From the NCBI GenBank assembly GCA_025462925.1, contig JAOAPL010000348.1:1-34721 (forward strand): a stretch of DNA of 34,721 nt. Reading direction: 5' to 3'. The notes under the pieces are model-generated. The model worked only from the letters and a program-made list of their open reading frames with translations. It ran no database searches and was not told where the DNA came from. Of this stretch, positions 1 to 34,721 are shown in pieces; within the stretch, counting starts at the first letter, position 1, and the number at the start of each line of letters is the position of its first letter. Source of the stretch: Acidobacteriaceae bacterium. GTDB taxonomy: Bacteria; Acidobacteriota; Terriglobia; Terriglobales; Acidobacteriaceae. Both the position numbers and the translations under genes were made by a program.

Positions 1-1528
1 CATCTGCTCTCCGCACCGCTACATCCCACTCCTCGCGAGACCACGCCTGATCTCCCCACCACTCACCTGAGTTCCGCCACGGCCCTGCCAACGCAACCAC
101 TTCAGCGGATGCTCTGCTTCCATTCAGCAGCAAACGCGCAGGCACACCGTTGCGCAATTCAACTTTCACTGGCAATGCAGGACGAAACATGCGCACTGCG
201 TTAGCAACGTGTGGCACAGCCGCACTCGGCTGTGCGCGCTCCACCCCTGTCGTGAAATGCCGCATAAGAACTGCATCGGGCTTGTGCGTGTCCATCAACA
301 CCGGCGAGCCAACCCGTTCGGCTACATTCACATTTGCTGGCTCCAACTTCTGGCGACTAGATTTCTTTCCCAGCCCTTGGACCACATTGCGGATCCGCGC
401 CAACGTAAGTTCCATGCGCTCCGGTTCAGGCGATGCAGGAACAAACAGCCCGCCCTGAGCCGCTCGCGCCCGCGCGGCTTCCGCGATAAGCGTGATCTTC
501 TTTACCGGCCACGACGGCGGACTCGACTGCAAATCCAATTGCAGCAGCTTGAGAAATACTTTGCCGTCCCGCATCGGCACCGGCAACCGGATGACGCGCT
601 CGTGAAAGTCTTTGCTGACTACTGACTTCTGACTACTGACTACTGCTCTCTGCACATCCTCATTCACTTCCAACTTCAACCGCATCCGCAATTCATTCGT
701 CGACAACGCCCGCGCCGCCAATCGCGTGCAAAGCTGTTCCAGAAGCCGCGATAAGATGAAAGCCAGCGGCTCCAGCAGATCCACCGCATCTTCCAACTCC
801 ATGCTCTCTTCAAAATGAAGCTGCGCTTCCGCCGGAACAATCGTCCGCGAAGTTCTGCCCAGAGCGAGCGCCTGTAATCGCAATCCCTCTTGACCTAAAC
901 GCTCGGACAAAGCCAACGGTGGCAACGCCGCCAAAGAACGCAGGTTGCGCACGCCCCAGCGGTTGAGCGTCTCCAGGATTTCTTCCGACGCGCCGAGCAC
1001 ATCGATCGGCAAGCACCCCAACCGCTCCGCCTCCTTGCATTGCGGGATCACCGTGATTCCCGGAAACCCGAGCGCAGCGTGCATCGCCGCATCAGGATTG
1101 GATGCCACCGCCACGTTCGCTTCCAATCCCATTCCCGCTGCATGTCGCAACAACTCCCGCGCAATGCTCTGCACCGGACCAAACAATTGTTCCAGCCCAT
1201 GCAGATCAACCATGATGGTGTCCGGTGTAGTCGATTCCACTCGCGGAGAAAATGTCTGCCCGCAATCGAGCAGCGCCGCGTGCGCCGATTCTTCCTGCGC
1301 CAGTGATCGCCGCAGCAACGTCACTTGCGGACACGCCTCGGCTTGCAACTTCGTCATCCCCGCAGCGATTCCCGCGTTGCGTGCTTTTTCATTTACAGTA
1401 ATTACGGTGACGATCGGAGGCGTGCCCTCCAGCACCGCCACCGCTTTTTCGCGCAAGCCGGAAGCATCGCAATGTCGCACCACCGCCTGCACGGGAAAAT
1501 CAGGGACGTATATACAGGCAAAAGGCAT
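1..1528 (-). CDS. imuB: ImuB-like Y-family DNA polymerase homologue (partial, runs off left edge)
   Basis: Open on the minus strand from an ATG at 1528 to the window edge, giving at least 509 codons with no stop. It starts with MPFACIYVPDFPVQAVVR, the fold position of the Y-family palm, and continues with a VDLHGLEQLFG block, a helix-hairpin region (LGASEEILETLNRWG) and a little-finger domain. The catalytic carboxylates of active Y polymerases (the DFD at the N terminus and the SIDE motif) are absent, as is typical of ImuB. ImuB is known as a non-catalytic scaffold of the DnaE2 mutasome that binds the beta clamp. The gene starts 6 nt after the stop of imuA, so the two are probably one transcript. 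dnaE2 would be expected further left, outside the window. Two repeat-derived segments lie in frame: a palindrome at 215-234 and a CTGACTACTG tract at 615-645. Confidence 0.88.
   Translation of the reverse strand, partial: MPFACIYVPDFPVQAVVRHCDASGLREKAVAVLEGTPPIVTVITVNEKARNAGIAAGMTKLQAEACPQVTLLRRSLAQEESAHAALLDCGQTFSPRVESTTPDTIMVDLHGLEQLFGPVQSIARELLRHAAGMGLEANVAVASNPDAAMHAALGFPGITVIPQCKEAERLGCLPIDVLGASEEILETLNRWGVRNLRSLAALPPLALSERLGQEGLRLQALALGRTSRTIVPAEAQLHFEESMELEDAVDLLEPLAFILSRLLEQLCTRLAARALSTNELRMRLKLEVNEDVQRAVVSSQKSVVSKDFHERVIRLPVPMRDGKVFLKLLQLDLQSSPPSWPVKKITLIAEAARARAAQGGLFVPASPEPERMELTLARIRNVVQGLGKKSSRQKLEPANVNVAERVGSPVLMDTHKPDAVLMRHFTTGVERAQPSAAVPHVANAVRMFRPALPVKVELRNGVPARLLLNGSRASAEVVALAGPWRNSGEWWGDQAWSREEWDVAVRRAD
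215..234. repeat. Palindromic repeat inside imuB
   Basis: CACAGCCG and CGGCTGTG arms around a 4-nt loop, preceded by GTGG. The same element occurs at 1617-1636 in imuA with the same arms and one loop change. It is read in frame as part of the ImuB protein (around ERAQPSAAVPH). Confidence 0.75.
615..645. repeat. CTGACTA-type short tandem tract inside imuB
   Basis: A 31-bp run built from CTGACTA / CTGACTT units, in frame within imuB and encoding VVSSQKSVVSK. It looks like an inserted low-complexity repeat rather than conserved polymerase sequence. Confidence 0.6.
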
Positions 1529-1534
1529 TGCGCC

Positions 1535-2419
1535 TCATCTTGCCCAAGGCATTTGCGTTTCGAATTCGGAAGGAGCTGAAGATGGCGACTTGCGACGATC
1601 CGTTATGGTTGTGTGGCACAGCCGCCCTCGGCTGTGTGCTACTTCCACCTGAACATCCAGCCCTCTCAGCAGATTGGAGTGTGTCGGAGCTGCAGCGCAC
1701 CGTTGCGAACCGGTTGAATAAAATTCTGAGGACATCAAACTCGACCACCGTGCCTGCGCAGCTTTTACTTGCAGCACCAGGGAAGCGCACGTCTTCGCGT
1801 ACGGCTCCTGCTCCAAGATGACCAGCGCCGTCGGCGTGTTCTCCACTGCGCGACGAAACCGGAACCACGATGTCAGCGGAACCCGGCGGGCGACTTCCGG
1901 CGCAATGTCGCCGAGATCAACCGCGACTAAACCGAACCCACCACTCTGCAAAAGCAAATCGGTGACCTTGAGTGCTTTTTCTAATGCGTTAAAAGCAGCA
2001 GCCCGATTTCCAGAACTCGTCCCGCACCGCACCCACAGAACGCGACTCAGATCCACGCCAGCACCTTCTGCCGACGCAGGATGGAAAGCATCGCTCGCAT
2101 CCACCACTGCGCAAAACTCACGCCTTGATTGGCTTCCTGTCACTTGGGCCAACAGGGAAAACATTAGCGACGTCCTACCCGACGAACCCGCTCCGCAGAT
2201 CTCGCTCAGTGCTCCCCGCGGCAGGCCTCCCGTTTCGCTTCCTGTCTCTCTGGCAATTCCAGCATCCACTTCGGCGATACCGGTGGAGAACACTTCCACT
2301 CGTGGCTTCTCCCGCACCGTGAGCGCGGAGGGAATTTTTTTGGCGAGATTAGATTCCACCTGCGCGCGCACAACTTCAGCGCGAGAAATCGGGATTGCGG
2401 AACCGCCGCGGGACACCAT
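1535..2419 (-). CDS. imuA: ImuA-like RecA/SulA-related protein
   Basis: 294 codons, ATG at 2419 with GAGG about 8 nt upstream. The sequence resembles the RecA-like ATPase core of ImuA: a Walker A-type loop ICGAGSSGRTSL near residue 95, hydrophobic strands (FCAVVDASDAF, GLVAVDLGDI, ALVILEQEPYA) and a C-terminal basic tail. ImuA proteins are known partners of ImuB and DnaE2 in SOS-induced mutagenic translesion synthesis. The gene lies directly upstream of imuB with a 6-nt gap. The C-terminal part (VEVAHSRGRLCHTT) is encoded by a GC-rich palindrome at 1617-1636 that also occurs in imuB, so the tail may have been extended or altered by a repeat insertion. I saw no clear LexA box upstream. Confidence 0.82.
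   Translation of the reverse strand: MVSRGGSAIPISRAEVVRAQVESNLAKKIPSALTVREKPRVEVFSTGIAEVDAGIARETGSETGGLPRGALSEICGAGSSGRTSLMFSLLAQVTGSQSRREFCAVVDASDAFHPASAEGAGVDLSRVLWVRCGTSSGNRAAAFNALEKALKVTDLLLQSGGFGLVAVDLGDIAPEVARRVPLTSWFRFRRAVENTPTALVILEQEPYAKTCASLVLQVKAAQARWSSLMSSEFYSTGSQRCAAAPTHSNLLRGLDVQVEVAHSRGRLCHTTITDRRKSPSSAPSEFETQMPWAR
1617..1636. repeat. Palindromic repeat inside imuA
   Basis: CACAGCCGCCCTCGGCTGTG, perfect 8-bp arms with loop CCCT. It is the second copy of the element at 215-234 and lies in frame in the ImuA C-terminal region. Confidence 0.75.
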
Positions 2420-2556
2420 GCAAGAAACCTCAGAAGGGAAAAACGCAAAACACTCAACCGCGGATAAAAGACAGGAAAGAACGGATCAAGAGAAAGTAGC
2501 TATAACTCTTACTGCAGCGAAGCCGGAGCCGTAGGGTTTTACAGTCTTTCGCTTTT

Positions 2557-2632
2557 CTCCGTGTTCTCCGTGTCTCCGTGGTAAATAAGCCTTCGCTCTA
2601 TCCGCGTTTATCTTTCTTTTATCCGCGGTTAA
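2557..2632. repeat. CTCCGTG / ATCCGCG direct-repeat tract in the gap upstream of imuA
   Basis: The 374-base gap between imuA and the DUF6328-like gene contains three CTCCGTG-type units (2557-2582) and two ATCCGCG units with TTTATC / GTTAA spacers (2600-2632), followed by pyrimidine-rich TTTTGC repeats to about 2660. No gene was recognised in the gap. A further CCGCGGATAAAAGA fragment at about 2459 belongs to the same repeat type. Confidence 0.6.
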
Positions 2633-2793
2633 AGCTTTTGCTTTTGCTTTCAAATCCAGCATCTTACTTTCGCTTTTTCTTCGCCTAACAATTGAGATTC
2701 TGCCCCACCCATGAAGGGTTGTCAACTGCCCATTTTTGGTGCATTTCAGTGTTCATCACACCCCCAGCACACGCATCGAACTGAGTAGGTTTC

Positions 2794-3747
2794 ATGTCCA
2801 CGCTCAAAGACAAACTTGAGAACGCCTTGAATGAAAGCCGCATTCTCATTCTCGGAGCACAGGTCCTTATCGGTTTCGGCTTTCGCACCATCTTTGAGCG
2901 CGGCTTTTCCAAGTTGTCTCTCACTTTGCAAGAAATGAAGCTTGTCTCTTTGGGGATGATGATCCTTGCTCTGGGCCTTCTTGTCTCACCCGTGGCCTAT
3001 CACCGCATCGTTGAGCGGGAACAGCCCGCTCCTGATTTGCACAACTTCACGCAGCGCGTGATCACATTTGCCCTGCTGCCGTTTGCGTTTGCCATGGGGT
3101 GGGACTCTTACGTCGCGTCCGCAAAAGTACTTTCGCCTTCGTACAGTTGGATCTTTGGCCTGCTCGTCGCAGCAGTGGCCCTCTACTTTTGGTACGGACT
3201 GGAATACCACACCCGGCGGCACAAGAAAGACCTTTCAGAGCAATCAGAGGGAGGGAAACAGGAATCCATGGAATTGAAGGACAAGATTAAAGAGGTGCTG
3301 ATTGAAGCACGAATGGTTTTACCCGGCGCCCAAGCGTTGCTTGGATTTCAATTCATAGTCGTGCTTACGGATGCCTTCGACGAACTCCCACAATCGTTGA
3401 AAATCCTGCATCTGAGCAGTCTCTTTTCGGTCGCGCTATGCACTGTCCTGCTGATTGCGCCCGCTGCTTATCACCGCATCGTTTGCCGTGGTGAAGATTC
3501 TGAAGACTTGCTGCAATTTGCCAGCTTGATCATTCTCGCAGCCATGGTCCCTCTGGCTGCCGGGCTCGCCACCGATTTCCTGATTGTCACTTGGATGGTC
3601 ACCAAATCGATGCCAGTCGCGCTGGCCGCGTCAGCGGCGATGTTGGTACTACTGTTGGGATTCTGGTTCGGATACATGTGGTGGTTGCGGGGTCGCAAGC
3701 AAGCCCAAGCGCGTATGCAAAATCTTCGCCAAACAAGAGTGGCATAG
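2794..3747 (+). CDS. Tandem DUF6328-like membrane protein (two fused repeats)
   Basis: 317 codons, ATG at 2794. The protein consists of two homologous halves, residues about 1-150 and 160-317. Each starts with a charged helix (LKDKLENALNESRILILGAQ and LKDKIKEVLIEARMVLPGAQ), followed by LLGF/LIGF, a segment ending in SPVAYHRIV or APAAYHRIV, and about four hydrophobic segments, so roughly eight membrane spans in total. This pattern fits DUF6328, normally a single unit of about 140-160 residues. The halves are joined by a hydrophilic linker (RRHKKDLSEQSEGGKQ). Function is unknown. It stands alone, between the repeat-filled gap after imuA and a convergent aminotransferase. Its stop is followed by a dispersed ATCCGTG repeat. 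Confidence 0.8.
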   Translation: MSTLKDKLENALNESRILILGAQVLIGFGFRTIFERGFSKLSLTLQEMKLVSLGMMILALGLLVSPVAYHRIVEREQPAPDLHNFTQRVITFALLPFAFAMGWDSYVASAKVLSPSYSWIFGLLVAAVALYFWYGLEYHTRRHKKDLSEQSEGGKQESMELKDKIKEVLIEARMVLPGAQALLGFQFIVVLTDAFDELPQSLKILHLSSLFSVALCTVLLIAPAAYHRIVCRGEDSEDLLQFASLIILAAMVPLAAGLATDFLIVTWMVTKSMPVALAASAAMLVLLLGFWFGYMWWLRGRKQAQARMQNLRQTRVA

Positions 3748-3773
3748 CAGAAGGTCTGGCTTTGGATTTGATC

Positions 3774-3867
3774 GATCCGTGAAAATCCGTGTTATCCGTG
3801 CGATCCGTGGCAAGGTCTTGGTTCTTGCCTTTGACCTTCAACGAGAAACCAGAAACGAGAAACTGCC
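3774..3867. repeat. Composite ATCCGTG + AGAAACGAG dispersed repeat (copy A)
   Basis: Four ATCCGTG units (3774-3810) followed by TTGCCTTTGACC and an ACGAGAAACCAGAAACGAGA tract. It ends exactly at the stop codon (TTA on plus) of the minus-strand aminotransferase. A related composite copy is at 8986-9073. Confidence 0.75.
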
Positions 3868-5049
3868 TTACAGATTCTTCTTCATCGAATCCAGCCCGGC
3901 TTTTATGTTCTCTGGTGAGGTCGAGAATGAAAATCGCAAGTGTCCTTCTCCGTGCTGGCCAAAGACGATTCCGGGCACGGTTGCCACTTGCGCAATCTCG
4001 AGCAGGTGGGAGGCCGCTCTGCGGCTATCGCGATCGATTCGCGTTACTTCCGGGAAGGCGTAGAACGCTCCCGGCGGCATCGGACATTTCAAGCCCAGCG
4101 AGTTCAGGCCGTTGACCATCAAGTCGCGACGCTTTCGATAGGCCGCGCGCATCTCCGCAAAAAATTCGATCGGCGTTGCTAATGCCGCCAGCGCCGCCCA
4201 TTGTGATGGTGTCGAGACGCCGTTCGTCGAATACAGCGTGGTCTTGCGCAGTCCCGTCATCCACGGTTCCTTCGCCACCACATACCCAACGCGCCATCCC
4301 GTCATCGAATATGACTTTGAGAGCGTAAAGCAACTCAGCGTGCGCTCGAACATCTCCGGTAGTGAAGCGATGGAAACATGATCGCCGTCATAGACCAAGT
4401 CTTCATAGGCTTCATCGGAGAAGACGATCATGTCGCGGTCGCGCACAAATTTCGCCACTGCTTCCGCATCCGTGCGGGTGAAAACCACGCCACTCGGATT
4501 CTGCGGAGTGTTGTAGTAGATCGCGCGAGTGCGAGGGTTGGAATACTTCGCCAACGTCTCCGCAATTCCATTCTGGCGCGCTTCTTCGGTCGAAACAAAA
4601 ACCGGTTTTGCTTGCGAATATACGATCAAGTCTTTGATCGGAGTCCAGAACGGAGAGAACATCAGGACTTCATCGCCGGGATTCAGCACCGTCTGGAACG
4701 ATCCAAAAAGTCCTTGCATCCCACCGTTGACCACGATGACATCTTCCACTTTCGCGGGAATGCCATTGCGCTCGGAGACCTTCTTTGCGATCGCCTGCCG
4801 CAATTCCATCACGCCGGACGACGGCGCATATCGCGTCTTGTTGTCGCGAAGGGCGCGGCTCATCGCATCTTTTATGTGGTCGGGTGTGGCCAGGTAAGGT
4901 TCGCCACCTTCGTACTGGTGGACTTGTACTCCCTGCGCCCGCAGGTCCATTACCTTATTGCGGATCTGAACGATATCGGAAAAGCCAACTTGCTCCAGGC
5001 GGTCGGAGATGCGGAATCGTGCGGATGTGGAGATCGGTGTAGAACTCAC
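3868..5049 (-). CDS. PLP-dependent aminotransferase, class I/II (aspartate-aminotransferase fold)
   Basis: 393 codons from a GTG at 5049. The frame is open to a TTG at 5118, but no ATG occurs before the conserved core, and GTG gives a typical N terminus (SSTPISTSARFRISDRL). Motifs of fold-type I aminotransferases are present: YAPSSGVMELRQAIAKK, NGGMQGLFG, YYNTPQNPSGVV, SDEAYEDLVYDG and the Schiff-base lysine in SKSYSMTGWRVGY (about Lys245). It should transfer an amino group between an amino acid and 2-oxoglutarate or a similar keto acid in the cytoplasm. The substrate cannot be read from the sequence. It is a single-gene unit. A dispersed repeat ends directly at its stop codon. Confidence 0.9.
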   Translation of the reverse strand: MSSTPISTSARFRISDRLEQVGFSDIVQIRNKVMDLRAQGVQVHQYEGGEPYLATPDHIKDAMSRALRDNKTRYAPSSGVMELRQAIAKKVSERNGIPAKVEDVIVVNGGMQGLFGSFQTVLNPGDEVLMFSPFWTPIKDLIVYSQAKPVFVSTEEARQNGIAETLAKYSNPRTRAIYYNTPQNPSGVVFTRTDAEAVAKFVRDRDMIVFSDEAYEDLVYDGDHVSIASLPEMFERTLSCFTLSKSYSMTGWRVGYVVAKEPWMTGLRKTTLYSTNGVSTPSQWAALAALATPIEFFAEMRAAYRKRRDLMVNGLNSLGLKCPMPPGAFYAFPEVTRIDRDSRRAASHLLEIAQVATVPGIVFGQHGEGHLRFSFSTSPENIKAGLDSMKKNL

Positions 5050-5133
5050 TTGGGAAGATCGATCCTGTTGTTGGCGTTGGGAACCTTCGAGTATATCGGA
5101 GTTCCCAACGCCATCCAACTGCGGAATAACTGA

Positions 5134-5223
5134 TTACAAACCATCTTTAAACAAATGGATGCCAATGCCGAGTAACGCGACGGCACCAAATCCTAACCGC
5201 AGTCGCCATCCTACCGTCGGCAC
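5134..5223 (-). CDS. Possible 29-residue single-span membrane peptide
   Basis: The minus frame from GTG 5223 to TAA 5134 reads VPTVGWRLRLGFGAVALLGIGIHLFKDGL. It is one hydrophobic span flanked by basic residues, which looks more like real protein than chance. The frame extends upstream (KSETQRSRTPPRK) to a TAG that lies inside a dispersed repeat, with no ATG, so it may be the 3' remnant of a gene truncated by the repeat. The start and ribosome site are weak. Confidence 0.28.
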   Translation of the reverse strand: MPTVGWRLRLGFGAVALLGIGIHLFKDGL

Positions 5224-5265
5224 TACTTTGCGCGGCGGAGTTCTACTTCGCTGCGTTTCGCTTTT

Positions 5266-5302
5266 CTAACCAGAAACGAGAAACTAGAAACGAGAAACTG
5301 CC
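5266..5302. repeat. AGAAACGAG-type dispersed repeat (copy C)
   Basis: CTAACCAGAAACGAGAAACT followed by another AGAAACGAGAAACTGCC unit. It ends 5 nt before the stop of the minus-strand M28 peptidase, the same placement as copies at 3867, 7170, 9073 and 10434. Confidence 0.75.
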
Positions 5303-5307
5303 ACATC

Positions 5308-6930
5308 CTACTTCGCCGCGGCAGCCGCAGCTGCATTCTTCTTCAATGGATGGTCCAGATTCGCCAGCCGCCATCCGGTTTCGTATACCAGCCGGCCGAC
5401 GCGCGTCATCTTGTCGAAGTCGATCTTGTCCACCGTGTCCGTGGGCTGGTGATAATCCACATGGATGCCATCGAAGTAGAAGATGATCGGGATACCATGT
5501 TTGGCATAGTTCCAGTGGTCCGAGCGGTAGTAGATGCGCTCGGGATGATTCGGATCGTTCAGCAGGTAATCAAGCTTCAATTTTTCGAAATCCGAATTGG
5601 TGGTTTCGCTGATCTGGTTCAGCTCCGGGCTGATTCGGTCCGCGCCGATCAGGTAGATGGTGTCTTTGTCAGTGAGTTCCTTGTCGCCTTCAGCGGTATC
5701 GCCCGCAGGCTTGGAGCGGCCGATCATGTCGATGTTCAAGTCAACTAAGAGTTTTTCGAGCGGAACCGCCGGAGCATGGTCGGTGTTGTACTGCGAGCCC
5801 AGCAGGCCCAACTCTTCGCCAGCGTGGAAGATGATGAATACCGACCGCTTCGGACGCTGCATCGAAAGCGCGTGTGCAATCGTTAGCACTGTCGTTGTTC
5901 CAGAACCATCGTCATCGGCGCCGTGATAGATCTCGCCGTTTTTCCCGGTCTTTAAATGATCGTAGTGCGCGCTGAAGGTGACGTATTCATCCTTCAATAC
6001 TGGGTCAGTGCCTTCGAGTGTCGCCACCACGTTCTGTGTTTTTACAGTAGTGATGTTCAGCGCGACCTTCGCCTTGGCAGATGCATTCAGAACTTTGGAC
6101 TGAAGTGGCTCGCCGTTCTTGATCTTCGTTCCAAGAGCGTCGAAGGTTAGGTCCATCTGCGCCAGCAGCTTTTCAGCGATGGCCGGCCCCAGCGTGATCG
6201 CCGGCAGTCTGTCGCTGTTGTTGTATGCAAGGCGAACGCTCTCCTGATTAAGGTTGCGCTGCTTGTACGCATCACCCTTCATCATGTTGGCAAACTGAGT
6301 GGAACCTGGAACGGAGATGGTTCCGATAGCCCCGTGCGCTTTCGCCGCCTCTTGGCCGCTCTCGTTGTCCTTCAGCTTGGAAGAATCAATGTCTTTCGGC
6401 AAACCGCGGACGACGATCACCCATTTTCCCTTCACGTCTAGTCCCGCATAGTCATCGTGGTTCAGCCGCGGCGCGGAGATCCCATAGCCGACGAACACGA
6501 TGCCACCTTCAAACGCACCTTCGCGCGAGCCGGAATTGTAGAAGTCCCCGTATGTGTAATCCGAGTTCTCACCGCCTACGGTCATGTTCAGTGAAGTCTT
6601 CGCCGGATCTGGTTTCACGGTCAGGACTTCAAAGCTCTGCATGTATGAGCCGTTATCGCCCGCGCCTTTGTAGCCGTACGCTTTCAGTCGGGTCGCAAGA
6701 TATTCCGCGGCGATGCCAAAGTTCGGCGCCAGCGTATATCGTCCGCCCAGTTGGTCGGACGAAAGAAACTCGAGATGCATCCGCAGTTCGGTCGGATTGA
6801 TCGCCGCCACGGATTCAGCCGGAGGTTTCGCCAGCTTTTTATCGACAGCGACAAGGTTGAGCGAAGTGCAAGCGAGCAGCACGGCAACCGCGGCTGCCCG
6901 AAAGAATGAGCGGAAATGATGTGGGTTCAC
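5308..6930 (-). CDS. Secreted M28-family zinc metallopeptidase with PA domain
   Basis: 540 codons, GTG start at 6930 (the nearby ATG is out of frame and stops at once). A signal peptide covers residues 1-29 (FFRAAAVAVLLACTSLNLVA). A PA-type insert follows around residues 130-230 (VFVGYGISAPRLNHDDYAGL, KGKWVIVVRGLP). The M28 catalytic domain from about residue 300 shows the co-catalytic zinc set: AHYDH (His322), HGADDDGSG (Asp340), HAGEELG (Glu372/Glu373), NIDMIGR (Asp401) and a late RSDHWNYAKHG histidine. The family comprises exported aminopeptidases or glutamate-carboxypeptidase-like enzymes, so a role in peptide scavenging is likely. It is a single gene. The 3' end abuts a dispersed AGAAACGAG repeat. 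Confidence 0.92.
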   Translation of the reverse strand: MNPHHFRSFFRAAAVAVLLACTSLNLVAVDKKLAKPPAESVAAINPTELRMHLEFLSSDQLGGRYTLAPNFGIAAEYLATRLKAYGYKGAGDNGSYMQSFEVLTVKPDPAKTSLNMTVGGENSDYTYGDFYNSGSREGAFEGGIVFVGYGISAPRLNHDDYAGLDVKGKWVIVVRGLPKDIDSSKLKDNESGQEAAKAHGAIGTISVPGSTQFANMMKGDAYKQRNLNQESVRLAYNNSDRLPAITLGPAIAEKLLAQMDLTFDALGTKIKNGEPLQSKVLNASAKAKVALNITTVKTQNVVATLEGTDPVLKDEYVTFSAHYDHLKTGKNGEIYHGADDDGSGTTTVLTIAHALSMQRPKRSVFIIFHAGEELGLLGSQYNTDHAPAVPLEKLLVDLNIDMIGRSKPAGDTAEGDKELTDKDTIYLIGADRISPELNQISETTNSDFEKLKLDYLLNDPNHPERIYYRSDHWNYAKHGIPIIFYFDGIHVDYHQPTDTVDKIDFDKMTRVGRLVYETGWRLANLDHPLKKNAAAAAAAK

Positions 6931-7010
6931 GAAAACATATTAAATCTTGCGAGAATTCCTGTCATTTGTATGTTGATGGGCTACCTGCTCTCGATTTTCG
7001 ACAAACGATA

Positions 7011-7036
7011 AACGAAACGAGAAACTAGAAACCGGC
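7011..7036. repeat. AGAAACTAG-type dispersed repeat (copy D)
   Basis: AACGAAACGAGAAACTAGAA followed by ACCGGCC. It lies in the gap between the M28 peptidase and the small secreted protein and, unlike the other copies, is not next to a stop codon. Confidence 0.55.
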
Positions 7037-7052
7037 CTTTCAGCTTTGAGAG

Positions 7053-7109
7053 GGCACGGCTTCAGCCGTGCCGCACGCTGCCTCACTCCGACGGCTTTAG
7101 CCGCTGAGG
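7053..7109. repeat. REP-like double hairpin
   Basis: A first palindrome GGCACGGCT-TC-AGCCGTGCC (7053-7072) is followed by a second, CCTCA...ACGGC-TTTA-GCCGC-TGAGG (7081-7109). It fills much of the 240-base gap between two minus-strand genes. It could act as an mRNA 3' structure, but this is inference. Confidence 0.65.
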
Positions 7110-7144
7110 TCAAGACAGCACGAGGCGATCTGCTTTTGTTTTTT

Positions 7145-7170
7145 ACGAGAAACTAGAAATTAGAAACCGC
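7145..7170. repeat. AGAAACTAG-type dispersed repeat (copy E)
   Basis: ACGAGAAACTAGAAATTAGA followed by AACCGC. It ends directly before the stop codon of the small secreted protein on the minus strand. Confidence 0.7.
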
Positions 7171-7171
7171 C

Positions 7172-7582
7172 TTACTTAATCTCCCCGCCCGCCGGATTGC
7201 ATGTCATCTGGACCACCGCATAGGTCTTTTCCAGTTCAGCGATCTTCCGCCGTTGCTCCGCAAGTATCTCCTGATAGTTTTGCGGCGCCATCCCCCAACA
7301 ACCCGTCAGCCGATAGAAGTAGACGGGCTTGCTATCCTTCGCCACCAGCTTGTTCTTGGCGTTGCAAGATGCACCCAATTGCTTAAGCTTCTGCTCCACG
7401 GTGATTGCCGCGCCGCTTTCGCGACTCACGACATCGTCCAGCTTCGTCTCGGGCGGAAGACACGCCGCAACGCTCTTTGTTCCAGCCGCCTGTTTGGACG
7501 ACTCCTTTGCTTCGATGAACAAAGGCTCGGAAATGAAGCAGAACAGCAAAGCGACGATTGGCAGGGAGTGCAGCTTAGGCAT
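7172..7582 (-). CDS. Small secreted protein of unknown function
   Basis: 136 codons from the ATG at 7582; the frame also contains a TTG two codons upstream, which is a poorer start. Residues 1-26 form a signal peptide (MPKLHSLPIVALLFCFISEP). The mature part is hydrophilic with four cysteines (ACLPP, ASCNAK, GCWGM, MTCNP), compatible with two disulfides outside the cytoplasm, and an EILAEQRRKIAELEKTYA helix near the C terminus. I do not recognise the family. It stands alone between repeat-rich gaps. Confidence 0.65.
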   Translation of the reverse strand: MPKLHSLPIVALLFCFISEPLFIEAKESSKQAAGTKSVAACLPPETKLDDVVSRESGAAITVEQKLKQLGASCNAKNKLVAKDSKPVYFYRLTGCWGMAPQNYQEILAEQRRKIAELEKTYAVVQMTCNPAGGEIK

Positions 7583-7625
7583 GAGCAAAGCTTAGTCTCA
7601 GAGGGTGGGAGGTGCAAAGCGGGGA

Positions 7626-7680
7626 CAAAAAAAGCCCGACGGCGCTCGTCCTATGCATGAGGGTCACGCGGCAGGGCTAA
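7626..7680. repeat. ATGCAT-core hairpin repeat (copy 1)
   Basis: AAAGCCC and GGGCT outer arms enclose GGCGCTCGTCCTATGCATGA followed by GGGTCACGCGGC. The same core occurs inverted at 16155-16209 and 16351-16405, where the outer stem is AAGCCCC/GGGGCTT instead. It lies in the gap between divergent genes. Confidence 0.7.
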
Positions 7681-7834
7681 GGGTTAAATCAAGTGAATGC
7701 AGAGTAGCTGGAATCGCATGTCTCACAAAACGCCAACGTGCGCCAAGCTGTGGAACTCCTGTGGAAGCCTTGTCGATCTTGTGGAAACCTCGTACAAAAA
7801 CTGGTTGCATGCACTTATGCAATAATGCTTCGCC

Positions 7835-8785
7835 ATGAAAACTCACCGCGCCCACTGCTCGCTGTTCGTCGTAGTACTTGCTTGCGCCTCACTGGTTTCG
7901 CAGACGTCACCGCAAACACCGGCTGCTCCTGCCACTGAAGCCGCCGACCTCATCAAGCAGGCGCGCCAACTGAACAGCGACGGCAAGCAGAACGAAGCAA
8001 TCGTTCTCTACGAGAAGGTAATCAAAGCCGCCTCAGGCAAAGACCTCTACGACGCCCATCTCGGCGAAGGCGTCGCACTCGATCTGAAAGGCCAATACGA
8101 CGAAGCCCGCAAGCATTTAGCGAAAGCTATCGAAATCGCGCCCGCCGATTCCAAGATCCAGGCGCTGAAGGCCATGGCCTTCTCTTACGCCTTCCAGCGA
8201 AATGCCAAAGAAGCCGCTAAATTTGAGAATCAAGCTTTCGACTCGCAGATTGCAGCCCAAAAATTCGTCGACGCCGCAGGCACTGCCAACGAACTCGCGC
8301 GCATTCAACTCGAATCCGGCGACATCGACGATGCCGCAAAGACCTACAAGCTTGGATATGACACCGCGCTCAAAGCCCCACTCACTCCCGCTGAGCGCGA
8401 CCTCTGGGATTTCCGTTGGGAACACGCGCAAGCGCGCATCGCCGCACGTCACGGCAACAAAGATGAAGCGCAAAAACATGTTGCCGCCGCCAAGGCCATT
8501 CTCGACAAGGGAACAAATCCCAATCAGGCCATCTTCTTTCCGTATCTCACCGGATACGTCGCCTTCTACTCCGGCGACTACAAGACCGCCATTGCCGATC
8601 TCAAGCAGGCCGACCAGAAAGATCCGTTCATCCTCGCGCTCATCGCTCAAGCCTACGAAAAAACGGGCGACCGATCACAAGCCATGGACTACTACCGCAA
8701 AGTGCTCGCCATCAATTCGCACAATCCAACTAACGCCTTCGCGCGTCCACTGGCGCAGAAAGCTCTTGGGCTATCCTCCAACTGA
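7835..8785 (+). CDS. Secreted tetratricopeptide-repeat protein
   Basis: 316 codons, ATG at 7835. The N terminus is a signal peptide (residues 1-25, CSLFVVVLACASLVSQ). TPR-like helix pairs follow: AADLIKQARQLNSDGKQNEA (about 36), YDAHLGEGVALDLKGQYDEA (about 70), then ANELARIQLESGDIDDAAKT, ARIAARHGNKDEAQKH, YLTGYVAFYSGDYKTAIADL and ALIAQAYEKTGDRSQAMDYY near the C terminus. TPR proteins scaffold protein-protein contacts, and this one is likely periplasmic. No partner gene is adjacent. Its stop is followed by an array of GTCATC repeats. Confidence 0.82.
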   Translation: MKTHRAHCSLFVVVLACASLVSQTSPQTPAAPATEAADLIKQARQLNSDGKQNEAIVLYEKVIKAASGKDLYDAHLGEGVALDLKGQYDEARKHLAKAIEIAPADSKIQALKAMAFSYAFQRNAKEAAKFENQAFDSQIAAQKFVDAAGTANELARIQLESGDIDDAAKTYKLGYDTALKAPLTPAERDLWDFRWEHAQARIAARHGNKDEAQKHVAAAKAILDKGTNPNQAIFFPYLTGYVAFYSGDYKTAIADLKQADQKDPFILALIAQAYEKTGDRSQAMDYYRKVLAINSHNPTNAFARPLAQKALGLSSN

Positions 8786-8787
8786 TT

Positions 8788-8950
8788 GTCATCCCGACCG
8801 GAGCGTACATACTGTCATCTCGGGCGGGGAGCGTAGATACTGTCATCCCGACCGGAGCGTAGCGCAGTGGAGGGACCTCGCCGTGGACTTTGCACTGCTT
8901 CCGCATTCTCAGGTTTGTCATCCTCAGCGAAGAATCCCTGCTACTCTGCA
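8788..8950. repeat. GTCATC(CC)GACCGGAGCG repeat array
   Basis: Four related units begin at 8788, 8814, 8842 and 8917. The first three have GTCATCCCGACCGGAGCGTA or a close variant; the third continues AGCGCAGTGGAGGGACCTCG. This dispersed repeat is common in intergenic DNA of related bacteria (general recollection, not tested here). No gene lies in this gap. Confidence 0.65.
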
Positions 8951-8985
8951 AACTGCTTGCGCACCTCGAACCCGCCCAAGAGCTT

Positions 8986-9073
8986 GATCCGTGCAAATCC
9001 GTGCCATCCGTGAAATCCGTGGCAAGCTTTTGCCTTTAACCAGAAACGAGAAGCTAAAAACTAGAAACTCGCC
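8986..9073. repeat. Composite ATCCGTG + AGAAACGAG dispersed repeat (copy B)
   Basis: Four ATCCGTG-type units, then TTTTGCCTTTAACCAGAAAC and further AGAAACTCGCC-like units. It has the same order as copy A at 3774-3867. It overlaps the 3' end of the MOSC gene and supplies its stop codon. Confidence 0.75.
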
Positions 9074-9791
9074 TTATCTCATCTCCCACCCTCATCACGC
9101 CGGGCCGCACCACATTTGCATAGACTCCCGCTTGGGCTTGGTGTCCTTGCGCAACTGTCTTCAGCACCCGGGGATCTGATTTCCCGCTATCCGGATCGAT
9201 ATTGATCATCATGCAGCGCGTGTCTCGCTGAACCACGCTGATCAGCACCTCATCGCCGATCTGCATCAGGGTACGCGCCCATTGCTCTTCTTCGAACGCC
9301 TCGCCGGATACAGGTTCCATGTACACGTTGGCGCGGAACTGCCGCCTGTCAATTGCGGATCCCGACTCCTTAGCCAATCCGCGGACACTCGCCAGGCTGA
9401 AAAGGGAAACGTGCTGGCAATCGAAAATCCCTCGTTGGCTTTTGAGCAGGAACATAGCTTGTCCGCTTTTGCTCGCCAACTCCTCGCACAACGCCGGATC
9501 ATTGGCGTCGCGCATCTCGCCTTCGGGCGTTCGCACTTTGACAGCAGGTTCGGCGTTTTCCAAAGTCGGCGCGGAAGCGAATTCGGGTTTGTGCAGAAGC
9601 ATGCGCGCGGATTCTCGCGCCGTCATCCATGGAAAGCTGTTGCGCGCAGCCTGGTCGGCGCGGACGAACGCATATTGCCGGTCGCCCAATACGCCATCAA
9701 GACCAACATGCGCCTCGCGCATCCCAATCCCGGCCATCGACTTAACGGGATAGATAAACAGCTCGGAAACCCTCGCCATCGTGTCAGACAT
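9054..9791 (-). CDS. MOSC domain protein
   Basis: 245 codons from ATG 9791; ATG 9779 (MARVSELF) is an equally possible start. The upstream frame to TTG 9860 lacks family similarity. An N-terminal beta-barrel domain (SELFIYPVKSMAGIGM, GVLGDRQYAFV) precedes a MOSC core with FRANVYMEP, RTLMQIGDEVLI and the conserved cysteine in QRDTRCMMINIDPDSG. MOSC proteins are related to the C-terminal domain of molybdenum-cofactor sulfurases and handle persulfide sulfur or reduce N-hydroxylated compounds with Moco. The last residues (RRVSSF) and the stop come from the dispersed repeat, so the native C terminus was probably replaced. Confidence 0.85.
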   Translation of the reverse strand: MSDTMARVSELFIYPVKSMAGIGMREAHVGLDGVLGDRQYAFVRADQAARNSFPWMTARESARMLLHKPEFASAPTLENAEPAVKVRTPEGEMRDANDPALCEELASKSGQAMFLLKSQRGIFDCQHVSLFSLASVRGLAKESGSAIDRRQFRANVYMEPVSGEAFEEEQWARTLMQIGDEVLISVVQRDTRCMMINIDPDSGKSDPRVLKTVAQGHQAQAGVYANVVRPGVMRVGDEIRRVSSF

Positions 9792-9877
9792 AATGTGGAA
9801 CAGTTTAGCGCGCTTCCAGAGTGGAAAATTCGAGTCCGGACGTAAATACCTTGCTGACAAGAAGTTCCCTAGGTTAG

Positions 9878-9950
9878 AGGCGCGGGCCGGAGTCGAACCG
9901 ACATCTAACTAGGGCTTTGCACACCCATCCCTTCCGTTGGATACCGCGCC
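9878..9950 (-). tRNA. tRNA-Cys (anticodon GCA)
   Basis: The minus strand folds as a 73-nt tRNA: acceptor GGCGCGG/CCGCGCC (7 bp), a short D arm TCC/GGG, anticodon loop GTGCAAA with U33, GCA and A37, and a T arm GTCGG-TTCGACT-CCGGC. The discriminator base is U73, the known identity base of bacterial tRNA-Cys. CCA is not encoded. The anticodon stem has a U-U mismatch at its base, the D loop is short, and the variable region is long (about 8 nt), but the total length is normal. Confidence 0.88.
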
Positions 9951-10076
9951 AGAACGATTTTGCAGTGGGGATTCCGATGGCAGCAGCAGTGGTGGGGTTG
10001 CAACTTTTTCCAACTTGTCACGGTCGTTGACAACCAGCGTGAGTATTTCAGCATCTTACCTCGCGCAAGTTGGTGT

Positions 10077-10337
10077 ATGTCTAAACGGACCAAAATCATC
10101 GAATTTCCAAAAGCAAAGGCGAAATCCTTGACCAAAAGAACTTTAGCTGCTGGTAACTACTTGGCGGAACTCTACGTCGATACTAAAAGCGTTCCGCCCT
10201 TATACCATTACATCGTTACTCGCAAAGACTCGGCAGAAATACTTGGATGGGGACAAGAATGGTCCGTAGAAGATGCTGAACGGTCCGCCCTCGACAGGAT
10301 GGCTATTATGAACGCAAATTCGGCAAGGGTCGGATAA
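10077..10337 (+). CDS. Small hypothetical protein
   Basis: 86 codons from ATG 10077 (MSKRTKIIEFPKAKAKSLTK). The frame extends upstream to 9960, but that part covers non-coding sequence next to the tRNA, so the internal ATG is preferred. The N terminus is very basic, then a compact acidic/aromatic part (YLAELYVDTKSVPPLYHYIV, ILGWGQEWSVEDAERSALDR). No family recognised. A strong intrinsic terminator follows 21 nt after the stop, which supports a real short transcript. Confidence 0.55.
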   Translation: MSKRTKIIEFPKAKAKSLTKRTLAAGNYLAELYVDTKSVPPLYHYIVTRKDSAEILGWGQEWSVEDAERSALDRMAIMNANSARVG

Positions 10338-10358
10338 TATGTATAGATTCAGAAACTT

Positions 10359-10387
10359 AAAGCCCACCGATTTGGTGGGCTTTTTCT
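10359..10387 (+). terminator. Rho-independent terminator
   Basis: AAAGCCCACC and GGTGGGCTTT form a perfect 10-bp stem around GATTT, followed by T-rich sequence. It sits just after the small gene ending at 10337. Confidence 0.85.
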
Positions 10388-10402
10388 TTGCTCTTGCCTT
10401 TC

Positions 10403-10434
10403 ACGAGAAACCAGAAACGAGACACAAGAAACCG
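10403..10434. repeat. AGAAACGAG-type dispersed repeat (copy F)
   Basis: ACGAGAAACCAGAAACGAGA followed by CACAAGAAACCGG, preceded by CTCTTGCCTTTC as in the composite copies. It ends 2 nt before the stop of the minus-strand small gene. Confidence 0.7.
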
Positions 10435-10436
10435 GT

Positions 10437-10652
10437 TCACTGGCTCTCCATCACATCTTCTGATTGAATCCAGAGCGCGACCGCCGTATTCAAATTCTCG
10501 TGCAATTGGAGCTCGTCTTCGTTCATCTGCCGCCATTCACGACGCGGAAATTCCGGCCGAAGTGTCCTTAGTTCCACCTCGCCACGTGTGATCCGGTATT
10601 CATTGATGACTGAATCAGCCTGAGCGGACTCGATCCGCAACCTCCGTTGCAT
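10437..10652 (-). CDS. Small hypothetical protein
   Basis: 71 codons, ATG at 10652 preceded by GAGGTGAGAC, a good ribosome site. The protein is charged and soluble (RRLRIESAQADSVINEYRIT, EDELQLHENLNTAVALWIQS). No family recognised. The gap from 10653 to 10876 to the divergent gene contains a small CGCCT-CCA-AGGCG hairpin (about 10710) and no other gene. Confidence 0.55.
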   Translation of the reverse strand: MQRRLRIESAQADSVINEYRITRGEVELRTLRPEFPRREWRQMNEDELQLHENLNTAVALWIQSEDVMESQ

Positions 10653-10876
10653 GTCTCACCTCATTTCCAATGTCTTTATTAATATTTGATGCAAACGACG
10701 CCTCCAAGGCGGAGATGCTCCCGGTTACGCGATGACGATTGAAAGTAGCTCAGGACGGACGCCGCTGGTTTATTTCGAACAACAACTAAGTCCCTGGCTG
10801 ACGTGTGCGGCTCACCGAGGCAACCTCATGAAGTGATCATGAAACAATTTCGCTGTGGTCGCACTTCGGAGGAACT

Positions 10877-11800
10877 ATGGAATTCGCTCTCGATCCTAAA
10901 ACGTCCGTGGTTACGCTGATGGATCGGCAGCACAGCAGTAATCGCAGTTCGGATCTGGAACGAAACCGTCCGCGTTTGTTGAAGCTTGGCGTCGCCTCCA
11001 TCGTTGCGGCTTCGCTGCCCGGCGGGCCGCTCCACGCGCAATCCGCGCCGCCATCTTGCTCTCCTCCCATCCCGCAGAACCACGAGCCATCCAACGGTGG
11101 TCCTTGCCCGTATCCCATTCCCTGGCTCGACAAGAACGGCAATCACAACCAGAGCCCGATGCCGAATATCGAACTATCGAACATCTACCACTTCAAGGGA
11201 AAGCTGGCACGCTGCAACGGGTTTCACGGCATGGGCACGGATAATAAAGGTAACCGCCTCGCCTGGGGCACTCCCAGTACCGACTACAGCTACATGGCGG
11301 GCGAGTACTGGGCAGCGCGCCAGCCGCACCAAGCTATCTTCTCCCACACATGACTCACGGTATTCAAGGGACCGGCGGTCCCGCAGAACCAGATACACGA
11401 TTTCCATCCGCCCATCTCGCCCGAAGGCCTGTATTGGGTCACACCTGTGCAATCCACCGGACTCACGTTCAGCGCGGACGGCAAAACCGCCACGCTCCAG
11501 ATGACCAACGTGCCTATCATTGACCAGCCGCGCTGGCCCGCGATGGATGCTGAAACCACTCCTGCATTCATGGATTTCCAACTAGTCTTCAAGTCCACCG
11601 ACGAGCCAGTCAAGTATGAAGATCCGATGCGGCAGTACCGATTCGAAGGCTTCAAGGCGGGCGCACAACTCGAAGCCACAATGCGAGTACCCTCAATCGA
11701 TTTCACATTTAAAACCGATCCGCTGGAAACCTCCAAGTGCGATTTCGCAGTGATGGGTAGCGAAGCTAACGGCAAGTATTACGAAGTAGCGAAAGGTTGA
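10877..11800 (+). pseudogene. Secreted protein gene interrupted by one in-frame TGA
   Basis: ATG 10877 follows GGAGG at ideal spacing. The frame runs to TGA at 11351-11353 (codon 159) and continues in exactly the same frame to the stop at 11800, 307 codons in all. Text on both sides is protein-like: AGEYWAARQPHQAIFSHT before the stop and LTVFKGPAVPQNQIHDFHPP after it. The N terminus holds a twin-arginine-poor signal segment (RLLKLGVASIVAASLPGGPL, then HAQS). Single cysteines occur in SCSPP, PCPYP, RCNGF and KCDF. Family unknown. The simplest reading is a TGG-to-TGA nonsense change. Readthrough or selenocysteine is less likely, although a GGGACC-GGC-GGTCCC hairpin starts 15 nt after the TGA. 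Confidence 0.7.
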
Positions 11801-11811
11801 AGCGGGTGAGT

Positions 11812-12387
11812 CTATCGGGCGGACTTTTTCAGAAACTCTGACACGGTCTTCAGGATTTCGCGCGAAAGCGCCTCATCCGATACCGCACGCGCCAGCGACA
11901 TCGCCCCGACGAGCGCACTGTAAGTCATGATCGCCTTCGATCTTGCCGCACGCTTGTCCTTGCCTGGAAGCAAACCGGCAATCAACTGAAGGTTGTTCCG
12001 GATCTCTTCGGAGGCAAGCGCACGGGTGCGTTTATCGCTGCGCGATATCTCCTCTGCCAGCGCGCTGATGGCACAGCCTGTACCTGGATTGTCGCGGTGA
12101 GCTTCGTTCAGGTAGTCGTCAATCAATTTTGCATAGGACATCGGTGGCCCGCCGGATTCGGCGGCGTCCACTTGACGCTTCCAAGTACCAAATGCAGAGC
12201 TCACAGCTTCGGCGACTAAGGCGTCGCGCGAGTTGAAGTGCTTGTAGAACCCGCCCACGGTAAGACCGGCCTCTTTCATCAGCTCTGCGATTCCGATTCC
12301 CTCGAGGCCTTCTTCCCGGAATCTCTTTGCAGCCTTCGCAACAATGCGTTGATGAGTTTTCGCCTTTTCAGCTTTGGAATGGCCCAT
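11812..12387 (-). CDS. TetR-family transcriptional repressor
   Basis: 191 codons, ATG 12387 with AGGAG 6 nt upstream. An N-terminal helix-turn-helix (residues about 10-60: HQRIVAKAAKRFREEGLEGI, GIAELMKEAGLTVGGFYKHF) is followed by an all-helical ligand-binding domain with a cysteine (PGTGCAISALAEE). It is divergent from the alcohol dehydrogenase operon with a 104-base gap holding inverted repeats, the classic arrangement for a repressor that controls itself and the dehydrogenase in response to a small organic effector. The effector is not deducible. Confidence 0.9.
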   Translation of the reverse strand: MGHSKAEKAKTHQRIVAKAAKRFREEGLEGIGIAELMKEAGLTVGGFYKHFNSRDALVAEAVSSAFGTWKRQVDAAESGGPPMSYAKLIDDYLNEAHRDNPGTGCAISALAEEISRSDKRTRALASEEIRNNLQLIAGLLPGKDKRAARSKAIMTYSALVGAMSLARAVSDEALSREILKTVSEFLKKSAR

Positions 12388-12414
12388 TGGCAGCTCCTAA
12401 AAATACTGTAACTA

Positions 12415-12463
12415 AATCGCGATTGCGGGAATCGAACCTCGGTAACAGATTATAACCATAATC
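12415..12463. promoter_or_regulatory. Candidate TetR operator region between divergent genes
   Basis: Two inverted repeats lie in the shared promoter gap: AATCGCGATT (about 12415-12424) and GATTATAACCATAATC (12448-12463, 6-bp arms, 4-nt spacer). A looser pair, CTGTAAC and GTAACAG, encloses the first. These are plausible repressor sites. The choice between them is open. Confidence 0.45.
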
Positions 12464-12491
12464 CAGAATACTAAGTGAGAGGCACACAACA

Positions 12492-13541
12492 ATGAAAAAC
12501 ACATACAAAGCTGTGGAAGTCTCTGCCCCCGGCGTGCTTCGAGTGGTGGAACGAACAGTCCCTGAGCCTGGAGCCAGTCAAGTTCGGATTCGCGTGGAGG
12601 CATGTGGAATCTGTCACACCGATGCCGCCACGGTCATGGGCGCCTACCCGGGCTTGACGTTGCCACGCGTTCCTGGACATGAAGTCGTTGGCCGCATTGA
12701 AGCCCTGGGCAGCGGAGTGTCCCGATGGAAGATCGGTCAACGTGTTGGTGTCGGCTTGATCGCCGGAGAAGACGGAGTTTGCGAGCCCTGCCGCCGCGGA
12801 GACATCGTGAACTGTCAGAACCCCGTGACCTCGGGAGTGACCATGGATGGAGGGTATGCGGAAGTAATGATCGCTGAAGCGCGCGGCATCTCTTCCATTC
12901 CTGACGAGCTCAGCTCCGCAGAAGCCGCCCCTCTCCTCTGCGCCGGCATCACTACATATAACGCCCTTCGCAACGCCGGCTTGCGCGGCGGAGATCTGGT
13001 CGCTGTGCAGGGCATCGGCGGCCTTGGACATCTTGGTGTCCAATATGCGCGGCACATGGGATTCCACACTGTCGCAATCGGGCGTGGACGCGACAAGGAA
13101 AAGCTGGCCAAAGACCTGGGCGCGCACGTCTACATCGATACTGCCGTCGAGGATGCCGCAGCGGTACTGCAGAGTATGGGCGGGGCCAGGGCCATTCTCG
13201 CGACAGCTCCCAGCGGTGATGGTATGGGGCCACTGATCTCGGGTCTTGCATCCCGCGGCAAACTCATCGTGGTGGGTGTGCCGAATGACCCCATCCAATT
13301 GAATGCGTTCCCGCTCGTCTTTGGAGGACGCTCCATCTATGGAAGCCTTACGGGCACGCCGATTGAAGGTGAGGACACGCTTGCCTTCAGCGTGCTGGAG
13401 AATATCCGCCCCATGATCGAGACAGTTCCTCTCGAACAGGCCGCCGATGCTTACGCCCGCATGATGCAAGGCAAAGCGCGCTTCCGCATGGTACTCGTCA
13501 CAAAAGACGGAGTTGCTAAAAGTGGACAGAATGCGCGATGA
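12492..13541 (+). CDS. Zinc-dependent alcohol dehydrogenase (MDR superfamily)
   Basis: 349 codons, ATG 12492. Catalytic zinc ligands sit in ACGICHTD (Cys41) and PGHEVVG (His63, Glu64), with a third likely in LLCAGITTY (about residue 155). The structural zinc loop reads GEDGVCEPCRRGDIVNC: three cysteines, with Asp where the first Cys usually stands, a substitution seen in this subgroup. The Rossmann fold follows with GIGGLGHLGVQYARHMG. It should oxidise an alcohol, or reduce an aldehyde, with NAD(P). It is the first gene of an operon divergent from tetR, and its stop overlaps the next start (ATGA). Confidence 0.92.
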   Translation: MKNTYKAVEVSAPGVLRVVERTVPEPGASQVRIRVEACGICHTDAATVMGAYPGLTLPRVPGHEVVGRIEALGSGVSRWKIGQRVGVGLIAGEDGVCEPCRRGDIVNCQNPVTSGVTMDGGYAEVMIAEARGISSIPDELSSAEAAPLLCAGITTYNALRNAGLRGGDLVAVQGIGGLGHLGVQYARHMGFHTVAIGRGRDKEKLAKDLGAHVYIDTAVEDAAAVLQSMGGARAILATAPSGDGMGPLISGLASRGKLIVVGVPNDPIQLNAFPLVFGGRSIYGSLTGTPIEGEDTLAFSVLENIRPMIETVPLEQAADAYARMMQGKARFRMVLVTKDGVAKSGQNAR

Positions 13542-14233
13542 AAACCCGGAGAGAGTTTCTCGCGACTGCGATAGCCGCAGTGGTTTCATTGACCAATAGT
13601 TCAGGCCAAGCTTCAGCAACGATGTCTGGACTTTCGAATGCTGAGATTCAACGCAAAGACACGGTATTCAATCACCCAACTTCAGGAGGCCAAGACATGG
13701 CTGATAACGCGGAAGACCCACGAATTACGAGGGCGCGCCTCTCCGGGCCCGAACATGTGACCAAAGACGCGACGGTCGCCGAAATAGCTGCCGACGGGGC
13801 CATGACCATTTTGGTCCAAGGAACCAACGAGTGGGTTTGTACCCCAGGAAACGAAAACAAAATTGGCGACCCACCAATGTGCATGAACCCCATGGGTATG
13901 CGATGGATGATGGATGCCATGCAAAGAAAGCCGAAGCCCACGAACACAGCGCCCGGAATGATTTACATGCTGTGCGGCGCCACACAGAGAAGCAACACAG
14001 ATCCTGCGGATAGAACCAGTCCCGCCATTCCAATCGGACCGCACTGGATGATCACATGGCCTTTCGATGCTGCGGCAAATGGACTTCCGACTACGGTCCG
14101 CGACAAAGGCGCTTGGGTGATGTTCGCGGGAACCCCTTACGCGTATTTGCACCTCTGCGGCACCCCATGGGAAGGCAATGAATACCACGACGGCGATAAA
14201 GCAGTCTGGACCATGTCTTACGCTCGTCACTGA
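13538..14233 (+). CDS. Tat-type secreted protein of unknown family (paralogue 1)
   Basis: 231 codons, ATG 13538 overlapping the dehydrogenase stop by 4 nt, so translation is probably coupled. The N terminus MKTRREFLATAIAAVVSLTN is a twin-arginine-like signal. The mature protein contains GPEHVTKDATV, VQGTNEWVCTPGN, DPPMCMNP, GMIYMLCGA, IGPHWMITW and AGTPYAYLHLCGTPW. The downstream gene shares this order of motifs (GP..VT..ATV, GTN.W.C.PG, P.C, GPH.MI), so the two are paralogues. Function unknown. Export and co-transcription with two oxidoreductases suggest a periplasmic role in the same process. Confidence 0.75.
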   Translation: MKTRREFLATAIAAVVSLTNSSGQASATMSGLSNAEIQRKDTVFNHPTSGGQDMADNAEDPRITRARLSGPEHVTKDATVAEIAADGAMTILVQGTNEWVCTPGNENKIGDPPMCMNPMGMRWMMDAMQRKPKPTNTAPGMIYMLCGATQRSNTDPADRTSPAIPIGPHWMITWPFDAAANGLPTTVRDKGAWVMFAGTPYAYLHLCGTPWEGNEYHDGDKAVWTMSYARH

Positions 14234-14284
14234 AAAACGATTCCGTTATGGAACGCAATCACCTCAATGCAGAGGAGAATCTTC

Positions 14285-14863
14285 GTGAAGACCGTTGCTT
14301 TATTAGTACTGATCACCGCCGTTGTCACCTACGCTCAAACGCCGGCGCCGCCGAAGCCGAAGTCTGATGCGGAGAAGATCGCATCCGCGCTGAGCGCGGG
14401 TCCGAAGTTTGTTACGCAAAACGCAACCGTGCTCGATTGGCCAAACTCGGCCGGCGGCGACTTCCGGGTTCTCCGGGCTGGCACCAATGCTTGGACCTGT
14501 CTTCCCGGTCGTCCTCAAGCCGCCCATGATGAGCCCGGCTGCTTTGACCAGGTCTTTCTGCAGTTCATCAAGGACAGCATCGCCGGGCGTACGCCCAATG
14601 TGCAGAGTATCGGAATTTCATATATGTATGGTGGCTTCTGGGCACCTAACAAGTCGCATGCAATGCGAAGCGGCAAAGAATTCCACGTTGGGCCACACAT
14701 CATGATCATCGGACTGGATCAGAAGATGATGCAGACATTGAACCAGGACGCATCGAACGGTGAGCCTTACGTCAATCATCTTCCGGGCCACTCCGAGCTA
14801 TATCTGGTGATCCCGATCCGTGAATGGGACGATGCGCAAGCAGTCCACGCGGTCATGCGGTAG
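14285..14863 (+). CDS. Secreted protein of unknown family (paralogue 2)
   Basis: 192 codons from GTG 14285, chosen because AGAGGAG lies 6 nt upstream and it gives a clean signal peptide (MKTVALLVLITAVVTYAQ). An in-frame ATG at 14267 lies before that ribosome site. The mature part has GPKFVTQNATV, RAGTNAWTCLPG, DEPGCFDQVF, GISYMYGGFW, VGPHIMIIG and GHSELYLVI, matching paralogue 1 in order and spacing. The two cysteines after GTNxW and before the DQ segment are shared. Function unknown. Confidence 0.75.
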   Translation: MKTVALLVLITAVVTYAQTPAPPKPKSDAEKIASALSAGPKFVTQNATVLDWPNSAGGDFRVLRAGTNAWTCLPGRPQAAHDEPGCFDQVFLQFIKDSIAGRTPNVQSIGISYMYGGFWAPNKSHAMRSGKEFHVGPHIMIIGLDQKMMQTLNQDASNGEPYVNHLPGHSELYLVIPIREWDDAQAVHAVMR

Positions 14864-14930
14864 TTTTCGAAGAACCGAATGTGACGCGCGGCCAGAACGT
14901 AATGCGTCCAAAGAGGAAAGGTGAACTGAT

Positions 14931-15902
14931 ATGCGTGCAATGAGAGCAGAAACTTTCAATGGTTATAAAGAGTTGAAGCTGGTCGATCTTCCCAAACCAG
15001 CGGCTACAGATGGGAAAGTACTGGTGCGAATGACTGCAGCTGGCGTAACGCCGCTCGACCATGCGATTCTCTCCGGCAAATTTCACGGCTCGAAGGCGCC
15101 GTTAGTCCTGGGCAACGAAGGAGCGGGCGTGGTGGAGGAGGGAGGCGGAACGGACTTTCCCGTCGGTTCACGCGTGATGTTCTTCGGCACCTATGGCGCC
15201 TTCGAGGATGGAGCGGACAGTGAGTGGGTTGCCGTGCGGAAGGAAGACCTTTGCCTGATTCCTGACAATGTCGACGACGTGAGTGCCGCAGGTATTCCGG
15301 TCGCGTATCTCACCGCGCAGGTGGCTCTTACCCGGGCTGGTTTTCGGGCAGGCAAGACTGTTCTGGCACCGGCGATCGGCGGATCGGTCGGCAACGCAGT
15401 GACGCAATTGGCGCGCGCCTTGGGCGCAAAACACGCCATGTCAAGCACCACCAATCATGCGAAAGCCGAGCAGGCGAAGGCGCTCGGATTCAATGAAGTC
15501 GTCGATACCTCCTTGGAGAAGTTGGGTGACGGCGTGCGTCGTATCACGGGCGGTTACGGCGCGGACATTGTCGTCGACGGAATCGGCGGTGAAGTCTTGA
15601 GCGAGGCGCTCGGAGCGCTTGCGTTGGGAGGAAGCCTCACAACACTGGGGTATTCCGCAAGCCGTAAGACAACCATTGACGTGACAAATCTCATCGTGCC
15701 ACAGGCCAGCATCCGGGGTCTCAACATGTTCGCTCAGCCGCAGTCGGCCGTTACTGAAGCTTGGAACGTAATTGTCTCTCTGCTTAAATCCGGCGCGGTC
15801 AAACCGATCGTGGCTAAGACCTTCCCGCTGGCCGAAGCGGCTGAGGCGCTGCGTTATCTTGTTGAGGGCCGCCCCTTCGGCAGAGTCGTCCTCACGGTCT
15901 GA
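14931..15902 (+). CDS. Zinc-independent MDR oxidoreductase (quinone-oxidoreductase-like)
   Basis: 323 codons, ATG 14931 with AGGTGA upstream. It has a GroES-like domain (LVRMTAAGVTPLDHAILSGK, LGNEGAGVVEEGG) and a Rossmann domain (VLAPAIGGSVGNAVTQLARA), then GADIVVDGIGGEVLSEALGA and the C-terminal EALRYLVEGRPFGRVVLTV typical of quinone oxidoreductase/zeta-crystallin-like MDRs. Zinc ligands are absent. It likely reduces an enone or quinone using NADPH. It is in the same orientation as the preceding dehydrogenase operon with a 67-nt gap. Confidence 0.88.
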   Translation: MRAMRAETFNGYKELKLVDLPKPAATDGKVLVRMTAAGVTPLDHAILSGKFHGSKAPLVLGNEGAGVVEEGGGTDFPVGSRVMFFGTYGAFEDGADSEWVAVRKEDLCLIPDNVDDVSAAGIPVAYLTAQVALTRAGFRAGKTVLAPAIGGSVGNAVTQLARALGAKHAMSSTTNHAKAEQAKALGFNEVVDTSLEKLGDGVRRITGGYGADIVVDGIGGEVLSEALGALALGGSLTTLGYSASRKTTIDVTNLIVPQASIRGLNMFAQPQSAVTEAWNVIVSLLKSGAVKPIVAKTFPLAEAAEALRYLVEGRPFGRVVLTV

Positions 15903-15933
15903 CCAGCAATTGATGAGAAAAAGGAGAAATACA

Positions 15934-16041
15934 ATGGGCAAGCTTGACGGAAAAATCGCACTCGTTACTGGCGGCAACAGCGGCATCGGTCTTGCCGCAG
16001 GCGGGTGGCCCATCCCAGAACCTGAGGGTGCCCCGTCCTAG
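15934..16041 (+). pseudogene. 5' fragment of a short-chain dehydrogenase (SDR)
   Basis: ATG 15934 with AAGGAG 7 nt upstream encodes MGKLDGKIALVTGGNSGIGL, the start of an SDR with its TGGNSGIG cofactor loop. After about 21 codons the sequence changes to AGGWPIPEPEGAPS and stops at 16041. SDRs are normally about 250 residues. The change coincides with repeat DNA and the start of the A+T-richer island. No 3' SDR part was found in the window, so the rest is lost rather than displaced nearby. It would have been the last gene of the dehydrogenase operon. Confidence 0.8.
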
Positions 16042-16154
16042 CTCCGCTAGGGCGGCGGGATATCCCCGATCGAACGCAAAAAAAAACCACCAAAAATTAG
16101 GTCGTGCTCCGATACAAATGGGTGTATTCTTTTCGGCGGTCAGTCGTTCTGACC

Positions 16155-16209
16155 AAAAGCCCCAAAGCCGCGTGACCTCATGCATAGGACGAGCGCCGCC
16201 AGGGGCTTT
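16155..16209. repeat. ATGCAT-core hairpin repeat (copy 2)
   Basis: AAAGCCCC and GGGGCTTT arms enclose GCCGCGTGACCTCATGCATA followed by GGACGAGCGCCGCC. It has the same core as copies at 7626 and 16351. Confidence 0.7.
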
Positions 16210-16266
16210 CCGGTTCTTACGGCTTAAACTTACCTCGAAGTAAAAAGTTGCAGTTCCAAAAGCAAA

Positions 16267-16293
16267 AAGCCCATCAAAAAAACTGGTGGGCTT
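16267..16293. terminator. Possible terminator hairpin between repeat units
   Basis: AAGCCCATC pairs with GGTGGGCTT (9 bp, one G-T) around an A-rich loop, followed by CTTACT. The T tail is poor, so termination is uncertain. Confidence 0.4.
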
Positions 16294-16350
16294 CTTACTA
16301 CTCCAATAGTAATTGGTGTATTCTTTTCGGCGGTCGTCTGTTCTGACCAC

Positions 16351-16405
16351 AAGCCCCACAGCCGCGTGACCCTCATGCATAGGACGAGCGCCGCCAGGGG
16401 CTTTT
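16351..16405. repeat. ATGCAT-core hairpin repeat (copy 3)
   Basis: AAGCCCC and GGGGCTT arms enclose GCCGCGTGACCCTCATGCAT followed by AGGACGAGCGCCGCC. It is nearly identical to copy 2. Confidence 0.7.
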
Positions 16406-16503
16406 CTGTTCTTACGCCTTAGACTTACCTGAAGGCAAAACGTTTCGCATCGCGACTCCACTTAATTATATAATATCTTTAAGAAAAGTGACAAACTTTG
16501 TAC

Positions 16504-16532
16504 TTGACATATAGCATAGGTTGAATTACATT
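16504..16532 (+). promoter_or_regulatory. Candidate sigma70 promoter
   Basis: TTGACA at 16504 and TACATT at 16527 with a 17-nt spacer, in a strikingly A+T-rich stretch (16460-16540). It faces the serine recombinase, whose start is about 260 nt downstream. Confidence 0.4.
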
Positions 16533-16586
16533 CATTTATTCGCGCTTCTTACTCCTAAGTTCGTCATTCCGGCGATCTTAGCTATA

Positions 16587-16601
16587 GGGGGAGGGGTACC
16601 C
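16587..16601. repeat. Left G-rich / GGTACCC motif
   Basis: GGGGGAGGGGTACCC. A longer version, with a third G run before TACCC, is at 21482-21504 on the other side of the island. Confidence 0.5.
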
Positions 16602-16631
16602 AGGCCGCGACAGCCCGGCAGCTCTAAACCC

Positions 16632-16677
16632 TTTGTTTTGTCATATTTACCCGCAACTGCTTTGTTTTGTCATATTT
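16632..16677. repeat. TTTGTTTTGTCATATTT direct repeat pair
   Basis: Two identical 17-mers at 16632-16648 and 16661-16677. A third copy with one change (CATGTTT) is at 21456-21472 in the same orientation. Confidence 0.65.
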
Positions 16678-16704
16678 GAGCGACTTTCGTTGGCTAACCG
16701 GAAC

Positions 16705-16722
16705 TATCACCATGACGCAGGA
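16705..16722. repeat. Left inverted repeat of the island
   Basis: TATCACCATGACGCAGGA. The reverse complement of 21421-21438 reads TATCACCTTCACGCAGGA, so 15 of 18 bases match. It is a candidate element end or recombinase site. Confidence 0.5.
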
Positions 16723-16743
16723 CTGAAAGTAAAGCGGTTATTG

Positions 16744-16764
16744 TGTTACAGCTAAATGTTACAG
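16744..16764. repeat. TGTTACAG direct repeats ahead of the recombinase
   Basis: TGTTACAG at 16744-16751 and 16757-16764, 13 nt apart, 30 nt before the recombinase start. They could be binding sites of a resolvase res region or an operator. Confidence 0.35.
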
Positions 16765-16794
16765 GTTGGTAGCTGAAATGCTCTGAGTAGCTGC

Positions 16795-17376
16795 ATGAAA
16801 GTAGCTATCTACGCCAGAGTATCTACCAAAGACCAGACCGCTGACATGCAGCTTGAGTCCCTACGCAAGTATGCGATAGCTAGGGAATGGGAAGTCTCAG
16901 CCGAATACGTTGATGAAGGCTATTCAGGAGCAAGTATGAATAGACCTCAACTTGATTCTCTGCTGAACGATGCCCGGAAGCGCAAGTTTGACGTTGTAGC
17001 CGTTTGGCGCTTTGACCGCTTCGCACGATCCACTAAACAACTTCTAGCCCACATGCTTGAGTTTCGCGCATTGGGGATTCAATTCGTTTCCTACTCAGAG
17101 AACATTGATACCAGCACCCCAATGGGGGAAGCGATGTTCACTATCCTTGCCGCGTTTGGTCAGCTTGAGCGGGACATTATCCGCGAACGAGTTACTACCA
17201 GAGTCCAGCAGCTCATAGCCTCGGGCAAGACTTGGGGAGCGCCAAAGAAAATCTGGCGACGTGACCAAGCATTAGCTGACCTTCAAGCTGGACAATCTCT
17301 ACGCGCTGTTGCTGCAAAGCATGGCATCTCACATACCACTCTGGCGCGAGAAGCAAAGAACAAGGTGTCCCAATAG
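16795..17376 (+). CDS. Small serine recombinase (resolvase/invertase type)
   Basis: 193 codons, ATG 16795. The N-terminal catalytic domain begins MKVAIYARVSTKDQTADMQL, with the nucleophile Ser10, and continues with YVDEGYSGASMNRPQLD, VAVWRFDRFARST (conserved arginines), GIQFVSYSENIDTSTPMG and ILAAFGQLERDIIRERV (E helix). The C terminus has a Hin/resolvase-like helix-turn-helix (QSLRAVAAKHGISHTTLARE). The length is typical of Tn3-type resolvases and invertases, which cut and rejoin two short sites. It is 21 nt upstream of the transposase, so the two are probably co-transcribed, which suggests it resolves cointegrates of this element. Confidence 0.93.
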   Translation: MKVAIYARVSTKDQTADMQLESLRKYAIAREWEVSAEYVDEGYSGASMNRPQLDSLLNDARKRKFDVVAVWRFDRFARSTKQLLAHMLEFRALGIQFVSYSENIDTSTPMGEAMFTILAAFGQLERDIIRERVTTRVQQLIASGKTWGAPKKIWRRDQALADLQAGQSLRAVAAKHGISHTTLAREAKNKVSQ

Positions 17377-17397
17377 CGTCCCACTGAAAGAGACCAG

Positions 17398-18327
17398 ATG
17401 AACCTCTCAGACCTAGCCCGAGATTTTCAATCCGAAGATGAGTGCATCGCCTATTTTGAGAAGATGCGCTGGCCTTCAGGTGTCGAATGTCTTGCTTGCG
17501 AATCGAAGCGCATAAGCCACATCACTACCACAGGAAAGACCAAGAAGATAAGACGCTTGCTTGAGTGCTTGGAGTGTGGCAAGCAGTTCTCCGCTACCTG
17601 TAACACCGTCTTTCACGATTCCCACATTCCCTTACGGAAGTGGTTTCTCGCCATTCAATTACTCTCTCAAGCCAAGAAGGGCATGAGTTCCTGCCAGATC
17701 GGGCGAACCATCGGCGTGAGCTACAAGACCGCTTGGCACATGACGCATCGCATACGCGAAGCTATGGACGCTGCGCTGGGAAATTACCAGCTACAAGGCA
17801 CAGTCGAAATAGATGAAACCTACATCGGCGGCAAACCGCGTAAAGACCTCAAGACTGGCATGCACGTTGTCCGGCCAAAGATTCCAGTTATAGGCATGGT
17901 CGAACGCAATGGTTTAATGCGCTTCCAGAAGATGGCGAAGGTCAGATCCAAAGACCTCAGAACCATGATTGCTCAGAACGTCAGCGTGACAGCTCGCGTA
18001 ATGACGGATGAGAGTTCTCTTTACGACAAACTACCGCTTGGTTTGAATCTGAAACACTTGACCATCAATCATAGTCAGCGCCAGTACGTTAATGGTTTCA
18101 TCCATACGAACACGGTTGAAGGCGCGTTCGGATTGCTCAAGCGTGGAATCGTTGGCAGCTATCACAGGCTGAGCTACAAGCACCTGCAACGCTACCTAAA
18201 CGAGTTTGAATTCCGCTGGAATAACCGTAAAGAGAAGGACATCTTCTCGCACATCTTGATTAGAGCTGCGAAGTCTAACCCGTTGCCATATGCTCTTTTG
18301 ACCGCACCGGAAAAGGACACATTCTAG
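17398..18327 (+). CDS. IS1595-type (ISXO2-like) DDE transposase
   Basis: 309 codons, ATG 17398. An N-terminal zinc ribbon (CLACESKR and CLECGKQF, residues about 36-65) is followed by a helix-turn-helix stretch (KKGMSSCQIGRTIGVSYKTA) and the ISXO2-like domain with the catalytic set Asp139 (EIDETYIGGK), Asp204 (MTDESSLY) and Glu241 (TNTVEGAFGLLKRG). The end HLQRYLNEFEFRWNNRK is typical of the family. Length is normal and no frameshift is seen, so it may be active. It follows the serine recombinase closely. IS1595 elements with passenger genes are known, which fits the cargo to the right. Confidence 0.93.
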   Translation: MNLSDLARDFQSEDECIAYFEKMRWPSGVECLACESKRISHITTTGKTKKIRRLLECLECGKQFSATCNTVFHDSHIPLRKWFLAIQLLSQAKKGMSSCQIGRTIGVSYKTAWHMTHRIREAMDAALGNYQLQGTVEIDETYIGGKPRKDLKTGMHVVRPKIPVIGMVERNGLMRFQKMAKVRSKDLRTMIAQNVSVTARVMTDESSLYDKLPLGLNLKHLTINHSQRQYVNGFIHTNTVEGAFGLLKRGIVGSYHRLSYKHLQRYLNEFEFRWNNRKEKDIFSHILIRAAKSNPLPYALLTAPEKDTF

Positions 18328-18401
18328 GATTTTTCCCTAGTTTGGTGGCGCTGATTTTACTTTTGAACTGAGGACCGAAGATTTTTGCCTGCAGAAGTCC
18401 C

Positions 18402-18638
18402 TTAGTCTCGGTTCGTCGCCGTCGTCCAAAACACGTAAACAATGAAACAGACAACAATCCCGATCTTCGCCTGCCCATCATTATGGCCAAGAGGTGCAAA
18501 TAAGGCAGAGGCGGAAAACAGAAACAGTAAAATGCCATTACCGCAAGCGAAGGCTTGATTCTTTGACAGCTTTTTGAATGGAAGCGCTTCTATGAATCTT
18601 CCGAGATTGTCAGGAGTGCTCAGCGCCTCACCATCCAT
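18402..18638 (-). CDS. Small membrane protein (third gene of coupled cassette)
   Basis: 78 codons from ATG 18638, overlapping the end of the preceding gene by 19 nt. It has a soluble N-terminal half (GEALSTPDNLGRFIEALPFK), then two hydrophobic segments (GILLFLFSASALFAPLG, KIGIVVCFIVYVFWT). The frame is open further upstream, but the overlap start keeps it in step with the cassette. Family unknown. Confidence 0.42.
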   Translation of the reverse strand: MDGEALSTPDNLGRFIEALPFKKLSKNQAFACGNGILLFLFSASALFAPLGHNDGQAKIGIVVCFIVYVFWTTATNRD

Positions 18639-19003
18639 AGGCGCTTGATGTATAGCCAGTTCGATCCTGCAATGCCAATAGCTCCTAAACTTGAGAGGAA
18701 CCACAAATACGCGTTCCCAAATTCAAGGAATTCGGCGGCATTTGCAGCGAGCAGCAGAAGAGAGGCTATCAAAACGACAGAAGAGAGACAGAGCGAGACT
18801 AGTAAGCCGTTCAGCTTCTGCGATTGCACGCTTCGGACAACCATCCTGTCGGGGACATAGAATTCCTGTTGAGGAAATACTGAAACGATGCTTGGAGATA
18901 CTCGCGCTCTACCGCCAATCGCAATGTGATTGCCTGCCGTATTTCCGAAAAGTCCAAGTCCATATACGCTGCTAGATTCACCTGTCGATGAGATTGATTG
19001 CAT
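18620..19003 (-). CDS. Two-span membrane protein of unknown function
   Basis: 127 codons, ATG 19003 directly after the stop of the upstream gene (TAA then ATG), a strong sign of translational coupling. The first 60 residues are soluble with glycine-rich patches (SVYGLGLFGNTAGNHIAIGG, FPQQEFYVPDRMVV). Two membrane spans follow (LVSLCLSSVVLIASLLLLAA, YLWFLSSLGAIGIAGSNWLY) and a short basic tail. Family not recognised. Confidence 0.62.
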   Translation of the reverse strand: MQSISSTGESSSVYGLGLFGNTAGNHIAIGGRARVSPSIVSVFPQQEFYVPDRMVVRSVQSQKLNGLLVSLCLSSVVLIASLLLLAANAAEFLEFGNAYLWFLSSLGAIGIAGSNWLYIKRLWMVRR

Positions 19004-19321
19004 TTATTTTCTCACGCTGACTGCTTCAGGAATAAGTCCGTTAGCCCTTGCCTGCTCGACGGCTTCATTGACGTTTGTCTGTAACTGAAGCAGTGTCGTA
19101 ATAGTCATGCCAAAACGACTAATCACATACCCAGGAACTTCAATGCTCCCACCGCCGCTTCGTATCTTCTCGATGAGCAGCTGATCGTCAAGCATCCCCA
19201 CATCCAGAAACACGTCGTTATTTACGTGTGATATTCGGGTGTAGTTGGTGAATGTAATTTGGGCGTTATGCTGGAAAGTGGGAGTTACGGTAATCGTAAT
19301 CGGTGACGGTGCTTTCGCCAT
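19004..19321 (-). CDS. Small soluble protein, possibly DUF3467-like
   Basis: 105 codons, ATG 19321, no clear ribosome site. The sequence is beta-rich: ITITVTPTFQHNAQITFTNY, TRISHVNNDVFLDVG, GSIEVPGYVISRFGMTITTL, and ends in a helix (LQTNVNEAVEQARANGL). The N/YxxRISHxxxDVFLDxG pattern, followed by a motif with aliphatic residues and a C-terminal helix, recalls DUF3467, but this is only a resemblance. It is the first gene of the cassette with the two membrane proteins. Confidence 0.6.
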   Translation of the reverse strand: MAKAPSPITITVTPTFQHNAQITFTNYTRISHVNNDVFLDVGMLDDQLLIEKIRSGGGSIEVPGYVISRFGMTITTLLQLQTNVNEAVEQARANGLIPEAVSVRK

Positions 19322-19360
19322 AGGGTGGGAATGTTAACACCCATGACGCACAAAGCAGAG

Positions 19361-19471
19361 TCATTTTTTAGGAGTCTTTGATTGCTTTGAATCGGCCTTC
19401 TTGGTTCGCGGCTGCGGCTTCGTAGCGATCATCTGCTTTAGAACCGCGTCAAACTTTTCCTTATCGTTCAT
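19361..19471 (-). CDS. Tiny basic ORF after dinD
   Basis: 36 codons from ATG 19471 (MNDKEKFDAVLKQMIATKPQ then a lysine-rich tail). The frame stays open upstream to 19552 and reads protein-like text (CSPANASYLVAPISRHSAAE), including a TTG at 19516 and a CTG at 19546 that overlaps the dinD stop. The true product may therefore be about 50-60 residues with a non-ATG start. Unknown function. Confidence 0.4.
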   Translation of the reverse strand: MNDKEKFDAVLKQMIATKPQPRTKKADSKQSKTPKK

Positions 19472-19542
19472 TGCTTCAACTTCTGCGGCAGAGTGCCGAC
19501 TTATAGGTGCTACCAAATATGATGCATTTGCAGGTGAACAGG

Positions 19543-20418
19543 TCAGTTTACGTCTTCAGGCGTCGGGGGTACGGCGGAAATGGCCTTCAACTGCTTGGGT
19601 TTCGATTTGTCTAGTTTCTTCATGCCACGATTTGCAATCTTGAGTCGTTTTTTGACACGATTCAAATCTTCAGAGATTGGAAGTCTCTCCGGAGCGACAC
19701 CGCTATTCTCGATCATTGTTTTTCGCACGGATTTGCCTATGTCTTTTGCTGTTGCCTCCAAGGCCGCTTGGCCTCGTATGCCTTTACTCCTGATGCGCTC
19801 TTTGGTTTGCGTGATGCGGAAGTAGTTGCCTGCTAGTTCCGTAGTACCCATGAAGTCATACAACGTGCCCTCTGGTATGCCTTTCCTCAAAACAAGTTCC
19901 TTGAGGCTCATGTTGTACATACCACGAATGCCAGCATCCTTAAAAAAGGCATAGCCGTTCACGTTGATTCCAGCGTCTTTAGCAACGCCACTCAATAGTT
20001 TCTCGCCCGACCGTATCTCGTCACGCACTTCTAGGCGCTGTAAGTCGTCATCCGCAATGGCTTTTTCAATGAGGCTAGATGCTATGGCTGCGAAATACAC
20101 CTTTGCAGCCGCAACTTCTCGCTTCTTATCATCGGCATGCATGGACGTGAGAAAGCATGCGAACCTGCTTAGTTTGTAACTGGGGACATCTTTGCCATCA
20201 ATGATCGTGTTGGATGGCACAAAGGCATCATGAATCTGAATTCCAAGCTGAGCGCAGGATGCGATGGCCTTATTGATGACGCCAGAAAACGAGGTGTAGC
20301 TTTCATAACCCAGCTTACGCATAAGAACGTAAGCGTCCCACGATGTTGTGCCGTTTTCTTTCGCGGCGTCCTCAAAATCCTGGAACGTCGAAAGATTTAC
20401 CTCTTCGGGCATGTACAT
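19543..20418 (-). CDS. dinD: DNA-damage-inducible protein D homologue
   Basis: 291 codons, ATG 20418 (a second in-frame ATG at 20412). Recognisable DinD sections in order: GTTSWDAYVLMRKLGYESYT (N-terminal BRO-like part), SRFACFLTSMHADDKKREVA, AAAKVYFAA, EIRSGEKLLSGVAKDAG, GYAFFKDAGIRGMYNMSLKE, GTLYDFMGTTELAGNYFRIT, QTKERIRSKG and VRKTMIENSGVAPERLPISE. E. coli DinD is SOS-induced and is reported to inhibit RecA filaments. This copy lies in the island, and homologues often occur on mobile DNA. The C terminus is basic (RGMKKLDKSKPKQLKAI). I did not see a standard LexA box upstream. Confidence 0.88.
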   Translation of the reverse strand: MYMPEEVNLSTFQDFEDAAKENGTTSWDAYVLMRKLGYESYTSFSGVINKAIASCAQLGIQIHDAFVPSNTIIDGKDVPSYKLSRFACFLTSMHADDKKREVAAAKVYFAAIASSLIEKAIADDDLQRLEVRDEIRSGEKLLSGVAKDAGINVNGYAFFKDAGIRGMYNMSLKELVLRKGIPEGTLYDFMGTTELAGNYFRITQTKERIRSKGIRGQAALEATAKDIGKSVRKTMIENSGVAPERLPISEDLNRVKKRLKIANRGMKKLDKSKPKQLKAISAVPPTPEDVN

Positions 20419-20545
20419 AGTTTAACTCTGAATTCCCCTGAGACAAAGCGCAATCGAGTTCTTACTCCGGCCTCTTATTTCAAATTCCATCCTCACTTAA
20501 ACCTGTATAGTTCTCCCGAAACTAAATCCCCAAAGGAATTCCGGC

Positions 20546-20812
20546 ATGAAAAAGTACGAAAACCTCACCCTAGAGAACCAAGCCTTGGATGTTGAACAGT
20601 GCTACTTCGTCAATTGTGTCGTAAAGAACTGCCAGCTTTTTTACGGCGGAGGCTCTTTCGACTGGCAGAACTGTACTTTCCAGAACTGCGAATGGAAGTT
20701 TCGCGGAGCGGCGAGAGACACAATCCAATTGTTACAGACGATTGGGCTGTTGAAGATTCAAGGGAACCAACCACCACCCCTAGTGAATTCAACTTCTGGA
20801 GCAGTGAACTGA
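20546..20812 (+). CDS. Small Cys-rich beta-helix-like (pentapeptide-like) protein
   Basis: 88 codons, ATG 20546 with AAGGAA 8 nt upstream. After MKKYENLTLENQALDVEQCY it has short repeats in which NC pairs alternate with hydrophobics (FVNCVVKNCQLFYGGGSFDW, QNCTFQNCEWKFRGAARDTI), suggesting one or two turns of right-handed beta-helix, then a helix (LLQTIGLLK). Similar small proteins are common on mobile elements (recollection). Function unknown. It is divergent from dinD. Confidence 0.65.
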   Translation: MKKYENLTLENQALDVEQCYFVNCVVKNCQLFYGGGSFDWQNCTFQNCEWKFRGAARDTIQLLQTIGLLKIQGNQPPPLVNSTSGAVN

Positions 20813-20900
20813 TCCTAAAATTGATTGTATTCGCCTTCCATTCGCCCTAGAATTGCAAGTACCTGTCATGCGGAGACAGGCAATTTGAACGGAGGGGAAA

Positions 20901-21185
20901 GTGGCACTTTACTTAATCAGTTACGACATCGCGGATAAGGACGCGTTTGAATATCAAGCTCTTTGGGATTTACTGGACGAGATGGGCGCAGTGAAAATCC
21001 TTTATTCAGAATATGTGATTACAGGTGATGCAGGGAAAGCAGGCGCGATATATGCACAAGTTGCCCCGAAAACTGTTGCAGCGGATCGCCTGTTAGTGCA
21101 AGAAGTAACCAAGGACGCGCAATGGGACAGGCTACTAATTAGTGACGCAGAGTTCAGTAAGCTGTTGGCGTCCGCTAGGGGTTGA
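20901..21185 (+). CDS. Cas2/VapD-fold-like small protein
   Basis: 94 codons, GTG 20901 with GGAGG 6 nt upstream. The N terminus MALYLISYDIADKDAFEYQA fits the first strand of a Cas2/VapD-type ferredoxin fold with its early Asp, followed by a helix (LWDLLDEMGAVKILYSEYVI) and a second strand. No CRISPR array or other cas genes are in the window. An endoribonuclease or toxin-like role is possible, but no activity can be read. The 3' end overlaps a convergent small ORF. Confidence 0.6.
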   Translation: MALYLISYDIADKDAFEYQALWDLLDEMGAVKILYSEYVITGDAGKAGAIYAQVAPKTVAADRLLVQEVTKDAQWDRLLISDAEFSKLLASARG

Positions 21186-21323
21186 GCCGTGAGTTTTCAC
21201 TGTGGCCTGTTTATCTTGTGCGGTAGCAGGCCGCAGTGAATCAAACACGGATCGCAAAGCTGCTGACTCATCATTAGTCTCGCCTTCAATATGTATGCCG
21301 CCCTGCCAAAAATAGGTTTTCAT
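21135..21323 (-). CDS. Small hypothetical protein convergent with the Cas2-like gene
   Basis: 62 codons, ATG 21323 with AAGGGG 9 nt upstream. The N-terminal half is protein-like (MKTYFWQGGIHIEGETNDES, AALRSVFDSLRPA). The last 51 bases overlap the end of the Cas2-like gene on the other strand. Possible antitoxin-like partner, but this is only positional. Confidence 0.42.
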   Translation of the reverse strand: MKTYFWQGGIHIEGETNDESAALRSVFDSLRPATAQDKQATVKTHGSTPSGRQQLTELCVTN

Positions 21324-21351
21324 GCACGTAACCCCTTTATTTCACCTGAGA

Positions 21352-21365
21352 CTAAGACTTCTTAG
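21352..21365. promoter_or_regulatory. CTAAGA-CT-TCTTAG palindrome
   Basis: CTAAGACTTCTTAG, perfect 6-bp arms, 29 nt upstream of the minus-strand ORF start at 21323. It is a candidate operator. The rest of 21324-21609 has no gene. Confidence 0.35.
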
Positions 21366-21420
21366 TACCCCTGTGAATCTCCGTTTTATGGTACGTTGAT
21401 TGTTTTCAAGAGCTTATGGC

Positions 21421-21438
21421 TCCTGCGTGAAGGTGATA
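21421..21438. repeat. Right inverted repeat of the island
   Basis: TCCTGCGTGAAGGTGATA. It matches the reverse complement of 16705-16722 at 15 of 18 bases. Confidence 0.5.
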
Positions 21439-21455
21439 ATTGCGTGGCTAACTCG

Positions 21456-21504
21456 TTTGTTTTGTCATGTTTAGAGTTTCAGGGGGAGGGGGGGGTGGGT
21501 ACCC
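21456..21504. repeat. TTTGTTTTGTCATGTTT plus G-rich GGGTACCC end
   Basis: The 17-mer at 21456-21472 is followed by three G-runs (5, 8 and 3 Gs) ending in GGGTACCC at 21482-21504. The eight-G run can supply two tetrad columns, so it could form a G-quadruplex on the plus strand. Both modules also occur on the left side of the island. Confidence 0.6.
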
Positions 21505-21609
21505 GCCTCAATCACGATCAGAGATTTGAACTATTTGCCGCGAGATACGTCTAACTAATTACAGTAATTGCCACTTACGCCGAATTCATTTCAATTTCGA
21601 AGGAAACGC

Positions 21610-23427
21610 ATGCACAAGCTACTCTCCTTAATAGTCATATTTGCTATCGCCGCGCCGCTGATGGCGCTCGCAACACCTGATTCGTCCACTCTCGAAGCCC
21701 GTCGCAAGGCGCTGAACTCGCTTCTCGCCGCGCAATGGGAATACACCATGCAGTCCAACCCGGAGTTCGCCACCATCCTTGGCGACAAGCGATTCAATGA
21801 CCGCCTCACTGACTTCTCGCAAGCGCAGATCGATCGCGACCTGGCGACCGCCAAGAAATTCCTGATCAAGTTCGAAGCCATCGACACCACCGGCTTCCCA
21901 GAGCAGGAAGCGCTCAACAAGACACTGATGGTCCGCAACTTGCGCGAGCAACTGGAAAACGCGAAATTCAAAGAATGGGAGATGCCCATCAACCAGATGA
22001 GTGGCGCGCAAATTGATCTGCCGCAGTTGGTCTCCCAATTGCCCTTCGACACTGTGAAGGATTACGAAGATTACATCGCGCGCCTTAAGCAGATCCCGCG
22101 CGTGCTCGATGAAAACGTCATCCAGATGAAGAAGGGAATGGCGGAAGGGTTGATGCCTCCCAAGTTTTTGCTGGAGAAAGTAGCGGCGCAGGCCCAGAAC
22201 ATAGGAACCATGGCGCCGGAGAAGAGTCCCTTCGCGCAGCCGCTGGATAAATTTCCAAAAACATTTTCCGATGCCGACCAGAAGCGATTGCGCCAGGGCG
22301 TGCTCGATGCTATTCACGACTCCGTAAATCCTGCGTACATGAAGTTCACCGCCTTCGTTCGCGAGGACTATGCACCAAAGGGCCGCACACAGCCCGGCAT
22401 CTGGTCATTGCCCGACGGCAACGCCCGATACGCAGCCGCGGTGAAACGCAGCACCACAACCAACATGACCCCGGAAGAGATTCACCAGCTCGGACTCAAG
22501 CAGGTTGCCGACATCGAAACGCAGATGATGGTGATCGCCAAGAATCTCGGCTACAACGATCTGAAAAGTTTGAATGCGGCCATCGAAAAAGATCCGAAGC
22601 TGCACGGCCAATCACGTGAGCAGATATTGGACGAGTATCGCGGGTACACGGCGCAGATGTGGAAGAAGCTGCCCACGCTCTTCGGCCGCATGCCCAAGGC
22701 CAAGCTGGAAGTGATGCCCATCGAAGAGTTCAACGAGAAGACCGCGGCCACGCACTACAACCAGGCCACGCCCAATGGTTCGCGTCCGGGACACGTGATG
22801 GTCAACACCGGTGACTGGACCAAGCGCCTGTTGATCACTGACGAATCCACCGCCTATCACGAAGGTGTCCCCGGTCACCACATGCAGGTTTCGATCGCCC
22901 AGGAATTGCCCACGCTGCCGCCTTTCCGACAACAAGCCGGATACACGGCCTACGTCGAAGGCTGGGCGTTGTATTCGGAGCGTTTGGGAAAAGAGGTCGG
23001 CTTCTATCAGAATCCGTACAGCGATTACGGACGGCTTCAGGATGAAATGCTCCGCGCCATCCGCTTAGTCGTTGATACCGGATTCCACTACAAGCATTGG
23101 ACACGCCAGCAAGTCGTCGATTTCTTCCACGAGCACTCGAACACAGATGAGCCCACGGTGCAGAGCGAGACCGATCGCTACATCGCATGGCCAGCACAGG
23201 CGCTCGCTTACAAAGTAGGACAGCTAACCATCTTCAAACTTCGCGCCGAGGCGCAGAAGGACTTGGGCAACAAGTTCGATATCCGCGGCTTCCACGACGA
23301 AGTACTCGGCGCCGGCGCATTGCCCATGGAAGTCCTCGAAGCCCGCATGCACCAATGGGTTAACGAGCAGAAGGGAACCACAGCAGCGGCGTCGAAAGGG
23401 AACACGACAAACTCGAAAGCGAAATGA
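21610..23427 (+). CDS. Secreted DUF885 metallopeptidase-like protein
   Basis: 605 codons from ATG 21610 with AAGGAAA 6 nt upstream; the upstream in-frame start at 21568 would put 14 residues before the signal. The signal peptide is MHKLLSLIVIFAIAAPLMAL. The DUF885 body has the zinc motif YHEGVPGHHMQ (His417, Glu418 and the following HH), then YVEGWALYSERLG and a C-terminal QALAYKVGQLTIFKLRAEA block. The family consists of exported or periplasmic peptidases of about 570-620 residues. It is the first core-like gene right of the island, and its sequence is more GC-rich than the island. Confidence 0.9.
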   Translation: MHKLLSLIVIFAIAAPLMALATPDSSTLEARRKALNSLLAAQWEYTMQSNPEFATILGDKRFNDRLTDFSQAQIDRDLATAKKFLIKFEAIDTTGFPEQEALNKTLMVRNLREQLENAKFKEWEMPINQMSGAQIDLPQLVSQLPFDTVKDYEDYIARLKQIPRVLDENVIQMKKGMAEGLMPPKFLLEKVAAQAQNIGTMAPEKSPFAQPLDKFPKTFSDADQKRLRQGVLDAIHDSVNPAYMKFTAFVREDYAPKGRTQPGIWSLPDGNARYAAAVKRSTTTNMTPEEIHQLGLKQVADIETQMMVIAKNLGYNDLKSLNAAIEKDPKLHGQSREQILDEYRGYTAQMWKKLPTLFGRMPKAKLEVMPIEEFNEKTAATHYNQATPNGSRPGHVMVNTGDWTKRLLITDESTAYHEGVPGHHMQVSIAQELPTLPPFRQQAGYTAYVEGWALYSERLGKEVGFYQNPYSDYGRLQDEMLRAIRLVVDTGFHYKHWTRQQVVDFFHEHSNTDEPTVQSETDRYIAWPAQALAYKVGQLTIFKLRAEAQKDLGNKFDIRGFHDEVLGAGALPMEVLEARMHQWVNEQKGTTAAASKGNTTNSKAK

Positions 23428-23763
23428 CAAGAAGTTGTAGCGCCGGCTGTCGCCGCAGGCGTCCCGCCTGCGGCCTAGGGGTGGAAATCGAAATAGGTAT
23501 AGAGCCGCATCCCTGCGACAGGCAGCGACTCAAAATGAAAAGCCCCGAAGGGGCGACCGACAGTAGCCCGGCACGCAAGTGCCGGGTTCGCTGTTCCGAA
23601 CGGAAAACAAGTCCCGCAGGAACGGCTGAATCAAGCCGCGGAGAAAGTGACTAGCCCCGCCCGTAACCGGGGTCCCCATCACGTGCAACGTGATGGGGTG
23701 AGTCAGGGCGGGGTGGAAGTAATAAGAATGTAGAGCCCTGGAGGGGCGACACCGCGCAGACGA
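23428..23763. repeat. Repeat-filled gap between DUF885 and ppdK
   Basis: No gene is visible. Hairpin units follow one another: GCCGCAGGCGTCCCGCCTGCGGC-like (about 23450), AAGCCCCGAAGGGGCG (about 23540), CCCGGCACGCAAGTGCCGGG (about 23567) and the nested structure at 23655-23713. The two flanking genes converge here. Confidence 0.65.
23655..23713. repeat. Nested palindrome
   Basis: Outer arms CCCCGCCC (23655-23662) and GGGCGGGG (23706-23713) enclose a perfect 11-bp hairpin, CCCCATCACGT / ACGTGATGGGG with loop GCA (23674-23698). Confidence 0.75.
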
Positions 23764-26499
23764 TTATCTCGTCTGCCCCGCTTCGCCTTTAAGTTTCTCC
23801 GCGGCACCGGCCTGCGCCGCTGCCAATCGCGCGGTCAGCACGCGGAACGGAGAACATGAAACGTAATTCATGCGCAATCCGTGGCAAAACTCGACAGATG
23901 AGGGCTCTCCGCCGTGTTCGCCGCAGATGCCGATCTTTAAATCTTTTCGCGTCTTTCGCCCGGCATCGCGCGCGATGCGCATGAGTTTGCCAACGCCTTC
24001 GCGGTCGAGTATCGCGAAGGGATCTTGCTTCAGGATTCCCTGATCGAGATATGAAGGCAGGAACTTGTTGATGTCGTCGCGAGAGAAACCAAAAGTTGTC
24101 TGCGTAAGATCGTTGGTGCCGAAGGAAAAGAATTCCGCTTCTGTGGCGATTTCGCTAGCCAACAAAGCTGCGCGCGGCAGTTCGATCATTGTTCCGACCA
24201 TGTATTCCACTCGATGCTTCTGCTCGGTGAAAACTTCTTCGGCGATGCGACGGATGATTCCCGCTTGGTTCGCCATCTCCTTCAACGTGCTAACAAGCGG
24301 AACCATTACTTCAGGAAGAACTTTCACGCCTTCCTGCGACGCGCAGACCGCAGCTTCGAATATCGCTCGCGCTTGCATCTCCGAGATTTCCGGCTCGGTG
24401 ATTCCGAGCCTGCAACCGCGATGTCCGAGCATTGGATTGATCTCATGCAGTTCGTCCACGCGACGCAACAACGCATGCAGCTCCTTGAGCTTCGGTGAAC
24501 GCGGTTTCGTGATCTCCAGCTTGGCGATGTCAACCATCAGGTTCTCGCGTCGCGGCAGGAATTCATGCAATGGTGGATCAAGCAAACGGATCGTGACTGG
24601 AAATCCGTCCATCACGCGGAAGATACCGAGGAAATCCTCGCGCTGCATCGGCAGCAGCTTGCGCAGAGCAGAGACGCGCTGCTTCACATTCGACGCCATC
24701 ACGATGGCTCGCATGTGCTCTATGCGGTCTTCCGCGAAGAACATATGTTCGGTGCGACACAAGCCAATGCCTTCTGCACCGAACGAGCGCGCTTGGCTGG
24801 CATCGCGCGGAATATCAGCGTTAGCGCGGACGCGCATGGTGCGAAACGGCTCCGCCCAACTCATGAACCGCTCGAGTTCAGGAACGTTCGGTGTCGCAGG
24901 CACGGTGTTCAGTTTGCCTTTGATCACGCGGCCAGTTGTGCCATCGAGCGAGATCCAATCCCCAGCGCGGAAGATTTGCCCTTTGACCGTCATCTCTTCG
25001 GACTTCTCGTCGATGCCGATATCGCCTGCTCCCGCAACGCAGCACTTGCCCATTCCGCGCGTGACGACTGCGGCGTGGCTGGTCATACCGCCGCGCGAGG
25101 TGAGAATGCCGACCGCGACTTCCATACCGTGGATATCTTCCGGCGTAGTCTCTGCACGAACGAGGATCAGCGGCGTCTTCGGATTCTTCGCGTGACGTTC
25201 CACCGCATCATCCGCGGTGAAAACTATTCTCCCCACGGCCGCGCCGGGCGATGCCGGAAGTCCGATCGAGAGCACTTCCACCGGCCCATGTTTTTCATCC
25301 AACTGCGGTACCAGAAAGTCATAAAGTTGGTTCGGTTCCACGCGGAAGATTGCAGTGTTTTGATCGATGAGTCCTTCGTCCACCATGTCCAGCGCGATGT
25401 GGACAGCGGCGCGTCCGGTGCGCTTGCCGTTGCGCGTTTGCAGCATGTACAAGCGGCCGTCCTGAATAGTGAACTCGAAATCCTGCATGTCTTTATAGTG
25501 CTGTTCGAGACGAGTAGTGATGTCGCGAAGCTGACCGTATACATTAGGCATGATCTTTTGCAGGCCCGATATCGGCACCGGAGTACGAATACCCGCGACC
25601 ACATCTTCACCCTGGGCGTTCATAAGGAACTCGCCATAGAATTGTTTTCCGCCGGCTCCCGGATTGCGCGTGAAGCCGACGCCGGTTCCGCTGGTCTCGC
25701 CCAGGTTACCGAAGACCATCGCCTGAACGGTAACCGCGGTCCCGAGTTCGTCAGAGATGTTGTTGATACGCCGGTAGTGTTTCGCACGCTCATTGTTCCA
25801 GGAGCGGAAGACGGCATCGCGCGCCATGGTCAACTGCTCGAGCGGCGCTTGCGGGAAATCCACCTTCGCATGTTTCTTGACGACTGCTTTGAATTTGTCC
25901 GCGATCGCCTGCAGTGACTTGGCATCCAGATCGGTATCATGCACGGCCTTGCGCTGTTTCTTCTTGGCGTCAAAGACTTCGTCGAAGGCGCTTTTGGGGA
26001 TTTCCATCACCACGTTGCCGAACATCTGGATGAGACGACGATAGGAATCGAAGGCAAAACGTGGATTGCCTGAGCGTTTGGCCAGCGCTTCGACGGATTT
26101 GTCATTCAGACCCAGGTTGAGGATGGTGTCCATCATGCCGGGCATGGAAAATTTTGCCCCGGAGCGCACGCTTACCAGCAAGGGATTGTTGCCGGTGCCG
26201 AGTCGCTGGCCTTGCATCTGCTCTAGACGCTCAAGCGCGAGGTGCATCTGGGTATCAACTTCGACCGAGACGCGTCCCGACCTCATGTATTCGCGGCAGG
26301 CTTCGGTTTGGATGGTGAATCCGGGCGGGACAGGAAGTCCGGCGTTACTCATCTCCGCGAGACCAGCTCCCTTGCCGCCGAGTTCGTCCTTCATCTTGCC
26401 GGTGCCTTCGGCGTGTCCTCCCCCGAAAAAGTATGTGTACTTCTGGCCCGATGGCTTAAAGGGGACGATTTCCGGTACAGGGGTGACTTCGGCGCTCAT
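23764..26499 (-). CDS. ppdK: Pyruvate, phosphate dikinase
   Basis: 911 codons from ATG 26499, preceded by GAAGGA; the frame extends to TTG 26529, but the ATG has the ribosome site. The N-terminal nucleotide-binding domain begins KYTYFFGGGHAEGTGKMKDE and has ELGGKGAGLAEMSNAGLPVP and SVRSGAKFSMPGMMDTILNL. The central phosphohistidine domain has GGMTSHAAVVTRGMGKCCV with His475 as phosphate carrier. The C-terminal PEP domain has GTNDLTQTTFGFSRDD and GICGEHGGEPSSVEF (Cys about 859). The enzyme interconverts ATP, Pi and pyruvate with AMP, PPi and PEP in central metabolism. Length is normal. Confidence 0.97.
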   Translation of the reverse strand: MSAEVTPVPEIVPFKPSGQKYTYFFGGGHAEGTGKMKDELGGKGAGLAEMSNAGLPVPPGFTIQTEACREYMRSGRVSVEVDTQMHLALERLEQMQGQRLGTGNNPLLVSVRSGAKFSMPGMMDTILNLGLNDKSVEALAKRSGNPRFAFDSYRRLIQMFGNVVMEIPKSAFDEVFDAKKKQRKAVHDTDLDAKSLQAIADKFKAVVKKHAKVDFPQAPLEQLTMARDAVFRSWNNERAKHYRRINNISDELGTAVTVQAMVFGNLGETSGTGVGFTRNPGAGGKQFYGEFLMNAQGEDVVAGIRTPVPISGLQKIMPNVYGQLRDITTRLEQHYKDMQDFEFTIQDGRLYMLQTRNGKRTGRAAVHIALDMVDEGLIDQNTAIFRVEPNQLYDFLVPQLDEKHGPVEVLSIGLPASPGAAVGRIVFTADDAVERHAKNPKTPLILVRAETTPEDIHGMEVAVGILTSRGGMTSHAAVVTRGMGKCCVAGAGDIGIDEKSEEMTVKGQIFRAGDWISLDGTTGRVIKGKLNTVPATPNVPELERFMSWAEPFRTMRVRANADIPRDASQARSFGAEGIGLCRTEHMFFAEDRIEHMRAIVMASNVKQRVSALRKLLPMQREDFLGIFRVMDGFPVTIRLLDPPLHEFLPRRENLMVDIAKLEITKPRSPKLKELHALLRRVDELHEINPMLGHRGCRLGITEPEISEMQARAIFEAAVCASQEGVKVLPEVMVPLVSTLKEMANQAGIIRRIAEEVFTEQKHRVEYMVGTMIELPRAALLASEIATEAEFFSFGTNDLTQTTFGFSRDDINKFLPSYLDQGILKQDPFAILDREGVGKLMRIARDAGRKTRKDLKIGICGEHGGEPSSVEFCHGLRMNYVSCSPFRVLTARLAAAQAGAAEKLKGEAGQTR

Positions 26500-26725
26500 A
26501 GAGTCCTTCCCAAAACGGACGCGCTTCAATTTTTAGATACAGATGGGAATTGCAAGTTGCATTCGGCTGACGATGCTATTGGGTTCGTCCTCTCAAGACA
26601 AAGCAAAGTACTCCCAAAAAGGCACTCGGGTAGTATTACGTTTTTCCGAAAACAGCCAATTTCGAAATTCAGACTTCCCTTTTCTCTTGATTTCAACTAA
26701 AAAGGCTGCAATAACTCCATGTGAT

Positions 26726-26804
26726 TTACGAAATCAGGACAATTCTGCAACGCGAAACGAAATCGCTCGCGTTGGCTGCGGATGCGTTTGTTACGAAATC
26801 AGGA
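26726..26804. promoter_or_regulatory. Direct repeats upstream of the XRE regulator (candidate operators)
   Basis: TTACGAAATCAGGA occurs identically at 26726-26739 and 26791-26804. A core ACGAAATC also occurs at 26757-26764. The last copy lies 11 nt before the regulator start. The gap 26500-26815 between ppdK and the regulator holds no gene. Confidence 0.5.
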
Positions 26805-26815
26805 ATTCACCCGCC

Positions 26816-27613
26816 ATGGCTGAACAAAGATCTGGGAATTTTCTCGAGTCGCCGGCTATTGCCGCGGGCAGGCGCCTGCGCGATGTCCGTGAGCGCCTCG
26901 GGCTGACACTAAGATCGGTAGAGGAAGCCAGCACGCAACTTGCATTGTCATTTAATAACATCGAATTCGGTATCCCGCCCAGCCGTCTCTCAGATATTGA
27001 AACTAAAGGGGTTCTGCCCAGCATTTACCGGCTGCAATCCTTGGCGATCATCTATCGAGTGAGCTGGGATGAAGTTCTTTCTTGGTATGGCATTGAGCTC
27101 ATGGCCAAGGTTCCGGATCTTGAACTGCTGTCAGCGCCCAAGACTCATTTGATCCAGGGCAGCAACCTTCCCGATGAGATTCGCCTGCCCTTGCGTTTTG
27201 ATCCCAGCCTGGATTTCTCCAAGACTGCCAATTTGGGAATGTTCATTCAGAAGTGGGGTGTGTTGCCCACGACATATTTGACCAGCTTTGCCTCAGACAA
27301 TTTCAGCTACGGTTTCATCGGCAGTCAGGACTACACCATGTATCCCATTCTGCCGCCGGGATCGTTCATCCAGATCGATCCCGCAAAGAGTCGGGTCCGG
27401 AAAGCGTTGTGGCGTTCCGACTACGAGCGTCCAATATATTTTCTGGAGACCCGAGAAGAATCCTTGTGCGGTTGGTGTTCGATCCGCGACGGAAAGATCA
27501 TCCTGCAACCTCATCCTATGTCGCCGGCGGAGATTCGCATCATGCGCTGGCCGCAGGAGGCCGAAGTCATCGGTCAGGTGGTGGGGGCGGCGGTTCGTCT
27601 TGGCGGCGACTGA
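26816..27613 (+). CDS. XRE-family regulator with S24-like C-terminal domain
   Basis: 265 codons from ATG 26816 (MAEQRSGNFLESPAIAAGRR), AGGA upstream. The frame is open to 26543 but the upstream part is not protein-like. An N-terminal Xre helix-turn-helix (RRLRDVRERLGLTLRSVEEA, PSRLSDIETKGVLPSIYRLQ) is followed by a C-terminal beta domain (GSQDYTMYPILPPGSFIQID, RPIYFLETREESLCGWCSIR) resembling LexA/CI-type S24 domains, except that the usual nucleophile Ser is Thr (YTMYP), so self-cleavage is doubtful. It may sense a ligand or bind as a plain repressor. The end overlaps the convergent gene by 47 nt. Confidence 0.82.
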   Translation: MAEQRSGNFLESPAIAAGRRLRDVRERLGLTLRSVEEASTQLALSFNNIEFGIPPSRLSDIETKGVLPSIYRLQSLAIIYRVSWDEVLSWYGIELMAKVPDLELLSAPKTHLIQGSNLPDEIRLPLRFDPSLDFSKTANLGMFIQKWGVLPTTYLTSFASDNFSYGFIGSQDYTMYPILPPGSFIQIDPAKSRVRKALWRSDYERPIYFLETREESLCGWCSIRDGKIILQPHPMSPAEIRIMRWPQEAEVIGQVVGAAVRLGGD

Positions 27614-28007
27614 GTCGCCATTGGATCAGGCTGCGTAAAGTCGTGAGAGTCAGCTCAAAGTGTTTCTGCGATCCTCCCGCTAAATGAGACGGAAGCATCG
27701 GACGGCGGCTTAACCACAGTTCCTCGACGTACTCTTCCTCGGGCAGGTTCTGCTCCACCGCATTCTCAGTTACTTCTTCCATCAGCGTCGCAACTGGTTT
27801 TCGCAAAACGTCGACGAAAACCTCCGAATGCGCGGCGCCTAGTGCTGAACGTGTCGCTTCGTTCCCGTATCGTTTGGAAAGGCCCCAGTGTTCGTACTCT
27901 CCGGAGTCTTTTCGCAATGCGGCAAGGTAGGCAAGCTTGTGCCAAATGCCGGGCACAACTGCCAAAGTCCTCTTCACGAAATTCTCGAGCGATTCCACTA
28001 CGTCCAT
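27567..28007 (-). CDS. Conserved-looking hypothetical protein convergent with the XRE regulator
   Basis: 146 codons, ATG 28007. An N-terminal helical part (MDVVESLENFVKRTLAVVPG, IWHKLAYLAALRKDSGEYEH) precedes a GLSKRYGNEATRSALGAAHS stretch and an acidic LPEEEYVEELWLSRRP segment; the last residues are proline-rich. The 3' end overlaps the regulator by 47 nt on the other strand. I recall similar genes in Acidobacteriota but no function. Not a membrane protein. Confidence 0.65.
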   Translation of the reverse strand: MDVVESLENFVKRTLAVVPGIWHKLAYLAALRKDSGEYEHWGLSKRYGNEATRSALGAAHSEVFVDVLRKPVATLMEEVTENAVEQNLPEEEYVEELWLSRRPMLPSHLAGGSQKHFELTLTTLRSLIQWRLSRRQDEPPPPPPDR

Positions 28008-28127
28008 TTTTTAAATCCTGCTTTTCGGAAAAACGTAACATAGCACATAGTTAATCCGTTTCAACCACACAAGCGCATCCTCTGCCCATTGCATCGGCAC
28101 ACTGGCCGGGCTAAATGAGGAGGAATT

Positions 28128-28268
28128 ATGAAAAAGCGTTTGCTGTTGTTCGTAGCGGTTGTCATTATGGCAGGTTCAGCTCTGGCCACGGCCCCACAAA
28201 AAGATGGCGGGCAGCCACCCGATCTCTGCCCTCCGGGTACGGTCTGCGCTCCTGGCGGCATTGCTTAA
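28128..28268 (+). CDS. Secreted two-cysteine peptide (46 codons)
   Basis: ATG 28128 is preceded by GAGGAGGAATT, a near-perfect ribosome site. Residues 1-20 (MKKRLLLFVAVVIMAGSALA) form a textbook signal peptide. The predicted mature 26 residues contain QPPDLCPPGTVCAPGGIA, with two cysteines six residues apart. It stops at 28268, ahead of a long hairpin and the membrane-protein gene at 28347. Family unknown. It could be a secreted signal or a small periplasmic peptide. Confidence 0.7.
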   Translation: MKKRLLLFVAVVIMAGSALATAPQKDGGQPPDLCPPGTVCAPGGIA

Positions 28269-28304
28269 TTCCCATTTTGGGAAACGTCCCAACGAAAGTA
28301 ACTT

Positions 28305-28346
28305 GTTTGCTGCTGCTGAAGCGGCTAAGCTTCAGCAGTAGCAAAC
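28305..28346. promoter_or_regulatory. Long hairpin ending at the start codon of the membrane protein
   Basis: GTTTGCTGCTGCTGAAGC (28305-28322) pairs with GCTTCAGCAGTAGCAAAC (28329-28346), 18 bp with one G-U and a 6-nt loop. The 3' arm ends immediately before ATG 28347, so the hairpin occupies the ribosome-binding region. No T run follows, so it is not a plain intrinsic terminator. Confidence 0.8.
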
Positions 28347-29081
28347 ATGCACACCTATTCATTCACGCAATACGCGATTTGGGTGCTATCGCCGCTGCTA
28401 TTGCTGGCGACAGCGTATGTCATGCACCGGCAACGGCAAGTCCGTGAATTTCCCGCTTTCCTTGCATATCTGATCTGGGTAGCTTTGATCTCCTACTTCC
28501 AGTTGGCCCTCCATCTGTTCAAATCGCAACTTCATTTTTACAGTTACTGGATCACGCAGGGGATCGCCATCGGGTTAAGTTTCGTCGTGCTGTATGAGGT
28601 CTTCCGTTTCGTACTCACCTCAGGCACTCTCCCCGTAAACAAATCCACGTTCATGCTCATCAACGCTGTGTTGCTTGTAATAGCTGCAGTGATCGCACTC
28701 GTGTTTCAAGGCGCCGACACAGACAAAACGATCTACACGATCATGGTTTTCACCCGAACGGTTCGAATCGTCCAGGTAGGACTCATGCTCATTTTGGTTG
28801 TGCTCTCAATTTCGTTTGGCTTCTACTGGAGTAGTCAGGCGTTTGGCATCACTTTGGGGTTCGGATCGTATGCGGCTGTGGAACTGGTGAACAACACCGT
28901 CCGAGCCATGCTCGGGCCGCAAGGGAACAGTATTTGGTCCCAGGTCTCTGTGCTTTCTTTTCAGTGTGCGGCATGTATCTGGCTGGCTTATGCCGCAAAA
29001 GGACGAAAGTTACCTGTTATGGAGCTGCCCGACCATAAAGTTTCCCTCTGGTCTGAGCCGATAGAAAGGTTAACCAAATGA
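28347..29081 (+). CDS. Polytopic membrane protein of unknown function (about 7 spans)
   Basis: 244 codons, ATG 28347. Hydrophobic segments: YAIWVLSPLLLLATAYVM, FLAYLIWVALISYFQLAL, YWITQGIAIGLSFVVLYEVF, FMLINAVLLVIAAVIALVF, VQVGLMLILVVLSISFGFYW, then a weaker FGITLGFGSYAAVELV and VLSFQCAACIWLAYAA. The soluble tail (KGRKLPVMELPDHKVSLWSE) is cytoplasmic or periplasmic depending on topology. Family not recognised. Start and stop are linked to its neighbours: a hairpin abuts the start, and the stop overlaps the next ATG. Confidence 0.78.
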   Translation: MHTYSFTQYAIWVLSPLLLLATAYVMHRQRQVREFPAFLAYLIWVALISYFQLALHLFKSQLHFYSYWITQGIAIGLSFVVLYEVFRFVLTSGTLPVNKSTFMLINAVLLVIAAVIALVFQGADTDKTIYTIMVFTRTVRIVQVGLMLILVVLSISFGFYWSSQAFGITLGFGSYAAVELVNNTVRAMLGPQGNSIWSQVSVLSFQCAACIWLAYAAKGRKLPVMELPDHKVSLWSEPIERLTK

Positions 29082-29617
29082 ATGTACCCCTCATTTTCGT
29101 GCTAACTGGCATCGCGCTTGTTTCGGGCCTGTCTCTGTTAGCCATCATGCGCCAACGCGCCGGCCAACTCACCGGCACTGAAGACTTCGAAGCCCGCTGG
29201 CAGCAAGTGGATATGGCTGCATTCATGAACCTTTCCGATCCGATGGAAGAGCGGTTCTTGCAGCGAAACCTTCCCGCCGCAGAATTTCAGCGCATACAAC
29301 GCCAACGAGTGATCGTAATGTGGGAGTATCTCTCCCGGTTGTCTGCTAATACGAAGCTGATGGTCCAAGCTGGACAGATCGTTCAACACACAACCGTTGG
29401 TGATGCGGCAGTCACTGCGCGGCAATTCGTATCCAGTGCCATGCAAACGCGTATGGCGATCTTTATGGCGGAAGCGTCGCTGGTTTTGAAATTCGTGTTT
29501 CCCGCCACAGCCGATCCGATCCACGAGTTGGTGCGGAAGTACGACTCGCTGTCGCAGCGTTTCGCCCAGACATGGACGGAACACAAGCTGGCCGGAGTCA
29601 CATCGGCCGCCAGCTAG
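29078..29617 (+). CDS. Single-span membrane-anchored protein coupled to the polytopic protein
   Basis: 179 codons, ATG 29078 overlapping the previous stop (ATGA). An N-terminal anchor (VPLIFVLTGIALVSGLSLLA) is followed by a soluble helical domain (TGTEDFEARWQQVDMAAFMN, LQRNLPAAEFQRIQRQRVIV, VMWEYLSRLSANTKLMVQAG). Family unknown. Coupling implies it acts with the membrane protein upstream. Confidence 0.75.
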   Translation: MNVPLIFVLTGIALVSGLSLLAIMRQRAGQLTGTEDFEARWQQVDMAAFMNLSDPMEERFLQRNLPAAEFQRIQRQRVIVMWEYLSRLSANTKLMVQAGQIVQHTTVGDAAVTARQFVSSAMQTRMAIFMAEASLVLKFVFPATADPIHELVRKYDSLSQRFAQTWTEHKLAGVTSAAS

Positions 29618-29627
29618 GACCTAAGGG

Positions 29628-30521
29628 TCAAGAGAAAATCTCGGCAGCCATGCGATATGTATTCGCATGCGCTTCGGCCGTGAGTTCGATCGGGACTGAA
29701 TACCCGCCGCCTAATGTGACAACTAATGGTGTGCTGTGAGCAGCCACCATGGCCATCACTCTCCGGTCTCGCTCCTTTAATCCAACGTGTGACAGCGAGA
29801 GACGTCCCAAAGCGTCAGAATCCAAACCGTCCACGCCGGACTGATAGAAAATAATTTCCGGAGCGAATGCCACTACTCGCGGCAGCACCAGATCCAGTGC
29901 TCTTAGATACTCCTCGTCGCCCACTCCATCCCGCAGATCCACATCAATATTGCTTTGCTGTTTTCGAAACGGAAAATTGTTTTTGCAATGGATGGATACG
30001 GTCAGCGTTTCAGGGTCGTCCGCAAAGATCTCTGCGGTCCCGTCGCCTTGGTGCACGTCGAGATCAAGGACGGCCGCCCGCCGGATCCGATTTTGAGAAC
30101 GCAGCCAGTGGATCGCGATGGCGATATCATTAAATACACAAAACCCCGCGCCCGCGGCGCGAAACGCGTGATGCGTCCCTCCGGCAAGGTTTCCTCCCCA
30201 GCCTTTTTCGAACGCATCCTGTGTGGCGCTAAGAGTGCCGCCCACCGATGCCAGCGTCCTCCGCACCAGTCCTTCTGACCAGGGAAAACCGATTCGGCGG
30301 ATGGCAGCGTCAGAGAGAGTGCCGCGAAGGAACTGGCCGACGTATTCGGGATCATGCGCAAGTTCCACGATGCTGGTATCGACAAAGGGAGCCTGCTCAA
30401 ACGTGAAAACGCCATCGATGCTGAGGAGATCGCGGATCAGCTTGTATTTACTGATAGGAAACCTGTGCCTCGGCGGAAGCGGGATAGCGTGGTGATCGCA
30501 ATAAAAAAGCCGACGAGACAT
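29628..30521 (-). CDS. Histone-deacetylase-family (class II-like) hydrolase
   Basis: 297 codons, ATG 30521. The HDAC fold is clear: FYCDHHAIPLPPRHRFPISK at the N terminus, TLASVGGTLSATQDAFEKGW, GGTHHAFRAAGAGFCVFND and VLDLDVHQGDGTAEIF, where Asp155 and His157 are zinc ligands, then SGVDGLDSDALGRLSLS with Asp231 as the third. GGGYS near the C terminus completes the set. Bacterial members deacetylate small acetylated amines or acetyl-lysine; the substrate here is unknown. It is divergent from an aminotransferase. Confidence 0.93.
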   Translation of the reverse strand: MSRRLFYCDHHAIPLPPRHRFPISKYKLIRDLLSIDGVFTFEQAPFVDTSIVELAHDPEYVGQFLRGTLSDAAIRRIGFPWSEGLVRRTLASVGGTLSATQDAFEKGWGGNLAGGTHHAFRAAGAGFCVFNDIAIAIHWLRSQNRIRRAAVLDLDVHQGDGTAEIFADDPETLTVSIHCKNNFPFRKQQSNIDVDLRDGVGDEEYLRALDLVLPRVVAFAPEIIFYQSGVDGLDSDALGRLSLSHVGLKERDRRVMAMVAAHSTPLVVTLGGGYSVPIELTAEAHANTYRMAAEIFS

Positions 30522-30613
30522 TCGATAATCTTAAATGTTGACCGGTTTGCTCGCCGACTCTTGGAAAAAACGCAAGCCGTGTTCTAGCATAGGATGTTCA
30601 GTTGTGAGGGAAA

Positions 30614-31783
30614 ATGAAAGGCTTGAGTCGAATCGCCAGCGGGATCGCACAATCAGAGATTCGCGTGATGTCGGTCGAGTGCGAACGAGTGCGTGGAGTG
30701 AATCTGGCCCAGGGTGTTTGTGACACCGAGGTCCCGTCGGTCGTGCGCCGCGCTGCCGAAGCTACGATCGAAGCGGGAGCAAACCAGTACACGCGACTCG
30801 ATGGAATCCCCGCCCTGCGACAGGCGATTGCCCGGAAGATGCGCGACTACAACGGACTGAACGTCGACCCGGATCGCGAAGTGCTGGTCACTTCCGGGGC
30901 AACCGGCGGCTTCTCTGCGGCCTGCATGGCGCTACTGAATCCCGGAGATGAAGTCGTTCTCTTTGAACCTTTTTACGGATACCACACCCACACGCTGGTA
31001 GCGATGAACATTGTCCCTGTGTTTGTCCGCCTGGAAGCGCCGGATTGGAAATTCAATGTAGCGGATGTCGAGCGAGTGATCACGCCCCGAACGCGGGCCA
31101 TCGTGATCAACTCGCCGGCAAATCCCTCCGGTAAGGTTTTCAGCCGCGAGGAACTCGAATCGCTCGCCGACATTGTGGTCCGGCACGACCTGATTTTGTT
31201 CACTGACGAGATCTACGAGTACTTCCTATATGACGGTCACCGGCACATCAGCGCCGCGTCACTTCCCGGAATGGCCGACCGCACCGTCACAGTCTCCGGA
31301 TTTTCCAAGACCTTCAGCATCACCGGCTGGCGCATCGGATACGTTATTTGTCCTTCGGAATGGACAACCGCGATCGGCTACTTCCACGATCTCGCCTACG
31401 TCTGTGCGCCATCACCGTTCCAGCACGGAGTTACTGCCGGACTGAGTGAACTGACTCCCGAGTTCTACAGCGACTTGGGTCGCGAGTACCTGGAAAAGCG
31501 CAACATTCTTTGCCAGGCGCTAACCCAGGCGGGACTGACGCCGTCTATCCCGCCGGGTGCATATTACGTACTGGCGGATTCATCGTCTTTGCCGGGGAAG
31601 TCCAGCAAGGAAAAAGCCATGTCTCTGTTGAACGAGACCGGAGTTGCCAGCGTTCCCGGCGCAGCTTTTTATCACGATGATTCTGGCGAAAACCTTTTGC
31701 GCTTCTGTTTCGCCAAAAAAACCGCCGACCTGGAAAACGCATGTGGCCGGCTAGAACGGTTGCGATCACCCGCTTCCGTGTGA
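30614..31783 (+). CDS. PLP-dependent aminotransferase, class I/II
   Basis: 389 codons, ATG 30614 with GAGGGAAA upstream. Fold-type I motifs: NQYTRLDGIPALRQAIARKM, VTSGATGGFSAACMALLNPG, INSPANPSGKVFSREEL, FTDEIYEYFLYDGH and the PLP lysine in SGFSKTFSITGWRIGY (Lys232). An IPPGAYYVLAD stretch and a final RFCFAKK arginine site follow. Related enzymes act on aspartate, aromatic or kynurenine-type substrates; specificity is not deducible. It differs clearly from the aminotransferase at 3868-5049. Confidence 0.93.
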   Translation: MKGLSRIASGIAQSEIRVMSVECERVRGVNLAQGVCDTEVPSVVRRAAEATIEAGANQYTRLDGIPALRQAIARKMRDYNGLNVDPDREVLVTSGATGGFSAACMALLNPGDEVVLFEPFYGYHTHTLVAMNIVPVFVRLEAPDWKFNVADVERVITPRTRAIVINSPANPSGKVFSREELESLADIVVRHDLILFTDEIYEYFLYDGHRHISAASLPGMADRTVTVSGFSKTFSITGWRIGYVICPSEWTTAIGYFHDLAYVCAPSPFQHGVTAGLSELTPEFYSDLGREYLEKRNILCQALTQAGLTPSIPPGAYYVLADSSSLPGKSSKEKAMSLLNETGVASVPGAAFYHDDSGENLLRFCFAKKTADLENACGRLERLRSPASV

Positions 31784-31874
31784 CTTAGGTCATCTGGCGC
31801 AAGAATATTGAAGCTACTTGCCTGCGAGTGCATCCATTCCAGTATTGCTGGATGGTGTGCTAGGTTAGAGGTTA

Positions 31875-32966
31875 ATGAAAAATATTGTTTCAGCGCTAAT
31901 ACTCCTGAGTTTGGCGACGATCGTGTCCGGTTGCGGCAATAGTGAAGGCAATGCCAAGGCTTCCGGCCCTCCGCAGATGCCTCCAGCCCAAGTCGGCATG
32001 ATCACGGCCCAGCCTGCTCCTGTTGCCGACAGCAGTGAATATGTCGCAACTTTGAAGTCGCGAAACTCAACAACGATAGCTCCACAAGTTGAGGGACAGG
32101 TCACGCATATCTACGTAAAGTCCGGCGATCGGGTGAGTGCCGGAACACCGCTGATGCAGATCGATCCTCTCAAGCAACAGGCAACGGTGGGTAGCCAGGA
32201 GGCGACCCACGCAGCCAAAGTCGCCAACGTCAAGTATGCCGAGCAACAACTGATGCGCACAAAGAACCTGGCGAACGCGGGCGTGGTCAGCAAGCAATCG
32301 TTTGATGAAGCGCAGGCTGCGTATGACGCCGCCAAGGCCGAGCTCGACGCTCTCGAAGCGCAAGTACGCGAGCAGCGAGTCCAGCTTAAGTACTACGCAG
32401 TGTCTGCAGCCACGTCGGGGATCGTCGGCGATATTCCGGTGCACGAAGGCGACCGGGTAACCACATCGACTGTTCTCACCACCGTTGATCAGCCGGGTAA
32501 TTTGGAACTCTACATATCCGTTCCAGTGGAAAAGGCCGGCGAACTTGCAATGAACAAGCGAGTCGAAGTGCTGGACAGTACCGGAGCTCCTGTCGCCGAG
32601 GGCCGGATCACATTCATCTCGCCTAAGGTCGATGACCAGACGCAATCGGTCCTGGTGAAAAGCCTTGTGGACAACAAGGATGGAAAGTTGCGCACGTCGC
32701 AGTTCACCCGCGCGCGGATCATCTGGGGCTCGCGTCCCGGGCTTCTCGTTCCTGTGCTGGCAGTCTCGCGCATCAATGGACAATTTTTTGCCTATGTGGC
32801 GGAAGGCAGTGACAAATCACTCACTGCCCATCAACGACAGATTCGCCTGGGCGACATGATAGGCAATGACTACGTCGTATTGGACGGTATCAAGCCGGGC
32901 GAGCGGGTCATCACCTCCGGAACGCAAACGTTATTCGAGGGAGCACCAGTTGCTCCAAGATCCTGA
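31875..32966 (+). CDS. RND efflux periplasmic adaptor lipoprotein (AcrA/MexA type)
   Basis: 363 codons, ATG 31875 with GAGG 4 nt upstream. The lipobox TIVSGC places the lipidated cysteine at 20. Then come the barrel/lipoyl half (IAPQVEGQVTHIYVKSGDRV, GTPLMQIDP), an alpha-hairpin with ALEAQVREQRVQLKYYA, the second lipoyl half (VSAATSGIVGDIPVHEGDRV) and a C-terminal membrane-proximal domain (PGERVITSGTQTLFEGAPV). It links the inner-membrane pump to an outer-membrane channel. It lies 22 nt upstream of the pump gene. Confidence 0.95.
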   Translation: MKNIVSALILLSLATIVSGCGNSEGNAKASGPPQMPPAQVGMITAQPAPVADSSEYVATLKSRNSTTIAPQVEGQVTHIYVKSGDRVSAGTPLMQIDPLKQQATVGSQEATHAAKVANVKYAEQQLMRTKNLANAGVVSKQSFDEAQAAYDAAKAELDALEAQVREQRVQLKYYAVSAATSGIVGDIPVHEGDRVTTSTVLTTVDQPGNLELYISVPVEKAGELAMNKRVEVLDSTGAPVAEGRITFISPKVDDQTQSVLVKSLVDNKDGKLRTSQFTRARIIWGSRPGLLVPVLAVSRINGQFFAYVAEGSDKSLTAHQRQIRLGDMIGNDYVVLDGIKPGERVITSGTQTLFEGAPVAPRS

Positions 32967-32988
32967 TATCGCCAGAGACCTATAAATA

Positions 32989-34721
32989 ATGTTTGTCGAT
33001 TTCTTCATTAAGCGACCCATATTCGCGACCGTCTGCTCGCTGCTCATCATCCTTGCAGGCGCCGTTTCCATTCCCACGTTGCCGATAGCACAGTTTCCCA
33101 ACCTTGCGCCTCCACAGGTCACCGTATCCAGCAACTACAACGGGGCCAGCGCACAAACGGTGGAGACGGCAGTCACCACGCCTTTGGAACAGGCGATCAA
33201 CGGCGTAGAGGGAATGAAGTACCTCACCTCGAGCAGCGGGAATGACGGCTCCAGTTCGATAACCGTGACCTTCGACATCAACAGAAACGTTGATATCGCT
33301 GCTGTAGATGTGCAGAACCGTGTCAGCACTGCGCAGGGTCGCCTTCCGGCAGAGGTCAACAACACTGGGATCAGCATCACTAAGAGCGGCAATTCGTTCG
33401 TGTTTGCAGCTGGCTTCTACTCGGAAAAGAATCGGTACGACAGCCTCTTCATCAGCAACTATGTTGATGTTTATCTTCGCGACGCTCTGAAGCGCGTGAA
33501 AGGCGTCGGAGACGTCATTATCTTCGGCGAGCGCAAATATTCGATGCGCCTGTGGCTGGATCCCGTGCGCATGGCCAGCCGCAATCTGACCGCTTCTGAT
33601 GTCGTCAATGCGCTGCGCGAGCAGAACGTGCAAGTGGCCGCAGGACAGGTAGGCCAGCAACCGGCAAAACCCGGACAGGCTTACCAGATCAGCGTGCGCG
33701 CCGTCGGCAGGCTCAGTGAGGCAAAGGAATTTAACGAGATCATAGTGAAATCCGGCGCTGACGGAACGCTGGTAAAGCTGAAAGATGTTGGCACGGCGGA
33801 ACTCGGAGCAGAGGATTACAGCTCGAATCTGGAATTCAACGGACACCAGGCAGTCGGACTGGGCATTACTCAACTTTCAACCGCGAATGCCCTCGAAGTG
33901 AACAGGGATGCGCTTGCGGAATTACAGCGGCTCTCGAAGACTTTCCCGCCAGGATTGAAATATGAGGTGGCGTTTAACACCACCACGGTGGTCGGCGAAT
34001 CCATTCAGGACGTTATCCAAACGCTGGGCATTGCGATTCTGCTGGTCATTTTTGTCATATTCATCTTTCTTCAGGATTGGCGGACGACATTCATCCCGGC
34101 AATCACCATCCCGGTCTCGCTCATTGGCACATTCGCCTTTATCAAGCTGCTGGGATTCTCCATTAATACGCTGACTCTGTTCGGGATCACGCTGGCGACC
34201 GGACTCGTCGTGGATGACGCGATCGTCGTCATCGAAAACGTTCAGCGCCATATTAGCGAAGGATTGGCGGACGCCCACAAGGCTGCCTCCGTGGCCATGG
34301 GCGAAGTCGCTGGCGCTGTCATTGCAACTTCGCTGGTGCTTATCGCGGTGTTCGTCCCTGTCGCCTTCTTTCCCGGCACCACCGGAATCCTCTTTCGCCA
34401 GTTCGCGCTGACCATCGCCTTCTCCGTCGCCATCTCCGCCTTCAACGCGCTCACGCTTACTCCAGCACTCTCCGCGTTGCTGTTAGGGAAGGAACATCGG
34501 ACAGGGAAGTTTTTCACTGTGGTCAACAAACTCATCAACGGAGTCACTAACGGATACAGCAGTTCGCTGCGCCAAATTCTTCGGCTGAGGATTGCCGTGC
34601 TCGCCATCTTCATCTGCGCTCTGGCGTTCACGTATTGGTTCTACCAGCGTGTGCCGAAGGGGTTCATCCCGGAAGAAGACCAAGGCTACTTCATTACCCA
34701 AGTGCTCGCCCCCGAGGGAGC
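32989..34721 (+). CDS. RND efflux pump, HAE1 family (AcrB/MexB type), partial
   Basis: ATG 32989, open to the right edge, 577 codons visible of about 1,040 expected. The start MFVDFFIKRPIFATVCSLLI is the typical first span. Porter-domain motifs (QFPNLAPPQVTVSSNYNGAS, VDVQNRVSTAQGRLPAEV) and spans 2-6 follow, with the proton-relay pair Asp409-Asp410 in GLVVDDAIVVIENV. Driven by the proton motive force, such pumps export drugs and other amphiphiles. An outer-membrane factor gene may follow outside the window. Confidence 0.96.
   Translation, partial: MFVDFFIKRPIFATVCSLLIILAGAVSIPTLPIAQFPNLAPPQVTVSSNYNGASAQTVETAVTTPLEQAINGVEGMKYLTSSSGNDGSSSITVTFDINRNVDIAAVDVQNRVSTAQGRLPAEVNNTGISITKSGNSFVFAAGFYSEKNRYDSLFISNYVDVYLRDALKRVKGVGDVIIFGERKYSMRLWLDPVRMASRNLTASDVVNALREQNVQVAAGQVGQQPAKPGQAYQISVRAVGRLSEAKEFNEIIVKSGADGTLVKLKDVGTAELGAEDYSSNLEFNGHQAVGLGITQLSTANALEVNRDALAELQRLSKTFPPGLKYEVAFNTTTVVGESIQDVIQTLGIAILLVIFVIFIFLQDWRTTFIPAITIPVSLIGTFAFIKLLGFSINTLTLFGITLATGLVVDDAIVVIENVQRHISEGLADAHKAASVAMGEVAGAVIATSLVLIAVFVPVAFFPGTTGILFRQFALTIAFSVAISAFNALTLTPALSALLLGKEHRTGKFFTVVNKLINGVTNGYSSSLRQILRLRIAVLAIFICALAFTYWFYQRVPKGFIPEEDQGYFITQVLAPEG

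Follow-up and report, generated by a model that had tools for sequence, protein, structure and literature searches.

The locus studied here raises two questions: whether a 46-codon open reading frame (ORF) just ahead of a membrane-protein gene encodes a genuine secreted peptide and, if so, what that peptide does. The locus lies in a 34,721-nucleotide stretch of DNA from an Acidobacteriaceae bacterium (assembly GCA_025462925.1, contig JAOAPL010000348.1, positions 1 to 34,721 of the forward strand), hereafter referred to as the window. The original prediction had taken the ORF for a secreted peptide gene preceding an operon, and had proposed a peptide-sensor or peptide-export module. Comparison with related genomes leads us to favour, as the probable though by no means assured reading, a peptide signal and a cognate, private seven-transmembrane (7TM) receptor.

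A conserved gene for a secreted-type peptide

The ORF occupies positions 28128–28268 of the forward strand, and its translation, read from the sequence, is MKKRLLLFVAVVIMAGSALATAPQKDGGQPPDLCPPGTVCAPGGIA followed by a stop codon. The ribosome site had been called near-perfect, and the Shine-Dalgarno sequence AGGAGG does indeed stand at 28118–28123, 4 nt before the ATG. Codons 1–20 (28128–28187; MKKRLLLFVAVVIMAGSALA) have the features of a signal peptide, and codons 21–46 (28188–28265) would form the mature peptide, which holds the conserved core KDGGxPPxxCxPGxxC at codons 25–40. Reading by the AXA rule, with no predictor, places the likely signal-peptidase site between A20 and T21, which would probably give TAPQKDGGQPPDLCPPGTVCAPGGIA (26 aa) as the secreted peptide or, alternatively, a shorter form starting at DGG. 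The predicted signal peptide and two-cysteine tail therefore stand, whereas the mature start that had been proposed, at QPPDL..., gives way to the likelier A20/T21 site.

Each of the five genomes in the genus has the peptide, and the homologues outside the window's own genome were detected with E values from 1e-8 to 6e-22 and at identities from 87% down to 59%. Between the window's own genome (G000) and G002, the sole length change is a single in-frame 3-nt deletion, and 13 of the 14 changed codons fall in the tail, where a dN of 0.20 against a dS of 0.80 indicates a synonymous bias. The signal-peptide part (codons 1–22) is 98.5% identical at the DNA level, with a dS of 0.06. Upstream of the peptide genes, a sigma70-type promoter was weakly enriched (13 observed vs 5.7 expected).

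Linkage of the peptide to a 7TM gene across the family

We fetched 137 loci with homologous 7TM genes, of which 120 were left after a clade with a C-terminal 'MFE...' motif (n = 17) had been excluded. A filter for small ORFs with a Shine-Dalgarno sequence, a basic N-terminus and a hydrophobic segment, which is a heuristic and not SignalP, detected a secreted-type ORF before 98 of these 120 genes, at a median of 76 nt upstream. The same filter was positive before 7 of 203 other long genes, none of them with a two-cysteine tail; these controls were neighbours in the same loci and not genome-wide ORFs. It misses peptides that are present at two loci, L071 and L075. The conservation, the frequency before control genes and the linkage to the 7TM gene rule out a chance ORF, and the co-occurrence with the membrane-protein gene extends family-wide.

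No upstream peptide was found by the filter at any of the 17 'MFE' loci. This subgroup is the only clear peptide-less set and forms one clade (support 90 in a quick tree); it includes L063, L072–L074, L077, L080, L081, L085, L087 and L088, and further L091, L217, L219, L220 and L222. Its members carry a C-terminal MFEGMVDRAFSR-like extension and have a fixed neighbourhood, with a 700-aa thioredoxin-like protein encoded on the other strand. Possibly, they are orphan receptors that arose by a single loss of the peptide.

Within the window's GTDB family, 192 of 200 genomes carried the 7TM family, with 1–13 copies per genome, and 68 of 71 genera were represented. A phylum-wide draw of 149 genomes gave it in only two genomes outside that GTDB family, and the named relatives, from a narrow alignment, were eight Acidobacteria/Terriglobia MAGs. 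In genus g160, there are up to 13 7TM genes per genome, most of them with different peptide tails. We considered spread by mobile elements or plasmids and rejected it, the representative 7TM protein having no plasmid match.

The window's own genome has a second pair, L070 (G000:C191, 7TM gene at 4049–4933 on the minus strand), with the peptide MQKTLRFVAVVLFAVATAAVARTPISKNVVLHEGSSPMPSCYPGQICQ. Pairs of this type adjoin dnaN-dnaA in several genera, and where enough of the locus is covered (L062), gyrB is seen on the other side. Two species of genus g160 carry near-identical pairs (L186 in G300 and L205 in G264; 97% DNA identity) alongside strongly diverged ones, which suggests a recent transfer of a whole pair between them.

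Composition, cleavage and repeats of the peptides

The mature peptides across the loci are about 14–26 aa long, rich in Pro and Gly, and usually contain two Cys. Among 87 precursors, 63 have exactly two Cys within the last 25 residues, mostly spaced by 4–6, and 11 have Cys-free tails; Pro makes up 22% of the tail and is frequent at positions -2 and +2 of the first Cys. The tail would probably be closed by a disulphide. In 25 peptides, the residues right after a signal-peptidase-like site are DG or GG (GD in one of them), and the mature forms of these would mostly be 13–22 aa long (median 17).

Some precursors are repetitive. The orthologue in G001 (L052, G001:C56:167372-167730) contains four units based on KDGGSPPPMCIPGANC in tandem, of which the initial one is degenerate, so that the core KDGGxPPxxCxPGxxC is present 3–4 times in this longer precursor. 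Cores repeated in 2–4 copies were found in at least six loci (L052, L055, L178, L183, L185 and L212), an argument for regarding the mature peptide as the gene product. A separate arrangement was seen at L214 (G180:C1, about 2216300), where two near-identical, full peptide genes in tandem are followed by one 7TM gene.

The downstream gene encodes a predicted seven-helix membrane protein

The seven-span protein that had been noted downstream is encoded at 28347–29081 on the forward strand (244 aa), and its AlphaFold2 model (pLDDT 89.6) is a helical 7TM bundle followed by a C-terminal amphipathic helix. By the positive-inside rule, the N-terminus is predicted to be outside and the C-terminus inside, with positively charged intracellular loops. 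The cytoplasmic half is the better conserved one in all seven helices (mean entropy 2.24 vs 2.84 for the outer half, p 1e-7), and this conserved face suggests a common intracellular partner.

Searches with 27 members gave no meaningful match to a Pfam or NCBIfam family and no kinase domain in the 244-aa protein. The best match to a bacterial 7TM receptor profile was 7TMR-DISM_7TM, which was not significant (E 0.055, one of the 27 members), and profile comparison with the PDB gave no sequence relative (best value 0.37, to an unrelated protein), a result still compatible with remote kinship. In the structure searches, Foldseek weakly matched class B GPCRs and rhodopsins (best E 0.03), and the top 50 VIA-align matches were nearly all GPCRs with Z scores of 11.7–14.3, a range in which helical bundles reach about 13–14 by chance. 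This result is suggestive of a GPCR-like fold in the model, and not proof of one. A microbial rhodopsin was rejected, as helix 7 (about residues 192–218) has no Lys in its membrane part; W212 is the conserved residue there.

A promoter-like palindrome separates the peptide and 7TM genes

Between the peptide stop codon and the 7TM start codon there are 78 nt, and these hold a promoter-like element at 28303–28331 (TTGTTT, 17 nt, TAAGCT) with no Shine-Dalgarno sequence after it. The element is overlapped by a predicted 19-bp inverted repeat at 28304–28347, with a 6-nt loop at 28323–28328 and a 3' arm whose last base is the A of the 7TM ATG. Both features recur: the pattern TTGnnn-16..18-TAnnnT precedes the 7TM start in 60 of the 87 peptide loci (3.6 expected from shuffling), and 55% of these loci vs 9% of shuffles have a strong stem that abuts the start codon, while only 20 of the 87 have a Shine-Dalgarno sequence before the 7TM gene. 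Stems in the peptide-less clade were not above background.

Within the genus, 95.7% of the stem cells are paired in the five genomes vs 30–61% when the stem is slid along the alignment, and both sides have changed at three pairs, although with few sequences the statistics are modest. Rfam gave no match at the hairpin, and a known RNA element was rejected on that ground. L054 (G003:C215) departs from the other four genomes of the genus: about 200 nt separate its palindrome from the 7TM start, possibly through an insertion or a changed start.

The simplest reading of this arrangement is that the 7TM transcript would be near-leaderless, and that the hairpin would end or stabilise the peptide mRNA and mask the 7TM start on a read-through transcript. 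According to one estimate, about 13% of the genes in Acidobacteria are leaderless (PMC3160421). Since the 78 nt with the promoter-like palindrome intervene, it is uncertain that the peptide gene belongs to the operon in which the original prediction had placed it.

The peptide tail and the 7TM protein diverge together

Nucleotide identity between G000 and G002 is 91–94% across the HTH gene, the 146-aa gene and the region upstream of the peptide gene. It rises to 98.5% across the signal peptide, falls to 74% over the last 18 peptide codons, recovers to 93% in the palindrome, drops again to 71% in the 7TM gene and stands at 87–88% beyond. The dS of the 7TM gene is 1.7 vs 0.31–0.57 for the flanking genes, with 0.70 for the peptide tail and 0.31 for the XRE gene. 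Three further pairs showed the same island: L065/L070 (7TM dS saturated vs 0.32–0.39 in the flanks), L183/L186 (0.85 vs 0.10–0.22) and L058/L079 (7TM 74% vs 94% upstream identity), the last being judged on nucleotide identity because the frames of its flanking ORFs are partly uncertain. Thirteen peptide-bearing pairs were compared, of which these four clearly show the island and several are too diverged to judge. One 7TM allele is common to L237 and L238, and likewise to L216 and L235, and there is no 7TM island in these pairs. The peptide-less control L217/L236 also has none (7TM dS 0.41 vs 0.43–0.46).

Between close species, the signal peptide, the HTH gene, the 146-aa gene, the third gene and the outer flanks are thus alike, whereas the tail and the 7TM protein diverge together. 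The high 7TM dS is hard to obtain from selection on the protein alone, and implies a divergent allele that either replaced another or was retained for long. Ligand-receptor specificity is expected to leave a block of this kind, which swaps as a unit and consists of a mature peptide and an outward-facing membrane protein; by analogy, the tail and the 7TM protein can be described as a specificity island like the agr and comQXP pherotypes.

Neighbouring genes of the window's locus type

Loci of the window's type have a five-gene cassette (XRE, 146-aa, peptide, 7TM and single-span helical genes), and all five are present in the window. The last two are the coupled pair of the original prediction, now confirmed by an ATGA overlap that points to translational coupling: the 7TM gene ends at 29081, and the gene for a 179-aa protein runs from 29078 to 29617 on the same strand. 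AlphaFold2 (pLDDT 87.3) gives the latter one N-terminal TM helix and a cytoplasmic helical domain; family searches gave no match for it, and the fold search none of significance. Of 118 loci, 39 have a homologue immediately after the 7TM gene, and 37 of these 39 also have a peptide.

The XRE-type HTH protein (265 aa; 26816–27613, forward strand) was matched by HTH_31 (E 4e-5) and HTH_3 (E 9e-5), neither of which reached the Pfam cut-off. Pfam gave HTH matches only, with no TPR hit. Its C-terminal domain is conserved and uncharacterised, and the conserved half (GYIGSxDxTMYPxLxPGSFxQID...) has what we take to be a resemblance to a LexA/S24-type fold without the catalytic serine. At 23 loci, of which 22 have a peptide, a homologue stands in the corresponding position; the protein is a probable regulator of the cassette. 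Convergent with this gene is that of a 146-aa uncharacterised protein (27567–28007, reverse strand), which has no Pfam match and a same-place homologue in 19 loci.

No known peptide-modifying or processing enzyme was found among the XRE, 146-aa and single-span neighbours, nor did we identify a recognised effector, such as a kinase or G protein, for the 7TM protein. The other peptide-7TM pairs of the same genomes occur without these partner genes. A defence system was also considered and rejected: the single PADLOC match (JetB, E 0.023, to the third gene) was weak and was taken as chance.

Discussion

In the mechanism that we propose, the 46-aa precursor would be exported by Sec and cut by signal peptidase, perhaps a second time before DGG, to release a short Pro/Gly-rich peptide that is probably closed by a disulphide. 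The 7TM protein encoded just downstream, with its N-terminus outside and its C-terminus inside, would sense this peptide, and its conserved cytoplasmic face and tail would relay the signal to a partner in the cytoplasm. For loci of the window's type, this partner would probably be the coupled single-span helical protein; that is a guess about a protein that is missing from about two thirds of the loci. The XRE protein would be a possible transcriptional output. As the 7TM gene appears to have its own promoter inside the palindrome, ligand and receptor could be expressed in different amounts.

Of the two halves of the predicted module, the sensor is favoured by the co-divergence of tail and 7TM protein, by the predicted GPCR- or rhodopsin-like topology and by the conservation of the cytoplasmic half. 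Export of the peptide by the 7TM protein was rejected, because the latter has no transporter signature and the peptide has a Sec-type signal peptide of its own; a transporter would also not be expected to diverge with one peptide, which leaves the export half unsupported.

The main rival to the signal-receptor reading, which we regard as unlikely, is a bacteriocin with its immunity protein, where the peptide would inhibit close relatives with other alleles and the 7TM protein would protect the producer. Small, secreted, Pro-rich two-cysteine peptides beside a membrane protein would suit such a system, as would several pairs per genome, and the allele blocks of tail and membrane protein between close species are likewise expected from an arms race. 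However, bacteriocin loci are patchy, whereas the 7TM gene is near-universal in the family and sits at fixed positions, such as that between gyrB and dnaN-dnaA. The conservation peak in the cytoplasmic half is more typical of signalling than of protection against an external agent. A 7TM clade without the peptide has persisted, and the representative 7TM protein has no plasmid match.

Somewhat less likely still is that the peptide acts in cis in the membrane or periplasm, without cell-to-cell signalling, as a subunit or exported cofactor of the 7TM protein (e.g. one that binds a metal or is redox-active through CxPxxxC). The strict pairing, the two spaced Cys and the Pro residues at -2 and +2 in most peptides agree with this, and co-divergence is expected of any binding pair; yet tandem-repeat precursors and hypervariable or Cys-free tails are not what one would expect of a metal site or of a subunit in fixed stoichiometry. 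Least likely, and improbable in our judgement, is a leader or secretion-monitor ORF of the SecM, MifM or VemP kind, where translation and export would control the 7TM gene via the hairpin and the peptide would have no role outside: a signal peptide and a Pro-rich C-terminus are indeed followed by a hairpin over the 7TM start region, but this hairpin begins anywhere from about 10 to over 90 nt past the stop codon, which seems too variable for opening by a stalled ribosome, the 7TM promoter inside it would allow transcripts that lack the ORF, the core repeats and the cleavage site directly before DGG point to the mature peptide as the product, and the model gives no part to the co-divergence of the tail with the 7TM coding sequence.

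The signal-receptor reading has its closest parallels in ComQXPA and agr, where a precursor gene adjoins the gene of a membrane receptor (as at 98 of the 120 7TM loci here) and where peptide and receptor co-diverge between conserved flanks (as is clear in four of our 13 pairs). The agr system is known for a pherotype-type divergent block of peptide and receptor alleles. For ComQXPA, two reports describe the peptide and the sensing part of the receptor as a divergent allele block in otherwise similar chromosomes (PMC4408185, PMC4008528). In those systems the receptor is a histidine kinase, whereas here it would be a stand-alone 7TM protein with no kinase domain; neither a modification enzyme of the ComQ/AgrB type nor a response regulator was identified in our loci, the signal peptide is an ordinary Sec one, and the host belongs to the Acidobacteriota and not to the Firmicutes. 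By analogy, the pair would work like a pherotype-type pair, yet without the histidine kinase and modifying enzyme that define one.

Other systems share single features with it. The 7TMR-DISM, 7TMR-HD and LytS-type proteins (the latter including BtsS, PMC10653868) are also seven-helix membrane sensors, but have attached cytoplasmic output domains, which the protein studied here lacks. The eukaryotic peptide GPCRs may resemble it in the predicted seven-helix fold, with the N-terminus outside and the C-terminus inside, and in having a short secreted peptide as ligand; there is, however, no detectable sequence homology, the fold match is within the range of helical bundles, and no G proteins are expected. 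Alpha-factor, the ligand of yeast Ste2, is made from a tandem-repeat precursor, and some of the precursors described here similarly have repeated cores. The RRNPP systems (PlcR-PapR, Rap-Phr, ComR-XIP) have a small Sec-exported or pro-peptide signal encoded beside a regulator, as might be said of the 23 loci with a nearby XRE gene, but in RRNPP the peptide is re-imported and bound by a TPR protein in the cytoplasm, whereas the gene with the tightest linkage and co-divergence at our loci is that of the membrane protein, and the XRE gene does not co-diverge. Finally, SecM, MifM and VemP share the order of signal-peptide ORF, hairpin and membrane-related gene, and differ in the variable hairpin distance, the downstream promoter, the repeated cores and the co-diverging tail found here.

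A more far-reaching version of the proposal, which we put forward only tentatively, is a peptide-hormone system with stand-alone GPCR-like receptors, in which each genome would have 1–13 private pairs of cyclic peptide and 7TM protein, the alleles would be swapped between specificity groups, and the output would pass through a non-kinase, single-span helical adaptor. If true, this would be a class of bacterial cell-cell signalling without prior description; the mainly open-access journal literature that we searched on peptide signalling or GPCR-like peptide receptors in Acidobacteriota contained nothing relevant. The signalling reading, if right, would mean that pherotype-like specificity groups exist outside the Firmicutes, and it would offer a simple, kinase-free receptor for asking how a bare 7TM protein signals. 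Under the rival readings, too, there is a near-universal, fast-diverging pair of peptide and membrane protein, with a promoter embedded in a palindrome, that calls for an explanation. The Acidobacteriota are among the most abundant phyla in soil, and if the signalling reading is true, a whole family of them would communicate by peptides through proteins that have escaped annotation, namely a peptide below the usual ORF cut-off and a 7TM protein with no Pfam or NCBIfam entry.
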